Part shown: positions 1-64,000 of the stretch, one piece after another
How the letters are laid out: every line of letters starts with the position of its first letter
How positions within the stretch are numbered: position 1 is the stretch's first letter
From: Balnearium lithotrophicum
Lineage (GTDB): Bacteria; Aquificota; Aquificia; Desulfurobacteriales; Desulfurobacteriaceae
Direction of reading: 5' to 3'
DNA length: 64,000 bases
Assembly: GCF_900182585.1 (NCBI RefSeq)
Contig: NZ_FXTM01000006.1
Span: forward strand, 1-64,000
Notes under the pieces: generated by a model
What the model saw: only the letters and a program-made list of their open reading frames with translations
Told to the model about the DNA's origin: nothing
Database searches by the model: none
Made by a program: the position numbers and the translations under genes

Positions 1-459
1 AGAATAGGCTTTGCTAAGGTTTATTCTACAAAAAGCAGCAGGAGTGGGAAAAGGTTCTTCCAGGAACTTGAAAAGTTTCTTCCCTTCAAAATAGAAAAGG
101 TTCAAACTGATAACGGAAGTGAGTTTATAGGAGAGTTAGAGGATTACCTTAAGGAGAGGGGAATAGAACACTACTTCAGCTATCCGAGGTCTCCCAAGAC
201 CAATTCCCACGTTGAAAGGTTCATACAGACGGTGGAGAAGGAACTGTGGATGATAGAAGGGACTGAGCCGAAAATTGATGAAATGAACAGGAAACTATTT
301 AGGTATCTAAACTTTTACAACTTCGTTAGGCCTCATCAAGGTCTTGGTTATAAGACTCCAGTAGAGAAGTTTGAGGAATATATTAAAAAACACCAGGGTG
401 TCCACCATGTATTGAACGAGAACAGACGAAATCTCATTGATTTTATAAACTTTGATTAA
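1..459 (+). pseudogene. DDE transposase, C-terminal part (integrase core), cut by window start
   Basis: The frame is open from the first base, so the gene begins outside the window; about 152 C-terminal residues are visible. It carries the second half of a retroviral-integrase-type DDE core: TDNGSEF supplies the second Asp, and HVERF supplies the catalytic Glu, followed by the RPHQGLGYKTP tail typical of IS481/IS3-like transposases. It would catalyse cut-and-paste or copy-paste movement of its own element. No terminal inverted repeat could be identified downstream, so the element's edge is unknown. It may be intact upstream; listed as partial rather than proven broken. Confidence 0.8.
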
Positions 460-504
460 CGCAGTTAAGATAGTAAAAATAAATAAAAGCATAGGAGGAT
501 AGAT

Positions 505-543
505 ATGAGGACATTAAAGACAAGACCTAATGCTGCGATATAG
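505..543 (+). other. Possible 12-codon mini-ORF or gene remnant
   Basis: An ATG reading MRTLKTRPNAAI then TAG is preceded by a perfect GGAGG six bases upstream. It lies in the 136-base gap between the transposase tail and the unknown membrane protein, and is followed by more in-frame or near-frame stops. It could be the head of a gene truncated by transposition, a leader peptide, or chance. No function is proposed. Confidence 0.25.
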
Positions 544-568
544 TAGATAGTAGTTCGAACTTTTCTTT

Positions 569-574
569 TATAAT
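569..574 (+). promoter_or_regulatory. Candidate -10 box (TATAAT) before the unknown membrane protein
   Basis: A perfect TATAAT lies 21 bases before the GTG start at 596, with the ribosome-binding stretch GGGGAGGAGGG between them. No convincing -35 hexamer is seen at 16-18 bases upstream, so this is a weak call in an AT-rich gap. Confidence 0.3.
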
Positions 575-595
575 TCGCAGGGGAGGAGGGAGAAG

Positions 596-2152
596 GTGGC
601 CTTAGTAGGTTTGAGTGGCTTTTCTGTTTATGGCTTCCATATTCCCGTAATGGCTCTTCGGTTATTTGAATTGCACTTAGTTATAGAACCTAATCATCCT
701 ATGGTTCATGAGGAAATTTTGCTTTTTGTTCCGATAGATTGTTATAGTCTAAATATTTATCTTCATGGTAAAGTTGAAAATTTTCATGGTTCATTTTTAC
801 ATAACTTAATGGAAAGAATATATGATGAAAAGCTTGAAAACGGAGTTGTTAATTTTACAAAAACCTTCCTTATTGCTACCCATACAAACAATTATGATGC
901 CTATGAAAGTAAAAACTATAAAAGTATTAAAATTTGTTATCCTATCGACAATGAAAGTTTACTTACTCGTAATATTCTTATAGATGGAATAAAAGCTACT
1001 ATTTACCTAGATCTAGGAATAAAAGTTATTGATTATGGGGAATGTATAAAAATAGAAGTTTTTAGGAAGAATGGGAAGTTAATCCAAGCAGGAATTGTAG
1101 CCATCAGGTTTTCTATAGTTATGAGTAGCCCGGAGAAAAAGGAACAATATAAAATACATATATTTACTCCTGAAACGTTAGGAAGTATGTATGCCTTATT
1201 TCCTGATGAGAAAAAAGCTATATCAAACAGTTCTATACTAACCTTAATCCATAAAGAAGACGGATTGAAGGCAATTGAGGAATTTCTAAATGAAAGCAAA
1301 ACGGAAATTCAAAATATAGTTAATAGTTTTAGTATCAGAGAAATTGAAGATGAAGATAAAGATGTTTTTATAATCGTTGATAAAATCAACGAAAGCTTTG
1401 AAAAGTTAAAAGGAAAAGTAAGAAACTACTTTTTAAAATTGAAAAAGGAAGATCCTAACATTCTAAAACCTCATAGTGATATATGGCTTCAAGTTCCCGA
1501 ATTTGCAACTCAATGTGAACCTCCAAAATACGCAAAAACTGAGAAGTATTCTTGGGATTTTGCATTTAATATAAAACCAGCAAATATTTTAGTTTCCAGA
1601 TATTTCTTAGATAAAACAATTGCCTATCACTTATATATAGCAAATGAACATACTAATATACTCCTTTCTCCAGAAGAAGGAGGAATAGTAGAAGAATTTA
1701 ATTTAAGATTTAAAGTAGAGCCAAACTTTCTTATAGTTCTTACATTTCCTATATATATCCTTACAACTTTCGTTCTTCGCATTTTAGATAGTATTCTTAA
1801 AAATCTTCTGCAAGGTTGGGATATATATAGCAATGTGCGCCGAAGCCTAGAAAACTTTCACAAATTAAATATGGTAAAATACAATATATTTCTTAAAGAA
1901 ATCTATATTAATGCTTTTAATTCTCAAAATCTAGTTACTATTTTATTGGTACTTGTTTCACTAATGTTTACTTTAGCTAGCATAATTAGAGGCGGAACTG
2001 GAGGAAGATTGTCTTATTATGAATATTTAACAAATATAACGACATTAATTAAAGATCCTGTTTTCACAGTTCCATTGATTTTGTCTTCTTTGAGTTTGGC
2101 ATTTATATATTTATATTCAAGTTATAGAAACGTAAAAGCTAAATGGGAATAA
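596..2152 (+). CDS. Unrecognised 518-residue protein with C-terminal membrane segments
   Basis: I do not recognise this family. The GTG start has an excellent purine-rich ribosome-binding site (GGGGAGGAGGG). The first about 370 residues look soluble. Hydrophobic helices lie near residues 378-402, 448-468 and 492-512, so the protein is probably anchored by its C-terminal third, with a short soluble segment between the first two helices. Codon use is visibly more AT-rich (many ATA, AAA, TTA) than the metabolic genes to its right. It stands alone between a transposase tail and a convergent hydrolase gene, so horizontal acquisition is plausible. No catalytic motif (Walker, HNH, nuclease, protease) was seen. 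Confidence 0.75.
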   Translation: MALVGLSGFSVYGFHIPVMALRLFELHLVIEPNHPMVHEEILLFVPIDCYSLNIYLHGKVENFHGSFLHNLMERIYDEKLENGVVNFTKTFLIATHTNNYDAYESKNYKSIKICYPIDNESLLTRNILIDGIKATIYLDLGIKVIDYGECIKIEVFRKNGKLIQAGIVAIRFSIVMSSPEKKEQYKIHIFTPETLGSMYALFPDEKKAISNSSILTLIHKEDGLKAIEEFLNESKTEIQNIVNSFSIREIEDEDKDVFIIVDKINESFEKLKGKVRNYFLKLKKEDPNILKPHSDIWLQVPEFATQCEPPKYAKTEKYSWDFAFNIKPANILVSRYFLDKTIAYHLYIANEHTNILLSPEEGGIVEEFNLRFKVEPNFLIVLTFPIYILTTFVLRILDSILKNLLQGWDIYSNVRRSLENFHKLNMVKYNIFLKEIYINAFNSQNLVTILLVLVSLMFTLASIIRGGTGGRLSYYEYLTNITTLIKDPVFTVPLILSSLSLAFIYLYSSYRNVKAKWE

Positions 2153-2165
2153 CTTATCAGCTACT

Positions 2166-2939
2166 TTAGCTCTCAAGAGTAACGTAGTTAATGAGCGTTC
2201 CTATCCCCTCAATCTCAACCTCTACCCTATCATCAGGATTTAGGGGACCTACTCCGGGAGGAGTTCCTGTCGAGATTACATCTCCGGGTAAGAGTGTCAT
2301 GATTTGAGAAACAAAGGAAACGAGCTCAAACGGGGAAAATATCATGTCTTCAGTGTTTCCCCTCTGTCTTACCTCCCCGTTAACTCTCGTCTCAATCCTA
2401 AGTCCTATCGGGTCGATATCTGTATTAATCCATGGGCCGTAAGGAGCAAATGTGTCAAAGGACTTTGCCCTCGTATATTGGCCGTCCTTCTTCTGCAAAT
2501 CCCTTGCTGTTACATCGTTAAAACAGGAGTATCCCAATATGTACTCCTTCGCTTCTTCAGGAGATACTTTTCTACACTTTCTACCAATAACTACGGCAAG
2601 TTCCCCTTCATAGTCAACTCTATTTGACATTTTTGGAAGAACAATCTTCATCTTGTTCGATATTACAGCCGTTGAGGGTTTGAGGAAAATGAGAGGCTCC
2701 TCAGGAATGGGTTTTCCCATCTCCTCTGCATGGGCTCTGTAGTTAAGTCCAACTGCAACAATTTTTGTCGGCCTCGTCGGAGACAGGAACTTCACATCCT
2801 TAAAGGATAGGGGCTCTCCCTCGGGTGTAACACCCTCCATAAGTTCAGAAACCCTTCTTTCCTTCAAGGGAAGAATCTCCTTTCCCCTTATAAGTCCGAA
2901 GATTGTCCTATCCCCGTACTTAAACCTTCCTACCTTCAA
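2166..2939 (-). CDS. Fumarylacetoacetate hydrolase (FAH) family protein
   Basis: This 257-residue protein has the FAH fold layout: a short N-terminal domain (1-50), then the catalytic domain from about residue 58. Family hallmarks are [10 protein letters not shown] with His70, the metal-ligand pair E111-x-E113 in [10 protein letters not shown], and Asp142 in FNDVTARD. Members bind Mg or Mn and act on acylpyruvates, oxaloacetate (decarboxylation or tautomerisation) or homoprotocatechuate intermediates. Sequence alone does not fix the substrate; with no aromatic-degradation genes nearby, an acylpyruvase or oxaloacetate tautomerase role is more likely. It is the last gene of the minus-strand run and converges with the unknown gene to its left. 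Confidence 0.88.
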
Positions 2940-2948
2940 CTTTCCCTC

Positions 2949-3773
2949 CTAAACAGTGGCCACGCCGTACATTTTACCAACTGCTAAAAATCTTTCTCCT
3001 TCACTTAAAGGGTATTCAGGAGTAAGGAGTTTCAGCTCCAAGTCCTCAGAAAAGAGGTCAACAGAATAAAGGGATTTACCTTCAAAGCCAATTTCTGATA
3101 CAGAGGTAACTATTCCGATTACCGTGTAGTTTTCCCTATCTGAAAGGATACAGGTATCAAAGAGTTCCTCAGGCTTTTGGGAAAACTCCCCTAAAAGCCT
3201 AACTGTTTCCTCCTCCCCTAAACTCCTTTCCAATTTCTCTCTGGCTTTTTCGTTTCCCTTTATCGCCAACTTTAGGAGCTCCCTGTTCTCATCGGCCACC
3301 TGGTCAAAGTGTGAAAGGGGAGGTAGCCTTTTTACCCTGTTTGAGTAAATAGTTAAGGCAACGTCCATCTCACTTGATAGCTTCTCGGGAAGTTGACACA
3401 AGTTACAGAGCTCAAAGTGAAAGGCCTTGCCGGTTGTGACCTCTATTGCCTCAACCAAGAGTGTGAACTCGTCCAACGATTGGATTTTAAAGTTAAAGTC
3501 CTCAAAGGTAAAGAGACTTCCATTCTTATAACCTACATAACAGCCAAGGGGAATTTCTTCAGACCTTGAAAAGAATGATAGTTTTTCCTTTTTCAACAGG
3601 TAGTTAAAGATTGAGAAATTTTCATCAACTTCTAAGTGGCTACAGGTCAGTTTTTCTGATGTATCCAATAGGTCGTCAAAGACGTAATGTTTAACTGTTA
3701 CTTCCTCTCCTTCATCAACTGCCCTTTCACAGAGCTCCCTGTCCAGTCCCAGTAAACTGAAACTATCGTCCAT
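2949..3773 (-). CDS. Unrecognised 274-residue soluble protein
   Basis: I do not recognise the family. The ATG at 3773 was chosen because GGGAG lies five bases before it; a TTG four codons further upstream (3785) would sit inside that site. The protein is acidic (rich in Glu and Asp), lacks membrane segments or a signal peptide, and has a Cys-x2-Cys pair in the middle (ELCNLCQLP). The C-terminal 60 residues look beta-rich. It lies between ndk and the FAH hydrolase on the same strand, separated from ndk by a strong hairpin at 3796-3816, so it may be transcribed with either. Confidence 0.7.
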   Translation of the reverse strand: MDDSFSLLGLDRELCERAVDEGEEVTVKHYVFDDLLDTSEKLTCSHLEVDENFSIFNYLLKKEKLSFFSRSEEIPLGCYVGYKNGSLFTFEDFNFKIQSLDEFTLLVEAIEVTTGKAFHFELCNLCQLPEKLSSEMDVALTIYSNRVKRLPPLSHFDQVADENRELLKLAIKGNEKAREKLERSLGEEETVRLLGEFSQKPEELFDTCILSDRENYTVIGIVTSVSEIGFEGKSLYSVDLFSEDLELKLLTPEYPLSEGERFLAVGKMYGVATV

Positions 3774-3795
3774 AAATTCTCCCAAACTGGTTTAG

Positions 3796-3816
3796 TAAGG
3801 GGGAAATACCCCCTTA
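3796..3816 (-). terminator. 8-bp GC-rich hairpin at the 3' end of ndk
   Basis: TAAGGGGG and CCCCCTTA form a perfect eight-pair stem around a five-base loop. The stem contains the ndk stop codon (TAA at 3816-3814). There is no clear U-run after it on the minus strand, so it is either an imperfect intrinsic terminator or an mRNA-stabilising or processing hairpin between ndk and the next gene. Confidence 0.5.
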
Positions 3817-4242
3817 GTACTGGTCATGAATTTCAAGTTGATTAAAGAAGAAGGGAATTTCGTAGCTTGCAGATTCGGGAGAGTCCGATGCATGAACCGC
3901 GTTTCTCCCAACGTCAGTTCCGTACTTCTTCCTGATAGTTCCTTCTGCAGCTTTGGCAGGGTCTGTAGCCCCTATGATTTCCCTTACTCTGCTTATCGCA
4001 TTTTCTCCCTCAAGAACCATCGGGACACAGGGGCCGGATGACATGAAATCTGTTAGTTCATCGTAAAACGGCCTATCCTTGTGGACTATGTAAAACTTTT
4101 TAGCCTGTTCCTTTGAAAGGTGAACCATCTTAATTGCCAAGAGCTTCAAGTCGTTCTCCTGTAGAATTCTAACGATGTCTCCAACTGCATTCTTCTTAAC
4201 AGCATCGGGCTTTACAATTACAAGAGTCCTCTCAACTGCCAT
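3814..4242 (-). CDS. ndk: Nucleoside-diphosphate kinase
   Basis: A 142-residue cytoplasmic enzyme that transfers the gamma-phosphate of ATP to nucleoside diphosphates by a phospho-histidine ping-pong mechanism. The phosphorylated histidine is His117 in the signature NAVHASDS, and the N-terminal TLVIVKPDAV strand is canonical. Length matches bacterial NDKs. It lies one base after the endonuclease V stop, so the two are surely co-transcribed. Its stop codon is embedded in a strong hairpin. Confidence 0.97.
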   Translation of the reverse strand: MAVERTLVIVKPDAVKKNAVGDIVRILQENDLKLLAIKMVHLSKEQAKKFYIVHKDRPFYDELTDFMSSGPCVPMVLEGENAISRVREIIGATDPAKAAEGTIRKKYGTDVGRNAVHASDSPESASYEIPFFFNQLEIHDQY

Positions 4243-4243
4243 T

Positions 4244-4939
4244 TTACTCCTCCGTCCTTTCTAATTTGCGCTGTATTATACCCTTTCTAACTGTTTGAAG
4301 GTAATTGTGGGCAAGTCTCGTAGGTTCAGGAAGCTTATACCCCCTTCCAAGTTTTAGAACAATTTCAAGGGACTCCTCAGGAGTTATCAGATTTCCAGGA
4401 GAGACAAAAACGGGTTTAACTCTGTCCCTCATCCTAACGGCATATCCGAGAATTTCCTTAGTTTTTGGGTCAACGATAGGTGAACTGCAGCCTGCCTTTT
4501 CGCAGGGCTCCTCAAATTTTCCGTAGAGAATCTTCTTTGCACACCCTATCGTAGGTACGTTCATAACAATTCCAAAGTGTGTAGCTATTCCAAGCCTCCT
4601 CGGATGGGCTATTCCGTGTCCGTCAACAACTACTAAATCAGGTTTGTTTTTTAGTTTTAAGTAGGTTTTGACCAAAAGTGGAACCTCACGGAAGGCCAGA
4701 AATCCCGGAACGTATGGAACCTTTACTTCCATTGTGTCGTAAATTTCCTCAACTACTTTTAGACTTGAAAACTCAAGAATTACAAATGCTCCAATTCCAA
4801 CTGTAGGATTTTTATAAGGGTCAATAAAGGTTAAATCACACCCTCCGATGAGTTTTATCTCCCTCTCAAGTGGTCTGAGTTTTAGTTTTTTAAGGAGCTC
4901 CCTCTGAGCCCTCTCCGCCTTCTTGAAGGAAATCTTCAC
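4244..4939 (-). CDS. nfi: Endonuclease V (deoxyinosine 3' endonuclease)
   Basis: A 231-residue repair nuclease that cuts the second phosphodiester bond 3' of deoxyinosine, relevant at high temperature where adenine deaminates faster. Family motifs are clear: Asp35 in GGCDLTF, the wedge motif PYVPGFLAFRE (75-85), Asp106 in VDGHG and the following AHPRR. It overlaps the end of lptG by four bases and is followed at once by ndk. Confidence 0.95.
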   Translation of the reverse strand: MKISFKKAERAQRELLKKLKLRPLEREIKLIGGCDLTFIDPYKNPTVGIGAFVILEFSSLKVVEEIYDTMEVKVPYVPGFLAFREVPLLVKTYLKLKNKPDLVVVDGHGIAHPRRLGIATHFGIVMNVPTIGCAKKILYGKFEEPCEKAGCSSPIVDPKTKEILGYAVRMRDRVKPVFVSPGNLITPEESLEIVLKLGRGYKLPEPTRLAHNYLQTVRKGIIQRKLERTEE

Positions 4940-5991
4940 GTCTCAACCCTTCCAAAGAGTATAAGACCTACTGAAGTGAAGAGAATTAAAGGAGCAAAGG
5001 ATGCATAGATTGGTGGTAGAGCTCCACTCTTTCCTAAACTTATAAAGAGCGACGTTGTGACCCACATTAGAACGATTAGGGTGCTCACAATCAAGACCGT
5101 GTACCCCTTTCTGTTCCTCGGGTTAAAAACACCAAAGGGTATTCCAATAAGAGTTACAACCAAGGGATAGAGGGATATTGCCAGTTTTGAGTAGAGCTCC
5201 ATCTGAAATTGCCTCGTATCGTAACCCAACCTTTCAAGCCTCTTAATGGTTATAAACAACTCACTTAAGCTCTTAGCCTCAGGCAGTGTTTCTGACGACT
5301 TTAAATCCTTAATATCAACACCTAAGTTGAGTGAAAGCTCGTTTAACCTCTCAGTTTTTAATTTATTTAAATCCCTTATAAAAACGTCTTTAAACTTCCA
5401 AACTCCGTTACCTTCATAGAAAACCTCTCTTCCATCGATTCTCCTTGTAGGTTGAAAGTTCTCCTCCTCTATAACACTTCCCCACTTTCCCCTTCTCTCC
5501 TTTACATTCAACTTCCTTATAAACACAAATTTCCTACTTCCGCTTTTAAACCAGACCTCACTTACCTTCTTAGGGCTGGCTTTTTCCACCTTTCTCTCAA
5601 TTTCTGAGGAAACCTTCAGTCCCTTTGGAACAAAAAGCTCGTGAACGAGGAGTGAGAAAAGTGAGGAGAGGAGAGCCAAGACTAAAAGTGGAACTGAGAA
5701 TCTATAGGTACTTATCCCGAGAGCCCTGATAACCGTTAGTTCACTCGTTGACGAAAATCGGGAGAGAGTTACCACAGTTGAGATTAGAACTGCTATGGGT
5801 AAAACTCTGACGGTGTAAAGGGGAAACCTACCAGATATGAACTGGAGCTCAGACTTAAGTCCTAATTTCATAGAGATACTGATGTGGCTCACGAAGTCGA
5901 TTATTCCAAATATCGTTAGAAACGTTAACAGTGTCAAAAACAGAAGCTTCAGCCCTTCAGAGAAAACGTACCTATCTAAAATCTTTACCAT
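4936..5991 (-). CDS. lptG: LPS export ABC permease, YjgP/YjgQ family (LptG-like)
   Basis: A 351-residue inner-membrane protein with the LptF/LptG plan: three helices at the N-terminus (about 10-125), a periplasmic beta-jellyroll segment (about 130-255) and three helices at the C-terminus. With its neighbour it would form the transmembrane part of the LptBFG exporter that lifts lipopolysaccharide out of the inner membrane. It overlaps the upstream paralogue by seven bases. Which of the two is F and which is G is assigned only by gene order. lptB, lptC and lptA are not in this window. Confidence 0.85.
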   Translation of the reverse strand: MVKILDRYVFSEGLKLLFLTLLTFLTIFGIIDFVSHISISMKLGLKSELQFISGRFPLYTVRVLPIAVLISTVVTLSRFSSTSELTVIRALGISTYRFSVPLLVLALLSSLFSLLVHELFVPKGLKVSSEIERKVEKASPKKVSEVWFKSGSRKFVFIRKLNVKERRGKWGSVIEEENFQPTRRIDGREVFYEGNGVWKFKDVFIRDLNKLKTERLNELSLNLGVDIKDLKSSETLPEAKSLSELFITIKRLERLGYDTRQFQMELYSKLAISLYPLVVTLIGIPFGVFNPRNRKGYTVLIVSTLIVLMWVTTSLFISLGKSGALPPIYASFAPLILFTSVGLILFGRVET

Positions 5992-7064
5992 CTCGTTCCT
6001 GCGTAAATCCTAATTTTTTCCTTAACTGCAAGGTAGTAAAAAATGGAGGAGAGAACTCCGAATACTAAATCCGGCAGAAGGGTTAGAGGAGGAAAGTTTG
6101 AGCTTAGAGCAAGCTTCTTTGAGAAAACGTACAGAACGTAGTAGAGAACAATTACAGTTAGACTTATGATAATTCCCATTCCGTAAGCTCCCCTTGGAAG
6201 AGATACGGATACTGAGAAAATCAGAATTCCTACAATTAGTGAGGATAGGGATAAGGATAACCTCTTTAGGATTTCGGTTAAACTCTCGGAATCCCTTTTC
6301 TTTAAAAGCTGGCTTAGTGTTTTGTACTTTTTAGCTTCGAACTTTTCGCCTTCGGAAAACTTGTAGAGCTCCAGTGTATAGTTTTTAAACTTTAAAAACT
6401 GAAACTCCTCCGGTTTTTCCCAGTTTAAAACCTGTGCAGTTCCGTTGTAAATATCCAAAAAGACCGTATTGTTTTCAGTCCTTAAACCGCCTTCTCTTCC
6501 AAATATTACTATGAATTTATCCTTTCTATCAAGTGAGACCATAAAGTTCTCAATTAGTCCCTGTTTAGGAAAGATTCTATCCACGTAGAACGTAACTCCA
6601 GGAAAGTTTGACGAGAAGTTCTTTGGAGTTATACTCATAGTTAGCTTCTTCTTTACAAGTTCCTCAATCTCCTTTTTAACAGCAACGTTGCTTTTTGGAG
6701 CTAAGTACATCGTAGAGTAGAGAGAAAAGAGTGAAAAGAGAATACCTAACAGAAGGACGGGAATGGATATCTGGCGAATACTGACACCGCAGGACCTTAA
6801 AACGGTAATTTCATTATTGCTCTCCATCTGGAGAAATACGATTAAGACTGAAATTACAAAGGACACAGAAATAACAACTCCAAAAAAGGCAGGAAGGGTT
6901 TTTACTAAAACAGAGAGAAACTCTGTGAAAGAAACTCCCTGACCTATAACTGTTTCCGCTATTTGAGAGGCCCTATCAATCACTATTACAAATAAAAACA
7001 GCAAAAAGGTGAAGATTACCGTTTTAAACAGTTCATAGAAAATGTACCTGTAAAGAGTCTTCAT
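5985..7064 (-). CDS. lptF: LPS export ABC permease, YjgP/YjgQ family (LptF-like)
   Basis: A 359-residue paralogue of the next gene with the same 3 helices - periplasmic domain - 3 helices arrangement and the family-typical LRSCGVSIRQI stretch at the end of the second helix pair. It is the first of the two lpt permease genes and overlaps the end of secF by four bases, so outer-membrane lipid export and protein secretion are co-expressed here. The presence of both permeases is a main reason for calling the organism a diderm. Confidence 0.85.
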   Translation of the reverse strand: MKTLYRYIFYELFKTVIFTFLLFLFVIVIDRASQIAETVIGQGVSFTEFLSVLVKTLPAFFGVVISVSFVISVLIVFLQMESNNEITVLRSCGVSIRQISIPVLLLGILFSLFSLYSTMYLAPKSNVAVKKEIEELVKKKLTMSITPKNFSSNFPGVTFYVDRIFPKQGLIENFMVSLDRKDKFIVIFGREGGLRTENNTVFLDIYNGTAQVLNWEKPEEFQFLKFKNYTLELYKFSEGEKFEAKKYKTLSQLLKKRDSESLTEILKRLSLSLSSLIVGILIFSVSVSLPRGAYGMGIIISLTVIVLYYVLYVFSKKLALSSNFPPLTLLPDLVFGVLSSIFYYLAVKEKIRIYAGTRW

Positions 7065-7942
7065 TTTTCCTTCTTAACGTATCTGTACCAATCAACAACC
7101 AAAGCACTTGCAATAAAGATTGAGGAATAGGTACCTACCGTTATACCTACAAGGAGAACGAAAGCAAAGTCGTTTATTACACCTCCTCCAAACATGTAGA
7201 GACAGAAAACAACAAATAGAGTGGTCAGAGATGTTATTAGGGTTCTTGAGAGCGTTTGGTTTATACTGTCATTAACGATTTCCTCAAAGGGCTTACTTCT
7301 CAGTAAAACTTTCATATTTTCCCTGATTCTGTCGTAAACAACGATTGTATCGTTTATAGAGTAACCGATAACTGTTAAGAGAGCCGCAATAACAGGTAAA
7401 CTGAATTCCCTACCTACAGACATAAATACTCCCGTTGTTGCCAGAGCGTCGTGAACCAAGGCAAGGACTGCACCAAAGGCAAAAATCGGCTCAAATCTCC
7501 AGGCAACGTAAATGAGAATACCAATCAGGGCATAGATTACGGCCATTATTCCCTTTTCCCTCAACTCCTTACCAATTGTAGGACCTATCATTTCAACTCT
7601 TCTTATTTCAACTTTATTTCCGAACTTTTCCCTTAAAACTTCTCTTATCAAATCGGCAGTTTTATTTGGGTCTTTTATAGCAGGAGCTTTTATAAGAAAC
7701 TCATTTTTACCCTCAATGTTTTGAACTAAGATTCCTTCAATTTTTCCGTTAAATATCTGCCTGATTTTCTCTGTATTTATGTTCTTCTCATCCACCTTTA
7801 CCTGAACTAAAACTCCACCTGTAAAGTCTATTCCAAACTTAGGTTTAACAATAAATATCCCGTAGAGCCAGCTTCCTACTATAAGTGACAGTGAAAGTAA
7901 ATAGGCAAAGTACCTTTTTCCTATAAAGTCAATTTTTCTCAT
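7061..7942 (-). CDS. secF: Protein translocase subunit SecF
   Basis: A 293-residue inner-membrane protein with the RND-like SecF topology: one N-terminal helix, a periplasmic domain beginning with the GIDFTGG motif, then five helices. SecDF uses the proton or sodium gradient to pull preproteins through SecYEG. It follows secD after ten bases. The conserved SINDTIVVYDRIREN stretch in the fourth helix region is present. Confidence 0.96.
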   Translation of the reverse strand: MRKIDFIGKRYFAYLLSLSLIVGSWLYGIFIVKPKFGIDFTGGVLVQVKVDEKNINTEKIRQIFNGKIEGILVQNIEGKNEFLIKAPAIKDPNKTADLIREVLREKFGNKVEIRRVEMIGPTIGKELREKGIMAVIYALIGILIYVAWRFEPIFAFGAVLALVHDALATTGVFMSVGREFSLPVIAALLTVIGYSINDTIVVYDRIRENMKVLLRSKPFEEIVNDSINQTLSRTLITSLTTLFVVFCLYMFGGGVINDFAFVLLVGITVGTYSSIFIASALVVDWYRYVKKEK

Positions 7943-7952
7943 CCACTACTCC

Positions 7953-9623
7953 CTAAATTTTGAATAGGTTAGGTTTGTACTTAACAATAAGGTCAAGAAT
8001 AACCTTTGTAACGAAAACAGCAGTAAACATACTTGACAGGATACCTAAGGAGAGTGTAACGGCAAAACCCTTTATAGGACCTGTTCCAAATTGAAAGAGG
8101 ACTGCTGCAGCAATTAAGGTTGTTACGTTGGCATCGAGTATTGTTCCCCAGGCTCTTGAGAAGCCTGCTTCAACGGAGGAAAAAAGGTTCCTTCCCTTTC
8201 TAATTTCCTCCTTTATTCTCTCGAATATGATTACGTTGGCATCAACGGCCATACCTACGGTTAAGATGTAACCAGCTATTCCTGGCAGAGTTAAGGTAGC
8301 TCCTAAGAGAACCATCATGGACCATAGGAGAACTACGTTCATAAGGAGGGCTAAATCGGCGGCCAATCCGGCAAACTTGTAGTAAAGGAGCATAAACAGC
8401 ATAACAATAACTATTCCTGCCACACCTGCCTTTATTCCCTTTTCAACGGACTCCTTACCCAAGGATGGTCCTACCGTTGTCTCCTCAACAATTTTTACAG
8501 GTGCAGGTAGAGCTCCAGCCCTTAAAACTATAGATAGGTCCCTTGCCTCCTGATAGGAGAACTGTCCAGTTATCTGTCCCCTCGAACCGATAGCGCTCCT
8601 TATTACGGGAGCGGACTGAACTTTACCGTCAAGTACGATTGCAAGTCTCGTTCCTACGTGTTTCGCCGTGTATTCCTTAAATATCCTTGCTCCCTCAGGT
8701 TTTAGGACGAAGCTCACTGCAGGCATGCCGTTTTCATCCCTACTTGGGTAGGCATCCTTTAGGTAGGCTCCGGTTAGTATCGGTTCCCTCTTAACTATGA
8801 AGAAGTTGTAGGCCACAACCTTTCCAGATTTGTTCTTAATCTCCTGAATTAGAACCTGCTGGTCATCCGGTACCTTTCCGCCAAAGGCCTTAACCACATC
8901 CTCAGGAGAGCGGAAGGGAAGCTTTTCCTCCTTTCCGTTCTTGACTTCGTAGAACGTTGGTCCCGATGGTGAAGGTTTGACAACAATCCTTGCTCCTTCT
9001 GGAACCGTTCCTCCCAACTTTGTTATAAGTTCCTCTACACTCCTTGCCGTATCAACCACTTCCTTAAATTCAAGGTTTGCAACCTTTCCAATTACCTTCT
9101 TGGCCCTTTCTGGGTTCTTAACCCCAGGAAGCTCCACAATAATCCTGTCCTTTCCGTTTCTAACAATAACAGGTTCTGCTACACCTAACTGGTCTATTCT
9201 GTTCCTTATCGTTTCAAGGGCCTGTTCTGCAAGCCTATCTATCTCCTTTGACTTGTAGGATGGTTTAAGTGAGAGCTCTATCTCCTTTCCCTTGACCTTG
9301 ATGTTAAACATATCTGAGTAGTCATCCTCTATTTTTGAAACGGCCTGTTTAACGTAGTCGGGAGATAACAGGAAAATCTCTATGTTTGTTTTTCTCCTTT
9401 CGACGGATACAACGGGAATGTTCTCCTCCTCCAAACTCCTCTTAATCTCCCTCAGAGCCGTTGAAACCTCATTCTCAAGGGCTTTCTCCGTATCAATCTG
9501 GAGAACCAAGTGGGTACCGCCTTTGAGGTCAAGCCCTAAGTTTATGGGCTTCGTTAAATCAATATAGAGGGCACCTAATAGGACTATCAGAACGAACAGT
9601 ATTTTCCACTTAAGGTTTTTCAT
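7953..9623 (-). CDS. secD: Protein translocase subunit SecD
   Basis: A 556-residue partner of SecF. One N-terminal helix is followed by the GLDLKGGTHLVLQID motif, a large periplasmic P1 region (about 35-370), then five helices with the AVDANVIIFERIKEE motif near residue 455. The length is normal for the family. It is the first gene of the secD-secF-lptF-lptG-nfi-ndk run, with a GAGGAG ribosome-binding site just upstream. Confidence 0.97.
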   Translation of the reverse strand: MKNLKWKILFVLIVLLGALYIDLTKPINLGLDLKGGTHLVLQIDTEKALENEVSTALREIKRSLEEENIPVVSVERRKTNIEIFLLSPDYVKQAVSKIEDDYSDMFNIKVKGKEIELSLKPSYKSKEIDRLAEQALETIRNRIDQLGVAEPVIVRNGKDRIIVELPGVKNPERAKKVIGKVANLEFKEVVDTARSVEELITKLGGTVPEGARIVVKPSPSGPTFYEVKNGKEEKLPFRSPEDVVKAFGGKVPDDQQVLIQEIKNKSGKVVAYNFFIVKREPILTGAYLKDAYPSRDENGMPAVSFVLKPEGARIFKEYTAKHVGTRLAIVLDGKVQSAPVIRSAIGSRGQITGQFSYQEARDLSIVLRAGALPAPVKIVEETTVGPSLGKESVEKGIKAGVAGIVIVMLFMLLYYKFAGLAADLALLMNVVLLWSMMVLLGATLTLPGIAGYILTVGMAVDANVIIFERIKEEIRKGRNLFSSVEAGFSRAWGTILDANVTTLIAAAVLFQFGTGPIKGFAVTLSLGILSSMFTAVFVTKVILDLIVKYKPNLFKI

Positions 9624-9667
9624 AAGAACTCCTCACCTTTAAACTTTGCTCCATGAATAATACAAAA

Positions 9668-10339
9668 TTAAAGGTCTGTATCGTTTATCCTGAGCCTGAA
9701 TTTGTAGCCAAAAACCTCCGTAGCCCTCCTGCACATCTCCATTCGGGGCTGGAATATGGAGAAGTAGTCAAGTAGGTCTGAAATTCTCGTATCAATTTTG
9801 AGAATGAGTTTTACAGTTCTCGTTACCTTATCAACCTCAAGGTTACTGTACAGAACTGCGTAGTTAACCCTGTCATGAATGTCCTCTCCAATTGTTCTCC
9901 TGGTTCTTACCCTTGTTCTGTGGACGTGGGACTTGTCGGCAATAACAACGGCAGCTGAGACCTCGGTAACGGGAAATCCCGTTTCCTCCTCGTGATTTCC
10001 AATTGCAAAGGTTATTTCTGTTAGGTCATCATCCAAGTAACCTTTCCCCTTTAAGAGTTGGAAAGCAAGAAGGGCTCCACTCTGAGCGTGATTGTGCCTT
10101 GAAACAATGTGACCGATATCGTGGAGAAAACCTGCCACTCCTGCAAGTTCTGCCCTCCTCCTATCTCCCGTTATCTCCATAAGCAGCCACCTTGCCTTTT
10201 CGGCAACCCATCCGACGTGCTTTATTCCGTGGTCCGTGTATCCCATTCTCTCCAAGAAGTAATCGCTCCTTTCAATGTAGTAGAGAATTCTCCTGTCCTT
10301 CATCAAATCCCTGTAAGTTGGAAACTCTATCTCTTTCAC
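9668..10339 (-). CDS. HD-domain metal-dependent phosphohydrolase
   Basis: A 223-residue single-domain HD protein. The metal-binding residues are visible: His41, the His73-Asp74 doublet in FLHDIGH, His82/His84, His116 and Asp135 in ADKSH. HD proteins hydrolyse phosphate esters such as (d)NTPs, cyclic dinucleotides or nucleotide alarmones; the substrate cannot be read from the sequence, and no GYP signature of c-di-GMP phosphodiesterases is present. It overlaps the end of birA by four bases. Confidence 0.88.
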   Translation of the reverse strand: MKEIEFPTYRDLMKDRRILYYIERSDYFLERMGYTDHGIKHVGWVAEKARWLLMEITGDRRRAELAGVAGFLHDIGHIVSRHNHAQSGALLAFQLLKGKGYLDDDLTEITFAIGNHEEETGFPVTEVSAAVVIADKSHVHRTRVRTRRTIGEDIHDRVNYAVLYSNLEVDKVTRTVKLILKIDTRISDLLDYFSIFQPRMEMCRRATEVFGYKFRLRINDTDL

Positions 10340-11025
10340 CTCTCCCTCACGCTAACGTCTGCTGCAAATACTTTTTTAAGACCCTCCTCCGTCTTAACAA
10401 TGAGAGCTCCATCAGTATCAACTTTAAGAGCTCTCCCGACGTAGGAGTTCCCCTCCTCGACCACTTTAACTTCCCTTCTAATCATAGGACAGTGTCTTTC
10501 AAACTCCTCAATACTAAAGTTTCCCTCCTTTAGCAAACTGTGAACTTTAACAACTTCTCTGTGGAGAAGTGATAGGAGCTCATCCCTATCAAATTCTATT
10601 CCTTCAACTCTCAGTGATGTTGCCGGAACGGGGAAGCTACTGAGCTCCTCCTTTGAGTATGTTAGGTTTATTCCTATTCCTACAACCAACCTGTCCCTGC
10701 AGAGCTCTGGAAGAACACCGGCAATCTTTTTTCCGTTTATATAAACGTCGTTTGGCCACTTCAAGTAGAACCCATCTCCGAACCTTAAAAGGGCTTTAAG
10801 TGTTGAGTAACCGAAGGCCAAACTTGAAATTCCAAAGTTTCTGCTCGGTCTCTCAAGGATGAATGAGACGTAAAGTCCCTTGTCCCTTTTTGAGAGCCAA
10901 CGTCTACCTCTTCTTCCCTTTCCACCCGTTTGCTCCCTTGCAACTATACAGAGGCCGTGGAAAAAGGGAACTCTCTTTGCTTCCTCGTTTGTTGAGTCTG
11001 TTCTGTCAACGTAGATAACTTTCAT
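10336..11025 (-). CDS. birA: Biotin--[acetyl-CoA-carboxylase] ligase
   Basis: A 229-residue monofunctional biotin protein ligase: it lacks the N-terminal helix-turn-helix of repressor-type BirA. Signature segments are DSTNEEAKR (10-18), the biotinyl-AMP loop GKGRRGRRW (35-43), LKWPND (88-93) and the NGKKIAG loop (97-103). It activates biotin with ATP and attaches it to a carboxyl-carrier lysine. The ATG at 11025 has no Shine-Dalgarno sequence, and a perfect TATAAT lies seven bases upstream on the minus strand, so the mRNA should be leaderless. Confidence 0.94.
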   Translation of the reverse strand: MKVIYVDRTDSTNEEAKRVPFFHGLCIVAREQTGGKGRRGRRWLSKRDKGLYVSFILERPSRNFGISSLAFGYSTLKALLRFGDGFYLKWPNDVYINGKKIAGVLPELCRDRLVVGIGINLTYSKEELSSFPVPATSLRVEGIEFDRDELLSLLHREVVKVHSLLKEGNFSIEEFERHCPMIRREVKVVEEGNSYVGRALKVDTDGALIVKTEEGLKKVFAADVSVRER

Positions 11026-11030
11026 GGAGG

Positions 11031-11053
11031 GAATTATACAGAGGTTATAATTC
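11031..11053. promoter_or_regulatory. Symmetric divergent promoter for birA and prmC
   Basis: GAATTATA (11031-11038) and TATAATTC (11046-11053) form a perfect eight-base inverted repeat around seven bases. Each arm holds a perfect TATAAT, one reading leftward (11038-11033) to birA, the other rightward (11046-11051) to prmC. They end seven and nine bases from the two ATG codons, and neither gene has a Shine-Dalgarno site. No strong -35 boxes are seen. Confidence 0.55.
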
Positions 11054-11060
11054 CTCCGCT

Positions 11061-11909
11061 ATGGAGTGGACTGTTGGAAGCTTGGTTAAAAGGGCTGCTG
11101 AGATTTTAAGGGAAAGAGGAAGTAAAACCCCGAGGTTGGACGCAGAGCTCCTCTTAGTCCATTCACTTGGACTAAAAAGTAGAGTGGAGCTCTACACAAA
11201 CTTTGATAGACCTCTATCTGAGGATGAGGTTGAAAGATACAGAAAGTTGATAGTCAGAAGGGCAAAGGGAGAACCGGTTGCCTACATAACGGGAAATAGG
11301 GAGTTCTTTGGTTTTGAATTTTCTGTTGATAGGGGAGTTCTCATTCCAAGGCCAGAAACGGAGTTCTTAGTCGAGGTTGTTTTTGAATTTTTGAGAAATA
11401 AGGAGGGTTTAACTGTTGTTGACGTCGGAACAGGTTCAGGGTGCATCGTCCTAACGCTCTGTAAGTTGACGGGTGAGAGACATAAATTCTTTGGAATAGA
11501 CATATCCAAGAAGGCTTTGGAAATTTCTGAGAAGAATAGGGAAAAGTTGGGGTGTTCCAAGGTTGAGTTTTTAAAGGGAGACCTACTCTCCCCTATCGAC
11601 TTTTCTGTAGATGTTGTCGTTTCAAATCCCCCTTACGTTTCAGTTAACGACCCCAAATTGGAAAGGGAGGTTCTAAAGTTTGAGCCTGCGGGAGCTCTCT
11701 TTGGAGGGAGAACTGGACTTGAGGTAATTGAGAGGTTAGTTGAGCAGTCCTCGGAGAAATTAAAAAGGGGTGGACTTTTGGCTTTAGAAGTTGGTATAGG
11801 CCAGAGTGATAAGGTGAGTAACTTACTCAGGAGCTCAGGATTTGAAGATATTAAAACTTACAGGGATTTATCTGGAATTGAGAGGGTAGTTACGGGGGTT
11901 AAGGAATAA
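11061..11909 (+). CDS. prmC: Peptide chain release factor N5-glutamine methyltransferase
   Basis: A 282-residue HemK-family enzyme that methylates the Gln of the GGQ motif in release factors RF1/RF2 using S-adenosylmethionine. A helical N-terminal domain (1-80) precedes a Rossmann methyltransferase fold with DVGTGSGCI and the catalytic NPPY motif at Asn189-Tyr192. The start has no ribosome-binding site (the preceding bases read CCTCC), and a TATAAT ends nine bases upstream, suggesting a leaderless message. Its stop codon overlaps the murA start by one base. Confidence 0.95.
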   Translation: MEWTVGSLVKRAAEILRERGSKTPRLDAELLLVHSLGLKSRVELYTNFDRPLSEDEVERYRKLIVRRAKGEPVAYITGNREFFGFEFSVDRGVLIPRPETEFLVEVVFEFLRNKEGLTVVDVGTGSGCIVLTLCKLTGERHKFFGIDISKKALEISEKNREKLGCSKVEFLKGDLLSPIDFSVDVVVSNPPYVSVNDPKLEREVLKFEPAGALFGGRTGLEVIERLVEQSSEKLKRGGLLALEVGIGQSDKVSNLLRSSGFEDIKTYRDLSGIERVVTGVKE

Positions 11910-13177
11910 TGGAGAAGTTTGTTATAAGAGGAGGAAGGGAGCTCCACGGCAAGGTTAGGGTTTCTGGTTCAAAGAATGCCTCACTCCCCATTCTCTTCTC
12001 CTCAATCCTATCGGGAAGTCTCAAACTTTCAAACGTTCCAGACCTTAGGGATGTTTCAACTGCATGTAAACTCCTCGAGATAATGGGATTTAACGTTGTA
12101 AGGAACAGTGATACTGTTGAAGTGGAGTTCACGGGAAGAATTAATCCTGAGGCTCCCTACGAATTGGTTAAAACAATGAGGGCTTCCATCCTCTGTTTAG
12201 GGCCTCTTCTGTCCAAGTTTGGAAGGGCCAGTGTTTCGCTCCCCGGAGGGTGTGCAATCGGCTTAAGGCCGGTCGACCTTCACCTGAAGGGCCTTTCAAA
12301 GATGGGAGCAGATTTGAGAATTTCCCACGGGTACGTAGTTGGAGAGGTAAGGGGAAGGTTAAAGGGCGTCGATGTAACGTTGGACTTTCCAACTGTCGGT
12401 GGAACGGAGAATATACTTATGGCTGCCGTTCTTGCAAAGGGAAAAACGGTTATAAGAAATGCAGCAAAGGAGCCAGAAATTGTCGATTTGGCAAGAGCTC
12501 TAAAAAAGGGAGGAGCAAGGATAGAGGGAGAGGGAACGGACGTCATAGAGGTAGAGGGGGTGGACGAAATTGGCCCTATCGAGTACAGGGTTATGCCCGA
12601 CAGAATAGAGGCAGGAACGTTTCTCTCTGCAGTGGCCTCTGCAGGTGGAGAAGTGGAAATAGAGGAATTTCCAACGTTTGCCTTAGAGTCGGTTGTTGAG
12701 AAGTTTGTTGAATCGGGACTCTCTATTGAGGAAATTTCGGAAGGTAGAGTTTTAGTGAAAAAAAGAGATAGACTAAAGGGAACGGATATAGTTACACAAC
12801 CCTATCCGGGCTTTCCAACGGATATGCAGGCTCAGTTTATGGCTGCAATGTGCATAGCAGATGGGGTATCTGTAATAAAGGAAACGATATTTGAGAACAG
12901 GTTTATGCATGCTCTGGAGCTCCAGAGAATGGGTGCAGACTTAAAGATTGAGGGCAATACCGTCGTTGTCAAAGGTGTAGACAAGTTAATTGGAGCAAAG
13001 GTTACGGCAACAGACTTAAGGGCAAGTGCATCGTTGGTTATAGCAGGACTCGGAGCTGAAAACACAACGGAGGTTTACAGGATATACCACCTTGATAGGG
13101 GCTACGAGAAATTGGAGAGGAAGCTCAATTCGTTGGGTGCAGAGATAGAGAGAGTCCCAAGTGAGCTTAAGTATTAG
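11909..13177 (+). CDS. murA: UDP-N-acetylglucosamine 1-carboxyvinyltransferase
   Basis: A 422-residue enzyme of the EPSP-synthase fold that adds enolpyruvate from PEP to UDP-GlcNAc, the first committed step of peptidoglycan synthesis. The catalytic Cys is present at residue 115 in LPGGCAIGLRPVD, so the enzyme should be the fosfomycin-sensitive Cys type. SGSKNASLPIL near the N-terminus is the substrate loop. It is translationally coupled to prmC and ten bases ahead of hisG. Confidence 0.98.
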   Translation: MEKFVIRGGRELHGKVRVSGSKNASLPILFSSILSGSLKLSNVPDLRDVSTACKLLEIMGFNVVRNSDTVEVEFTGRINPEAPYELVKTMRASILCLGPLLSKFGRASVSLPGGCAIGLRPVDLHLKGLSKMGADLRISHGYVVGEVRGRLKGVDVTLDFPTVGGTENILMAAVLAKGKTVIRNAAKEPEIVDLARALKKGGARIEGEGTDVIEVEGVDEIGPIEYRVMPDRIEAGTFLSAVASAGGEVEIEEFPTFALESVVEKFVESGLSIEEISEGRVLVKKRDRLKGTDIVTQPYPGFPTDMQAQFMAAMCIADGVSVIKETIFENRFMHALELQRMGADLKIEGNTVVVKGVDKLIGAKVTATDLRASASLVIAGLGAENTTEVYRIYHLDRGYEKLERKLNSLGAEIERVPSELKY

Positions 13178-13187
13178 GAGTTGAAAG

Positions 13188-13826
13188 ATGGACTACAAAT
13201 CAATAACTGTTGCACTTCCAAAGGGAAGACTACTGAAGGAGGCTGTTGGTTTCCTTGAATCATGTGGGATAGATGCATCGGAAACCCTTACTAAAACGAG
13301 AAAGCTCATCTTCCAGTGGAAAAACTTTAAGTTCATCTTAGTTAAACCTATGGACGTTCCAACGTACGTTTACTACGGAACTGCCGATATTGGAATAGCG
13401 GGAAAGGACGTTATCGAGGAAAAGGGGTTTGACCTCTACGAACCGTTGGACCTTAAGTTTGGAGCGTGCAGGCTTTCCGTTGCAGAACCTCAGGATATAG
13501 ATGAACCCTACGACATAGAAAAGCTCTCCTACATAAGAGTTGCCACAAAGTATCCGAAGATAACCGACAGGTACTTTAGAAGTAAGGGAATTCACCCTGA
13601 AATAATAGTCCTCTACGGTTCCGTGGAATTGGCTCCACTCGTAGGTCTTTCAGATAGGATAGTTGACCTTGTTCAAACTGGAACGACACTTAAGGAGAAT
13701 GGTTTAAGGGAAGTGGATGTTATTCTCCATTCGACTGCAAGGCTGGTTATAAACAGGGCAAGCTTGAAAACAAAGTACTTAATCTTGAAGCCAGTAATAG
13801 ATAGGATGAAGGAAGTTATTTTATAG
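13188..13826 (+). CDS. hisG: ATP phosphoribosyltransferase, short form
   Basis: A 212-residue enzyme of the first step of histidine synthesis (ATP + PRPP). It begins with the typical ALPKGRLLKEA and carries the PRPP-binding stretch IVDLVQTGTTLKENGL. It lacks the C-terminal regulatory domain of long-form HisG, so a separate HisZ subunit is expected elsewhere in the genome. It is placed between murA and moaA rather than in a his operon; hisH is about 21 kb away. Confidence 0.96.
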   Translation: MDYKSITVALPKGRLLKEAVGFLESCGIDASETLTKTRKLIFQWKNFKFILVKPMDVPTYVYYGTADIGIAGKDVIEEKGFDLYEPLDLKFGACRLSVAEPQDIDEPYDIEKLSYIRVATKYPKITDRYFRSKGIHPEIIVLYGSVELAPLVGLSDRIVDLVQTGTTLKENGLREVDVILHSTARLVINRASLKTKYLILKPVIDRMKEVIL

Positions 13827-13855
13827 AATAAATTAAATTTTAATCGGCGGGCTTT

Positions 13856-14824
13856 ATGAGGATAACTTACTTAAGGGTTTCAGTTACCGATAGGTGTAAC
13901 TTCAGGTGTAAGTACTGTATGCCTGAGGGAAATCAGGAGTTCATACCCCATCCAGAAATACTCAGATACGAGGAAATAACCGAAATTGTAAGGGTATTTA
14001 CAACCTTTGGGGTTAAATCTATTAGATTAACAGGGGGGGAACCCTTAGTTAGAAAGGGTTTAGAGGAATTAATTTTTCAGCTAAAGAGTATTGAAGGTAT
14101 AGAGGAGGTAACATTAACGACCAACGGATATTTCCTCAAGGAAAAGGCGAGAACGTTAAAGGAGAATGGGCTAAACAGGGTAAACGTTAGCATTGATACC
14201 TTAATTCCGGAGAAATTTTCGTTTATTACAGGAAGAGAAAGAGATGCCCTCTTTAGGGTCATTGAGGGAGTTGAAGAGGCGAAATCGATTGGAATTGAGC
14301 CTGTAAAGATAAACACAGTCCTAATTAGGAATTTTAACGATGGAGAGTTGGAGGGTTTTATCAGATTTTCGGAAAGATTTGGTGTAGAGGTGAGATTTAT
14401 AGAGTTGATGCCTGTAGGCGGGAAGTTCTTTAGCTCCGAGAACTTTATTCCGGCTTCAGAGATAAAGGAGAAAATAGTTAAACAGTTTGGAAAACTCGTT
14501 CCACATAAAACAAAAAAGATGGGACCCGCAAAGAGCTTTAAAATTGAAGGAACAAAGGCCGTTGTTGGATTTATTCCTTCTGTTAGTGAACACTTCTGTT
14601 CAGAGTGTAACAGACTAAGACTGACATCTGATGGAAAACTTCGGCTCTGTCTAATGTCGGAAAAGGAAATAGATATTAAGGGGATTTTAAGGTCTCCCTC
14701 CTACAAGAGGGAAAATTTGGTCTCTGTAGTAAGGGGAGCTCTTCTTTTAAAGAGGGGAATAAACGGAATAGAGGCCCTTGAGGGGTTAGGCTGCTCGAGG
14801 AAAATGTTTACAATAGGGGGATAG
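13856..14824 (+). CDS. moaA: GTP 3',8-cyclase (molybdenum cofactor synthesis)
   Basis: A 322-residue radical-SAM enzyme converting GTP to 3',8-cyclo-GTP. The N-terminal 4Fe-4S cluster ligands are Cys14-x3-Cys18-x2-Cys21; the second cluster uses Cys248-x2-Cys251-x13-Cys265. The protein ends in the conserved Gly-Gly that reaches the active site. No clear Shine-Dalgarno sequence precedes the ATG. Cofactor genes moaC, moaE and mog are not nearby. Confidence 0.96.
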   Translation: MRITYLRVSVTDRCNFRCKYCMPEGNQEFIPHPEILRYEEITEIVRVFTTFGVKSIRLTGGEPLVRKGLEELIFQLKSIEGIEEVTLTTNGYFLKEKARTLKENGLNRVNVSIDTLIPEKFSFITGRERDALFRVIEGVEEAKSIGIEPVKINTVLIRNFNDGELEGFIRFSERFGVEVRFIELMPVGGKFFSSENFIPASEIKEKIVKQFGKLVPHKTKKMGPAKSFKIEGTKAVVGFIPSVSEHFCSECNRLRLTSDGKLRLCLMSEKEIDIKGILRSPSYKRENLVSVVRGALLLKRGINGIEALEGLGCSRKMFTIGG

Positions 14825-14827
14825 TCA

Positions 14828-15082
14828 ATGGAAAAATTAATAGCAGTTGATTTAACAGTTATTGCAGTTTGCTCTGTTCTTATAACTGTTGGTTTAATAG
14901 CTGTTTTAATTATTGCGTACAGAATTTTAAAAAAGATGGAGGAGGGGGTTGATACGGTTAACTCTCAGCTTAAACCGGCAGTTATCGACTTAAAAAGGAC
15001 AATCGTTTCGATTACTGAAAACTTAAAGGTAGTTTCGGGAGCCCTCTCCTTTGTAGGTAAGTTTAAAAAGTCAAAAAAGTAG
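14828..15082 (+). CDS. Small membrane-anchored protein, DUF948/YtxG-like
   Basis: An 84-residue protein with one N-terminal helix (about 8-35) followed by a charged amphipathic helix with regularly spaced hydrophobic residues, the layout of DUF948 proteins. These usually sit beside YtxH-type proteins, as here. Function is not established. The start follows the moaA stop by three bases with GGGGG as a possible ribosome-binding site. Confidence 0.65.
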   Translation: MEKLIAVDLTVIAVCSVLITVGLIAVLIIAYRILKKMEEGVDTVNSQLKPAVIDLKRTIVSITENLKVVSGALSFVGKFKKSKK

Positions 15083-15121
15083 CATAAGTTTAAATATTGA
15101 AGAATTAATTTGGAGGAAGAG

Positions 15122-15421
15122 ATGAGAAAGAGTTCACTGATGTTTTTATTAGGTAGTTTAATAGGTGCAGGAGCAGCTTACGTTGCAACTACGAGGAAGG
15201 AGGAAATCCTCAAGAAAATAGAGGAGCTCCAGGAGCAGATTAAGGAGAGCGACCTTCCTGAAAGGGCAAGGGCTCTGGTAGAGGATATTTCAAGGTCTAT
15301 CAAGGAGCTCTTAACGAGTGGCGAAGAGGAGATGTCTGAGGAGGAGAAGAGGACAATCTTAGAGGAAGTTGAGCAGAAGATTCAAAAACTTGAAGAGACA
15401 ATTCAGAAGGAGGGAGAGTAA
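15122..15421 (+). CDS. YtxH-like small envelope protein
   Basis: A 99-residue protein. The ATG at 15122 was preferred to the in-frame TTG at 15110 because GGAGG lies five bases upstream of it. The N-terminus is a glycine-rich helix (LLGSLIGAGAAYVATT) as in YtxH proteins, followed by a long Glu/Lys coiled coil covering the rest. It pairs with the DUF948-like gene upstream and stands three bases before murE, hinting at a cell-envelope role, which is inference. Confidence 0.68.
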   Translation: MRKSSLMFLLGSLIGAGAAYVATTRKEEILKKIEELQEQIKESDLPERARALVEDISRSIKELLTSGEEEMSEEEKRTILEEVEQKIQKLEETIQKEGE

Positions 15422-15424
15422 TTT

Positions 15425-16855
15425 TTGGAGCTCTCCCTTCTACTAAAGCCCTTAGGTTTAAGGTTTGAAGGTAATTTCTGGGTTGAGGGAATCACTGAGA
15501 ACTCTAAAAAGGTTCTGCCTAACTTCATTTTCTTTGCCTACAAAGGTCTCTCCTCAGATGGGAACCTCTTTGTAAAGGAGGCTATAAAAAGGGGAGCCTC
15601 TGTAGTTTTTACAGATTCACTCAAAACGTACAGGGAGCTCCGTTCACTCATTCCTGTCTTTCTAACGGAAAATCCGAGAAAGGACTTAGCAGTTCTCTCT
15701 GCGAGGTTTTACGGAAACCCGGAGAGGGAGCTCTCAATAATAGGTATTACTGGAACAAACGGTAAGACAACAACTTCCTACCTTACCTTTAGCGCTATCA
15801 ACAGAATTGGAGAAAGGGCAGGAATCGTTGGAACTGTAGAGTGGGGAACGGAGGAGGAGAGGTTTCCCTCAGATATGACAACCCCTTCTCCAACAGACTT
15901 TTTCAGGATTCTTGCCTACTTCAGGGACAGGAGAGTTAAATGGGTCGTCTGTGAGGTTTCATCCCACGCCTTAGAACTTGATAGGGTTTACGGAGTAGAG
16001 TTTAAGGGTTCGGTATTTACCAATCTATCCCATGACCACCTCGATTTCCACGGAGATATTTACAACTACTTCCTATCAAAGGAGAAACTCTTCTTCAAAT
16101 CGAAAGTTTCGGTTGTAAACGGTGATGACCCGTTTGGGAAGTGTCTCTACGGCTTGAGGGGCATTTTTACCAGAAAGTTTCTCTCCTATGGAGTGGAGGG
16201 CGACTACAGAATAAATCAATTTAGAGATGGCAGATACGTAGAAATCTCTCATGAGGGAAGTAAATACAGAGTGGAAACGGAGCTAAAGGGATTTTTCAAT
16301 GCCTACAATCTAACAGCTTCCTTTTCACTCCTTTCGGAGTTGGGCTTTCCAAAGGATGAGCTTGCAGTTTCCTACACGGGAGTAAAGGTTCCCGGAAGGC
16401 TTGAGGAGGTTCGTAGAGGGGTATTCATCGACTATGCACACACTCCAGATGCTCTAAAGAAGGTCCTAAAAACCCTGAGGGATATAACAACCGGCAGGTT
16501 GATAGTGGTCTTTGGAGCTGGAGGTAATAGGGATAGGGAGAAGAGAGCTCCGATGGGAAGGGTAGCATCTGAAATTGCTGATTTAGTTATTCTTACAAGT
16601 GATAACCCAAGGAGTGAACCCGTAGAGAGAATAATTTCTGACATACTATCAGGAATTGATAGAAAGGAGAAAGTTACGGTTGAGCTTTCAAGGAGGGAGG
16701 CAATAAATCTTGCCCTTTCAATGAAAAAGGAGGAAGATACCGTTTTAATTGCAGGCAAAGGTCATGAAAACTACCAGATAATTGGAAGTGTAAAAATTCC
16801 CTTTAGCGATAGGAAGGTTGTTGAGGAGTTCTATGGATGCAAAAAAGCTATCTGA
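15425..16855 (+). CDS. murE: UDP-MurNAc-tripeptide synthetase (meso-diaminopimelate adding)
   Basis: A 476-residue Mur ligase that adds the third stem-peptide residue in the cytoplasm. The ATP loop GITGTNGKTTTSY, the central HALELDRVYG segment and the substrate-choosing DNPR motif at Asp393 are seen; DNPR is the signature of meso-diaminopimelate ligases. The TTG start is preceded by GGAGG in the end of the YtxH-like gene. The following murF start lies inside its last codons, so translation is coupled. Confidence 0.97.
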   Translation: MELSLLLKPLGLRFEGNFWVEGITENSKKVLPNFIFFAYKGLSSDGNLFVKEAIKRGASVVFTDSLKTYRELRSLIPVFLTENPRKDLAVLSARFYGNPERELSIIGITGTNGKTTTSYLTFSAINRIGERAGIVGTVEWGTEEERFPSDMTTPSPTDFFRILAYFRDRRVKWVVCEVSSHALELDRVYGVEFKGSVFTNLSHDHLDFHGDIYNYFLSKEKLFFKSKVSVVNGDDPFGKCLYGLRGIFTRKFLSYGVEGDYRINQFRDGRYVEISHEGSKYRVETELKGFFNAYNLTASFSLLSELGFPKDELAVSYTGVKVPGRLEEVRRGVFIDYAHTPDALKKVLKTLRDITTGRLIVVFGAGGNRDREKRAPMGRVASEIADLVILTSDNPRSEPVERIISDILSGIDRKEKVTVELSRREAINLALSMKKEEDTVLIAGKGHENYQIIGSVKIPFSDRKVVEEFYGCKKAI

Positions 16856-18143
16856 AATTGTTGGAGGAAAATTAGTAGGGAAAAATAGACCTATTTCAGG
16901 TTTTCACTTTGACTCGAGAGAGGTAAAAGAAGGAAACGTTTTTATTCCAATTAAGGGAAGGAGGGACGGCCATAAATTCACTGAGGATGCTTTTAAAAGG
17001 GGAGCTTCGGGAGTTTTGTTCTCTCAAAACGTAGAGATTCCACCCCAAAAGTTCGGTATTTTTGTCCCGGATACATTCAAAGCTTTTAAAGAGATTGCCC
17101 TCTACAGGAGAAGGAAATTTTCCGGAACAGTTGTAGGAATTACTGGAAGTGTAGGAAAAACTACAACCAAGGAATTAGTATCAAAAGTGCTCTTAGAAGG
17201 TGGAGTTAGAACCTATAGAAATGAGAGAAGTTTTAACAATGAACTTGGGGTAACCTATACACTATCCAACCTTCCTCCAAATACCGATATTTACGTCCAG
17301 GAAATTGGTACAAATTCACCGGGAGAGGTTTCTCAAATAAGGGAGTTTGTGAGTCCTGAAGTGGGAATAGTCACTTCTGTGGAAAGGGCTCATATGGAAA
17401 AATTTAAAGACTTTGAAGAGCTTATAGAGGAAAAATTCTCAATAACAGAAGGTTTAAGATTTTCAATAGTTCCTTACAAGTATCGAGACTTTTCAAAGTC
17501 CTTTGAGACGTTAACGTTTGGAAGAAAAGGGGATGTTAAACTCATTTCCTTTAACACCTCTTCAGAAGGAACAGATTTTGAGATTTCAGTATCAGGGAAA
17601 AGAGTAAAGCTCTTCTCCCCAGTTCCCGGCTTTTCCGTTGTTAATTCCTCAATGGTCTGTGGAGCTCTCCTCCTAATATTGGGACTTCCCCTCAATCTGT
17701 TAGATGCAGTTTCCTCCTTTTCTCCTCCCTATCTCCGTATGGAAATTTGTAGATTTCAAGAAGGAGTTCTCATCAACGACTCATACAATGCAAATCCTGC
17801 ATCCTTCAGAAATGCACTTGAAGTTCTCTCCAAGTTCCCAGGTAAAAAGGTTGTAATTGCTGGAGACATGTTGGAGTTGGGGGAGATTTCAAGGGAGGAG
17901 CACAAAAAGTTGGGAAGGCTTATGAACGAATTGGGCATCTCTGAAGTTATTGCCTACGGAGAGGAAGTGGAGGAAATGGTAAAAGAATTTAAAGGAGAAT
18001 TCTATCACTTTAAAGTGAAAGAGGAACTGTTAAATTTTGTATCAAAGTACCGATTTGAAGGGAAGGCTGTTCTCATAAAGGGTTCTCGAGCCAACAGGTT
18101 AGAAGAGGTTGCAGAAATAGTGAAAGAGAGGTTCGGAAGGTGA
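16833..18143 (+). CDS. murF: UDP-MurNAc-tripeptide--D-Ala-D-Ala ligase
   Basis: A 436-residue Mur ligase completing the pentapeptide. GITGSVGKTTTKE is the ATP loop, and NDSYNANPAS is the family-specific motif in the C-terminal half. I start it at the ATG at 16833, which has GAGGAG four bases upstream, not at the TTG codons at 16818/16821. It overlaps murE by 23 bases and ddl by four. Confidence 0.96.
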   Translation: MDAKKLSEIVGGKLVGKNRPISGFHFDSREVKEGNVFIPIKGRRDGHKFTEDAFKRGASGVLFSQNVEIPPQKFGIFVPDTFKAFKEIALYRRRKFSGTVVGITGSVGKTTTKELVSKVLLEGGVRTYRNERSFNNELGVTYTLSNLPPNTDIYVQEIGTNSPGEVSQIREFVSPEVGIVTSVERAHMEKFKDFEELIEEKFSITEGLRFSIVPYKYRDFSKSFETLTFGRKGDVKLISFNTSSEGTDFEISVSGKRVKLFSPVPGFSVVNSSMVCGALLLILGLPLNLLDAVSSFSPPYLRMEICRFQEGVLINDSYNANPASFRNALEVLSKFPGKKVVIAGDMLELGEISREEHKKLGRLMNELGISEVIAYGEEVEEMVKEFKGEFYHFKVKEELLNFVSKYRFEGKAVLIKGSRANRLEEVAEIVKERFGR

Positions 18144-19036
18144 AAGTTTTAGTTGTCTACGGAGGAGAGTCCCCGGAAGCTGAGGTTTCAAGGAAGAGTG
18201 CAAGAAGCGTTATCGAATCATTAAAGAGACTTGGGCATGAGGTAATTCCGGTTGAACTTTCCAGAAACTTTCCAGAAATGGTAAAGGAGATTGAGCCTGA
18301 TGTAGTCTTCATTTCTCTTCACGGTTCTCCAGGTGAAGATGGAACGGTTCAGGGACTACTTGAAATAATGAAGGTTCCGTACACTGGTTCTGGAGTAATT
18401 CCAAGCGCTGTCTCAATAGATAAGGATTTAACAAAGAGGGTTTTGAAGAGTTATGGAATTCCTGTTCCCTCGGGGATAACACTCTTTAAAGGAGATGAAA
18501 TTCCTAAAAATTTGGAATTCCCCTGTATTGTAAAACCTGCGAGGGCAGGCTCAAGTGTGGGGATTTTTTTGGTTAAGGGGGAAGGGGAGCTCCCAAAAGC
18601 CCTTAAGGAGGCCTTCTCCTACGACTCCAAGGTTTTAATCGAAGAGTACCTACAAGGTAGGGAAGTTACAGTTGCAGTCTTAAGGGGAAGAGCTCTTCCG
18701 CCAGTGGAAATAGTTCCGGCAGGGGAATTTTACGACTACGAATCCAAATACGTGAGTAGTTCTACGGAGTACAGGATTCCAGCTTCACTTCCAAAAAGGT
18801 TGGAGGAGAGACTTAAAAAGCTATCTGAAAGAGTCTACAAGGTCTTAGAGTGTAGAGGTGCAATTAGGGTTGACTTTAAGTTGGATAATTTCAATTCACC
18901 TTACGTTCTTGAAGTCAATACAATTCCAGGACTTACTGAGAGAAGTCTTCTTCCCAAGTCAGCACAGGTTTCAGGATACACTTTTGACAGATTGGTGGAG
19001 GAAATATTAAGGGACGCAGAAAAAGGCTCTTTTTAA
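18140..19036 (+). CDS. ddl: D-alanine--D-alanine ligase
   Basis: A 298-residue ATP-grasp enzyme making the D-Ala-D-Ala used by MurF. HGSPGEDGTVQGLLE and the metal-binding ending EVNTIPGLTERSLLP are typical. The GTG start overlaps the murF stop (GTGA). Its final codons overlap the proposed start of ftsQ by 31 bases, keeping the cell-wall and divisome genes in one transcript. Confidence 0.97.
   Translation: MKVLVVYGGESPEAEVSRKSARSVIESLKRLGHEVIPVELSRNFPEMVKEIEPDVVFISLHGSPGEDGTVQGLLEIMKVPYTGSGVIPSAVSIDKDLTKRVLKSYGIPVPSGITLFKGDEIPKNLEFPCIVKPARAGSSVGIFLVKGEGELPKALKEAFSYDSKVLIEEYLQGREVTVAVLRGRALPPVEIVPAGEFYDYESKYVSSSTEYRIPASLPKRLEERLKKLSERVYKVLECRGAIRVDFKLDNFNSPYVLEVNTIPGLTERSLLPKSAQVSGYTFDRLVEEILRDAEKGSF
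18997..19001 (+). promoter_or_regulatory. Shine-Dalgarno site pointing to an ATT start of ftsQ
   Basis: GGAGG inside the ddl coding end lies four bases before ATT at 19006. The same spacing (four to five bases) is seen for well-supported ATG and TTG starts in this window, for example at 15122, 49452 and 50222. It supports initiation at an ATT codon, giving FtsQ its membrane anchor. Confidence 0.5.
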
Positions 19037-19734
19037 TTGCAGTTCTTCTGTTTTTATTCTTTGGAGTAGTGATTTATGGGCTGTTAAATTCTCCCTCAAA
19101 GTTGGAAAATGTTAAGTTTGTGGTTGTAAAGGAGACGGGTCCTTGGAGAGGAAAAATTGTTCAAAGTATTCTCCCCTTCTTAAAGCCAGGACTGGACCTA
19201 AATCCTGATAACTTGAGGACTCTAAAGGAGAGGATAAACTCCCTTCCCTGGGTCGAACACTGCAAATTGGATATAAGGGGGGGAACGTTAGAGGTAAAAA
19301 TCTGGGAAGAACCTACTGCGTTTTCTCTAATTTTCAGGGGAAAATTGTACTTAATAGGTAGAAATGGATTTGTTCTCGAGGAAAGGCCATTAAAGGTTAG
19401 TCAAGGAGAAGTTTTCTCATACAGGGGTAAGCTATCACCGTTTAAGCTGGAAAACGGATTCTTAAAGCTTAGAAATTTTGTTAGAATTGAAGTCAACCTC
19501 GTAAAGGACAAGATAAAAGAGCTTAACTTGGAAAGTAAAGAAGTTCAAATAGTCCTGATGGATGTTGGTGTCCTAATACTGCTTAAAGCTCCTTCATGTA
19601 TCGTTTATTTGAGTTTTAACGATAATAGTTGGAAGAGGTTTGCTTCCATCTTGAAGGAGGGATTTCTCAAACCGGGAATTTACGATTTCAGGTATTCAGG
19701 TCTTTTAGTTTTACAGGGGAGGAAAGGAAGATGA
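19006..19734 (+). CDS. ftsQ: Cell-division protein FtsQ, probable ATT start
   Basis: A divisome protein with an N-terminal membrane anchor, a POTRA domain (PSKLENVKFV to about residue 100) and a beta domain. From the only canonical start downstream (GTG 19069) the anchor would be lost. The frame upstream encodes RRKRLFLIAVLLFLFFGVV, a perfect basic-then-hydrophobic anchor, but holds no ATG, GTG or TTG back to the stop at 18985. ATT at 19006 has GGAGG four bases before it, giving 242 residues. Identity rests on position between ddl and ftsA plus the fold layout, because FtsQ sequences are poorly conserved. It overlaps ftsA by four bases. Confidence 0.8.
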   Translation: MKGRRKRLFLIAVLLFLFFGVVIYGLLNSPSKLENVKFVVVKETGPWRGKIVQSILPFLKPGLDLNPDNLRTLKERINSLPWVEHCKLDIRGGTLEVKIWEEPTAFSLIFRGKLYLIGRNGFVLEERPLKVSQGEVFSYRGKLSPFKLENGFLKLRNFVRIEVNLVKDKIKELNLESKEVQIVLMDVGVLILLKAPSCIVYLSFNDNSWKRFASILKEGFLKPGIYDFRYSGLLVLQGRKGR

Positions 19735-20963
19735 CACCTTATAAAAATCTAACCATTGACTTGGGAACAAGCTCTATAAGGGTTGTTTTATCTATATACA
19801 GGAACAATAAGAGGGAATTTATCGTAAAGAAGGCTCCCTCAAGGGGAATAAAAGGTGGAAATATAATAAATCCTGCATCAGCAAAAGAGTCTTTAAGTAT
19901 CGTACTCAATAAACTGAAGCTGGATTCCCCGACCGTCCTTCCCAATAGTGCCTGTGTTATAGTCCCTGGGAACTTTATTGTTAACTTTCAGGTGGAATCA
20001 ACAATTGAGTTTCCTGGAATAACAACTATTACACACAACGAAGTTAACGAAGTAAAAAACAAAGCACAGAAGGAGCTCTTTCGAGGAAATCTCTACTTAA
20101 AGAACTACTATGAAATAATTCACGTAATTCCCCAGGAGTTCATCGTTGACAAAATTGACGGAATACAAAATCCAATAGGAAGAAGCGGACAAAAACTAAC
20201 AATGAGGGCAATAGTAGTCCTTGGAGGTAAAAACCACCTTAAAACAGTAGAGAGCTTACTTAAAGATGTAAATCTATCTGTTGAGAGGTTTATAGCCCAA
20301 CCTGTTGCTGCTTTTTACGGTATAAGGGACCCTAACTTTTACTACAACAATAACCTCATCGTTTATTTAGGTGCCGGAAATACGGAGTTTCTGTACTTTA
20401 GAGAGGATAAACCGGTACTTATCAAACACCTTCCTACGGGAAGTCAGGACATTTTAGAGTTTCTAATAAAGAGTTTGAAGGTAAATAGGAAGGAAGCCGA
20501 AAGGCTCTTTTTTGAATACGGTAGTGCCTATGCTTTGAAGTTTAGCAAGGAGGAGCTTATTGATGTCAACTATGCCAGCCGTACGGTAAAAATTCCAAGA
20601 ATTGTCATTCCTGCATTGATTCAGAAAAAACTACAGGGAATTTTCAAGGACATTAAATCAACCTTAGAGAACGAGGACCCGAGCTATGTAAAAAATTTAA
20701 ACACGGTCTTCCTAACCGGTGGCTTGTCCAACTTGAGGGACATCGAGGTTCTATCCCAAAGGATTTTCAAAGCTCCAACTGTCATCTCTAAACCGGACAC
20801 AGTCAGTGATTCTTCACTCTCACCCGTTGTAGGAGTTTCAAACTATTTATCCTCTCTGGAAAATAGGGAAAAGCTTACCGACATTAAAGAGGATATTAGA
20901 AAAACCTACGGAAAGGTAGGGTGGTTTCAGGGAATTATTAGATTTTTAATGGACTTAATATAG
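19731..20963 (+). CDS. ftsA: Cell-division protein FtsA
   Basis: A 410-residue actin-like ATPase that tethers FtsZ to the membrane. The nucleotide-binding IDLGTSSIRVV opens the protein, and the C-terminus ends in an amphipathic helix (WFQGIIRFLMDLI) suited to membrane binding. The ATG at 19731 overlaps the ftsQ stop (ATGA) and follows GGAGG; a longer open frame upstream overlaps ftsQ and is not used. ftsZ follows after nine bases. Confidence 0.94.
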   Translation: MTPYKNLTIDLGTSSIRVVLSIYRNNKREFIVKKAPSRGIKGGNIINPASAKESLSIVLNKLKLDSPTVLPNSACVIVPGNFIVNFQVESTIEFPGITTITHNEVNEVKNKAQKELFRGNLYLKNYYEIIHVIPQEFIVDKIDGIQNPIGRSGQKLTMRAIVVLGGKNHLKTVESLLKDVNLSVERFIAQPVAAFYGIRDPNFYYNNNLIVYLGAGNTEFLYFREDKPVLIKHLPTGSQDILEFLIKSLKVNRKEAERLFFEYGSAYALKFSKEELIDVNYASRTVKIPRIVIPALIQKKLQGIFKDIKSTLENEDPSYVKNLNTVFLTGGLSNLRDIEVLSQRIFKAPTVISKPDTVSDSSLSPVVGVSNYLSSLENREKLTDIKEDIRKTYGKVGWFQGIIRFLMDLI

Positions 20964-20972
20964 GAGGTGAGC

Positions 20973-22067
20973 ATGTTTGACATAGCAGATGAACTCTTTC
21001 AGGGACCTGTGATAAAGGTTATAGGTGTAGGCGGTGGTGGTGGAAATGCAGTAGCGAGAATGTACGAAATGGGAATAGAAGGCGTTGATTTTATAGTTGT
21101 CAATACGGATGCTCAGGTTCTTTCAAAGCTTCCTGTTCCTATAAAGGTTCAGATTGGAGAAAAGCTCACAAAGGGGCTTGGAGCTGGTGGCAAACCGGAA
21201 ATTGGTGAGCAGGCTGCATTAGAGGACGAACCGAAAATCAGGGAGGTTTTAGAAGGTTCAGACATGGTCTTTATAACTGCAGGTATGGGAGGAGGAACGG
21301 GAACGGGAGCTGCTCCAATTGTTGCAAAAATTGCAAAGGATATGGGAATACTTACAGTAGGTGTTGTTACACGTCCCTTTGACTTTGAGGGTAGAAGGAG
21401 AATGGAGTTTGCAGAAGTTGGAATAAGGAGGTTGAAGGAGTTTGTTGATACCCTAATGGTAATTCCGAACCAAAAGCTTTTGACAATTGCGCCTAAGGAT
21501 ATGAACATACTCAACGCTTTTAAATTGGCTGATAACGTTCTGTACCAGGCAGTTAAGGGTATAACGGAAGTCATAACAAAGGCAGGCCTCATAAACCTTG
21601 ACTTTGCAGACGTTAAGTCTGTAATGCACAGCGGCGGATATGCACTTATAGGAATAGGGGAGGCAAGTGGAGAGGACAGAGCTCTCACTGCAGCCCGTAA
21701 GGCTATAGACAATCCTCTTTTGGAAAATGTTCAGGTTGAAGGGGCAAGCAGAATTTTGGTCAACATAAGTGGAGGAAGTGACTTAACGTTGGATGAGGCT
21801 TACGCTGCTGCCGGTTTGATAAAGGAGAGAGCTAAGAGGGACGATACAAACTTCTTCTTCGGTGTTACCCTTTCAGAGGAATTAGAGGGTTCCATACAGG
21901 TTACCGTTATTGCCACAGGCTTTGACGAAAAGGGAAGACCCGTTATTTCTGGTTTCTCCGACCTCGTCTCTAAAAGTGAGTCTACTACACCATTTCAGGC
22001 AAAGGAGGCTACAGAAGTTTTAGATTTAGACATATCTAAACTTTTAGAAGAATTAAACGAAGATTAA
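20973..22067 (+). CDS. ftsZ: Cell-division GTPase FtsZ
   Basis: A 364-residue tubulin homologue forming the division ring. GVGGGGGNAV, the signature GMGGGTGTGAAP and the T7-loop NLDFADV are all present. The ATG at 20973 follows GGAGGTGA; a GTG at 20967 would overlap that site. The C-terminal tail (LDLDISKLLEELNED) is acidic and lacks the usual basic residues of the FtsA/ZipA-binding peptide, though the hydrophobic spacing is kept. Confidence 0.98.
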   Translation: MFDIADELFQGPVIKVIGVGGGGGNAVARMYEMGIEGVDFIVVNTDAQVLSKLPVPIKVQIGEKLTKGLGAGGKPEIGEQAALEDEPKIREVLEGSDMVFITAGMGGGTGTGAAPIVAKIAKDMGILTVGVVTRPFDFEGRRRMEFAEVGIRRLKEFVDTLMVIPNQKLLTIAPKDMNILNAFKLADNVLYQAVKGITEVITKAGLINLDFADVKSVMHSGGYALIGIGEASGEDRALTAARKAIDNPLLENVQVEGASRILVNISGGSDLTLDEAYAAAGLIKERAKRDDTNFFFGVTLSEELEGSIQVTVIATGFDEKGRPVISGFSDLVSKSESTTPFQAKEATEVLDLDISKLLEELNED

Positions 22068-22082
22068 ATATGAGGGGAAAGA

Positions 22083-22601
22083 ATGGAAAGGGGATTACTC
22101 AAAGAACTACAGAGTTTGCTCTCTTTGATTGAGGATTTTAAGAGGGACTTGTCAGAGATTTCCTCTAAAAAGGAGGGATTAAAGGCTGTTAGTAAACATA
22201 TAGATGAATCTATCTCAGAAAGTGAAGAGGCAGTTAAAAAGTTGATTGATATGATTAGTAAAGCCTTAGATGAACTGAACGAACTTAAATTAGTAGTAGA
22301 AAAACTTGGAGATAGAGACAGGGAAATTGCTGAAGAGAAGATAAACAATCTTATTTCTATCTTGACGAACTCTCTAACTTTTCTTGAATTTCAAGACATT
22401 TTGGCTCAAAGACTTTTAAAGATAAAAAAATTTCTAAGTGATTTAGAAAAAAGTATACTTAAAATGATAATTACAGCTGGATTGGAGGATGAAAAATATT
22501 TATCGAAGAAAAAAATTCAGGAAAAACTTGAGGAACTCGAATGGAAGAAGGAAGTTTCTCAAGAAGAGATAGATGAAATAATGAAGGAATTTGGCCTATA
22601 G
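22083..22601 (+). CDS. cheZ: CheZ-like phosphatase of CheY-P (divergent)
   Basis: A 172-residue, almost entirely helical protein. The motif LEFQDILAQR matches the CheZ active-site helix: Asp105 and Gln109 keep the D-x3-Q spacing of the catalytic pair in enterobacterial CheZ. The last residues, SQEEIDEIMKEFGL, resemble the CheY-docking tail of CheZ (QDQVDDLLDSLGF in E. coli). The long helices at 5-95 fit the four-helix-bundle arms. Position directly before cheA supports the call. It would remove phosphate from CheY-P. Start: ATG with GAGGGG upstream. Confidence 0.8.
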   Translation: MERGLLKELQSLLSLIEDFKRDLSEISSKKEGLKAVSKHIDESISESEEAVKKLIDMISKALDELNELKLVVEKLGDRDREIAEEKINNLISILTNSLTFLEFQDILAQRLLKIKKFLSDLEKSILKMIITAGLEDEKYLSKKKIQEKLEELEWKKEVSQEEIDEIMKEFGL

Positions 22602-22611
22602 AGGATAAGAA

Positions 22612-24564
22612 ATGAAAGCTAATATTCCCGATGAACTTAAGGAGATTTTAGAAGAGTTTTTAATAGAGGCTGAGGAAATTCTGGAAAATTTAGACCAAGA
22701 TTTAGTAGAGTTAGAGTCGAATCCTAACGATAAAGAGCTCTTAAACAAAATATTTAGAGGTATGCATACCCTTAAAGGGGGAGCAGGCTTTTTAAATCTT
22801 ACTCCCATTGTGGAGATAGCTCATAGAATCGAGGACATTTTCAATAAGCTAAGAAACGAAGAAATGGTATTAACACCGGAGATTATGGACGTTATTCTTG
22901 AGGGAATAGATAAATTAAAGGAATCCCTCACTATGTTAAAGGAAGACGGGGAGCTCCCCGATTTAGAGGAAATAGAAGACCTTTTATCTAAGCTCGATTC
23001 TATTCTCAAGGGAGAAGAAAAACAAGAAAAAAAGGAAGGAAATGTTAACTCTTCTAAAGAAGGAGAGGAAATAGAATTTGTTGATGGTATTTCAGAAAAA
23101 CTCAAGGAACTTATTTTGAAGTATCCAGATAAAGATTTGGCTGGAATTCTAGATGAAATAATACTCATGCCTCCTGACGAAAGGCCTATGGACGTTATTC
23201 CAGAAATAGAGAAATTAATTGAGGAAGGAAAGGACGTTAAGGACATAATAGTTAAAAAGAAAAAAGAAGAAAAGCCCGTATTAGAACAGGAAAGTCAAGT
23301 AAAAAAAGAAGTGAGTAAGAAAGAGGAAAGAAAAACAACCAAGAAAGAAAAAAAGAGTACAAAAGTAAGTTCCGAAACAATAAGAGTTGATGTTGAAAGG
23401 GTTGAGAACTTAATGAACTTAGTCGGTGAGATTGTCCTTGATAGGAATAGAATCTTGAAAGTAACAGCCGATGTTGAAAGGGACTGTAGAAGCGAGACAG
23501 TAGAGAAGTTAGTGGAAGCCGTGACGAGTCTTGACAGGACAGTGAGCGACCTTCAGGTCGCAGTTATGAAACTTAGAATGCAACCAATAAAGAAGATTTT
23601 CAGCAAGTTCCCTCGTTTGGTTAGAGACCTTGCAAGAAAACTAAATAAAAAGGTTCAACTTGTTATCGAAGGTGAAGATACAGAACTTGACCGTTCAATT
23701 CTTGATAAACTTGAAGACCCTCTAATTCACCTTATTAGGAACTCTTTAGACCACGGAATTGAACCTCCGGAAGAGAGGATTGCAAAGGGAAAACCGGAGG
23801 TAGGCACAATAAGGCTTTTTGCCTATCATGAGGGAGACCACATCGTTGTTGGAATTGAAGATGATGGAAGGGGAATAGACCCTGAGAAAATTAAGAAGAA
23901 AGCTGTTGAAAGGGGACTAATTACCCCTGAACAGGCAGCTCAGATGAGCGATAAGGAAGCTTACGAGCTTATATTCCTTCCTGGATTTTCCACTGCTGAG
24001 AAAGTTAGCGATGTTTCAGGACGTGGTGTTGGAATGGATGTTGTTGCAAGTACGATACATTCTCTAAGAGGTTCAATAGAGATTGATAGTAAGTTAGAAA
24101 AAGGAACTAGAATAGTCCTAAAACTACCATTAACTGTAGCTATCATAAGAACCTTAATGCTTGGTTGTAAAGGACAGGTCTATGCCGTTCCTCTCCACTC
24201 CGTTGTGGAAATAGTAAGGTACAACGAAAACTTGGTAAAGGACGTAGGAAATTTCAGAAGCTTTATGCTGCGTGATGAGGTTTTACCACTCTTCTCCTTA
24301 AACGAGTTACTTGAAGTTCCTGACGATGATGAAAAGTCGTTCGTTGCAATTGTAAAAGTAGCAGAGAAATTAATAGCCATTTCAATATCAAAGCTTTTTG
24401 GAGAGGAAGAAATAGTTATCAAGTCCCTCGGAGAGCTCTTAGCCGATATTCCAGGAATTGCAGGTGCTACGATAGCTGGAGATGGAAAGGTTGTTCTCAT
24501 ACTGGACCTAAACTCTCTCGTTTCAGATTACAAGGCCAAGCTTTTAGGAGTAAAGAATGGCTGA
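22612..24564 (+). CDS. cheA: Chemotaxis histidine kinase CheA
   Basis: A 650-residue cytoplasmic kinase. Order: Hpt domain with phospho-acceptor His52 (MHTLKGGAGF), a charged linker, a small unassigned helical segment (about 148-215), a Lys/Glu-rich linker (to about 258), dimerisation helices, the HATPase domain (RNSLDHGIEPPEER, DDGRGI, GRGVGMDVV) and a CheW-like P5 domain at the C-terminus. The middle segment does not look like a typical CheY-binding P2 domain. It phosphorylates CheY. It overlaps cheW by eight bases. Confidence 0.97.
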   Translation: MKANIPDELKEILEEFLIEAEEILENLDQDLVELESNPNDKELLNKIFRGMHTLKGGAGFLNLTPIVEIAHRIEDIFNKLRNEEMVLTPEIMDVILEGIDKLKESLTMLKEDGELPDLEEIEDLLSKLDSILKGEEKQEKKEGNVNSSKEGEEIEFVDGISEKLKELILKYPDKDLAGILDEIILMPPDERPMDVIPEIEKLIEEGKDVKDIIVKKKKEEKPVLEQESQVKKEVSKKEERKTTKKEKKSTKVSSETIRVDVERVENLMNLVGEIVLDRNRILKVTADVERDCRSETVEKLVEAVTSLDRTVSDLQVAVMKLRMQPIKKIFSKFPRLVRDLARKLNKKVQLVIEGEDTELDRSILDKLEDPLIHLIRNSLDHGIEPPEERIAKGKPEVGTIRLFAYHEGDHIVVGIEDDGRGIDPEKIKKKAVERGLITPEQAAQMSDKEAYELIFLPGFSTAEKVSDVSGRGVGMDVVASTIHSLRGSIEIDSKLEKGTRIVLKLPLTVAIIRTLMLGCKGQVYAVPLHSVVEIVRYNENLVKDVGNFRSFMLRDEVLPLFSLNELLEVPDDDEKSFVAIVKVAEKLIAISISKLFGEEEIVIKSLGELLADIPGIAGATIAGDGKVVLILDLNSLVSDYKAKLLGVKNG

Positions 24565-25054
24565 AGATAAAGAGTTGAAAATATTGGGAGTAGAGGAATT
24601 AATAGGAGAAACTCATGAAAAGGAAGTCCAAGTAATTGCTTTTAAATTGAACAAGGAATTGGTGGGCGTACCTATCGAACAGATTATTGAAATTACGATT
24701 AATAGAGATATAACTCCAGTTCCTAAAGCTCCTTCCTTCGTTATAGGCGTTATGAATTTAAGGGGTAAGATTGTTCCAGTTATTAATTTAAAGGAGCACC
24801 TGCGGATTCCTTATCAAATACCTGAAAACATATATGAGAATAACAAAATAGTTATTTTGGATACTCCAAAGGGAGAAGTTGGAGTTGTCGTTGATGAAAT
24901 TATAGGGTCTATTAAGTTTCCAGAAGGAGATTTACTTCCAGAACCTATAGGAACAATAGGTATAGATGTTAAATTTATTACCGGTGTAGTTCAACTTGAA
25001 GACGAGCTATTAATAATACTTAACGTTGAATCTATTTTTAGTGAGGAGGGATAG
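24557..25054 (+). CDS. cheW: Chemotaxis coupling protein CheW
   Basis: A 165-residue SH3-like adaptor linking receptors to CheA. Typical segments are VGVPIEQIIEI, PVPKAPSFVIGVMNLRGKI and the closing LLIILNVE. Residues 1-20 are a short charged extension. The following MCP gene begins directly after its stop codon. Confidence 0.95.
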   Translation: MAEDKELKILGVEELIGETHEKEVQVIAFKLNKELVGVPIEQIIEITINRDITPVPKAPSFVIGVMNLRGKIVPVINLKEHLRIPYQIPENIYENNKIVILDTPKGEVGVVVDEIIGSIKFPEGDLLPEPIGTIGIDVKFITGVVQLEDELLIILNVESIFSEEG

Positions 25055-26926
25055 ATGTTCTGCTCTTGGGAAAAGAGAGAAATTGAAAGATTAAGAAAAG
25101 AAATAGAAACGTTAAAAATAGAAAATGCTCAAATTAAAAAAAATTATGAAGAGTGTGAAAAAGAAAGAAAGGAACTTCAAGATGAGGTTAAAAGACTTTC
25201 TCAAAGTAACATTGAACTACTTAGAAAAACTGAAGAACTTCAGAAACAGGTAGAAGAAAAAGAGAACGATATCTTCATGTACCAACAAATTCTGGATTCT
25301 TTAATGGAGGAGGCAATCTTCCTTGCAACGCCGGAGTTTAAACCGGGAAGAGAAGGAAATGAAATTGTTTATGCAAACAGAAGAGCTTTCGAGATAGTAA
25401 ACAAGTGGAGGGATGTATTTATTAGTGAATTCGGTATAAATCCTGACAAGCTAATTGGAACGAGCATACACGTTTTCCATAAGGACCCTGAAAGGGTTAA
25501 AGAGCTCCTAAAAGAGACAAGGCCTGGAGAACATAAGAAAAATGCTGATATTCCTATCGGTCCTTACGTTATGGCATCGTATCGCCATGCAATAGCGAAT
25601 AGAGACGGCTCTGTTCGTTACTACATGGCAACCTGGAAAGATGCTACTGCAGATAGGGAGGTAAAGGAGCAGCTTGAAAAGGCCAGAAAAATGTTTCTTC
25701 AGAACCTGAAGGCAACTAAGCAATCTCTCGTTAACAACTTAGAAACGATTGTATCAATTTCTCTTGCAATTAAAGAATTGAGAGATGTTATCAAACTTTC
25801 TAAAAAGCAGATGTCTTCGACTGAGGAGATAGAGGAAACTGTAAATAAGTTGATAGAAGTTTCCAATAGATTAATGGAAAACTATAAATTTGTTCTTTCA
25901 AAACTTGAGGAAGCTGAAAAGAAAACCTTTGAGTCTATAGACCAAATGGAATATATAAGAAGTATAACCAAACAGATGGAAGAGGTTGTTAAGGCTCTGC
26001 AGTCTCAAACGGAGCAAATAGATAGGGTTGTTGAAGTTATAACGTCGATTACTGAGCAGACAAACTTACTTGCACTGAATGCAGCAATAGAGGCCGCAAG
26101 GGCAGGAGAAGCTGGTAGGGGATTTGCAGTTGTTGCTGATGAGGTTAGGAAGTTAGCTGAGAGAACTAATAAATCTGCTATTGAAATTAGAGAAGTTGTA
26201 AAGAATATGAGAGAACAAATGTCAAAAACCGCAGAGATAACCCATAAGAGCGTTAAAGCTGTTGATGAAGGAATGAGCATCTTTAAGGATAACCAAGAGA
26301 CGTACAAATCTCTTAAAATGTCTTCTGAAAGTGTGTTAGGTGTAATAAATGACCTTTCCAAAATAGTTTCTGTTCAAAAGAACAACATTGAGGATATTGT
26401 TAAAAATATTCACAGAGTTAATGATATTATCTCTGAAGTAAGAAATCACTCAGAAATTGTTATTAAAATTGCAGAGAAAACTGATACAAGTCTACACAAG
26501 ATTTGGGAGACATTTTACATTGTAAATCTTGGAGATGCTTCCGTTCTGTTTGATAAGCTATCGAAGTTAGGGGAATTTGCAGGAAAGGTTAACGATACAG
26601 TCAAGGCTAAATTTATAGATGGAATGAATCCTGATATTTCGCTTCTATCTGAAGTTGATTCTCTTGTAAAAGAGTTAAGTCCACAAAATAAAGAAATTTC
26701 AAAGCTCTTAGATAAATATCCTTCAATTGAAAAATACTTTTTAGATGTTGAAGATTCACTTTTTGAAGTAAAACTCCTTTTAAAGGAGCTTTTTGTTGCG
26801 ATGAACTGTGATAATACTAACGAAATTAAAAATAAGGAGAAAGAGATAGCCAAACTTGTAGATAAGTTGTCATCAAGCGTAATTGGAGCTATATCAGAAA
26901 TATTAAACACAGTATCAAAAAGTTAA
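25055..26926 (+). CDS. Soluble PAS-containing methyl-accepting chemotaxis protein
   Basis: A 623-residue receptor without membrane segments. An N-terminal coiled coil (about 5-75) leads to a PAS-like domain (about 85-205), then the signalling coiled coil whose hairpin tip [20 protein letters not shown] lies near residue 334. A further helical region (about 480-610) follows, without the His/Cys pattern of a CZB zinc domain. It should sense a cytoplasmic or redox-linked cue. It lies between cheW and cheV, with GGAGG five bases before the ATG. Confidence 0.92.
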
Positions 26927-26938
26927 AAGGACTGAATA

Positions 26939-27901
26939 ATGGCTAAGAAAGAGCTCTTACCAAAAATTCTGGAAACAGGAGCCAACGAACTTGAGATAAT
27001 AGATTTTCGAATGTATGAGGTTCTTGATGATGGCTCCATCTATGAATGGATATTGGGGGTAAACGTAGCTAAGGTTAAGGAAGTTATTTTTAAACCTAAG
27101 GATATTATAAAAGCTCCAGGACTTCCTTCGGAAGCTGAAGGATTGGCAAAAATAAGAGGTCAGATGGTTCCAATCATTAATCTGGCAAAATGGATGAAGA
27201 TTAAGGAACCTCCAAATGCAGGAAAGTATGTAATAGTAATGGAATTTTTGAGAGAGACTGTTGGGGTTATAGTTCATGAAGCAAAGAGAATTAGGAGAAT
27301 TAGGTGGACGGATATTAAGAGACCACCTAAAAGTATTGACGAGAAGTTAGGAGGAAAAGTAATAGGAGTTGTTGAAATAGAGGATAATAAACTCCTCCTA
27401 CTTCTTGATTTTGAAGGAATACTTGATGAACTGGGAATGATTAAGATATTTGGAATGGAAACAACTGCTGAGGCGGAGAATATAGAGAGGAAGGGACACT
27501 TTAAAATACTGATACTCGATGATAGTCCAGTTGCCAGGAAGATTATAAGGAGAATTCTTGAATCTGATGGACACACTGTTATTGAAGCACAAAATGGAAT
27601 AGAAGGGTTAAAAATCCTTCACCAGTGGCTTGAGGAGGCTAAAAGGGAAGGAAGAGACATTACAGACTATGTCCAATTGATAATTTCTGATGTCGAAATG
27701 CCTGGAATGGATGGATTAACCTTTACAAAGAAAGTTAAGGAAGACCCTGAACTTTCTAAACTACCTGTAATTATTAATACCTCTCTTAGCGATAGGGCTA
27801 ACGTTGATAAAAGCAAACTTGTTGGAGCAGATGCTCATCTTGTAAAATTTGATGCACCTGATTTACTAAAACTTGTGCATCAATATGCAATTAAGAAGTA
27901 A
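26939..27901 (+). CDS. cheV: Chemotaxis protein CheV (CheW domain fused to receiver)
   Basis: A 320-residue fusion. Residues about 15-170 form a CheW-like domain; about 183-318 form a receiver with the acidic pair in LILDDSPVARK, the phospho-acceptor Asp in IISDVEMPGMDG, NTSLS and the conserved Lys in HLVKF. CheV couples receptors to CheA and may act as a phosphate sink. Having both CheW and CheV is common where adaptation is modified; no cheR or cheB is in this window. Confidence 0.93.
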   Translation: MAKKELLPKILETGANELEIIDFRMYEVLDDGSIYEWILGVNVAKVKEVIFKPKDIIKAPGLPSEAEGLAKIRGQMVPIINLAKWMKIKEPPNAGKYVIVMEFLRETVGVIVHEAKRIRRIRWTDIKRPPKSIDEKLGGKVIGVVEIEDNKLLLLLDFEGILDELGMIKIFGMETTAEAENIERKGHFKILILDDSPVARKIIRRILESDGHTVIEAQNGIEGLKILHQWLEEAKREGRDITDYVQLIISDVEMPGMDGLTFTKKVKEDPELSKLPVIINTSLSDRANVDKSKLVGADAHLVKFDAPDLLKLVHQYAIKK

Positions 27902-27912
27902 AGGAGGATTTA

Positions 27913-28311
27913 ATGGTTATTCCTGAAGATATTAACATCTTAGTAGTTGATGACATGGCAGCTATGAGGAAAATTTTAAGGACCCTCCTAACCCAGTTGG
28001 GATTTAAAAACATAGATGAAGCTGAGGATGGAAAACAGGCTCTGGAGAAATTGAGACAGAATCCAGATAAATACGGTCTTGTTATTACAGATTGGAACAT
28101 GCCAAATATGACTGGAATAGAGCTTGTTCAGGCGATTAGGAGTGATAAGAGACTAAAACACCTTCCAATTTTGATGGTAACAGCTGAAGCTAAAAAGGAA
28201 AACGTCCTTACAGCAATAAAGGCTGGAGTTAACAACTACATTGTTAAACCTTTTACGGCTGAAACACTAAAGGAAAAGATAGAAGCTATCTTTAAATCAC
28301 TTAAAAAGTAA
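27913..28311 (+). CDS. cheY: Chemotaxis response regulator CheY
   Basis: A 132-residue stand-alone receiver. Active-site residues are Asp13/Asp14, the phospho-acceptor Asp60 (VITDWNMP), Thr90 and Lys112 (VKPF). The spacing and the WNMPNMTG stretch are CheY-specific, so it should bind the flagellar switch. It is the last gene of the cluster, ends one base before the convergent aminotransferase gene, and has GGAGG eight bases before the ATG. Confidence 0.96.
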   Translation: MVIPEDINILVVDDMAAMRKILRTLLTQLGFKNIDEAEDGKQALEKLRQNPDKYGLVITDWNMPNMTGIELVQAIRSDKRLKHLPILMVTAEAKKENVLTAIKAGVNNYIVKPFTAETLKEKIEAIFKSLKK

Positions 28312-29025
28312 CTAATTCAACGAGTGGAGCCGAAGGATTACCTTTTTAATCCTCTCACTTATCGGCTCCCCTTTTGGGATTTTAATTCTATAGCTTCCAA
28401 TTTTGTTCACTAAACACGTATCCTCTCTTGAACTTGTAATGAAAACTTCATCTGCATTTAGAACATCCTTCAGTTTAAAAAAACCCTCAACAATGGGTAA
28501 TCCCATTTCTTTACAGATATCCCTTATAAACTCCCTCCTTGTTCCCCTTAAACAGCCACACATTAAGGAGGGGGTAAAGAGAATACCATCCTTGAAGAAA
28601 AATATGTTGGCAAAAGCAGTTTCTGAAACAAAACCCTTTTCGTCGAACAGTAGTGCCTCATCGTAACCAAACCTCTTAGCCTCATCAATAGCAGTGAGGG
28701 AGTCCATAATGTCAATCGTTTTGTGCTCAGATAGGATAGAGTAACTTCTCCTTACAGAGTAAACTGGAAAGAGAGAAACAAACTTTCTCTTTTTACAGTC
28801 TCTCACCGAGATTTCAAAATTTCCACGTTTATAGAGTGTAAACCTTACAAGCTTTGTGCCATGAGGGGCTCCCTCCACTAAAACTCTATCAAACTCCTCC
28901 CTACTTAGTTTTAAAGGAATATCCAAAAAGAAGGAGCTCCTCCTTAACCTGCTGTAGTGGTAATCAATTAAAACAGGTTTCCCACTTTCAACCCTTACAG
29001 TTTCAAATATTCCAAATCTCTCCAT
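28312..29025 (-). CDS. Class IV PLP aminotransferase / aminodeoxychorismate lyase-like
   Basis: A 237-residue fold-type IV PLP enzyme. The PLP lysine is in SEHKTIDIMDSL and the carboxylate motif in VSETAFANIFF, both in the family positions. Small size and the missing branched-chain motif favour 4-amino-4-deoxychorismate lyase (PabC, folate synthesis) over branched-chain aminotransferase, but D-amino-acid transaminase activity cannot be excluded. It is the last gene of a minus-strand run and shares one base with the SQR-like gene. Confidence 0.82.
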   Translation of the reverse strand: MERFGIFETVRVESGKPVLIDYHYSRLRRSSFFLDIPLKLSREEFDRVLVEGAPHGTKLVRFTLYKRGNFEISVRDCKKRKFVSLFPVYSVRRSYSILSEHKTIDIMDSLTAIDEAKRFGYDEALLFDEKGFVSETAFANIFFFKDGILFTPSLMCGCLRGTRREFIRDICKEMGLPIVEGFFKLKDVLNADEVFITSSREDTCLVNKIGSYRIKIPKGEPISERIKKVILRLHSLN

Positions 29026-30218
29026 TACGGTGCGTCAAACCCCGGAATTCTCGGAACCTTTTTAAGTTTGCTTGCCTTGTAGTACCATCCCCAAATTTTT
29101 TTGAGAGTATGACCAACAAACGGAAGCGGTAGCATGATAGACCTTTTATCATCCCTGTAAACCAGAGCTCCACTCATCCAGCATGGTCCCATATCCATTA
29201 GACAGAGAATGTGGAGGTGGTGAATGTACTCCTCCCTCTTAGGGTCTCCTTTAACCTTATTTTCAAGGTTCCTTGCAACGATTCTTCCCATGACCTCTGC
29301 AATGTGTCCCTGTTTTGCCTTCCACTGGGGCCCTTCAAAAGCTGCACTATCGCCAATAGCCCAAACCGTTTCGTTCGTCCCAACAACTGCACACGTTGGC
29401 TCTATCTTTACAAATCCGGCTTCGTTCAACGGAAGGTCTGAATTTTTAAAAACAGGATGACCGTCAGTTGCAGGGATGAACATTGTTAAGTCAGTCCTTA
29501 AGAAGGAGTCATCCTCAAAGAGAACTCCGTCTGGCTTAAACTCCTTTATTTTCTTTCCAAAGTGCCTCTTAATTCCCAACTTATCGAGCATTCTGTAGGC
29601 TCTTTCTGCATTCTTTTCTCCAAGTCTTACTCCGGGCTTTGGCATGGGAGCAAAGAAGTGAAGTTCAAACTTATCCCTAATTCCCTTTTTCTTAAAGTAG
29701 CAGTCCAAATTGAAAACAAACTCAAATGCTGGCCCTCCCCTCACTCCGCAAGGGTCCTTGGGATTTCCTCCAAAACCCGCAGCAATTATTCCTCCTCCCC
29801 TCTCAATGAGCTGGTCGATTTTCTCCCTAAGTTTTAATGACTCTTCAGGCCTACCACATATAGAGAGGAAGTTCTCACTCCCCTTGTGTTTGACCTTTGT
29901 TCCTCCCAGAGCAATGACTAAGTAGTCGTAGTCCTTAACAGTTCCATCCTCAAGATATACCCTCTTCTCTGCCGTTGAAATTCTCTCAACCTTCCCAATG
30001 GTCAGCTTAAACCCGTTAACTTTTGCTATTTCCTCAAGGGGAAGTGTTACATCCTCCCATTCGTACTCGTGGGTTGGAATCCATATTGAAATAGGATATA
30101 TGTAAAGGTAGTCCCTGTCGGAAATGAGCTCTACATCAAAACACTTGTGGCATAGTGCAAAAGCTGCCTCAACTCCCCCTATTCCTCCCCCTAATACCAA
30201 AACTTTTGGAGCTCCCAT
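29025..30218 (-). CDS. sqr: Sulfide:quinone oxidoreductase-like flavoprotein
   Basis: A 397-residue FAD protein with the dinucleotide loop LGGGIGGVEAAF (9-20) and the second FAD motif VWAIGDSAAFEG (285-296). Cys157 (DPCGVRGGP) and Cys339/Cys346 (LCLMDMGPCW) are placed like the active-site cysteines of sulfide:quinone reductases. It would oxidise sulfide and pass electrons to the membrane quinone pool; the C-terminus holds a hydrophobic/aromatic stretch for membrane contact. Other flavoproteins of this group (flavocytochrome c, NDH-2) are less likely. It lies between recO and the aminotransferase gene. Confidence 0.8.
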   Translation of the reverse strand: MGAPKVLVLGGGIGGVEAAFALCHKCFDVELISDRDYLYIYPISIWIPTHEYEWEDVTLPLEEIAKVNGFKLTIGKVERISTAEKRVYLEDGTVKDYDYLVIALGGTKVKHKGSENFLSICGRPEESLKLREKIDQLIERGGGIIAAGFGGNPKDPCGVRGGPAFEFVFNLDCYFKKKGIRDKFELHFFAPMPKPGVRLGEKNAERAYRMLDKLGIKRHFGKKIKEFKPDGVLFEDDSFLRTDLTMFIPATDGHPVFKNSDLPLNEAGFVKIEPTCAVVGTNETVWAIGDSAAFEGPQWKAKQGHIAEVMGRIVARNLENKVKGDPKREEYIHHLHILCLMDMGPCWMSGALVYRDDKRSIMLPLPFVGHTLKKIWGWYYKASKLKKVPRIPGFDAP

Positions 30219-30263
30219 TTCTCCTCCATTAATTGCATTTCAAGAATTAAATTATATCCAAAT

Positions 30264-30911
30264 TTATTTGTTTAATCGATACTGTGCATGTTTCTCAAGG
30301 GCATACTTTATCCTGTTGAGTTGATTGAACTTTTTTTTCTTGATTTCACTTATTGCCCCTTTCGTTATCTCCCTTAGCTGAAGGGAAGAGAGTCTGTTCC
30401 AATCAATCTCCCCTTCCCTTTTGCAGTTTTCACAGACGACTCCCCCTTCCTCAAAGGAAAATCCGGAAATTCCCTTAGAGCCACACCTAACACAGCTGAA
30501 GAGCCTTGGGAATATTCCCTCAATGTAGAGGAACTTTGACAGGAAAGCCACGTAGGAGAGCTCAAAATAATTATTTAAACGTAAGTAAGTTCTTATTAAG
30601 TTAAAAAGCTTTTTACTTGGCTGTAACTCGTAAGGGTAGATTAGCTTTGAGATTTTGGACCTATAAATCAATTCATCGAAGGTCTTTGGGAAGTTTTCCT
30701 CTATTAGCTTTGCCCCTTTCAACTCCCACCTATCTTCCTTTTGAAGTAATTCAAACTCGCTTACAGAGAAGGGTTCATACTTCAACGGAAACTGTGAATT
30801 ATCGAGCTTAAAGACAAGATTAACCCTACCCAACCTATCCGTATAGAGGGATACGTATCTCAACCTATCTCCTAAGTTTTTACTCCTTAGAACAATTCCC
30901 TTTACCTTCAT
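30264..30911 (-). CDS. recO: DNA repair protein RecO
   Basis: A 215-residue recombination mediator that helps RecR load RecA on gaps. An N-terminal OB fold ([15 protein letters not shown] onward, to about 80) is followed by a helical domain holding a four-Cys zinc site (CVRCGSKG, then CENCK). Length is slightly shorter than E. coli RecO. The start overlaps the ychF stop. Confidence 0.9.
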   Translation of the reverse strand: MKVKGIVLRSKNLGDRLRYVSLYTDRLGRVNLVFKLDNSQFPLKYEPFSVSEFELLQKEDRWELKGAKLIEENFPKTFDELIYRSKISKLIYPYELQPSKKLFNLIRTYLRLNNYFELSYVAFLSKFLYIEGIFPRLFSCVRCGSKGISGFSFEEGGVVCENCKREGEIDWNRLSSLQLREITKGAISEIKKKKFNQLNRIKYALEKHAQYRLNK

Positions 30912-32014
30912 TAAACGTTAAACCTAAAGTAAATTATGTCCCCATCCTGAACTTCGTAATCTTTTCCTTCAAGCCTCATAAGCCCCTTCTCTCTGCAGGC
31001 CTGAAGTGAACCCTCTCTGATTAAATCCTCGTACTTTATGACCTCAGCTCGGATAAATCCTCTCTCAATGTCTGAATGAATCTTTCCGGCCGCCTGAGGT
31101 GCCTTTGTTCCCTTTCTTACCGTCCAGGCCTTAACCTCTGGCTCTCCTGCCGTGAAAAAGGTTATAAGGTTGAGGAGTTTGTATCCTTCCCTTATAACTG
31201 AGTTAAGTCCAGGCTCCTCCAATCCAAGTTCCTTGAGGAATTCCTCCTTCTCCTCTGGAGGGAGCTCTGAGAGTTCCGCCTCAATCTTTGCGCAAATTTT
31301 CACGACGGGAGCTTTCTCCTTCTCCGCAAGCTCCCTAACCGATTTAACCAGGTCGTTGTCCTCAAATAGCCCTTCCTCATCAACATTTGCAATGTACATA
31401 ACGGGCTTTGCAGTTAAGAGCTGAAGTTCTTTAACAACTCTTTTTTCTCCGTCACTCAGTTCGCTTAGGAAAGGATTTATTCTCTTGCCGTTTTCTAAGA
31501 TGCTTTTTAGTTTCTCGAGGGCTTCTACCTCTGCCCTTGCCCTTTTATCGCCGCTCTTTGCCTGCTTTAAAACCCTCTGGAGCCTCTTTTCTACACTCTC
31601 TAAATCCTTAAAAATCAGCTCAAGGTTTATCGTCTCAATATCCCTTAAAGGGTTAACTTTTCCATCAACATGAACGACATTTTCATCCTGGAAGCACCTA
31701 ACGACGTGAGCAATAGCATCAACATTTCTAATGTTTGCAAGGAATTGATTTCCCAACCCTTCCCCTTTGCTTGCTCCTCTAACAAGGCCCGCTATATCAA
31801 CAAACTCAATCGTTGTAGGAGTAATCTTTTTAGGTTTCACCAATTCAGCTATTCTGTAGAGCCTCTCATCTGGAACCTCAACAACTCCAACGTTGGGTTC
31901 AATCGTACAGAAAGGATAGTTTGCCGCTTCAGCCTTCATTGTATTCGTTAAAGCATTAAAAAGGGTTGACTTTCCTACGTTTGGTAGCCCAACAATTCCA
32001 CAGTTAAATCCCAT
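30911..32014 (-). CDS. ychF: Ribosome-binding ATPase YchF
   Basis: A 367-residue Obg-family P-loop protein that prefers [18 protein letters not shown] is the P-loop, [16 protein letters not shown] the switch region; a helical insertion (about 130-200) and the C-terminal TGS domain ([13 protein letters not shown] to the end) follow. It binds ribosomes and affects stress responses. First gene of the run ychF-recO-sqr-aminotransferase, divergent from mlaE. Confidence 0.97.
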
Positions 32015-32072
32015 TTCTCAGCTCCTCCAATTTTGTCCAGTTCAAATTTAGTATTTTTACTGAAAATTTGCT

Positions 32073-32078
32073 TATAAT
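32073..32078 (+). promoter_or_regulatory. Candidate -10 box of the mla operon
   Basis: A perfect TATAAT lies 36 bases before the TTG start of mlaE, in the 100-base divergent gap with ychF. No good -35 hexamer is seen at 16-18 bases; TTTAGT at 32047 is 20 bases away. Position at the head of an operon makes it a reasonable promoter candidate. Confidence 0.4.
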
Positions 32079-32114
32079 TCTAAAAGTTAAATGAATGAAC
32101 TGTAGGAGTTTCCT

Positions 32115-32900
32115 TTGATAGTTGAACTTTTGGAAAGGATAGGAAGAGGTGTTATCTTCTTCCTGGAGTTTTGGGGAGGGTGGTTTCTACTATCCGTCAA
32201 ATCCCTATCGATTGCCTTTAAACCTCCCTTCAGGATTGAGAGGTACATATACTACTTGGCTGACATTGGAGCTAACTCATTTCCCGTTATAGCTATTACC
32301 TCATTGTTTACAGGAGGAGTTATTGCACTTGAAACCTACTCTGCCTTTCATCGATTTAACGCTGAATACATGATTGGGGCCGTTGTTGCGATTGCAATGG
32401 CAAGGGAGTTGGGGCCGGTTTTATCCTCCCTCTTAGTTACTGCCCGTTCAGGTTCTGCAATGGCCGCAGAGATTGGAACTATGAGGGTAACTGAACAGAT
32501 AGATGCACTTGAGATGATGGCTGTAAATCCGATTAAGTATCTAATATCCCCAAGAGTTTATACGACAATTATTTCAACTGTTGTACTAACCCTCTTTTCA
32601 GACATTATAGGCTACATAGGTGGATACATAGTAAGCGTTTATCTTTTTGGTGTAAATAAAACACTCTACCTCAGGTATACTCAGAACCTAACTGAAATGG
32701 ACGACGTTTACCACGGTCTTATAAAGGCAGCAGTTTTTGGCTTTTTACTTTCAACGATAAGCTGTTTTTACGGATACTACACAAGAGGTGGAGCAAAGGG
32801 AGTGGGAGAATCCACTACAAAGGCCGTAGTTAGTTCATCAATGGCCATTCTCATTTTTGACTACCTGATTACCTACATTTTGAGGTTGTTCAACCTATGA
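32115..32900 (+). CDS. mlaE: MlaE-family ABC permease (phospholipid transport)
   Basis: A 261-residue inner-membrane permease with five or six helices and the family motif ELGPVLSSLLVTARSGSAMAAEIGTMRVTEQ. It forms the membrane part of MCE lipid transporters. The TTG start has TAGGAG six bases upstream. It overlaps mlaF by four bases. No mlaA, mlaB or mlaC gene is nearby. Confidence 0.94.
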   Translation: MIVELLERIGRGVIFFLEFWGGWFLLSVKSLSIAFKPPFRIERYIYYLADIGANSFPVIAITSLFTGGVIALETYSAFHRFNAEYMIGAVVAIAMARELGPVLSSLLVTARSGSAMAAEIGTMRVTEQIDALEMMAVNPIKYLISPRVYTTIISTVVLTLFSDIIGYIGGYIVSVYLFGVNKTLYLRYTQNLTEMDDVYHGLIKAAVFGFLLSTISCFYGYYTRGGAKGVGESTTKAVVSSSMAILIFDYLITYILRLFNL

Positions 32901-33670
32901 AAGAGGCAATAGTAGTTCGGAACTTAAGAAAGAATTTTGGGGAGAAGGTTGTTCATGACGGAGTAAGTTTCACAGTTTACGATGGTGAAGCCTTTGTGAT
33001 AATGGGGCCTTCTGGGACGGGAAAGAGTGTTCTTCTTAAACAGATAGCAAAGCTTATTGAACCTGACGAGGGAGAAATTTCTGTTTATGGAATGGATGTT
33101 CTAAAACTAAAGAATGAGGAACTTGAAAAGTTCAGAGAAACACTCACGTACGTCTTTCAGAGTGGAGCTCTCTTTGACTCATACCCTGTCTGGTACAACG
33201 TTGCCTTCTACCTGATAGAGAAGAAGGGAGTTAAGAAAAAGATAGCAAGGGAAAAGGCAAGTTACTACCTATCCCTCTTGGGACTTTCCGGAACGGAAGA
33301 CCTTTATCCTTCGGAACTCTCAGGTGGTATGAGAAAGAGGGTTGCCGTTGCGAGAGCCCTCTGTATGAATCCAAAGTGTATCCTTTTTGACGAGCCGACA
33401 AGCGGTTTGGATCCTGTTATGACGGCAATCCTTGACAGATTAGTTTTAAGGCTAAAGAGGGAGTTCAGCAAAACCTGTGTTGTTGTAAGCCACGATGTTA
33501 CGAGTGCCTTTAGAATTGCAGATAGAATCGCAATTCTATTTAACGGAAAAATTGTTGAGATTGGAACGCCGGATGAAATTAAAAGAAGTGAAAATCCTGT
33601 TGTTAAGCAGTTTATAAATGGAGAACCCGAAGGACCTATAACTGCTGTTTTGGAGAGAAAAAATGGGTAG
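32897..33670 (+). CDS. mlaF: MlaF-family ABC ATPase
   Basis: A 257-residue ATPase energising the MlaE permease. Walker A is GPSGTGKSVLL, the signature is LSGGMRKRVAVARAL, and Walker B is CILFDEPTSGLDP. LKQIAKLIEPDEGEI is typical of this subgroup. It overlaps mlaD by eight bases. Confidence 0.95.
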   Translation: MKEAIVVRNLRKNFGEKVVHDGVSFTVYDGEAFVIMGPSGTGKSVLLKQIAKLIEPDEGEISVYGMDVLKLKNEELEKFRETLTYVFQSGALFDSYPVWYNVAFYLIEKKGVKKKIAREKASYYLSLLGLSGTEDLYPSELSGGMRKRVAVARALCMNPKCILFDEPTSGLDPVMTAILDRLVLRLKREFSKTCVVVSHDVTSAFRIADRIAILFNGKIVEIGTPDEIKRSENPVVKQFINGEPEGPITAVLERKNG

Positions 33671-35246
33671 GTTAACTTTAGAGGCAAAGGTAGGAGCCTT
33701 TGTAGTTGCGGGATTGGTAGGGCTTGGAATAATAGCAACAACGATAGAACCGTTAAAGTTTCAAAGGGGAAAGTATCACGAGGAGTACACTATTTACTTT
33801 GAAAATGCAGCAGGTCTTGAAAAGGATGCTCCGGTTAGGGTTGCAGGTGTTACAGTTGGAAAGGTTTTGTCCGTTGATGTTGTTGATGGAAAGGCAAAAG
33901 TAAAAATCCTCCTCTTTAAGCCTGTTAATCTCTATAAAAATGCCGTTGCAAAGATTGAGACAATGGGACTTATGGGAGAGAAGTACGTTGAAATATCCCC
34001 GGGAAATCCACCGGCTCCTCTATTAAAGCCAAACTCCGTTATTCAAAACACTCAGATTCCCTCTTCGATGGACGAAGTGATGACCTCTTTAAACGAACTC
34101 CTAACGAAGTTTAACCAGGCAGTCACAACTCCAGATGGAAGAAACAGAATGGCAATAATAATGGACAAGGTTTCCCAGCTTACAAGCAGCGTAAACAGAG
34201 CAGTTGTAAATTTAAACTCCGTTGTTGAGGAAAACAAGAAAACAATAAAGCAGGTTCTTGAGAATGCCCTTTCCCTTTCCGAAATGCTGAAGGAGGACCT
34301 CCCTCAGGTTCTCGAAAATGTAAATACCCTCACATCACAGCTTTCACAGATGACTCTCGAGAATAGAGAGGATATTAGGAAAATTGTTGTTAACCTGAAG
34401 GAAGCATCTGAAAAAGCGCCGCAAATTGCCCAAAATCTTGACAACTTAACTGAAAGGCTGAATCAGATTCTCAACGAAGAAAACACTCGGGAGATTCAAA
34501 CCACTTTAGAAAATATAGAGAAAACAACGGCAGAGCTTAAGGAGATTCTTGCCAAGGTTAACGAAGGAAACGGAACCATTGGAAAGCTCTTTAACGATGA
34601 AAAGCTCTACCAAAATCTAACGAAGACTACAGAGACACTTGGAAAACTTGCAAGTAAAGTGGAGAATACAAAGACTTACATAGGATTTAGAGGAGATGTT
34701 AACACAAGAACGGGAGAAGGAAGGGGAGCTTTCACCTTCCAAATTGTTCCCTCGAATGACCACTATTACTTGCTTGAGGTTGTTGGAGACTCTCAGGGTA
34801 AGGTTGAGAGAAAGAAGTACTACATCTCATCAGGTTCTTCTCCCCACTGGCAGGAGGAAATCGAAACAAACTACAGAACTGAATTTACCCTCCAGTATGC
34901 AAGGGTCTTTGACGATAAGTGGCTCCACGAGGGAGGAAAGTTTGTCTTAAGGGGAGGATTAAAGGAAAGCACAGGAGGGTTTGGTTTAGATTACATCTAC
35001 AATCCAAAGTTAATCTTTACATCAGATATCTGGGACACGGGAAGGAAGGACTCTGACGGCGACGACATTCCCCCTCACCTTAGAGTTGGAGTTAGGTACT
35101 TCTTGAAGAAGAATTGGTTCGTATACGGAGGAGGGGATGAGCTCCTCTACCACAAGTGGAGAGGGGCATTCTTAGGCTTGGGAGTTCTCTTTGGAGATGA
35201 AGATATTAAGTACCTTTTAGGTTCTATGCCCGGAGGTATAAAGTGA
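33663..35246 (+). CDS. mlaD: Long MlaD: MCE domain, coiled coil and C-terminal barrel-like domain
   Basis: A 527-residue lipid-transfer protein, about three times the length of E. coli MlaD. One N-terminal helix (about 9-28) anchors it; the MCE domain spans about 37-118 (AAGLEKDAPVRVAGVTVGKV). A long helical region (about 130-340) could cross the periplasm. The last about 185 residues switch to alternating, aromatic-rich strands (for example NWFVYGGGDELLYHKW, GAFLGLGVLF) like an outer-membrane beta barrel. This matches the long-MlaD design known from some diderms, including Veillonella, where one protein bridges the envelope. The barrel call is from pattern only. Confidence 0.85.
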   Translation: MGRLTLEAKVGAFVVAGLVGLGIIATTIEPLKFQRGKYHEEYTIYFENAAGLEKDAPVRVAGVTVGKVLSVDVVDGKAKVKILLFKPVNLYKNAVAKIETMGLMGEKYVEISPGNPPAPLLKPNSVIQNTQIPSSMDEVMTSLNELLTKFNQAVTTPDGRNRMAIIMDKVSQLTSSVNRAVVNLNSVVEENKKTIKQVLENALSLSEMLKEDLPQVLENVNTLTSQLSQMTLENREDIRKIVVNLKEASEKAPQIAQNLDNLTERLNQILNEENTREIQTTLENIEKTTAELKEILAKVNEGNGTIGKLFNDEKLYQNLTKTTETLGKLASKVENTKTYIGFRGDVNTRTGEGRGAFTFQIVPSNDHYYLLEVVGDSQGKVERKKYYISSGSSPHWQEEIETNYRTEFTLQYARVFDDKWLHEGGKFVLRGGLKESTGGFGLDYIYNPKLIFTSDIWDTGRKDSDGDDIPPHLRVGVRYFLKKNWFVYGGGDELLYHKWRGAFLGLGVLFGDEDIKYLLGSMPGGIK

Positions 35247-35863
35247 TTGCAGTTGTTGACTACGAGATGGGAAACTTGAGGAGTGTGAGCAAGGCCTTAG
35301 AACACATTGGAGCTACGGTAAAAGTAACATCAAATCCAGGGGATTTGAAAGATGCAAGAGGAATAGTTTTACCGGGCGTTGGCGCCTTTAGAGATGCTGT
35401 TAGTAATTTGAAAAAACTTTGCCTTTGGGAACCAATTGTTGAAGAAATTAGAAATGGAAAACCTTTCTTAGGAATATGTCTTGGGCTTCAACTCCTCTTT
35501 GAAAAGAGTTACGAGTTCGGAGAGACAGAGGGTTTGGGAATCATTAAGGGTGAAGTTGTAAGGTTTGAACTACCAAAGGACTACAAGATTCCCCACATGG
35601 GTTGGAACCAGATATACAAAAAAAAGGAGTCAAAACTTTTGGAAGGAATTAGAGAGGGGGAATTTTTCTACTTTGTTCACTCCTACTACGTAAAACCTTC
35701 GAGCAAAAGTGTTGTTTTGACAGAAACGGACTACGGAATCTACTTTACATCGTCAATTGAATTTGAGAACGTATTTGCCACTCAGTTTCACCCTGAAAAG
35801 AGCCAAAAGGTAGGACTTAAACTTTTGGAGAACTTTTTAAACTTCTGTAAAAAGTTAGATTAA
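35243..35863 (+). CDS. hisH: Imidazole glycerol phosphate synthase, glutaminase subunit
   Basis: A 206-residue class I glutamine amidotransferase that feeds ammonia to HisF in histidine synthesis. The nucleophile is Cys79 (GICLGLQLLF), with the His-Glu pair in QFHPEKS near the C-terminus. The GTG start overlaps the mlaD stop. It converges with, and overlaps by nine bases, the pseudouridine synthase gene. Its attachment to a lipid-transport operon is unusual but probably only reflects operon scattering. Confidence 0.96.
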   Translation: MIAVVDYEMGNLRSVSKALEHIGATVKVTSNPGDLKDARGIVLPGVGAFRDAVSNLKKLCLWEPIVEEIRNGKPFLGICLGLQLLFEKSYEFGETEGLGIIKGEVVRFELPKDYKIPHMGWNQIYKKKESKLLEGIREGEFFYFVHSYYVKPSSKSVVLTETDYGIYFTSSIEFENVFATQFHPEKSQKVGLKLLENFLNFCKKLD

Positions 35864-36571
35864 TTTAACTAACTTCTTAAGTTTCTGGAGCTCCTCTTCA
35901 GTTAGGTGCCTGTACTCTCCTACGGGGAGCTCTCCAAGTTCTAAATTTCCGAATCTTATCCTCTTTAAATACTTAACGGGATGACCTATTGCAGAAAACA
36001 TCCTCTTTACCTGGTGATACTTTCCTTCCTTTATCGTTATCTTCAACTCTGAGCTTTCCTCTCCAGAACGTAAAATTTCTACTTCGGCCGGTTTAGTTTT
36101 AAAGTCCTTGAGCTGAACTCCCTTCCTTAAGGGTTCTATGTCTTCCTCTCTTACTTTCCCTTCAACTACAACGTAGTAAGTTTTGGGTACCTTCCACTTA
36201 GGATGGGTCAACCTGTGGGCAAGTTCACCGTCAGAGGTTATGAGAAGGAGTCCTTCTGCATCTTTGTCCAACCTCCCCACTGGAAAGAGCCTTTCAAATT
36301 TTGGGATGTCAGAAACGAGCTCCATAACTGTAAGTTCCCTATCCTTTGTTGAAGTTATGTATCCGGCTGGTTTGTTAAGGATTAGGTAGTAATTCTCCTC
36401 GTAGGTAACAGGTTCTCCGTTAACTGTTACCTCATCCACTTCAGGGTTAACTTGAAAAGAAGGCTCTTTTACGATTTCTCCGTTAACCTCTACTCTTTCC
36501 TTTTTAATTAGCCTCTTTACTTCAGAGCGACTCCCAAATCCTGACAGGGATAGTAGCTTATCCAACCTCAA
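35855..36571 (-). CDS. RsuA/RluB-family pseudouridine synthase
   Basis: A 238-residue rRNA-modifying enzyme: S4 RNA-binding domain (1-55) followed by the catalytic fold with Asp102 in GRLDKDAEGLL. NKPAGYITS and HQVKRMFSAIGHPV are family segments. Substrate could be 16S (RsuA) or 23S (RluB/E/F) rRNA; HQVKRM with the short C-terminus slightly favours RsuA. A second, distinct family member lies at 46583. Last gene of the long minus-strand run. Confidence 0.88.
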   Translation of the reverse strand: MRLDKLLSLSGFGSRSEVKRLIKKERVEVNGEIVKEPSFQVNPEVDEVTVNGEPVTYEENYYLILNKPAGYITSTKDRELTVMELVSDIPKFERLFPVGRLDKDAEGLLLITSDGELAHRLTHPKWKVPKTYYVVVEGKVREEDIEPLRKGVQLKDFKTKPAEVEILRSGEESSELKITIKEGKYHQVKRMFSAIGHPVKYLKRIRFGNLELGELPVGEYRHLTEEELQKLKKLVKLI

Positions 36572-36971
36572 GTTTTTCCCTCATAACAATTACTTTAACG
36601 CTCAACCAGTATGTAATAAAGAAAATAGTGAAGTTTATAAAAACAGAAAGTATCTGAAAAAGTTTAACTTTTGAGATAAATTTCGAAATTTGAATCTCAA
36701 TAAAACTTGACAGAACTATAAATGTTATAAATTGAATAATCCAGGCAAGAATTATCCTTTTATCCTCTGACCTAATTCCAAAAATAACTTCTATTGATTT
36801 TTTAAATCCAAAAAATAGAACAAAAATGGTTAAAAATATCAAGAATCCTAGAATAATAGTGGGAGTTATGTGTAAAAGCTTAACGCCAGCATACATTATT
36901 AGTGAATTTATAAGTCCTAAGATTAAATAGAAAAATAGGTAAAAGGCAGCGCCTTGAAAGTATTTAACCAT
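36558..36971 (-). CDS. Small four-helix membrane protein, paralogue of its neighbour
   Basis: I do not recognise a named family. The 137-residue protein has four predicted helices (about 8-32, 38-60, 74-95, 103-128). It is related to the next gene: both share the spacing of helices and a central motif of the form acidic-D-K-x-I-x-x-AW-x-x-x-F-I-x-F-I-V. A tandem duplication is the simplest explanation. It overlaps the downstream pseudouridine synthase by 14 bases and its paralogue by eight. Confidence 0.7.
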   Translation of the reverse strand: MVKYFQGAAFYLFFYLILGLINSLIMYAGVKLLHITPTIILGFLIFLTIFVLFFGFKKSIEVIFGIRSEDKRIILAWIIQFITFIVLSSFIEIQISKFISKVKLFQILSVFINFTIFFITYWLSVKVIVMREKLEVG

Positions 36972-37362
36972 TTCTCTCCTCTATGAATTTCTCGACTGCA
37001 AACTTGTAGGTAAAGAACAGGAGTAGGATATCCAAGTTGAGGTAAACAAAAATTGCAAATGAAGGAATTTTTATGAACGAGAAAATAAGGAAAAAGAGGA
37101 GAAAGGATGTAACTATGAAGGGTATAAAGTGAAAAAGCCAAGCTTTCGTTATAAGTTTATCGTCATCAACCAAATAGTACTTCTTTATTAAATAACGGAA
37201 TGAGAAAAAAAGTCCAACAATCATTATAAGAGCTTCTAAAAACGTACCGATAAGGGGAGATAGTTTAAATCTCACAAAGAGCCATGTTACTAAGCTGTTA
37301 AACATGTAGAGGAAGATAAAACTGTAAGCGTAGATTAAAAATACTTTAATTTTTCTATTCAC
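36964..37362 (-). CDS. Small four-helix membrane protein, paralogue of its neighbour
   Basis: A 132-residue membrane protein with four helices and a basic N-terminus (MNRKIKVF). The centre reads VDDDKLITKAWLFHFIPFIV, aligning with SEDKRIILAWIIQFITFIV in the following gene. Function unknown; a GtrA-like or small transporter-type architecture is possible but not shown. It follows era by ten bases, so it is presumably co-transcribed with the deoC-ribF-era group. Confidence 0.7.
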   Translation of the reverse strand: MNRKIKVFLIYAYSFIFLYMFNSLVTWLFVRFKLSPLIGTFLEALIMIVGLFFSFRYLIKKYYLVDDDKLITKAWLFHFIPFIVTSFLLFFLIFSFIKIPSFAIFVYLNLDILLLFFTYKFAVEKFIEERNG

Positions 37363-37372
37363 ACCCCTCTCC

Positions 37373-38290
37373 TCAGTAAGAGTATCCGAGTCCCCTCAAC
37401 TGTTCTGGCCTGCTCCTCCAGTCCTCCTTAACCTTTACCCAGAGCCTCAGATAAACCTTCTTGTTTAAAAGCTGCTCAAGTTCCTCTCTTGCGAGCTGCC
37501 CTATCTTCTTCAATCTCTGACCACCCTTCCCTATGATAATGGCTTTCTGGGAGTCCTTTTCCACTATTATGTCGGCATCAATAACCAACATGTTGGGATT
37601 TCTATCCCCCGGTTGGATATTTACAACCTGAACGGTTGTTGCATGGGGAACTTCCTCTCTTGTTAAAAGCATGATTTTTTCTCTAATTATTTCCGCTATA
37701 AACTGCTCTAAGGGCTGGTCTGTCACCATATGTTCTTCATAGTACTTAGGACCCTCTGGAAGGTATTTAACTATTAAATCAAGCAGCCTATCAAGATTTG
37801 TTCCCCTCGTTGCAGAAATAGGAACAATGTCGTTAACAAATGGAAACTCCTTGCTTATTCTGTCTATTAGTGGAAGGAGCTCTTCCTTCTTCACCCCGTC
37901 TATTTTGTTCAAAACTACAATAACCTTTGAATCCTTTCTCCTTTCCTCACCTATCCTTTCAAGAATTTTCCTATCTGCTTCGGTTAGTCCTTCCCTTGAA
38001 TCAATTAGAAAAAGAATAACATCCGCATCGGGAATAACGCTGAAGGCTATCTCGTTCATGTATCTGTTGAGCTCAAACTTCTCCTTGTGAATGCCAGGCG
38101 TATCCAAAAACACAATTTGAGCATCCTTCATGTGTTTAACGCCAACAATTCTGTGTCTCGTTGTTTGTGGCTTATCTGTAACAATTGCAACCTTTGTTCC
38201 AAGTAGGCTGTTTAGCAGAGTCGATTTTCCAACGTTAGGCCTTCCAAGAATTGCCACATAACCGGATTTAAACTTCTTCTCCTCTTCCAA
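37373..38290 (-). CDS. era: GTPase Era
   Basis: A 305-residue GTPase needed for 30S subunit maturation. [11 protein letters not shown] (16-26) is the P-loop, DTPGIHKEK the switch II region, and NKID the base-specificity motif. The C-terminal KH domain contains IIGKGGQRLKKIG, which binds 16S rRNA near its 3' end. It overlaps ribF by 23 bases. Confidence 0.97.
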   Translation of the reverse strand: MEEEKKFKSGYVAILGRPNVGKSTLLNSLLGTKVAIVTDKPQTTRHRIVGVKHMKDAQIVFLDTPGIHKEKFELNRYMNEIAFSVIPDADVILFLIDSREGLTEADRKILERIGEERRKDSKVIVVLNKIDGVKKEELLPLIDRISKEFPFVNDIVPISATRGTNLDRLLDLIVKYLPEGPKYYEEHMVTDQPLEQFIAEIIREKIMLLTREEVPHATTVQVVNIQPGDRNPNMLVIDADIIVEKDSQKAIIIGKGGQRLKKIGQLAREELEQLLNKKVYLRLWVKVKEDWRSRPEQLRGLGYSY

Positions 38291-39131
38291 CTCTTTCCCT
38301 CCAAAATTCCCTCAAGTTCTTCAGGTCAAATTTAATCTGATTTACAAGTTCTTCAACAGAATTAAATTTCCTTTCAGGTCTGAGGAACTTGAAGAACTCA
38401 ACCTTAACCTTCTGTCCGTAAACTGGAGGTAATTCTTTCTCTGGAATGAAAACTTCAAGTGTTGGATTGCTGTTTTTTAAGGTTGGAGCTCTCCCATAGT
38501 TTGAAATTCCGTCAAAAACCCTATTTCCTAAGTAAAGCCTGACGGCATAAACTCCTAAAGGAAGGGGGAGTTCCTTTTGAGTTTCAATATTTACAGTGGG
38601 AAATCCTATCTCCCGACCCAATTTTTTTCCCTTTACTACTACCCCCACTGCAAAATAGGGAAATCCTAAAAGTTTGTTGGCTTCTTCTACTTTTCCTTTT
38701 CTCAAAAACTCAAGAATCCTGCTTGTACTTATCTTCTCACTATCTTCCTTTACTGTTTCCACCGAAACAACTTCTATTCCCAAGGACTTCCCTATTTCCC
38801 TTGCTGTATTGACATCGCCTGCTCTGTTTTTGCCGAACTTCCACTCACTTCCAACTACTAAAACTGAACAGCCCAAATCCTTTAGGAATTTCATGAACTC
38901 CTTTGGAGTCAAATTCCTTATCTCTGAAAATGGAACATTTATCAACCTTATATTTAAGCTCTCTGCAATTTTCTCCCTTTCCTCCTCAGAGAAGATTTTC
39001 TTCCCAAGACCTCTAATTGATATTACGACAATTTCACTACAAATCCTCTTTGCAGTTTCTATGAGTTTTCTGTGTCCTCTGTGGAAGGATTCAAACTTCC
39101 CTACCGTGCAGCATCTCTTTTGCAATTTCAA
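38268..39131 (-). CDS. ribF: Bifunctional riboflavin kinase / FAD synthetase
   Basis: A protein of about 287 residues making FMN and FAD. The N-terminal nucleotidyltransferase domain starts with TVGKFESFHRGHRKLI (an xxGH motif) and contains STSRIL; the C-terminal kinase domain has GREIGFPTVNI and NYGRAPT. The start is uncertain: no ATG or GTG precedes the first motif. In-frame TTG codons exist at 39164, 39131 and 39125, none with a good ribosome-binding site, all inside deoC. Coupled translation from deoC is likely. The outermost TTG would overlap deoC by 74 bases. Confidence 0.9.
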   Translation of the reverse strand: MKLQKRCCTVGKFESFHRGHRKLIETAKRICSEIVVISIRGLGKKIFSEEEREKIAESLNIRLINVPFSEIRNLTPKEFMKFLKDLGCSVLVVGSEWKFGKNRAGDVNTAREIGKSLGIEVVSVETVKEDSEKISTSRILEFLRKGKVEEANKLLGFPYFAVGVVVKGKKLGREIGFPTVNIETQKELPLPLGVYAVRLYLGNRVFDGISNYGRAPTLKNSNPTLEVFIPEKELPPVYGQKVKVEFFKFLRPERKFNSVEELVNQIKFDLKNLREFWRERVGRGEEV

Positions 39132-39747
39132 CTGCTGAGCTTGTTCCAATTCTTTCGGCTCCAATCTCTATGAACTTCTCTGCTGTGGGTAAATCCCTTA
39201 TACCGCCAGCTGCCTTGACTTTTATTTTCCCCTCTGAACATTTAACTAAAAGTTCAACATCACTAATTTGCGCGCCGTAGGGACCGTATCCCGTAGATGT
39301 TTTAACAAAGTCCCATCCCGTTTCAATGGCCAGTTTACAGAGAGTTGTTTTTTCCTCTTCCGTTAAGTAGCAACACTCCATAATAAGTTTCAGTACTTTG
39401 TTTGGCAGATTGTTTCTTATCTCCAAAAGTTCGTCTTCAACCTTTTTCCAGTTCCACGCTTTAACAGCCCCAACGTCAACGACTACATCCAACTCTCCGG
39501 CACCTTCCTCCGCCGAAAAAATGGCCTCTGCAACTTTAAGTTGAGTCGGAACAGTTGAAAGGGGAAATGCCACAACGGAGCAGACTTTTTCCTCTGGAAG
39601 GACTATCCTTGCAGTTTTTATATGTTTAGGAAAGACGCACAGAGTTGCAAAGCCGTACTTTTTGGTCTCCTCAGCTGCCCTTAAAACCTCCTCATCTGTA
39701 GTAGTGGCTTTTAAAATGGAATAATCAATTTTAGAAAGAATATCCAT
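39091..39747 (-). CDS. deoC: Deoxyribose-phosphate aldolase
   Basis: A 218-residue TIM-barrel aldolase that splits 2-deoxyribose-5-phosphate to acetaldehyde and glyceraldehyde-3-phosphate. The Schiff-base Lys is in FVKTSTGYGP and the assisting Lys in KVKAAGGIRD. The ATG at 39747 was chosen because GAGG lies five bases upstream; a TTG at 39771 is the alternative and would overlap tonB. Confidence 0.95.
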   Translation of the reverse strand: MDILSKIDYSILKATTTDEEVLRAAEETKKYGFATLCVFPKHIKTARIVLPEEKVCSVVAFPLSTVPTQLKVAEAIFSAEEGAGELDVVVDVGAVKAWNWKKVEDELLEIRNNLPNKVLKLIMECCYLTEEEKTTLCKLAIETGWDFVKTSTGYGPYGAQISDVELLVKCSEGKIKVKAAGGIRDLPTAEKFIEIGAERIGTSSAVEIAKEMLHGREV

Positions 39748-39760
39748 CTCTCCCTCTGTA

Positions 39761-40612
39761 TTAGTTTTCAAGCCTAAAATTTATTATAACATTGATTGTT
39801 TCCTCCCTTTTTGAAGGGGGTTTTGGAAAGGGAGATGCCCTCTTAACGGTTTTTACTGCAGCTCTGTCTAAGTGGATGTAACCGGAGCTCTCCAAAATCT
39901 TGAACTTCTTCAATTGGCCATTTTTACCTATCGTAATTTGAATTTTAACCTTTCCCTCTTCCTCGTTTAATCGAGCAATGTAAGGGTAATACTTGTGTTT
40001 TTCAATTCTCTTTAAAACTTCCTTTAAATAATTTTGCTTTAAATAATTTTGATTCTGATTTTCATTCTTTAAAAGGGTATCATTAATTCCTCTCCTACTA
40101 TTTTCTGAAAGAGCTTCTAAATCTTTAGACAAACTAATGTTCATTGGTTCTTCATTAGTTCTATTTTGATATCGATATCCAACTACATTTTTAATAAAAC
40201 TTTTTTTGCAGATTTGAATTTTTTTACTTTGTTGTTCTTTTTGCAGTTTTTCAATTGGATTAAATTTAACCAATTTTGTACTTACTTTATCTAAGTTCTT
40301 AATTACTTTGTCTTTTACCGGTGCCGATTTTATTTTTTTAGGTCTTATTTTAGGTCTCTTGAAATGCACTTTTTTATTCTTCTTTGTCATTTTTCTTCTT
40401 CGAGTTTTCTTAAAATGTTTCTTTATCTTCTCAACTTTTCTCTCACTTTTCTTTGGTTTGTTGTAATTTAGTGGAATAACATTTAAACGTAAATGAGACT
40501 CCTTTTTCACCGGAGAGGAGAGATTAATTTTCCTCATAGACATACCGTACAGAAGTAGACTGTGAATAAAGAGAGAAACAATAACGCCAATAACTACTAA
40601 TCTATTTTTCAT
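39761..40612 (-). CDS. tonB: TonB protein with a strongly basic linker
   Basis: A 283-residue energy transducer for TonB-dependent uptake. An N-terminal anchor (MKNRLVVIGVIVSLFIHSLLLYG) precedes a periplasmic linker unusually rich in Lys and Arg instead of Pro, then the TonB C-terminal domain (YYPYIARLNEEEGKVKIQITI, SSGYIHLDRAA, FPKPP). The ATG at 40612 overlaps the exbD end by 11 bases. A 15-base tandem repeat inside the gene duplicates the residues NYLKQ/NYLKE. It belongs with exbB-exbD upstream. Confidence 0.88.
   Translation of the reverse strand: MKNRLVVIGVIVSLFIHSLLLYGMSMRKINLSSPVKKESHLRLNVIPLNYNKPKKSERKVEKIKKHFKKTRRRKMTKKNKKVHFKRPKIRPKKIKSAPVKDKVIKNLDKVSTKLVKFNPIEKLQKEQQSKKIQICKKSFIKNVVGYRYQNRTNEEPMNISLSKDLEALSENSRRGINDTLLKNENQNQNYLKQNYLKEVLKRIEKHKYYPYIARLNEEEGKVKIQITIGKNGQLKKFKILESSGYIHLDRAAVKTVKRASPFPKPPSKREETINVIINFRLEN
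40023..40052. repeat. 15-base in-frame tandem duplication in tonB
   Basis: TTTAAATAATTTTG plus one variable base occurs twice head to tail (40023-40037 and 40038-40052; C versus A at the end). It adds five residues to the TonB linker just before the C-terminal domain, where length changes should be tolerated. Confidence 0.85.
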
Positions 40613-40991
40613 CTTCAGTTCTTTCAACTGCAACGAAGTAGTTTAAATTTAAACTTTTTAATTTATCAACAAGATTTAATACATTTTTGAAAGCAGTTTC
40701 CTTATCTGCCTTTATAATGAAGGTTGTTTTCGGATTATAGTTTTTCAATAAATCACTCAATTGATTGTAATTAACTTCCTTTCCATCCAAAAAGATTTTG
40801 CCATTTTTGGTGATTGTAATAAAAACAGTTTTTTCCTGTTCAATAGTTTCACAATTTTTCATAGAGGGAGGATTAACTTCAACTACGTTTGTTTGAGAAT
40901 AATTTGTGATTAGCATAAAGTACACCAGTAAAAGCAGTGATATGTCTATTAAAGAAGTAATGGGACTTTTAGGCTTCCTTATTTTTCTCAT
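40602..40991 (-). CDS. exbD: Biopolymer transport protein ExbD
   Basis: A 129-residue proton-channel partner of ExbB. The single N-terminal helix contains the proton-carrying Asp16 in SLIDISLLLLVYFML, followed by a periplasmic domain (KIFLDGKEVNYNQL, IIKADKETAFKNVLNLVDKL). It overlaps exbB by 23 bases and tonB by 11. Confidence 0.94.
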   Translation of the reverse strand: MRKIRKPKSPITSLIDISLLLLVYFMLITNYSQTNVVEVNPPSMKNCETIEQEKTVFITITKNGKIFLDGKEVNYNQLSDLLKNYNPKTTFIIKADKETAFKNVLNLVDKLKSLNLNYFVAVERTEDEK

Positions 40992-41532
40992 TAAGGTTTA
41001 CCTTCTTTAAAGTTTCTCTACAGTGATTAAGAAATTCTTCAAGCTCTAATTCAACTTTATTTATTAGCCATTGAACAACCTCCTGAAATGAAACGGCAAA
41101 TATTGATACTGTAAGGCCTACCGCTGTTGTTAGCAATGCCTCCCACATACCGGCCGATAGAGCCGAAACATTCACCTTCCCCCCCATGGCCTCAATAGCC
41201 ATGAAGGACTTAATCAGACCTAAGACGGTTCCGAGTAAACCCAACATAGGGCTAACTTCAGCTGTAAAGGGAAAAATTTCAGTGTACTTGTAGAGTGAAC
41301 TTTCCTCCCTTTTCCTGTAGTTTTCCAAAATATCATCAATATTTTTTCCTTCAGTCTCCTGGTCAAATTCAATAAAACAGTTATTAGAGGACTTAAGTTT
41401 TTTGAATTTTCTCACTTTTATCAGTAAAAAGAGGAGCCTTTCTATAAAAAAAGCAGTTACCAAGAAAGAGAGAAGCAAAATGATGTATACTATTACTCCT
41501 CCTTTTTGAAGTATTGAAAATTCAGGGATCAT
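40969..41532 (-). CDS. exbB: Biopolymer transport protein ExbB
   Basis: A 187-residue MotA/TolQ/ExbB-family protein: one N-terminal helix, a cytoplasmic loop, then two helices carrying PMLGLLGTVLGLIKSF and AGMWEALLTTAVGLTVSI. With ExbD it couples the proton gradient to TonB. The ATG overlaps the stop of the ABC ATPase gene (ATGA), so it is expressed with the uptake genes upstream. Confidence 0.95.
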   Translation of the reverse strand: MIPEFSILQKGGVIVYIILLLSFLVTAFFIERLLFLLIKVRKFKKLKSSNNCFIEFDQETEGKNIDDILENYRKREESSLYKYTEIFPFTAEVSPMLGLLGTVLGLIKSFMAIEAMGGKVNVSALSAGMWEALLTTAVGLTVSIFAVSFQEVVQWLINKVELELEEFLNHCRETLKKVNLNEKNKEA

Positions 41533-42302
41533 ACTTCCTCCAAGCCTTTTATAATTACCGTAGGAATGCCATTAATTTCCAAAATATCAGCCTTTATCCT
41601 AAAAAGTTCCTTTAAAAGTTTAGGAGTTAATATCTCTCTACCTCCGTAAGAGATTAAAAGTCCATTCTTTACAGCCAAAAATTTATCTGAAACTCTTAGG
41701 GCAATATTGATATCGTGGAGAACACCAACTGTAACTATATCTCTCTTCTTAGTCCAGTTTTTTACAAGCTCCATAATCTCTATTTGGTTGTATATGTCTA
41801 AGTTGTTTGTGGGCTCGTCTAAAAGGAGAACGTTAGGTTCTTGAACGAGAGCTCTTGCAATCCAGACTTTCTGGAGCTCTCCTCCACTTATCGAGTTTAG
41901 GCTTTTAAAAGCAATTTCCTCCAACTTAAAGGCTTCAATAATTTCTTCAACCTTCTCAATGTCCTCTCTACTCTCTGAAAACCTCATGTAAGGTTTTCTA
42001 CTGATTAATAGAGCATCAAAGACAGAAATCTGCGACCTTACAAGCTCTTGGGGGGAGTAAGAAACCTCTTTAGCGAATTCATTTGGACTGTAGGAACTAA
42101 CATCTTTAAAGTTTATAAGAATTGTACCGTTGCTTGGCTTTAACAACCTTGCTATACACTTCAAAATAGTTGATTTTCCAGAACCGTTTGGGCCAATGAT
42201 AGAGAGAAACTCTCCAGAACTAACCTGAAAACTGATATCCTTAACTATCAGCTTACTATCCCTGTATGAAAAACTCAAATTATCTACACTAAGATAACTA
42301 AT
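41529..42302 (-). CDS. Iron-complex/cobalamin-type ABC transporter ATPase, probable ATT start
   Basis: A FepC/BtuD-type ATPase of 257 residues if begun at ATT 42302. Walker A is GPNGSGKSTIL, the signature SGGELQKVWIARAL, Walker B NVLLLDEPTNNLD. The only canonical start (TTG 42278) removes the first beta strand; the frame upstream reads SYLSVDNLSFSYRD, a standard ABC N-terminus, with GGAGG four bases before ATT. It overlaps the permease stop by five bases and exbB by four. Substrate (siderophore, haem or cobalamin) is not decided by sequence. Confidence 0.88.
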   Translation of the reverse strand: MSYLSVDNLSFSYRDSKLIVKDISFQVSSGEFLSIIGPNGSGKSTILKCIARLLKPSNGTILINFKDVSSYSPNEFAKEVSYSPQELVRSQISVFDALLISRKPYMRFSESREDIEKVEEIIEAFKLEEIAFKSLNSISGGELQKVWIARALVQEPNVLLLDEPTNNLDIYNQIEIMELVKNWTKKRDIVTVGVLHDINIALRVSDKFLAVKNGLLISYGGREILTPKLLKELFRIKADILEINGIPTVIIKGLEEV

Positions 42303-43293
42303 AGCGCCTCCCCTCCAGTTTAATCAGTAGATACAGAAAGATTGGAACCCCTAAAAAGGATGTAACGATACTTACGGGAACTACCGTAGGAGACAGAACA
42401 ACTCTTGATAGGATGTCTGATAACACCAAAAGTACTGCCCCCACGAGGGAGGATGTAAAGATCAACTGACCGTGTTCATTACCAGAAATCAGACGGGCTA
42501 AGTGGGGAGAGATAAGGCCTAAAAAGGGTATTATTCCAACAGCTGAAACTGAAAATGCTGTTAAAAGAGAGGCTAAAGTTAAGCCTAATAACCTAACTAT
42601 TTCAACATTTATACCTAATGATTTACTTACTTCCTCTCCTAAATAGAAGGCATTGAAATCCCACCTTTTTAGCAAAACAAAGAGGAAAATTGGTACGAAA
42701 AATAAGAACTGTAGAATAATAGTGTCCCAGTTTCCCCTGTTTACATCTCCAAAACTCCAGTAGACAATTTCTGAAAGCTGGATTTCATTTGAAAGGTACT
42801 TAAGAAACATAGTTGCAGAAGTTAAAAGCATGTTAATTGCTATACCTGAAAGAACAATGGCCTCTGCACTTAGTCTTTTTATGTAGGAGAGAAAAAGTAT
42901 GAAAACTGCTGTCAAAAGTGAACCTACAAAGGCAGAAAAGGTTACAACAAAAGGGAGTTTAAGGGGTAGGAAGAGTATTGCAAAGGCTGCTCCGAACATT
43001 GCTCCGTGTGAAATACCTAAGGTTATTGGACTTGCCATAGGATTTCGGAGAGTGGACTGAAGTAAAACACCTGCTAAGGAGAGACTTGCACCAACTAAGA
43101 TGGAGGTGAAGAGCCTGGGAATTCTGATATCCCATAGGAGAGCTCCAACCTCTCCCTTTGGAGATACTAAATTTCTCAACAGTTCATTTAAAGTTACATT
43201 GAACTGTCCCCAAAATATTGAAAGGAGAGAAACAAAAATTAATAAGACAAGTAAAGTAGCTATTAGAAAATAATTGTACTTCTTCCTCGTCAT
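42298..43293 (-). CDS. FecCD-family ABC permease (iron complex/cobalamin)
   Basis: A permease of about 331 residues with eight to ten helices. Family motifs: GASLSLAGVLLQSTLRNPMA, ILGISHGAMFGA-like ITLGISHGA and GLISPHLARLISG. The ATG at 43293 gives a clean MTRKKYN anchor start but lacks a ribosome-binding site; an ATG at 43350 in the same frame would overlap the binding-protein gene by 34 bases and is the alternative. It works with the ATPase after it and the lipoprotein before it. Confidence 0.92.
   Translation of the reverse strand: MTRKKYNYFLIATLLVLLIFVSLLSIFWGQFNVTLNELLRNLVSPKGEVGALLWDIRIPRLFTSILVGASLSLAGVLLQSTLRNPMASPITLGISHGAMFGAAFAILFLPLKLPFVVTFSAFVGSLLTAVFILFLSYIKRLSAEAIVLSGIAINMLLTSATMFLKYLSNEIQLSEIVYWSFGDVNRGNWDTIILQFLFFVPIFLFVLLKRWDFNAFYLGEEVSKSLGINVEIVRLLGLTLASLLTAFSVSAVGIIPFLGLISPHLARLISGNEHGQLIFTSSLVGAVLLVLSDILSRVVLSPTVVPVSIVTSFLGVPIFLYLLIKLEGRRY
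42307..42311 (-). promoter_or_regulatory. Shine-Dalgarno site pointing to an ATT start of the ABC ATPase
   Basis: On the minus strand AGGGGAGG ends four bases before ATT at 42302. Spacing and core match the ftsQ case at 18997. The site lies in the last codons of the permease gene. Confidence 0.5.
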
Positions 43294-43316
43294 ATAAGAT
43301 ATCGAATGCTTTTCCC

Positions 43317-44384
43317 TTAAAACTCTAATCTCTGAAAGCCTTCCTTCCAATTTTCCCTAAGTTCCTTAAACAGTGGTTTTCCTACCAAGAACTTGGTTAT
43401 CTCGTTTGTTTTATCGGCTATATTGATATCTTTAAACTCATCCGGTCTTAAAACCTTTCCAATGTAGTAAGCATCAGCCAAAGCAGTACCTATATTGGTA
43501 GCGTAGAAGTTATAGGGAAGAAGACCGTAAACGTTCCCTGTTTTAAACGCCTTGAGTGAATTGTAAAAAGATTTGTGCCTTTTGTAGTCCTCTTTAATAA
43601 TGTTCAGTCCTCCTACATCTATGAAAATAAAGTCCGGATTCCACGATAGGAGCTGTTCTTTTGTTACAACAAGGTAACCCTTGAGACCTGTGGATGAAGC
43701 TACATTTTTCAAGTTTAGAAACTTGAATGGTGGATAGTCAGCAACAGTGCTTTCTATAACGTGAGTTCCCTTTGCACTTACTCCACCGACGTAAACGGTA
43801 TACTTAATTGGTTTTCTGCTTCTCTGTCTTAAATCGTTCTCTATTTGTAGGATAAACTTCTCTATTTCCTCTTCCCTCCTTTCCTTTCCAAGTACCTTTG
43901 CAGCTATACGGAGGGATTTAAAAACTGCTTTTTCATCAAAAGTTGCAAGTTTCCCGTAGGAAAGAACAACAACGGGAATGCCCGTCTTCTTCTGTAACTC
44001 GTCTGCCGTTGAGCGGCTTACATAGGTGATAAAAATAACGTCAGGCTTTAATTTTAATAAAGCCTCATAGTTTGGCAGCCTTCCGGGCCCTCCCTCTCCT
44101 ATAGATGGAAGTTTTAATAATTCTGTGTGGGCAAGAATGTAGGGCTTCCCTTTCATGTGTCTTCTTTCAAAGTTCTCTATTCCAACTACTCTATCTGTTG
44201 CCTCCAAATAGGTAATGAGCCTTAGAGCTCCCGGCCCACAGCAGACAATCCTTTCAACTTTTTCAGGAACTGTAACCCTTCTTCCATCGTAATCAACAAT
44301 AACTCTGCCCTTGTTTTTGCCTGAATAGGAACATCCGAAAGATAAGACCAATAGACATAAAAACAGGAACTTTAAAAACTTCAT
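43317..44384 (-). CDS. Periplasmic binding lipoprotein of an iron-complex ABC transporter
   Basis: A 355-residue lipoprotein: signal peptide with lipobox LSFGC (Cys18), then the BtuF/FepB-type two-lobed fold without a flexible hinge. [28 protein letters not shown] and [11 protein letters not shown] are family segments. It should capture the ligand released by the outer-membrane receptor. It starts one base after the receptor gene ends. Confidence 0.92.
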
Positions 44385-44385
44385 A

Positions 44386-46443
44386 TTAAAACTCCTTCGT
44401 TACTCTGAATGTGAAGCACCTTTCAGTGATTGGAGAATCTATCCTCTCGTAGGCTTTTCTATCAAAAATGTTTTCAACCAAAAAGTCAAATTGAAAGCCT
44501 TTAAACAGGTAGTTAACTGCAAGGTCGTAGGTTGTATAACCTCCCAAAGTATCAATTGTTTGGAGGGGAGCTCCTCCGGTTGGCCTCTTCCCAACGTAGT
44601 GAACAGAAGGAGTAATGTAGAGATTTTCAAAGGGAATAAGTGTCAAATAACCGTCAAACTTCCACTTTGGAACGTTTGGAAGCCTCTTAGAATCTGTTAA
44701 CAACCTATCACCAGATTTCCTCGTATTTTCATAGGTTACAGAAAACCTTAAATTTGCAAACTCTGTTACTGCTTTTCTCCCCTCAAAGTTTAATCCATAG
44801 AGTTTTACAGAATCTACATTGTAGGTAGGAGCATGGTTTGTTGGATACTTGGCAATGTAGTCGTTAATGTAGGAATAAAATCCTTTCAATTTGAGGGAAA
44901 ATCCCTTCATTTTGTACTTTGTTCCTAATTCAATACCGTAACCGGTTTCGGGCTTAAGTTTTCCAAGGGCCTCTTGCCATTTCTTCTTATCTACCTGTCC
45001 ATTAACTACAAATCTTTCCTTTAAAGAAGGTGTCCCCAATATAACCTGCCTTGCCCTTGCACTTAAGCTGTAGTTACTGAGCCACCTAAAGTAGTCCATT
45101 ATTGTCGGTGGAGTAAATATTGTTCCAACAGATGCATAGGAGGAAAAGGTTTCCGATGGTGAAAATGTTAGAGTTTCTGAAAGGCTGAAGTGATGTCTAT
45201 CAGAACTATAACCTAACTTTTCCAACTTACCGTTTGGAAGGTGTCTGTTACTTGAACCGTAGAAGTTGAACCAATCAAACCTCACTCCCGTTGTAGAGCT
45301 AAAGGTTTCTCCTAATGGCCTCTTTAACTCCCCAAATAGGGCATACATGTTGTTGTGGACCCTGACGTACTCGTTGAGCCAGATTAATGACCCCTGTTTT
45401 AGGAAGGGAACTAAAAAGTGAACCCTTGATTTTGGCCTTCTAAATTCAAAACCTAACTTCAGTTTCCCCAGTGCAGGAATACTCTGATTCCACTTCAATT
45501 TTAAACCCGGGAAGTAAACGTTGGTGTGGTCCATGTTGTACTTTAATTTGTAGGGTAATCTTTTATAACCGTCCTTTGACTTTACGTAGTAGGTTTCAGG
45601 ATAGTCCTTTCTCTCCTGTTCGTTGTAGTAAATGTTAAAGTCAAGGGACTTATAGTTTAAATTAGTGTTGTAGTAATCGTTAAAGTATTCAAAATAACTT
45701 CCCGGCTCATACTTCCACTTCTCGTAAATGTTGAACTTCATATCCTTATCGAAAGGATACTTTTCCTTCTTGTAGTTATGGAAAACCAGTGAGCTAACCT
45801 TAAGGTCGTTGAACTGAAAAGTTGGTAATAAGCTAAAGTCGTAGTTCTTTATGTGCTGATGGTCAAGCTGAGTATCGGTTTCTAAAAATCTCCCAGTGGA
45901 GATTAAACCAAAGTTCTTCGTTCCTGCATTTAATAGAAAGGACTCTTGGTGTTCGTTAAATTTACCACCTTCTACCGATATCTTTCCCCTTAATCCTTCC
46001 TTTGGCTTTTCCGTTATCAGGTTAATCACACCTCCCGATTGGTAGCCGTACTCTGCAGAGAACGGTCCTTCCACAAGCTTTACAGATTTTATATTCTCGT
46101 AAGGAATCGTATCCCATTCAAATCCCCTCGTATGGTAGGTTCCTCGGTTTGCAAGAGGAACACCGTTAATCATGATTCTGTACTTTTCATCGTCCAATCC
46201 CTTTATGAAGACCTTCTTTCCAAACTGAGAATTTTGAAAAATAACTCCGGGTGTGTCCTTAAAGAGGTCAACTACAGAAGTAACTCTCCTTATAGGATAA
46301 ACTGCTCCTGCCTCTACTGTATGCTCTGTTGGACTTACCGGGGTAGCTTTAACCGTAATTGTTGGGGTGGAATCAGCCCTTGCCTGTAAGAAACTCTGAA
46401 TTAGTAGGAATATGGTTGCTAAGAACAAAACTTTTTTATTCAT
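44386..46443 (-). CDS. TonB-dependent outer-membrane receptor
   Basis: A receptor of about 685 residues. Signal peptide ([23 protein letters not shown]), a TonB-box-like TITVKA, the plug domain (about 50-160; [34 protein letters not shown]) and a 22-strand-type barrel ending in the aromatic FRVTKEF. The ATG at 46443 has GGAGG six bases upstream; the ATG at 46449 touches that site. First gene of the uptake operon. Ligand cannot be named; the downstream FecCD-type transporter suggests a siderophore, haem or cobalamin. Confidence 0.93.
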
Positions 46444-46453
46444 TAACATCCTC

Positions 46454-46499
46454 CTAATTAAGAGTTGTTATGAAATATTTTAGAGAAAATCTTAATTAG
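46454..46499 (-). promoter_or_regulatory. 10-base inverted repeat in the leader of the TonB receptor gene
   Basis: CTAATTAAGA (46454-46463) and TCTTAATTAG (46490-46499) are perfect inverted repeats 26 bases apart. The receptor-proximal arm abuts the GGAGG ribosome-binding site. It could be an operator for a dimeric regulator or an mRNA hairpin that limits ribosome access. It does not match a Fur box well. Confidence 0.45.
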
Positions 46500-46582
46500 A
46501 AGTCAACAATTGAGAAAATTAATAATTAGCTAAATAGATTCTTTCGGCTTAGCTTTTAATACACAAATTAAAGGAGGAAACT

Positions 46583-47332
46583 ATGAGGCTGAATAAGTTT
46601 TTAGCATACGCCGGGTTTGGAGCAAGGAGAAAGGTTGAGGAGATAATCAAGCAGGGGAGAGTAGAAGTAAACAGAGAGGTTGTTACAAATCCTGCATTTG
46701 AGGTTGACCCTAAAAAGGACGTTGTTAAGGTTGATGGAGAAAGGGTCAGACTTCCTAAGAAATTTGTATACATCGTCTTTAATAAACCTCAGGGAGTTTT
46801 AACCGCAATGGAGAGAGCTCCCGGAGATAGAAGACCGATTGTTGCAGACTTTTTCAGGAAGTACCCCGTTCGCCTCTTTCCCGTGGGAAGGTTGGACTAC
46901 AACACCGAAGGCCTTCTCATAATGACAAACGATGGAGAACTTGCAGATAGACTTGCCCATCCAAGGTATCACGTTCCAAAAACTTACATTGCAAAGGTTA
47001 AGGGTAGAGTTAAGCCGTCAGAAATTGACAGGATGAGGAAGGGAGCTCTCTTGGTTGACGATAAGGGAAACAGGTTTTTCATAAAACCAATCGACGTTAA
47101 ACTTCTCCACCCATCAAAGACGGGTAGAAATACTTACGTTCAAATAACAATAGACCAGGGAAAAAATAGAGTTGTAAGGAGATTTTTCGATAGGTTTGAC
47201 CACGGAGTTTTAAAATTAAAGAGAGTTGCAGTTGGACCGATAAAGTTGGGGGATTTACCGAAAGGTGCATACAGAGAGTTAACTCCTGAGGAAGTTAAAA
47301 AGCTCAAAAAAGCTGCTGGTTTGGAAAATTAG
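46583..47332 (+). CDS. rluB: RluB-type 23S rRNA pseudouridine synthase
   Basis: A 249-residue enzyme: S4 domain (1-58) then the pseudouridine-synthase fold with catalytic Asp105 in GRLDYNTEGLL. NKPQGVLTAMER and KNRVVRRFFDRFDHGVLKL fit the RluB/RluE branch (U2605 region of 23S rRNA), differing from the RsuA-type gene at 35855. GGAGG lies five bases before the ATG. It diverges from the TonB receptor and is followed by an insertion remnant. Confidence 0.87.
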   Translation: MRLNKFLAYAGFGARRKVEEIIKQGRVEVNREVVTNPAFEVDPKKDVVKVDGERVRLPKKFVYIVFNKPQGVLTAMERAPGDRRPIVADFFRKYPVRLFPVGRLDYNTEGLLIMTNDGELADRLAHPRYHVPKTYIAKVKGRVKPSEIDRMRKGALLVDDKGNRFFIKPIDVKLLHPSKTGRNTYVQITIDQGKNRVVRRFFDRFDHGVLKLKRVAVGPIKLGDLPKGAYRELTPEEVKKLKKAAGLEN

Positions 47333-47338
47333 GTTTTT

Positions 47339-47581
47339 TTGGAACTTTATATCATCTGCGGGTGGGAAGACCCCCACATCAAAAGGAGGAGATGAAAGCC
47401 CGCAGGTGCGTAAGCATCATTAAGACTAATTGGGTTTGAGAGAGTAATGAAAATAAGAATCTACAGAACGGGATAGCGAAGGTATCCCTGGGGTATGTGG
47501 CGGAATGAACCCGCCACGAGGGATAAGGGTAGGGAAAAGCAGTCAAACTCCCTCAGGAGCTCCGTCCGTCAGGTAGTTCAC
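47339..47581 (+). pseudogene. Decayed 3' end of an IS200/IS605-type tnpB with right end
   Basis: One frame, broken by stops at 47393, 47411 and 47474, reads like the C-terminus of a TnpB: a zinc-finger-like CGWEDPH, then SLRLIGFERV, then EPATRDKGREKQ and SSVRQVVH. The DNA also folds: CTGCGGG pairs with CCCGCAG around an inner GTGGG/CCCAC hairpin (47356-47405). It ends in CGTCAGGTAGTTCAC at 47581, resembling IS605-family right ends. No tnpA or full tnpB exists here. The 3' part of such elements can encode an omega-RNA. The identification is by pattern recall and needs a search; a structured RNA of another kind is the alternative. Confidence 0.55.
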
Positions 47582-49383
47582 GATACTGTTCTTTTTTGGT
47601 ATCTCTTCCTATCGTTTGGGTTCAAGAATTTCTTTCTTATCCTGATTGACAGCGGAGTTACCTCTACAAGCTCATCCTCCTCAATCCACTCTAAAGCTCT
47701 CTCTAAGCTCATCTCAACTGGGGGAGCCAACTTAACATTTTCATCACTTCCTGCAGCCCTGACGTTCGTCAGCTTCTTTCCCCTAACAGGGTTAACATCG
47801 AGGTCTCCCTCCCTGTTGTGCTCGCCGATAACCATCCCCCTGTAAACCTTATCTCCAGGCTTTATAAAGAGCTTCCCTCTCTCCTGAATGTAACCGAGCG
47901 AGTAAGCAGTTGCCTCTCCGTTCTCTACAGAAACGATGGCTCCGTTCTTTCTCCTGTATGGTTTTCCACTAAACTTTCTAAAGTCGAGGAAAGAGCTTGC
48001 CATTATTCCTTCACCCTTTGTGTCTGTAAGGAACTTGCTCCGGTATCCTATAAGTCCCCTTGAAGGGATTACAAACTCAAGTCTCGTTCTTCCATCCCCA
48101 CTCTTATTCATAGAAAGGAGTTCTCCCTTTCTCCTTCCAAGTTCCTCTATAACTGCTCCGGTATACTCGTCGGGAACCTCTACAACCAGGAGTTCAAAGG
48201 GCTCCAATTTCTCTCCCTCCTCCTCCTTAACAACAACTTCCGGCCTGCTTATAGAAAACTCAAAACCTTCCCTTCTCAAAGTTTCCGCCAAAATTGCTAT
48301 TTGGAGTTCCCCCCTTCCCGATACTTTAAACTTTCCCTCTCCTATCTCCTCAAACTTCATGGCAACGTTGGTTCTCATTTCCTTCTGCAACCTGTTTTTA
48401 AGCTTTGTTGCAGTTACGTGCTCTCCTTCAGTTCCGGCAAGGGGAGAGTCGTTTACGCTGATGAAAACGCTTATCGTAGGCTCTTCGATGTGAAGAGGAG
48501 GAAGGGGAACGGGATTTTCAGGGGAGGCAATGGTATCGCCAATTTCAACGTCCTCAAATCCTGCAACCGCCACAATGTCACCTGCGGGAGCTCTATCCAC
48601 CTCTAATCTCTCGAGCCCTTTAAACGTAAAGAGCTTCGTTATTCTTCCCTTTTGAACGTTTCCTGTTTTCTGCTCTACCAAAACAACCTCGTCTCCCCTT
48701 TTAGCCTCACCGTTAAAAATTCTTGCTATTCCTATCCTACCAACGTAGTTATCGTAATCCAGCGTGAAAATTTGCATCTGAAGCGGCTCTTCCTTTGAAC
48801 CTGAAGGTGGAGGAGTGTGCTTTACTATTGTTTCAAAGAGGGGAGTTAAATCCCCATTTTTGTCCTCTAAATCATACCTTGCAAATCCCAATTTGGCAGA
48901 GGTGTAGATTACTGGAAAGTCCAACTGCTCATCTGTTGCCTCAAAACTCACAAAGAGGTCAAAAACCTCGTCAATAACTCTATCGGGCTCAGCCGCTGGC
49001 TTATCAACCTTATTTAAAACCACTATTGGCTTTAAACCCGCTTCAAGGGCTTTCTTTACAACGAACTTCGTTTGGGGCATTACCCCTTCCTGGGCATCAA
49101 CTAAAAGAAGGACTCCATCAACCATCTTTAAGACCCTTTCAACTTCACCGCCAAAGTCGGCATGTCCGGGTGTATCGATTATGTTTATCTTGTAGTTCTT
49201 ATAAAGAATGGCCGTATTTTTGGACAGAATTGTTATTCCCCTTTCCCTCTCAAGCTCGTTTGAATCGAGAACTCTCTCCTCAACTAACTCCTTTAAAGTT
49301 CCGCTTTGCTTTAACATCTGGTCAACTAAAGTTGTTTTACCGTGGTCAACGTGGGCAATTACTGCAACGTTTCTAATTTCCAT
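47578..49383 (-). CDS. typA: Ribosome-associated GTPase TypA/BipA
   Basis: A 601-residue translational GTPase related to EF-G. Order: G domain ([31 protein letters not shown]), domain II, an EF-G-like III/V pair and the BipA-specific C-terminal domain ([28 protein letters not shown]). It affects 50S assembly and stress adaptation. The last codon and the TGA stop lie inside the right end of the insertion remnant, so the native C-terminus may have been altered by a few residues. Confidence 0.97.
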
Positions 49384-49451
49384 TACATCACTCCTAATCT
49401 AAATCTAAATTAGTGTAAAGAAACTTATTCCTTATTTACTTGGGAGGAAAC

Positions 49452-50171
49452 TTGGAGGAGCTCGTAGTTCATGGAAAGAATGCCGTTGAGGAAGCACTTA
49501 AGTCAGGAAGGGAAATTGAGAAAGTCTACCTTCAGCACGGTAAATTTTTCACTCCGGAGTTTTTGAATCTACTGAAGGAGAAAGGGATAAGGTTTCAATG
49601 GACAAAGAGGGAGCAGTTAGAAAAGCTATCGGGAACGAGGAAAAACCAGGGTATTGTAGCCATTCTATCTCCAATAAGGTACGCTGGAGAGGAGGAGCTC
49701 TTTAATGAAACATTCAGGAAAAATTCATTCTTTGTTGTTTTGGACGGTGTAACTGAGCCTCAGAACGTTGGAACAATAGCAAGAACCGTTGAATCCTTTG
49801 GAGGTGTTGGAATACTACTTCCTTCAAAGGGTTCGTCTCCTATAAATCGGGTAGTTGTTAAGGCATCATCGGGGGCAATTTTTCACTTAAAGGTTACAAG
49901 GAGCTCCAACCTCAAAGATTCCCTTGAAAGATTCATTTCAATGGGTGGGAGTGTTTACTCCGTTGAAACGGGAGGTGAGGATATAAGGAAGGTTTCATTT
50001 GAGAAACCCCTCTCTCTCATTTTAGGCTCTGAGGGGAAGGGTATCTCTGAGGAGTTACTTTCAATCAGTAAAAGGGTTCTAACAATTCCTACAGTTGGAA
50101 AGACTCCCTCATTAAACGTATCCGTATCTGCTGCTATCTCGATTTGGGAAGTCTTTAGGTCACTTGATTAA
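49452..50171 (+). CDS. rlmB: SpoU-family rRNA/tRNA 2'-O-methyltransferase (RlmB-like)
   Basis: A 239-residue SPOUT enzyme: N-terminal substrate-binding domain (VHGKNAVEEALKSGREIEKVYLQ, to about 75) and the knotted domain with motifs DGVTEPQNVGTIARTVESFG, SLILGSEGKGISEE and LNVSVSAAISIWE. RlmB methylates G2251 of 23S rRNA; TrmH-type targets are possible. The TTG at 49452 has GGAGG four bases upstream; an upstream TTG (49440) overlaps that site. Divergent from typA. Confidence 0.88.
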   Translation: MEELVVHGKNAVEEALKSGREIEKVYLQHGKFFTPEFLNLLKEKGIRFQWTKREQLEKLSGTRKNQGIVAILSPIRYAGEEELFNETFRKNSFFVVLDGVTEPQNVGTIARTVESFGGVGILLPSKGSSPINRVVVKASSGAIFHLKVTRSSNLKDSLERFISMGGSVYSVETGGEDIRKVSFEKPLSLILGSEGKGISEELLSISKRVLTIPTVGKTPSLNVSVSAAISIWEVFRSLD

Positions 50172-50221
50172 TTTGTATTTTAGATTTAAATTAATTAGTA
50201 AATACTAACTCAGGAGGAGAA

Positions 50222-50518
50222 ATGAAGGTCTTAGTACCGGTTTTAGAGAAAAAGGAAGATGCCGAGGTTTCAAAGGAGTTTGGTAGAGCTCCCTACTTTG
50301 CCGTTGTGGAGAATGAAAAGGTTGAATTTTTTGAAAATCCCGGAGCTTCCGCTTCAGGTGGAGCAGGTGTAAAGGCCGCTCAGTTTGCAGTTGATTTAGG
50401 AGTTGATAAGGTAATTATCAGAAAAAACGTAGGCCCTCACGCAGAGTCGGCACTCAAAACTGCAGGAATAGAGGTTGAAATCAAGGAAAACTTAAAAAAG
50501 TTAAACGAAGTTCTTTAA
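50222..50518 (+). CDS. NifX/NifB-C-terminal-like (dinitrogenase iron-molybdenum cofactor) family protein
   Basis: A 98-residue protein of the RNase H-like fold that binds Fe-Mo or Mo-Cu-S clusters in relatives (NifX, ORP). It shows the conserved FGRAPYFAVVENEKVEFFENPG and a Gly-rich turn before the second half. No nitrogenase genes are near. It converges with and overlaps the MinD-like gene by 18 bases, and a second family member lies at 52215, so it belongs to the same functional cluster. Confidence 0.85.
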   Translation: MKVLVPVLEKKEDAEVSKEFGRAPYFAVVENEKVEFFENPGASASGGAGVKAAQFAVDLGVDKVIIRKNVGPHAESALKTAGIEVEIKENLKKLNEVL

Positions 50519-51373
50519 ATTCCCAAAAATTTCTAACATAGAACGGGAAAATGGAGAATCGGGGAAAGTCTCCACTGGAGGCTTTCCCTTTACAATAGAC
50601 TCTACAACAGACTTGTCGTAGGGTAGTTTTCCAATAACAGGAACCTCCTCACTTTCCAATTCCTTTTCTATCCTGTCAGAGAAATCTGGATTGATGTCAA
50701 ACTTATTAATAATTCCTACAGCCCTTATCTTGAATTGGCTTACTATTTTAAGTAATCTTTTTGCATCGGAAAGTGAAGCATCGGTTGGTTCAACAACAAC
50801 AACGGCTAAATCGCTTCCGTTTAAACTTGCTATTACGGAACAGCCGATTCCTGCCGCCGAGTCTATTAAAACAATATCTGAATTAAGCTCAGATGCCTTT
50901 TTCTTTGCCTCAAAAACGAGCTTACCGGAGTTTGGTCTTCCCGGAAGGAGCTCCGCCATAACTAAGTTGAATCCGTAACGTGTTACTCCCCACTTAACGT
51001 AACCTGGAATGGAGGGTTTAAATGAAATAACGTCCTTCTCCGGACAGACAATTGAGCAGACGTTACATCCCTCACACAGAACTTCCTCAACTTTAAAGTA
51101 GTTTTCCTCCGGATATATACACTCGTAAGGACAGTGGAGAGAACATATACCGCATCCTGTACACTTCTGCGGGTCTATTTCTGCAACTCTTTCCCCCTTT
51201 AGAGGCGTTTTTTCTTTCCACTCCTTCACGTTTAAGAGAATTTCAAGGTTTGGTGTATCTGCATCTGCATCGACTACCGTAATTTTGCTCCCCTTTGAAA
51301 ATAGAAGAGAGAGTGAGGAGGTTATGGAGGATTTACCCACTCCTCCCTTTCCGCTTGCTACTGCTATCTGCAT
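50501..51373 (-). CDS. MinD/ParA-type ATPase with inserted ferredoxin domain (1)
   Basis: A 290-residue P-loop ATPase. The deviant Walker A KGGVGKSSITSS (8-19) is followed by an inserted 2[4Fe-4S] ferredoxin unit (CTGCGICSLHCPYEC and CEGCNVCSIVCP, about 70-120), then the rest of the ATPase with LIDSAAGIGC. Such pairs occur beside ORP/NifX-like proteins in anaerobes, where they are thought to assemble metal clusters or affect division-site placement. Last gene of a three-gene unit, overlapping its partner by ten bases. Confidence 0.9.
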   Translation of the reverse strand: MQIAVASGKGGVGKSSITSSLSLLFSKGSKITVVDADADTPNLEILLNVKEWKEKTPLKGERVAEIDPQKCTGCGICSLHCPYECIYPEENYFKVEEVLCEGCNVCSIVCPEKDVISFKPSIPGYVKWGVTRYGFNLVMAELLPGRPNSGKLVFEAKKKASELNSDIVLIDSAAGIGCSVIASLNGSDLAVVVVEPTDASLSDAKRLLKIVSQFKIRAVGIINKFDINPDFSDRIEKELESEEVPVIGKLPYDKSVVESIVKGKPPVETFPDSPFSRSMLEIFGNLKNFV

Positions 51374-52218
51374 CTAACAACTCCTAAAATTTTCTCCTTA
51401 ATTTGATGAAATACTTCTGCCTCAGGAAGATTCTCAGTAACTACTGGTTTTTTAAAGAAGTAACTTTTAACAATGTTCTCACTGTACGGAATTTCTCCAA
51501 CAATGGGAGCTCCGTACTTTTTTGAAAGTTCCAGGATTGGTCTTTTATCTCCTACTCCACTCTTGTTAATAACAATAACGGTAGGTATTCGTAGGTGCTT
51601 TGTTATTTCGAGGGTTTTTGATAAATCCCTCGCTCCAAAGGGTGTAGGTTCTGTAACTGCAACAACGAGGTCTGAATTCTCCAAGGATTTAAATGTTGAG
51701 TTTCCAGCTCCAGCGGCGGTGTCAAAGATTAAATTCTTAAACCTTTCCATTGCAAATTTTCTCGTTTCAAGAACAACCCTGTAGGTTCTCTCCTCTCCCT
51801 CTATTAGGGAGCCAGTTACGAGGGGAAATCCGTACTTTGTTTCGTTTAAATAGATAAATCCTACCGTTTTGAAATCTTCCTCTATTGCACCATCCGCTGG
51901 ACAGACAAGTTTACAGGCAGTACAGCCGGAGCAGAGCTCCTCTAAGAGAACAGGTCTATTTTCCTTTGTCATTATTATGGCGTTGTCGTTGCAGACCCTC
52001 GCACACTCTCCACATCCAGTACAGTAGGTGTGATTAAAACGTGGCTTAAAGTTCTTAACAGGAATTCCTCTGTAGAGCTCTTCGTTGAGTAGGATGTAGT
52101 CGTTTGGTGCTTCAACGTCCAAATCGACAAGAGCAAATTCTTTTAACAAAAGAGCTAAATTGGTTGAAACGGTTGACTTACCAGTTCCACCCTTACCACC
52201 AGAAACGGAAATTATCAA
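51364..52218 (-). CDS. MinD/ParA-type ATPase with inserted ferredoxin domain (2)
   Basis: A 284-residue paralogue of the gene after it: Walker A KGGTGKSTVSTN, ferredoxin insert CTGCGECARVCN and CSGCTACKLVCP (about 67-108), then FDTAAGAGNS. The start is a TTG overlapping the stop of the NifX-like gene. The two ATPases probably form a heterodimer, as proposed for ORP-cluster proteins; this is inference from gene pairing. Confidence 0.9.
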   Translation of the reverse strand: MIISVSGGKGGTGKSTVSTNLALLLKEFALVDLDVEAPNDYILLNEELYRGIPVKNFKPRFNHTYCTGCGECARVCNDNAIIMTKENRPVLLEELCSGCTACKLVCPADGAIEEDFKTVGFIYLNETKYGFPLVTGSLIEGEERTYRVVLETRKFAMERFKNLIFDTAAGAGNSTFKSLENSDLVVAVTEPTPFGARDLSKTLEITKHLRIPTVIVINKSGVGDKRPILELSKKYGAPIVGEIPYSENIVKSYFFKKPVVTENLPEAEVFHQIKEKILGVVRCR

Positions 52219-52538
52219 CCGATTACCTCCTTAAGCTCTCTGACAACATCTGCAACTCTTCCATGAGCTCCTAAAACGACCTTTATTCCCCACTGGTTGA
52301 AAAAGGCCTGAGCCTTTTGTCCCATTCGAGAGGCTACTATTAAATCAACTCCCTTATTCTTCAGAAGTTCTGGAAGAGCTCCCTCTGTATGTTCTATGAG
52401 CGGATTTTCCTCAACAGTTACAGAGTAGTTTCCATTTTCATCAATATCAACATAGGCAAAGTAAGGAGTTCTTCCAAAGTGTTCACAAACCACAGAGTTT
52501 TCCTCCTCATTTGTTTCAACGGGTATTGCAACTCTCAT
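52215..52538 (-). CDS. NifX/ORP-like metal-cluster-binding family protein
   Basis: A 107-residue member of the same family as the gene at 50222. It carries CEHFGRTPYFAYVDIDENG, VEENPLIEHTEGALPELLKNKGVDLIVASRMGQKA and a Gly-rich strand. The extra Cys and His residues (CEHFGR, EHTEG) may help bind a cluster. First gene of the unit, with GGAGG seven bases before the ATG, and translationally coupled to the MinD-like gene. Confidence 0.87.
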   Translation of the reverse strand: MRVAIPVETNEEENSVVCEHFGRTPYFAYVDIDENGNYSVTVEENPLIEHTEGALPELLKNKGVDLIVASRMGQKAQAFFNQWGIKVVLGAHGRVADVVRELKEVIG

Positions 52539-52556
52539 CTCTCTCCTCCTAATTTA

Positions 52557-52608
52557 GGACTTACTAACTTTCAATTAATAAATTTATAACCTGTCAACTG
52601 CTAAGTCC
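52557..52608 (-). promoter_or_regulatory. Inverted repeat GGACTTA/TAAGTCC in the leader of the NifX-MinD unit
   Basis: Seven-base perfect inverted arms (52557-52563 and 52602-52608) flank a 38-base AT-rich spacer containing TTGACA on the minus strand (52597-52592). It lies between coaBC and the NifX-like gene. It may be an operator around the promoter; a matching -10 box at ordinary spacing is not clear. Confidence 0.3.
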
Positions 52609-52614
52609 ACATTA

Positions 52615-53796
52615 CTACAAGAGTTTAGAGATTTCTTGAAGGATTTTAAAAGCAACCTCCTCTTTAGTTCCTGAAAACGCTCTTTCCTCCCCTTTACTAC
52701 TAATGAATAGTACGTCGTTCTTATCCCCTCCGAAAACACCACTTTTTACATAGTTTACAACTATAGCATCAAGGTTTTTTGTTTTTATTTTCTTTAGAGC
52801 ATTTTCCTTTAAATTCTCCGTTTCTGCCGCAAATCCTACAACTATCTGCCCCTTTTTCTTGTTCTTCCCGACCAACTTTAGAATATCAGGTGTTCTCTTC
52901 AATCTTAGAATTATTTCACCCTCTCCCTTTTTTATTTTCTCCCTTGACTTCTTTAAAGGGGTGTAGTCCCCTATCGCTGCTGCTGAAATGTATACGTCTG
53001 CATCCTTAACAAGGCTTAAAACGGCATCCTTCATCTCGTTAACAGTTTCAACCTCAATTTTCTTAACTCCGTAAGGGGGTCTTAGACAGGTCTTTCCCGA
53101 AACTAAAAAAACGTCAGCTCCCATTCCCTTAGCTACTTTAGCAATTGCGTATCCCATCTTTCCACTTGATGGATTTGAGATGAACCTTACAGGGTCAATG
53201 TACTCCCTCGTTGGTCCAGCAGTTACTACAACTCTTTTTCCCCTTAGTAATTTTGGAATGAACCAGTATTCAGCACATTCGACAATATCCTCAATCTCTG
53301 CAAGCCTTCCCTTTCCCTCCTCCTTACAGGCAAGGTATCCAGATTGGGGTTCAACAATCTCCCATCCAAACTGTTTTAACTTTTTTAGGTTTTCTTGAGT
53401 TAGTGAGTTTTCGTACATCCTTACGTTCATTGCGGGGCAGATAATACCCCTTCCAAAGCACAGAGCTAAATCTGTAACAGGAGTGTCCGCAATTCCACAG
53501 GCTATTTTTGCAATCGTATTTGCAGTTGCAGGTGCTATTAAAAGAAGCTCCCCCCATTGAGAGAGGCTCGTATGTCTAATTTCTGGGGAGCTCTCTGGAA
53601 CAACCTCAGAGTAAACGCTATACCCCGATAGGACCTCCAATGTAAGTTTTGACACAAATCTTTCTCCGTAGGGAGTTATGGCTACTCTAACGAGAGCTCC
53701 CCTTTTTTGGAGCTCTCTCAAAATTAAGGGAGATTTATAGGCAGCAATACTTCCCGTTATTCCCAAAACAATTCTTCTGTCCTTTAAAAAGCTCAT
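52615..53796 (-). CDS. coaBC: Bifunctional phosphopantothenoylcysteine synthetase/decarboxylase
   Basis: A 393-residue coenzyme A synthesis enzyme. The N-terminal flavoprotein decarboxylase CoaC (1-185) shows GSIAAYKSP, the PAMNVRMYEN substrate clamp and the active-site Cys loop GYLACKEEGKGRL. The C-terminal CoaB synthetase shows AGPTREYIDPVRFISNPSSGKMG and AAIGDYTP. It overlaps the ClC gene by four bases. Confidence 0.97.
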   Translation of the reverse strand: MSFLKDRRIVLGITGSIAAYKSPLILRELQKRGALVRVAITPYGERFVSKLTLEVLSGYSVYSEVVPESSPEIRHTSLSQWGELLLIAPATANTIAKIACGIADTPVTDLALCFGRGIICPAMNVRMYENSLTQENLKKLKQFGWEIVEPQSGYLACKEEGKGRLAEIEDIVECAEYWFIPKLLRGKRVVVTAGPTREYIDPVRFISNPSSGKMGYAIAKVAKGMGADVFLVSGKTCLRPPYGVKKIEVETVNEMKDAVLSLVKDADVYISAAAIGDYTPLKKSREKIKKGEGEIILRLKRTPDILKLVGKNKKKGQIVVGFAAETENLKENALKKIKTKNLDAIVVNYVKSGVFGGDKNDVLFISSKGEERAFSGTKEEVAFKILQEISKLL

Positions 53797-55112
53797 TCAC
53801 TCTTCCTTCTAATTTCCATAGGTTTTACTTTAATCTCCTGACCTAAATAGAGACTAAAGCCGAAGCTCGTTGTGTAGCTTGTAATTATTGCTGCAGTCAT
53901 TGGTATAACAACGTCTGCATGGGTCATTTCTGTAATCATTACAATTGCCGCAAGTGGAGTTTTAGCTCCTGCAGCAAGAGCTGCTCCCATTCCCGCCAAA
54001 GTAAACGTAACTATCTGACTTGGAAAGAGGTGGCCAAACATGTTTCCGACTGCAGCACCTATTAGAAGGTTTGGAAGGACAAGACCGCCGGGAATTCCGA
54101 ATCCCAATGTAAAACTTGTTATTATTAAAACACAAACAATAAGTAGTACATCTATCCATATGGGAAATAGGTCTTGAGCAAGTTTTGAAACTACACCCAT
54201 ATGGGCTGGCGTTGATAGAAAATCTGTATCGTTCGTTACTAAAAAGAGAAAAAGAAGGAATGGCAGTGAAAGGGCAGTTCCTATTACCGGTCTTTCCTTT
54301 ATATCGCAAAATTTTGAAGTACACGTTGATGTATGGAAGAGAAATGTGTAAATGTAAATGATAAAACTGATTACAAGTCCCATTGCAACTATGTAAGGAA
54401 TTGTCTTTAAATCCCATTCGGGAAGCTTTACCAAGTGGATAAATGCCTGTTCTCCCCTAAAAAATGAAAAGGTAAGGTAACTTACGATAGAGGCAATTAT
54501 CATCGGAACAAATGGTCTATAGTCAAAGTTGTACATATCTTCAAGTTCCATTGCAAAGATAGCACTACCTAAAGGAGCTTTAAGAAGGGCTCCTGTAAAA
54601 GCCCCTCCTCCTATAAGCCCGACTAGCTGCTTGTACTTTCTTCCAAGTCCGTAGGCTTTTCCAAACCACTCTCCAACAGCTACTCCTATGAAGAAGGAGG
54701 GACCTTCCCTTCCTGCTATAAACCCTCCCGAAAGGACAAGTGTTGAAGTTAGGAATTTAAGAAGTACTGTCTTTACTCTTAAATATGCTTTTGTTTTAAG
54801 GTGAAGAATCGAGTAACCTATACCAGGCCCACCAATTACTGGGTCAATCTGAAGTGCATATCCCACTACTATAGAGACAATTAATGGATACAAAAGCACC
54901 AGAATAGAATTCTTTGTGAGAAATTCGTTTAAGTTTATTATTACAACGTCCATTAAGGAAGCAAGCGAACCTGTAACTATTCCAACGGCGAAAGCAAAGG
55001 GGATCCACCTTCCAAAGAAGATGGAAATGGAGGAGAGGTCGAAGCGGTGGGTTAGGTTTGTTTTAGCACACCCTTTGATGTACTCCTTGAAGAACTCCCA
55101 CCGCCCTCTCAT
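53793..55112 (-). CDS. ClC-family chloride channel/antiporter
   Basis: A 439-residue membrane protein with the double-repeat ClC fold. Filter-forming segments are GGPGIGYSILH, GGFIAGREGPSFFIGVAVGEW and GFGIPGGLVLPNLLIGAA. The GREGP motif is clear; the glutamate in it is the usual gating/proton Glu of antiporters. No CBS domains follow. It probably exchanges chloride or another anion against protons. Sits between coaBC and htpX. Confidence 0.93.
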   Translation of the reverse strand: MRGRWEFFKEYIKGCAKTNLTHRFDLSSISIFFGRWIPFAFAVGIVTGSLASLMDVVIINLNEFLTKNSILVLLYPLIVSIVVGYALQIDPVIGGPGIGYSILHLKTKAYLRVKTVLLKFLTSTLVLSGGFIAGREGPSFFIGVAVGEWFGKAYGLGRKYKQLVGLIGGGAFTGALLKAPLGSAIFAMELEDMYNFDYRPFVPMIIASIVSYLTFSFFRGEQAFIHLVKLPEWDLKTIPYIVAMGLVISFIIYIYTFLFHTSTCTSKFCDIKERPVIGTALSLPFLLFLFLVTNDTDFLSTPAHMGVVSKLAQDLFPIWIDVLLIVCVLIITSFTLGFGIPGGLVLPNLLIGAAVGNMFGHLFPSQIVTFTLAGMGAALAAGAKTPLAAIVMITEMTHADVVIPMTAAIITSYTTSFGFSLYLGQEIKVKPMEIRRKSE

Positions 55113-55120
55113 AAAATTTA

Positions 55121-56029
55121 TTACTCCGCAAATCTCCAGTAAATTTCCCTAATTCTACCAAAGAGCTTCTTTGCAAGCTCTAAGAGCCTTGCTATTCTCT
55201 TTTCTGTCGGCGGGTGAGTTGAAAACAGGGCAGCTATTGCATCTCCTTTCAGCGGATTGACAATAAAGAGGTGGCTTGTTGCAGGATTTACTTCCCTCTT
55301 AACAAGTTCCTCAGGAATTCTGTGGGCGTACTCCTCAAGTTTTCTGAGGGCACTTGCAAGAGCTTCAGGCTTTCCTGAGATTATTCCTCCCGTCTCATCG
55401 GCCTTGTATTCCCTTGCCCTCGATATTGCCATCTGAATGATTGCTGCAGCTATTGGAGCTAAGATTACGAGGAGAATAAGACCTATAACTTCTGCCCAAC
55501 CTCCTTCTTCATCATCGGAGCTCCTAAAAAAGAGAAACCACTGGGCCATGTTTGCAAGCATTGTTATTGCACCTGCAATTGTAGCCGCAACTGCCTGAAT
55601 GAGAGTATCTCTATTCTTTATATGGGAAATTTCATGGGCAAGAACTCCCTCAAGCTCATCTTCGTTTAGGAGCTCCACAATCTTTGGTGTAACAACGACA
55701 ACTCCGTGTTCGGGATTTCTACCCGTTGCAAAAGCGTTGGGAACATCCATAGGAGCAATTCCAACTTTTGGCTTTGGAATTCCTGCATTTCTTGCAAGTT
55801 TCTCAACAGTCTGGTGAAGCCAAGGAGCTTCCTCCTCATCTAAGAGCTTCACTCCATACATGGAGAGTACAATTTTGTCCGAGAAGTACCAGCTACCAAA
55901 GTTCATGATGGCAGCAAAAATCAGGGCAACTACCATTCCGGCGTTACCGCCTAAAACCTTTCCAAAGAGAAGTAGAATACCCGTTAAAAGTCCCAATAAA
56001 AGAGTGGTTTTTATGCTGTTCCAGTTCAT
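55121..56029 (-). CDS. htpX: Membrane zinc metalloprotease HtpX
   Basis: A 302-residue M48-family protease for inner-membrane quality control. Two N-terminal helices, then the zinc motif HEISH with the third ligand Glu in the region after two further helices (REYKADETGG). ATGRNPEHGVVVVTP is the typical substrate-strand region. It is nine bases before the ClC gene start. Confidence 0.96.
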   Translation of the reverse strand: MNWNSIKTTLLLGLLTGILLLFGKVLGGNAGMVVALIFAAIMNFGSWYFSDKIVLSMYGVKLLDEEEAPWLHQTVEKLARNAGIPKPKVGIAPMDVPNAFATGRNPEHGVVVVTPKIVELLNEDELEGVLAHEISHIKNRDTLIQAVAATIAGAITMLANMAQWFLFFRSSDDEEGGWAEVIGLILLVILAPIAAAIIQMAISRAREYKADETGGIISGKPEALASALRKLEEYAHRIPEELVKREVNPATSHLFIVNPLKGDAIAALFSTHPPTEKRIARLLELAKKLFGRIREIYWRFAE

Positions 56030-56040
56030 AGATTCCTCCT

Positions 56041-57285
56041 TTACAGGGAGAATTTAATTAAAAAGATAAGTGTTAATAAAATTAAAACTGGATTCAAATC
56101 TTGCAATCTTCCCGTTAGGAGTTTAAGAAAAGTGTAGGTGATGAAACCTAATCCCATTCCGTCAGATATGCTGTAAGTAAGGGGAATACCTAAAAAGGTT
56201 ATAAAGGCAGGAAGTGATTCGGTCAAATCCGACCATTCCACTTTTCTGAGAGGTTCTATCATAAAGTAGCCAACGTAGATAAGGACTGGAGATGTAGCAA
56301 AGACAGGAACAATAGAGATTAAGGGGTAGAAGATTAAAGACGTTAGGAAGAGTAGTGATACGATTACAGCAGTTAAACCGGTTCTTCCTCCTGCTGCAAT
56401 ACCACTTGCGCTTTCAACATAGGTGGTTACGGTAGATGTTCCTAAGAGAGCTCCAACGGTTGTTCCAACGGCATCGCTGGTTAGGGCTCTTCCCAATTTT
56501 TCATCACTTAGTGGTATACCCATTCTGACGGAAAGGGCTGAGAGAGTTCCCACAGTGTCAAAAACGTCAACCAACAGAAAAGCAACTATGACAGGGACTA
56601 TCGAGTATGAAAATATGTGGGAGAAGTCAAGTTGAAGGGCTGCAGTGGGTTTTGGGATTCCAAAAACTGATTCCGGTTTATGAACAAGTCCAAAGGGAAC
56701 TGCCAGAAGAACGGCAAAAACAATTCCCAACAGAAGGCTTCCCTTCACCCTTTTCCTCTCTAAAACTCCTATGAAAATAACAGTTATCAACGTTATTAGG
56801 GCAGGAGGGGAAGAGATGTCTCCCAACTTTACAAGGGTTTCCTTTGAGCTCTCAACTATTCCAGCATTCTTGAGACCTATAAATGCTATAAATACCCCGA
56901 TTCCTGAGGAGATACCGTATGCAAGTGACTTTGGGAGAGCTCTAAATATTGCCCTTCTTGCTCCAAAAAGAGCCATTATTAGAAAGATGATTCCTTCGAA
57001 AAAGACGGCAGTCAGGGCAGTCTTCCAGCTTACCCCCATTTGTCCACACACCGTGTAGGCGAAGTAGGCGTTCAATCCCATTCCGGGAGCAAGTGCAAAT
57101 GGAAGGCCAGCATAAACTCCCATCAAAAGAGTAGCGATAAATGAGGATACTGCAGTTGCAAATATGGCTCCATTCTTTGGAACTCCAGCGTCAGAGAGAA
57201 TTGCCGGATTTACAACGAGTATGTAGGCCATTGTAAAAAAGGTTGTAAAACCGGCGATTATCTCTCTCTTTATCTCCTCCCTCAA
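56041..57285 (-). CDS. NCS2 purine permease, AzgA/PbuG type
   Basis: A 414-residue permease of 12-14 helices. ITTFFTMAYILVVNP at the N-terminus, GLPFALAPGMGLNAYFAY and the substrate-site segment TSTVTTYVESASGIAAGGRTG are typical of the adenine/guanine/hypoxanthine branch of NCS2. It imports purine bases with protons. It lies between mutL and htpX. Confidence 0.93.
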   Translation of the reverse strand: MREEIKREIIAGFTTFFTMAYILVVNPAILSDAGVPKNGAIFATAVSSFIATLLMGVYAGLPFALAPGMGLNAYFAYTVCGQMGVSWKTALTAVFFEGIIFLIMALFGARRAIFRALPKSLAYGISSGIGVFIAFIGLKNAGIVESSKETLVKLGDISSPPALITLITVIFIGVLERKRVKGSLLLGIVFAVLLAVPFGLVHKPESVFGIPKPTAALQLDFSHIFSYSIVPVIVAFLLVDVFDTVGTLSALSVRMGIPLSDEKLGRALTSDAVGTTVGALLGTSTVTTYVESASGIAAGGRTGLTAVIVSLLFLTSLIFYPLISIVPVFATSPVLIYVGYFMIEPLRKVEWSDLTESLPAFITFLGIPLTYSISDGMGLGFITYTFLKLLTGRLQDLNPVLILLTLIFLIKFSL

Positions 57286-57293
57286 AATTTCCT

Positions 57294-58727
57294 CTAAAGC
57301 TTTAGTTTCCTCCCCAACTGGGAGTATACCTTCTGTTTTTTCATTTTATAGTATATCGGCCTTCCGTGGGGACAGAATTCCCTATCCTTACATAGAAGGT
57401 ATCTATTAAAGAGCTCCTCCATTTCCTCCAAATTAACTATTCTGTACCCGGATTTAACGGCCCTCCTACAGGCAACAGCTGCAACAGTTTCAGGGGATGA
57501 ATTTTTTAAATTGAGGATATCCTCAATAGATAGAATTTCTGGAATTTCATAAACAAGTAGCCTCTCTCCATTCTCCTCAAAACCGATTCCCAAATCCTTG
57601 AGTTTTTCTAAAAGCCCCTTGTCCAAATCAAGAGGTTTTGAGAGAGAGACTTTTCTTACTTCTCCCTTTCTCAATTTCTCAAGGAGCTCCTCGTAGTTAA
57701 CCCTCTCGTGAATTAGGTGGAGGTCAAAAAAGTAGTAGTTCTCTGCATCGTGGGCTATTAGAACTGTCCCGTCAGAGCCGATAATTTTGATTGGAGACCT
57801 GTACTCTATCTCCCTTTCCTCCCTTACAACGTGGAACTTTGGGAGTTTAATCTGAACCGACAGGAGCTCCTCCAACTCCTTCAAGTACTCATCGCTCTCT
57901 ATGAGAACTCTCTCCTTAGTCGGTGTAACGTTCGGGTCAACCAAATCTGGGGGAACCTCTATAAAGAGGATGAAACTCTTAATTCCCAAATCCAAAAGTA
58001 ACTTTTCAGCCTGTGGGAGCCCCACAGGTCTCCTGTTTACAAAAACTTGCTTTATTCCCTTTTTCTCCCTATTAAAGAAAACCTTTACAAGTTTACCCTC
58101 CACCTTTAGAAAATCCCAACTCTTTCCAAAGACCTGAAGGACTCTCTCTTCAAGGGATGATGCAGGGAGGAACTTATCGTTTATTCTAAATGTAACGTTG
58201 GGATTGGCCAGGGCGTAAATTCTTGAAAGGTTTTCTAAAGAGCTTTTCCCTTTCCTTCCAACAGACTTTCTCCTAACAGGAGTGTTGAAAAAGAGCTCCC
58301 TAATCTCAACGGTTGTCCCCTTCCTGTAGGGAATTGGAGAGTACTCTTCAACCCTTCCACCCCTTACGACCAACTTTCCACCTATCTGACCACTTGGGGA
58401 ACTCTTTATCGTTAAAAACGATACCTGAGAAATTGCATAGAGTGCCTCTCCTCTGAAACCGTAGGTTCTTAAACGATTTAAATCACTGAATTCCGAGATT
58501 TTACTCGTTGTAAACCTTTCAACCGTGAGGGGGAGCTCCCTGTAGTCAATTCCTACTCCGTCGTCGGAAACGGAAAAGGAAAAAGGACTATCAATAACAA
58601 CTCTTATCTCCCTTGGAGCCGAATCAACAGCGTTCTCGATGAGCTCTTTAAGGACAGCTTTAGGAGACGATGCTATCTGTCCCGAGGAAATCCTTCTAAC
58701 CGTTTCCTGACTTAATCTTTTAATCAT
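57294..58727 (-). CDS. mutL: DNA mismatch repair protein MutL (compact, endonuclease type)
   Basis: A 477-residue GHKL ATPase. ATP motifs: LIENAVDSA, DDGVGI and RTYGFRGEAL; the transducer domain ends near residue 300. The short C-terminal domain keeps the metal-binding D-x-H-x3-E-x4-E pattern (DLHLIHERVNYE) plus VAACRRAVKSG and CPHGRPI, marking a nicking-type MutL as in species without MutH. The inter-domain linker is very short, which explains the low length. Confidence 0.95.
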   Translation of the reverse strand: MIKRLSQETVRRISSGQIASSPKAVLKELIENAVDSAPREIRVVIDSPFSFSVSDDGVGIDYRELPLTVERFTTSKISEFSDLNRLRTYGFRGEALYAISQVSFLTIKSSPSGQIGGKLVVRGGRVEEYSPIPYRKGTTVEIRELFFNTPVRRKSVGRKGKSSLENLSRIYALANPNVTFRINDKFLPASSLEERVLQVFGKSWDFLKVEGKLVKVFFNREKKGIKQVFVNRRPVGLPQAEKLLLDLGIKSFILFIEVPPDLVDPNVTPTKERVLIESDEYLKELEELLSVQIKLPKFHVVREEREIEYRSPIKIIGSDGTVLIAHDAENYYFFDLHLIHERVNYEELLEKLRKGEVRKVSLSKPLDLDKGLLEKLKDLGIGFEENGERLLVYEIPEILSIEDILNLKNSSPETVAAVACRRAVKSGYRIVNLEEMEELFNRYLLCKDREFCPHGRPIYYKMKKQKVYSQLGRKLKL

Positions 58728-58739
58728 CCCTAACTTCCA

Positions 58740-58761
58740 TGTATAGAAAATTTTTTATACA
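58740..58761. promoter_or_regulatory. Divergent mutL/ppsA promoter region with symmetric TGTATA/TATACA
   Basis: TGTATA (58740-58745) and TATACA (58756-58761) are six-base inverted repeats in the 68-base divergent gap. Each can serve as a -10-like box, one for each direction; TATAAA at 58774 is another -10 candidate for ppsA. No confident -35 boxes. Confidence 0.35.
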
Positions 58762-58795
58762 ATAGGAGAAATCTATAAAAAGAAGGAGGGAGCAG

Positions 58796-61222
58796 ATGGA
58801 GAGGTTGGTAGTCTGGCTGGAGGAGGTCGGAATCGAGGACGTTCCAATAGTAGGTGGAAAGAATGCCTCCTTAGGTGAAATGATGAAAGCTCTTTCTCCA
58901 AAGGGCATTAACATTCCAGAGGGTTTTGTAGTTACGGCTAACGCATACAGGTACTTTATTAAATATAACAATTTACAGGAAAAAATAAAGGAAACACTAA
59001 AAGGATTAAACGTCAATGATGTTGATGACCTTCACAGAAGAGGAGAAAAGGTAAGGGAGCTGATAAGGAGTGGAAGCTTTCCTGACGATTTAAAGGAGCT
59101 GATAGTAAAGTACTACAAGGAGCTCTCAAAAAAGTTTGATACCGAAGCCGTCGACGTTGCAGTCCGCTCATCTGCTACAGCTGAGGACCTTCCAAATGCA
59201 TCCTTTGCAGGTCAGCAGGAAACTTACTTAAACGTTAGGGGAGTTGATAACCTATTAAACTCAATCAAAAAGTGCTTTGCATCCCTTTTTACAGACAGGG
59301 CAATTTCATACAGGGAGAGCTTTGGTTTTGACCACTTTAAAGTGGCTCTGGCCGTTGGCGTCCAAAAGATGGTTCGTTCAGACCTTGCCTCTTCAGGTGT
59401 AGGATTTTCACTTGATACAGAAAGTGGATTTAAGGACGTTGTTTTGGTTACAGGTTCCTACGGCCTCGGAGAGATGGTTGTTAGGGGGGCAGTTACTCCC
59501 GACGAGTGGCTCGTCTTTAAGCCAACGTTAAAGGAGGGCTACAAAGCAATAATTGAGAAGAAGTTGGGTGATAAGAAGCAGAAGATGGTCTATGGGGAAA
59601 CTGAAAAGGAACCTGTAAAGATTGTTCCCGTTCCACTTTCCGATAGGGAAAGGTTCTGTTTAACGGACGATGAGGTTTTGACGCTCTCAAGGTGGATTTG
59701 TGAGATAGAGGACTATTACTCTGAGAAAAATGGGCGCTGGACTCCTATGGACGTTGAGTGGGCAAAGGATGGAGAACTCAATAAGCTCTACATAGTTCAG
59801 GCAAGGCCTGAAACTGTTCACTCAAGGAAGGATTACTCAAAGATAGTTGTTTACAGAATAACAGAACCTCCAGAAATGAGGAAGAAAAAGGTTCTCGTAA
59901 CCGGAATTGCTGTTGGAAAGAAGATTGCAGAGGGGAAGGTAAAGATTCTCATGTCTGTTGAGGAGGCAGACAGGTTTGAAAAAGGAGACATTTTAGTTAC
60001 GGATATGACAGACCCCGACTGGGAACCAATAATGAAAAAGGCTGCTGCAATTGTTACAAACAGGGGAGGGAGGACCTGCCACGCTGCAATTGTTGCAAGG
60101 GAGTTGGGAGTCCCTGCAGTAGTTGGAACGGAAAACGCAACAGAGGTTTTAAAGGAGGGCCAGCAGGTTACAGTTTCGTGTGCCGAAGGAGCCGTAGGCT
60201 ACGTTTACGATGGCCACGTTGACTATGAGGTTAAGGAGGTTGACCTAAGGGAGCTCCCCAAACCAAAAACCCCTATAATGTTCAACGTTGCAACCCCCGA
60301 GAACGCCTTTGACCTATCGTTCCTTCCAAACGACGGAGTAGGCCTTGCAAGGGAGGAGTTCATAATAAACAACTATATAGGAATCCACCCCAATGCCCTC
60401 ATTAAAATTGATGAGATAAGGGAAAAGGATGGGAAACTTTTTGAGGAAATTGAGAGAAGAACAAAGGGCTACAAGGATAAAAAGCAGTTCTACGTTGACA
60501 AGTTGGCCTTTGGAATAGCAAGGATAGCTGCAGCCTTCTATCCGAAGCCTGTCATTGTTAGGTTTTCAGACTTTAAATCAAACGAGTATGCAAATCTGTT
60601 AGGTGGAAAGTACTTTGAGCCAAAAGAGGAAAACCCTATGCTCGGGTGGAGGGGGGCAGCAAGGTACTACTCTCCAGAGTTTAAGGAGGCCTTTGGCCTT
60701 GAGTGCTTGGCAATTAAAAAGGTAAGAGAGGAGATTGGGTTAAAGAACGTAACCGTTATGGTTCCCTTCTGCAGGACTCCTGAGGAGGGAGAAAAAGTTC
60801 TGAAGGTTATGGAGGAGTATGGCCTTAAAAAAGGAGAGGATGGCTTACAGGTTTACGTTATGTGTGAAATTCCATCGAACGTAATTCTCTTTAAGGAGTT
60901 TTCAGAGTTCTTTGACGGCTTTTCGATAGGTTCAAACGACCTGACCCAGCTTACGTTAGGTGTTGATAGGGATTCAGCTTTGGTCTCCCACATTTACGAT
61001 GAGAGGAATGAGGCCGTTAAGTGGATGGTCGGAAGGGCCATTGAAGAGGGCAAAAAGTACAAAAGGAAAGTTGGAATCTGCGGTCAGGCTCCCTCAGACC
61101 ACCCTGACTTTGCACAGTTCTTGGTTGAAAAGGGTATAGACACAATTTCAATAAACCCTGACTCCATCTTGGATGTTATAAGGGCTGTTTACGAAATAGA
61201 GAAAAAATTAGGGAGGGGATAG
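58796..61222 (+). CDS. ppsA: Phosphoenolpyruvate synthase
   Basis: An 808-residue enzyme converting pyruvate and ATP to PEP, AMP and phosphate, a key gluconeogenic step in autotrophs. An ATP-grasp domain (1-350), the swivelling phospho-histidine domain with His429 in GGRTCHAAIVAREL, and the C-terminal PEP/pyruvate TIM barrel (GSNDLTQLTLGVDRDS, GICGQAPSD) are all present. GGAGG precedes the ATG. The two following genes are closely coupled. Confidence 0.97.
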   Translation: MERLVVWLEEVGIEDVPIVGGKNASLGEMMKALSPKGINIPEGFVVTANAYRYFIKYNNLQEKIKETLKGLNVNDVDDLHRRGEKVRELIRSGSFPDDLKELIVKYYKELSKKFDTEAVDVAVRSSATAEDLPNASFAGQQETYLNVRGVDNLLNSIKKCFASLFTDRAISYRESFGFDHFKVALAVGVQKMVRSDLASSGVGFSLDTESGFKDVVLVTGSYGLGEMVVRGAVTPDEWLVFKPTLKEGYKAIIEKKLGDKKQKMVYGETEKEPVKIVPVPLSDRERFCLTDDEVLTLSRWICEIEDYYSEKNGRWTPMDVEWAKDGELNKLYIVQARPETVHSRKDYSKIVVYRITEPPEMRKKKVLVTGIAVGKKIAEGKVKILMSVEEADRFEKGDILVTDMTDPDWEPIMKKAAAIVTNRGGRTCHAAIVARELGVPAVVGTENATEVLKEGQQVTVSCAEGAVGYVYDGHVDYEVKEVDLRELPKPKTPIMFNVATPENAFDLSFLPNDGVGLAREEFIINNYIGIHPNALIKIDEIREKDGKLFEEIERRTKGYKDKKQFYVDKLAFGIARIAAAFYPKPVIVRFSDFKSNEYANLLGGKYFEPKEENPMLGWRGAARYYSPEFKEAFGLECLAIKKVREEIGLKNVTVMVPFCRTPEEGEKVLKVMEEYGLKKGEDGLQVYVMCEIPSNVILFKEFSEFFDGFSIGSNDLTQLTLGVDRDSALVSHIYDERNEAVKWMVGRAIEEGKKYKRKVGICGQAPSDHPDFAQFLVEKGIDTISINPDSILDVIRAVYEIEKKLGRG

Positions 61223-62242
61223 ATGAAGGTTGCCTTCTTTGAACTTGAAGGGTGGGAGGTTCCTATTATTGAAAGGGAGCTTAAACCTAAGAATTTTGAA
61301 ATTTTAAAATTAGAAAGGGAACCGCTGACGGAAAGAAAAGTTAGTGAAATAAGGGATGTAGAAGTTCTCTCTGTCTTTATATACTCAAGAGTGGGAAGGG
61401 AGATTATCGATTCCCTTCCAAATTTGAAGCTAATAACAACGCGCTCAACGGGATTTGACCACATAGATATTAACTATGCAAAGGAAAGGGGAATTGGAGT
61501 CTGTAACGTCCCTGATTACGGAATGGAAACAGTTGCAGAGTATACTCTACTTTTAATCCTATCACTTCTTAGAAAGTTAAAGCCAACACTCGAAAGGGTT
61601 TGCAGGGGGATTTTCTCAAGGGAAGGTTTAAGAGGTAATGACCTTGAGGGAAAAACGGTAGGCATCGTTGGAACGGGGAGAATAGGTTCAAGGCTGATAA
61701 AGCTTCTATCGGGATTTGATGTTAACGTTGTGGCCTACGATGTAAAGCCAAGGGAAAGTTTAGTTAAGGATTTCAAAGTTAAATACGTCTCCCTTGAGGA
61801 ACTCCTCAAAACCTCTGATATCGTTACCCTTCACGTTCCCTATCTTCCATCAACACACCACCTGATAAACAAGGAGAACGTTAAACTTTTGAAGGATGGA
61901 GCGTTCCTAATTAATACGTCCCGTGGAGCAGTTGTTGAAACAGAAGCAGTCATTGAAGCCCTTAAGTCCGGTAAACTTTCCGGGGTTGCCCTCGACACAT
62001 TTGAAGGAGAAGAGGTCTGGACAGAGGAAGAGTTAATCATATTTAGAGGGGAAAAGGACATTTCTCCTGAAATTTTAAAGAAGGCTATTGAAAGTTTTTC
62101 CCTCACCCAGTTTGATAATGCAATCGTAACTCCACACAATGCGTACAACACTCATGAAGCAATCATGAGAATCCTTCAAAAAACGTTGAATAACATAGTT
62201 TCCTTCAAGGAAAAGGGAAGATGCATATATCCTGTTGTGTGA
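61223..62242 (+). CDS. D-isomer-specific 2-hydroxyacid dehydrogenase
   Basis: A 339-residue NAD-dependent enzyme of the D-lactate dehydrogenase type. NAD-binding loop VGTGRIGSRLI, substrate Arg in NTSRGAVVETEA, catalytic Glu in DTFEGEE and His in TPHNAYNT. The sequence around TRSTGFDHIDI fits D-lactate dehydrogenase, but glyoxylate or hydroxypyruvate reduction is possible. It starts directly after the ppsA stop, so it probably acts on pyruvate-level metabolites. Confidence 0.9.
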   Translation: MKVAFFELEGWEVPIIERELKPKNFEILKLEREPLTERKVSEIRDVEVLSVFIYSRVGREIIDSLPNLKLITTRSTGFDHIDINYAKERGIGVCNVPDYGMETVAEYTLLLILSLLRKLKPTLERVCRGIFSREGLRGNDLEGKTVGIVGTGRIGSRLIKLLSGFDVNVVAYDVKPRESLVKDFKVKYVSLEELLKTSDIVTLHVPYLPSTHHLINKENVKLLKDGAFLINTSRGAVVETEAVIEALKSGKLSGVALDTFEGEEVWTEEELIIFRGEKDISPEILKKAIESFSLTQFDNAIVTPHNAYNTHEAIMRILQKTLNNIVSFKEKGRCIYPVV

Positions 62243-62251
62243 GGAGGAGGT

Positions 62252-63448
62252 GTGAAGGTATTTTTTGACGATTCAGGGTTCTCCTTTTCAGACTACGAGA
62301 GTACCCTTGAAAAATTTAAACCCAATTCCCTCTTGACTAAGAAGGAGATGCCGTTTCTGGAGCTCCCGAAAGAGGAGGAGCTCCTAAAGATATCGGTAGT
62401 GTCCGATAACTTGAGGGAAAAGGCCGATACGTTGGTTGTAGTCGGCATGGGAGGGTCATCGAGAGGGGCCAAGGCTGTTCATCAGGCCGTTGGAAGAGAA
62501 AGAGGGAACTTACTCTTCATTGACAACATTGACCCCAATCTAATTGATGAAACCCTTAAGAAAATAGACTGGAAAAGAACTGCATTTGCATTTATAAGCA
62601 AATCGGGAAGAACATTAGAAACGGTTACTGCTATGAACGTTATTATCGAAGAGCTAAAGAGGAGAAACTTAACGAAGGGAAGGCTCGTCTTTGTCGGGGA
62701 TAGGGGAAACAGCTTTGAGGAGATTTCGAGGGAGTTTGATGCCCCATTTTTGGAAATTCCAAAAGAAGTTGGAGGAAGGTTTTCGGTATTTACTGCAGTT
62801 GGACTTTTACCTTTAATGTTTGCAAGCTACGACATTGTTAAGTTTTTGGATGGAGCCTACGATTCTATCAATGCGCCAATTTCGGCCTTCTACCTTGCTG
62901 CATCAAAGTACCTTCACTATCAAAAAGGAAGAAACATATCCGTGGTCATGCCCTACTCGTCGTACATGAGCGAGTTTACAGAGTGGTACGCTCAGCTCTG
63001 GGCAGAGTCCTTAGGCAAACTCGGAAAAGGTCAAACTCCTCTGAAGGCAATAGGAACCTCCTCACAGCACTCAATTCTCCAACTCTTCATCGACGGTCCT
63101 GACGATAAGTTCTACCAACTCTTTTTCGTTAACAGCTATCCTGTTGACTTGGAACTCCCCGAAAAAACATACGTCCTTCCCTACCTTTCTAAAAAGAAAA
63201 TTTCTGAGGTCATGAGGGCAGAATTTGAAGGAACCCTCTTCGCCCTTAAACGGAGCAAAAGGCCAATCGTCAGGTTTGAACTTAGCAGTTTGAGTGAGTA
63301 TCAGATGGGATACCTTTTGATGTTTTACATGATTTCGGTGGTTGTGATGGCCAAGCTTTTAGGAATTAACCCTTACGGTCAACCGGCAGTTGAGATAGGT
63401 AAAAAGTACGCATCCGAAATCCTAATGGGAAGAGGGGGAGATGTTTAA
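62252..63448 (+). CDS. pgi: Glucose-6-phosphate isomerase
   Basis: A 398-residue isomerase interconverting glucose-6-phosphate and fructose-6-phosphate. VVGMGGSSRGAKAV, SKSGRTLETVTAM and the signature near GGRFSVFTAVGLLPL are clear; QHSILQLFIDGP carries the catalytic His region. It is much shorter than enterobacterial Pgi, as in many thermophiles. GTG start after GAGGAGG. Overlaps the next gene by eight bases. Confidence 0.94.
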   Translation: MKVFFDDSGFSFSDYESTLEKFKPNSLLTKKEMPFLELPKEEELLKISVVSDNLREKADTLVVVGMGGSSRGAKAVHQAVGRERGNLLFIDNIDPNLIDETLKKIDWKRTAFAFISKSGRTLETVTAMNVIIEELKRRNLTKGRLVFVGDRGNSFEEISREFDAPFLEIPKEVGGRFSVFTAVGLLPLMFASYDIVKFLDGAYDSINAPISAFYLAASKYLHYQKGRNISVVMPYSSYMSEFTEWYAQLWAESLGKLGKGQTPLKAIGTSSQHSILQLFIDGPDDKFYQLFFVNSYPVDLELPEKTYVLPYLSKKKISEVMRAEFEGTLFALKRSKRPIVRFELSSLSEYQMGYLLMFYMISVVVMAKLLGINPYGQPAVEIGKKYASEILMGRGGDV

Positions 63449-64000
63449 CGATGTCTGTTTAAGTGAAGAGGAGCTCCTAAGATTAAACAGAGTTCTAATC
63501 GAAAAGCTTTTGGAGGGAGCTCCCTTAGAGGACAAAGTTTCCGTTTACCTCTGGAACGGAGAGAGAGTTTGGGGAAGGGGGGAGGAGCTGAGGATAGAAA
63601 TCAAAAAGGTTTGGGCTTTGAGAGAGGCCTTGAGTGAGTTTTCGGACCTCTCCCTCGCTGAAAGCTACATATACGATTTATTGGATTTAAAGGGGGATAT
63701 CTACCTCGTTTTTCCCATTGCAGACTGGCTGATTGAGAAGTTCTCTTCTCTGAGGAAAAAATTAGAACTCCTTAAAACTATAAGAAAAATCCCAAAGCTT
63801 AAGGAATTAGAAAAGTGTAGGGCTGAGGTTAGAGGGGAGCTCCACAGCATAGAGAGGGACAAACAGGCAGTTCAGTACCACTACGATGTCTCTAACGATT
63901 TTTACAAGCTCTTCTTGGATAAAAATATGGTCTACTCCTGCGGTTACTTTAAAACCCCTGAGGACCCGTTAGACAGAGCTCAGGAACAGAAACTTGACTA
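63441..64000 (+). CDS. cfa: Cyclopropane-fatty-acyl-phospholipid synthase family protein, cut by window end
   Basis: The ATG at 63441 overlaps pgi and follows GGGGGAG. About 186 N-terminal residues are visible. After an N-terminal lipid-binding-type domain comes the hallmark AVQYHYDVSNDFYKLFLD, then YSCGYF and the start of the AQEQKLD helix leading to the S-adenosylmethionine site. Members add a methylene bridge, or a methyl group, to unsaturated membrane lipids. The catalytic domain lies beyond the window. Confidence 0.88.
   Translation, partial: MFNDVCLSEEELLRLNRVLIEKLLEGAPLEDKVSVYLWNGERVWGRGEELRIEIKKVWALREALSEFSDLSLAESYIYDLLDLKGDIYLVFPIADWLIEKFSSLRKKLELLKTIRKIPKLKELEKCRAEVRGELHSIERDKQAVQYHYDVSNDFYKLFLDKNMVYSCGYFKTPEDPLDRAQEQKLD

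Follow-up and report, generated by a model that had tools for sequence, protein, structure and literature searches.

The ddl-ftsQ junction and the ftsQ reading frame

The stretch of DNA that was analysed (the window: 64,000 nucleotides from Balnearium lithotrophicum, contig NZ_FXTM01000006.1) contains part of a dcw cluster, with murE, murF, ddl, ftsQ, ftsA and ftsZ in this order; ddl, ftsA and ftsZ were assigned by profile, murE and murF were read from their translations, and the features placed below between ddl and ftsA lie on the plus strand. The D-alanine--D-alanine ligase gene ddl occupies 18140..19036 (TIGR01205, E=7e-98, above the cut-off), and its protein runs for eight residues, RDAEKGSF, beyond a conserved EEIL before it stops at TAA 19034-19036. 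At the other end of ftsQ, ftsA (19732..20963, from ATG 19732) matches TIGR01174 at E=4e-44, below the curated cut-off, and carries the SHS2_FTSA and FtsA Pfam domains. Shortly 3' of ftsZ, two genes look by their translations like chemotaxis genes, the one at 22612-24564 coding for a CheA-like histidine kinase and that at 24557-25054 for a CheW-like protein. Four-base overlaps of the NTGA type join murF to ddl (GTGA 18140-18143) and ftsQ to ftsA (ATGA 19732-19735), and since both of these are kept, the junction between ddl and ftsQ is the odd one of this stretch of the cluster: there is no NTGA overlap, and ddl reads through to the TAA ending at 19036.

The reading frame of ftsQ opens at 18988, directly after a TGA at 18985-18987, and begins CAG ATT GGT GGA GGA AAT ATT AAG GGA CGC AGA AAA AGG CTC, where the second ATT is that at 19006, continuing through TTT TTA ATT (19036) GCA to GTA GTG (19069). 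By direct reading there is no ATG, GTG or TTG in frame from 18988 to 19068, so that the first canonical start is GTG 19069..19071, which yields 221 amino acids. The proposed start, ATT 19006..19008, would give a gene of 242 codons plus a TGA stop (19006..19734), this TGA overlapping the ATG of ftsA as ATGA, and, counted from 19006, ftsQ overlaps ddl by 31 bases. Upstream of it lies a Shine-Dalgarno-like GGAGGA (18997..19002). Two further ATT codons stand in the frame: one at 18991, the other ATT 5' of the basic residues described below, which has no Shine-Dalgarno sequence, and one at 19036..19038, absent from the earlier note, which has one base in common with the ddl stop TAA. Folding of the RNA from 18960 to 19080 gave no more structure than expected by chance (z = +1.07).

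Two statements of the earlier note, that the frame lacks a canonical start before GTG 19069 and that GGAGG (18997-19001) lies four bases 5' of ATT 19006, are thus borne out by direct reading. This spacing is acceptable but slightly short, since in the window's own well-matched genes the distance is mostly 4-7 with a mode of 5-6, and it is 4 in three other genes. Both elements also have another explanation, because they fall within the conserved VEEIL-coding end of ddl: GGAGGA encodes part of Val-Glu-Glu, and bases 19004-19009 are ATA TTA in the ddl frame, the Ile-Leu of the conserved end, so that ATT 19006-19008, one frame over, spans parts of the Ile codon and of the conserved Leu codon. Neither GGAGG nor ATT need therefore have arisen for ftsQ. 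Set against the 21 relatives described below, none of which shares it, the unusual part of this junction is the absence of any canonical start and not the presence of a Shine-Dalgarno sequence beside an ATT.

FtsQ and its start in the family

Where it has been studied, FtsQ spans the membrane once and is essential. Position in the dcw cluster, an N-terminal helix and weak profile matches identify the product of the gene that separates ddl from ftsA as FtsQ. A single full-length match was found in its own genome and a single match in each of 21 relatives. The membrane helix, FLIAVLLFLFFGVVIYGLL (19030..19086), has a mean Kyte-Doolittle value of 2.9 over 19 residues, with 1.9-3.1 in the relatives, and is preceded by a basic cytoplasmic tail, RRKR (19015..19026); AlphaFold, given the single FtsQ sequence, assigns high local confidence to a helix at residues 2-28 in a model that is otherwise poor (mean pLDDT 50.6). 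Both the basic tail and this single N-terminal helix are present only if translation begins 5' of 19015, and the prediction that a start at GTG 19069 would remove the membrane helix proved correct, the 221-residue form having no N-terminal helix.

Profiles recognise this protein poorly. The window's FtsQ scores E=0.17 against POTRA_1, a model that matches 3 of the 22 family members, the best at 1.4e-6, and a profile built from the family found two matches only in the PDB, FtsQ 2vh2 (E=0.025) and 8hhf_Q (E=0.063), both weak. FtsQ_DivIB_C (PF03799) has no match in the Balnearium genome, a miss that is weak evidence because, of 14 control genomes, just 5 gave a hit to the same model. Across the phylum, the family profile has matches in 24 of 136 genomes, with almost none outside the Desulfurobacteriaceae-type family. 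Profile-based annotation of FtsQ will often fail, given the miss of FtsQ_DivIB_C in this genome, the mostly missing POTRA_1 and the narrow reach of the family profile.

The junction was compared in 22 genomes of the family, the Balnearium genome and 21 relatives (loci L002-L022, oriented alike), the nearest of which are about 45% identical in FtsQ. Beyond these, a scan of genome contigs with FtsQ by itself gave no match, and one with FtsZ yielded sequences of other phyla only, among them no named close relative. Every one of the 21 relatives has a canonical ftsQ start overlapping the ddl TGA by four bases (ATGA in 7, GTGA in 6, TTGA in 8), none lacks a canonical start, and their ddl genes end at a TGA that in most cases comes 2 residues after the conserved Leu and never more than 6. 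The first residue of FtsQ lies in most of them 3-5 codons downstream of the position of ATT 19006, and in an ungapped comparison with L022, a locus from another genus of the family, the NTGA lost in Balnearium falls on CGCA 19015-19018, within the stretch that encodes RRKR. L022 carries an identical GAGGAAATATTAA and hence the same in-frame ATT, with its own ATG start nine bases further downstream. In L003, which belongs to the same genus as the window, a GTG start stands level with ATT 19006. At least two Lys or Arg residues precede the helix within the first 9 residues of FtsQ in all 21 relatives.

These comparisons bear on what had been proposed from the single sequence. The ATT at 19006 stands as the best start by elimination, but as an unusual start it is seen in one genome only and is not conserved, the start being canonical in 21 of 21 relatives. 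It had also been reasoned that an ATG at the same place in relatives would point to a sequencing error, and canonical starts do occur at the junction in all of them, although they mostly lie 3-5 codons 3' of the ATT, with only the GTG of L003 aligned to it; since the starts lie mostly downstream, an ancestral start appears to have been lost, rather than one ATG mis-called. The idea that ATT is a conserved regulatory feature of ftsQ was rejected (0 of 21 relatives), and the suggestion that a weak start was adapted to hold FtsQ below FtsA and FtsZ finds no support in a feature of one genome which 21 relatives manage without.

Weighing the candidate starts

The best reading, to which we give a probability of roughly 60%, is that FtsQ is translated from the AUU at 19006 by weak initiation. 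It is favoured because this is the sole codon of a known initiator type 5' of the basic residues with a suitable Shine-Dalgarno spacing. The combination of Shine-Dalgarno sequence and ATT is not by itself strong evidence, since both are ddl coding sequence and L022 carries a passenger ATT 5' of its real ATG. The conserved basic residues before the helix would exclude the starts at 19036 and 19069, if these residues matter here.

An error in base calling or assembly, or a very recent point mutation, is an unlikely alternative, in which the true codon at 19006 would be ATG (T19008G), forming an ATGA over a ddl TGA. When 324 distinct single edits (substitutions, insertions and deletions) were tried across 18988-19036, T19008G, which hits the ATT itself, was the sole one that restored both an NTGA overlap and a start in the ftsQ frame; in addition, the genome is a draft of 49 contigs and the start of L003 aligns at 19006. 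However, the edit would end ddl at LVEEI, before the Leu (TTA) that is matched in 19 of the 21 relatives, the two exceptions being L005 and L006 with EEMIL in place of EEIL; 97% of the window lies in open frames, and no gene is obviously broken; and simple counting gives a chance of about two in three that some one-substitution option would turn up among roughly 8 candidate positions, which makes an error of this kind possible but not favoured. A canonical start at CGCA 19015-19018, by comparison, would need three substitutions.

The remaining explanations leave the sequence as it is and place the beginning of FtsQ elsewhere. Ribosomes finishing ddl at TAA 19036 might re-initiate at the ATT of 19036, where TAATT forms a one-base stop/start overlap with AAAAAGG about 10 bases 5', and coupling by termination-reinitiation at overlapping stops and starts is widespread (PMC6728339), but the spacing is long, there is no good Shine-Dalgarno sequence, and the resulting FtsQ would keep its helix without the basic tail that all 21 relatives have in the form of at least two Lys or Arg, so that we hold this to be improbable. 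Still less probable is a shortened protein from GTG 19069, which has in its favour that it is the first canonical start codon in frame, yet has only a four-base, badly spaced GGAG upstream and would lose the N-terminal helix kept by all relatives. Hardly credible, finally, is a Ddl-FtsQ fusion produced by a -1 slip on TTTTTAA (19030..19036) at the end of ddl; the relative frames of the two genes fit and a TTT in the P site can re-pair one base back, but TTTTTAA is not a standard slippery heptamer, ddl and ftsQ are separate reading frames with NTGA overlaps in the relatives, and the fusion would attach a soluble ligase to FtsQ at its cytoplasmic end.

Returning to initiation at AUU 19006, the history would then be that the NTGA overlap between ddl and ftsQ, which is the state of this junction in all 21 relatives and presumably ancestral, was lost in the Balnearium lineage, and that an AUU which was probably already there, as a by-product of the ddl end beside a Shine-Dalgarno-like GGAGG, took over. 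Initiator tRNA pairing with this AUU would produce the 242-residue FtsQ with the tail MKGRRKR and the membrane anchor intact, presumably at reduced efficiency and, we infer, with some sensitivity to IF3. On this view the ATT would replace a lost start in this lineage alone and would not be a conserved regulatory feature.

Unusual starts in the clade and elsewhere

Starts of this type are not foreign to the family. The aligned start of infC is ATT in 9, ATC in 6 and ATA in 4 of the genomes with a match (19 of 19; loci L103-L121), always at one conserved position behind a strong Shine-Dalgarno sequence, with ATT in the Balnearium genome itself (L121), and in 14 of the 19 no in-frame NTG lies 5' of it. 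The codon varies between genera and within some genera also. By comparison with infC, then, the clade appears to use ATT, ATC and ATA as starts, and infC resembles ftsQ in having an ATH codon adjoining a strong Shine-Dalgarno sequence, whereas the unusual start is conserved in infC and seen in one genome only in ftsQ. Such conservation is typical of regulatory cases like infC, though an AUU start does not strictly require it.

In Escherichia coli the unusual start of infC is said, in work by Sacerdot from 1996, to serve the autoregulation of IF3, and Binns and Masters reportedly described in 2002 an AUU start that limits the expression of the chromosomal gene pcnB; the start of pcnB was established by experiment, whereas that of ftsQ is proposed from sequence. 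To our knowledge, proven AUU starts on bacterial chromosomes are few, and we know of none for a core division gene. A further parallel is citZ of Staphylococcus aureus, a housekeeping gene with an AUA start restricted to the NCTC 8325 lineage and a reporter expression of about 10% of that from AUG; in poor medium, AUU and AUA starts in S. aureus reach about 10% of the expression obtained with AUG (PMC13009471). Like ftsQ, it combines a housekeeping function with a lineage-restricted non-canonical start, but it is another gene with another codon (AUA), and its start was measured by reporter.

How such a start might be tolerated, or even put to use, can be considered from what is known in E. coli, where FtsQ is scarce (147 copies against 3335 of FtsZ; PMC4462998), so that a weak ftsQ start could be tolerated. 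As excess IF3 reduces initiation at non-canonical codons (PMC2268962), FtsQ in Balnearium might respond to IF3. The further step, that the supply of FtsQ would be set by AUU initiation and hence by the level of IF3, with a translation factor tuning a limiting division protein, we think rather unlikely.

For annotation, the junction is a trap, since an automatic call would probably pick GTG 19069 and thereby drop the membrane anchor of FtsQ. Among the 22 genomes of the family, ftsQ without a canonical start is an oddity of a single, heat-loving species, with AUU as its probable start. If this is true, it would mean that an essential gene can lose its start codon and be rescued by a nearby AUU that owes its existence solely to the coding of the gene upstream.
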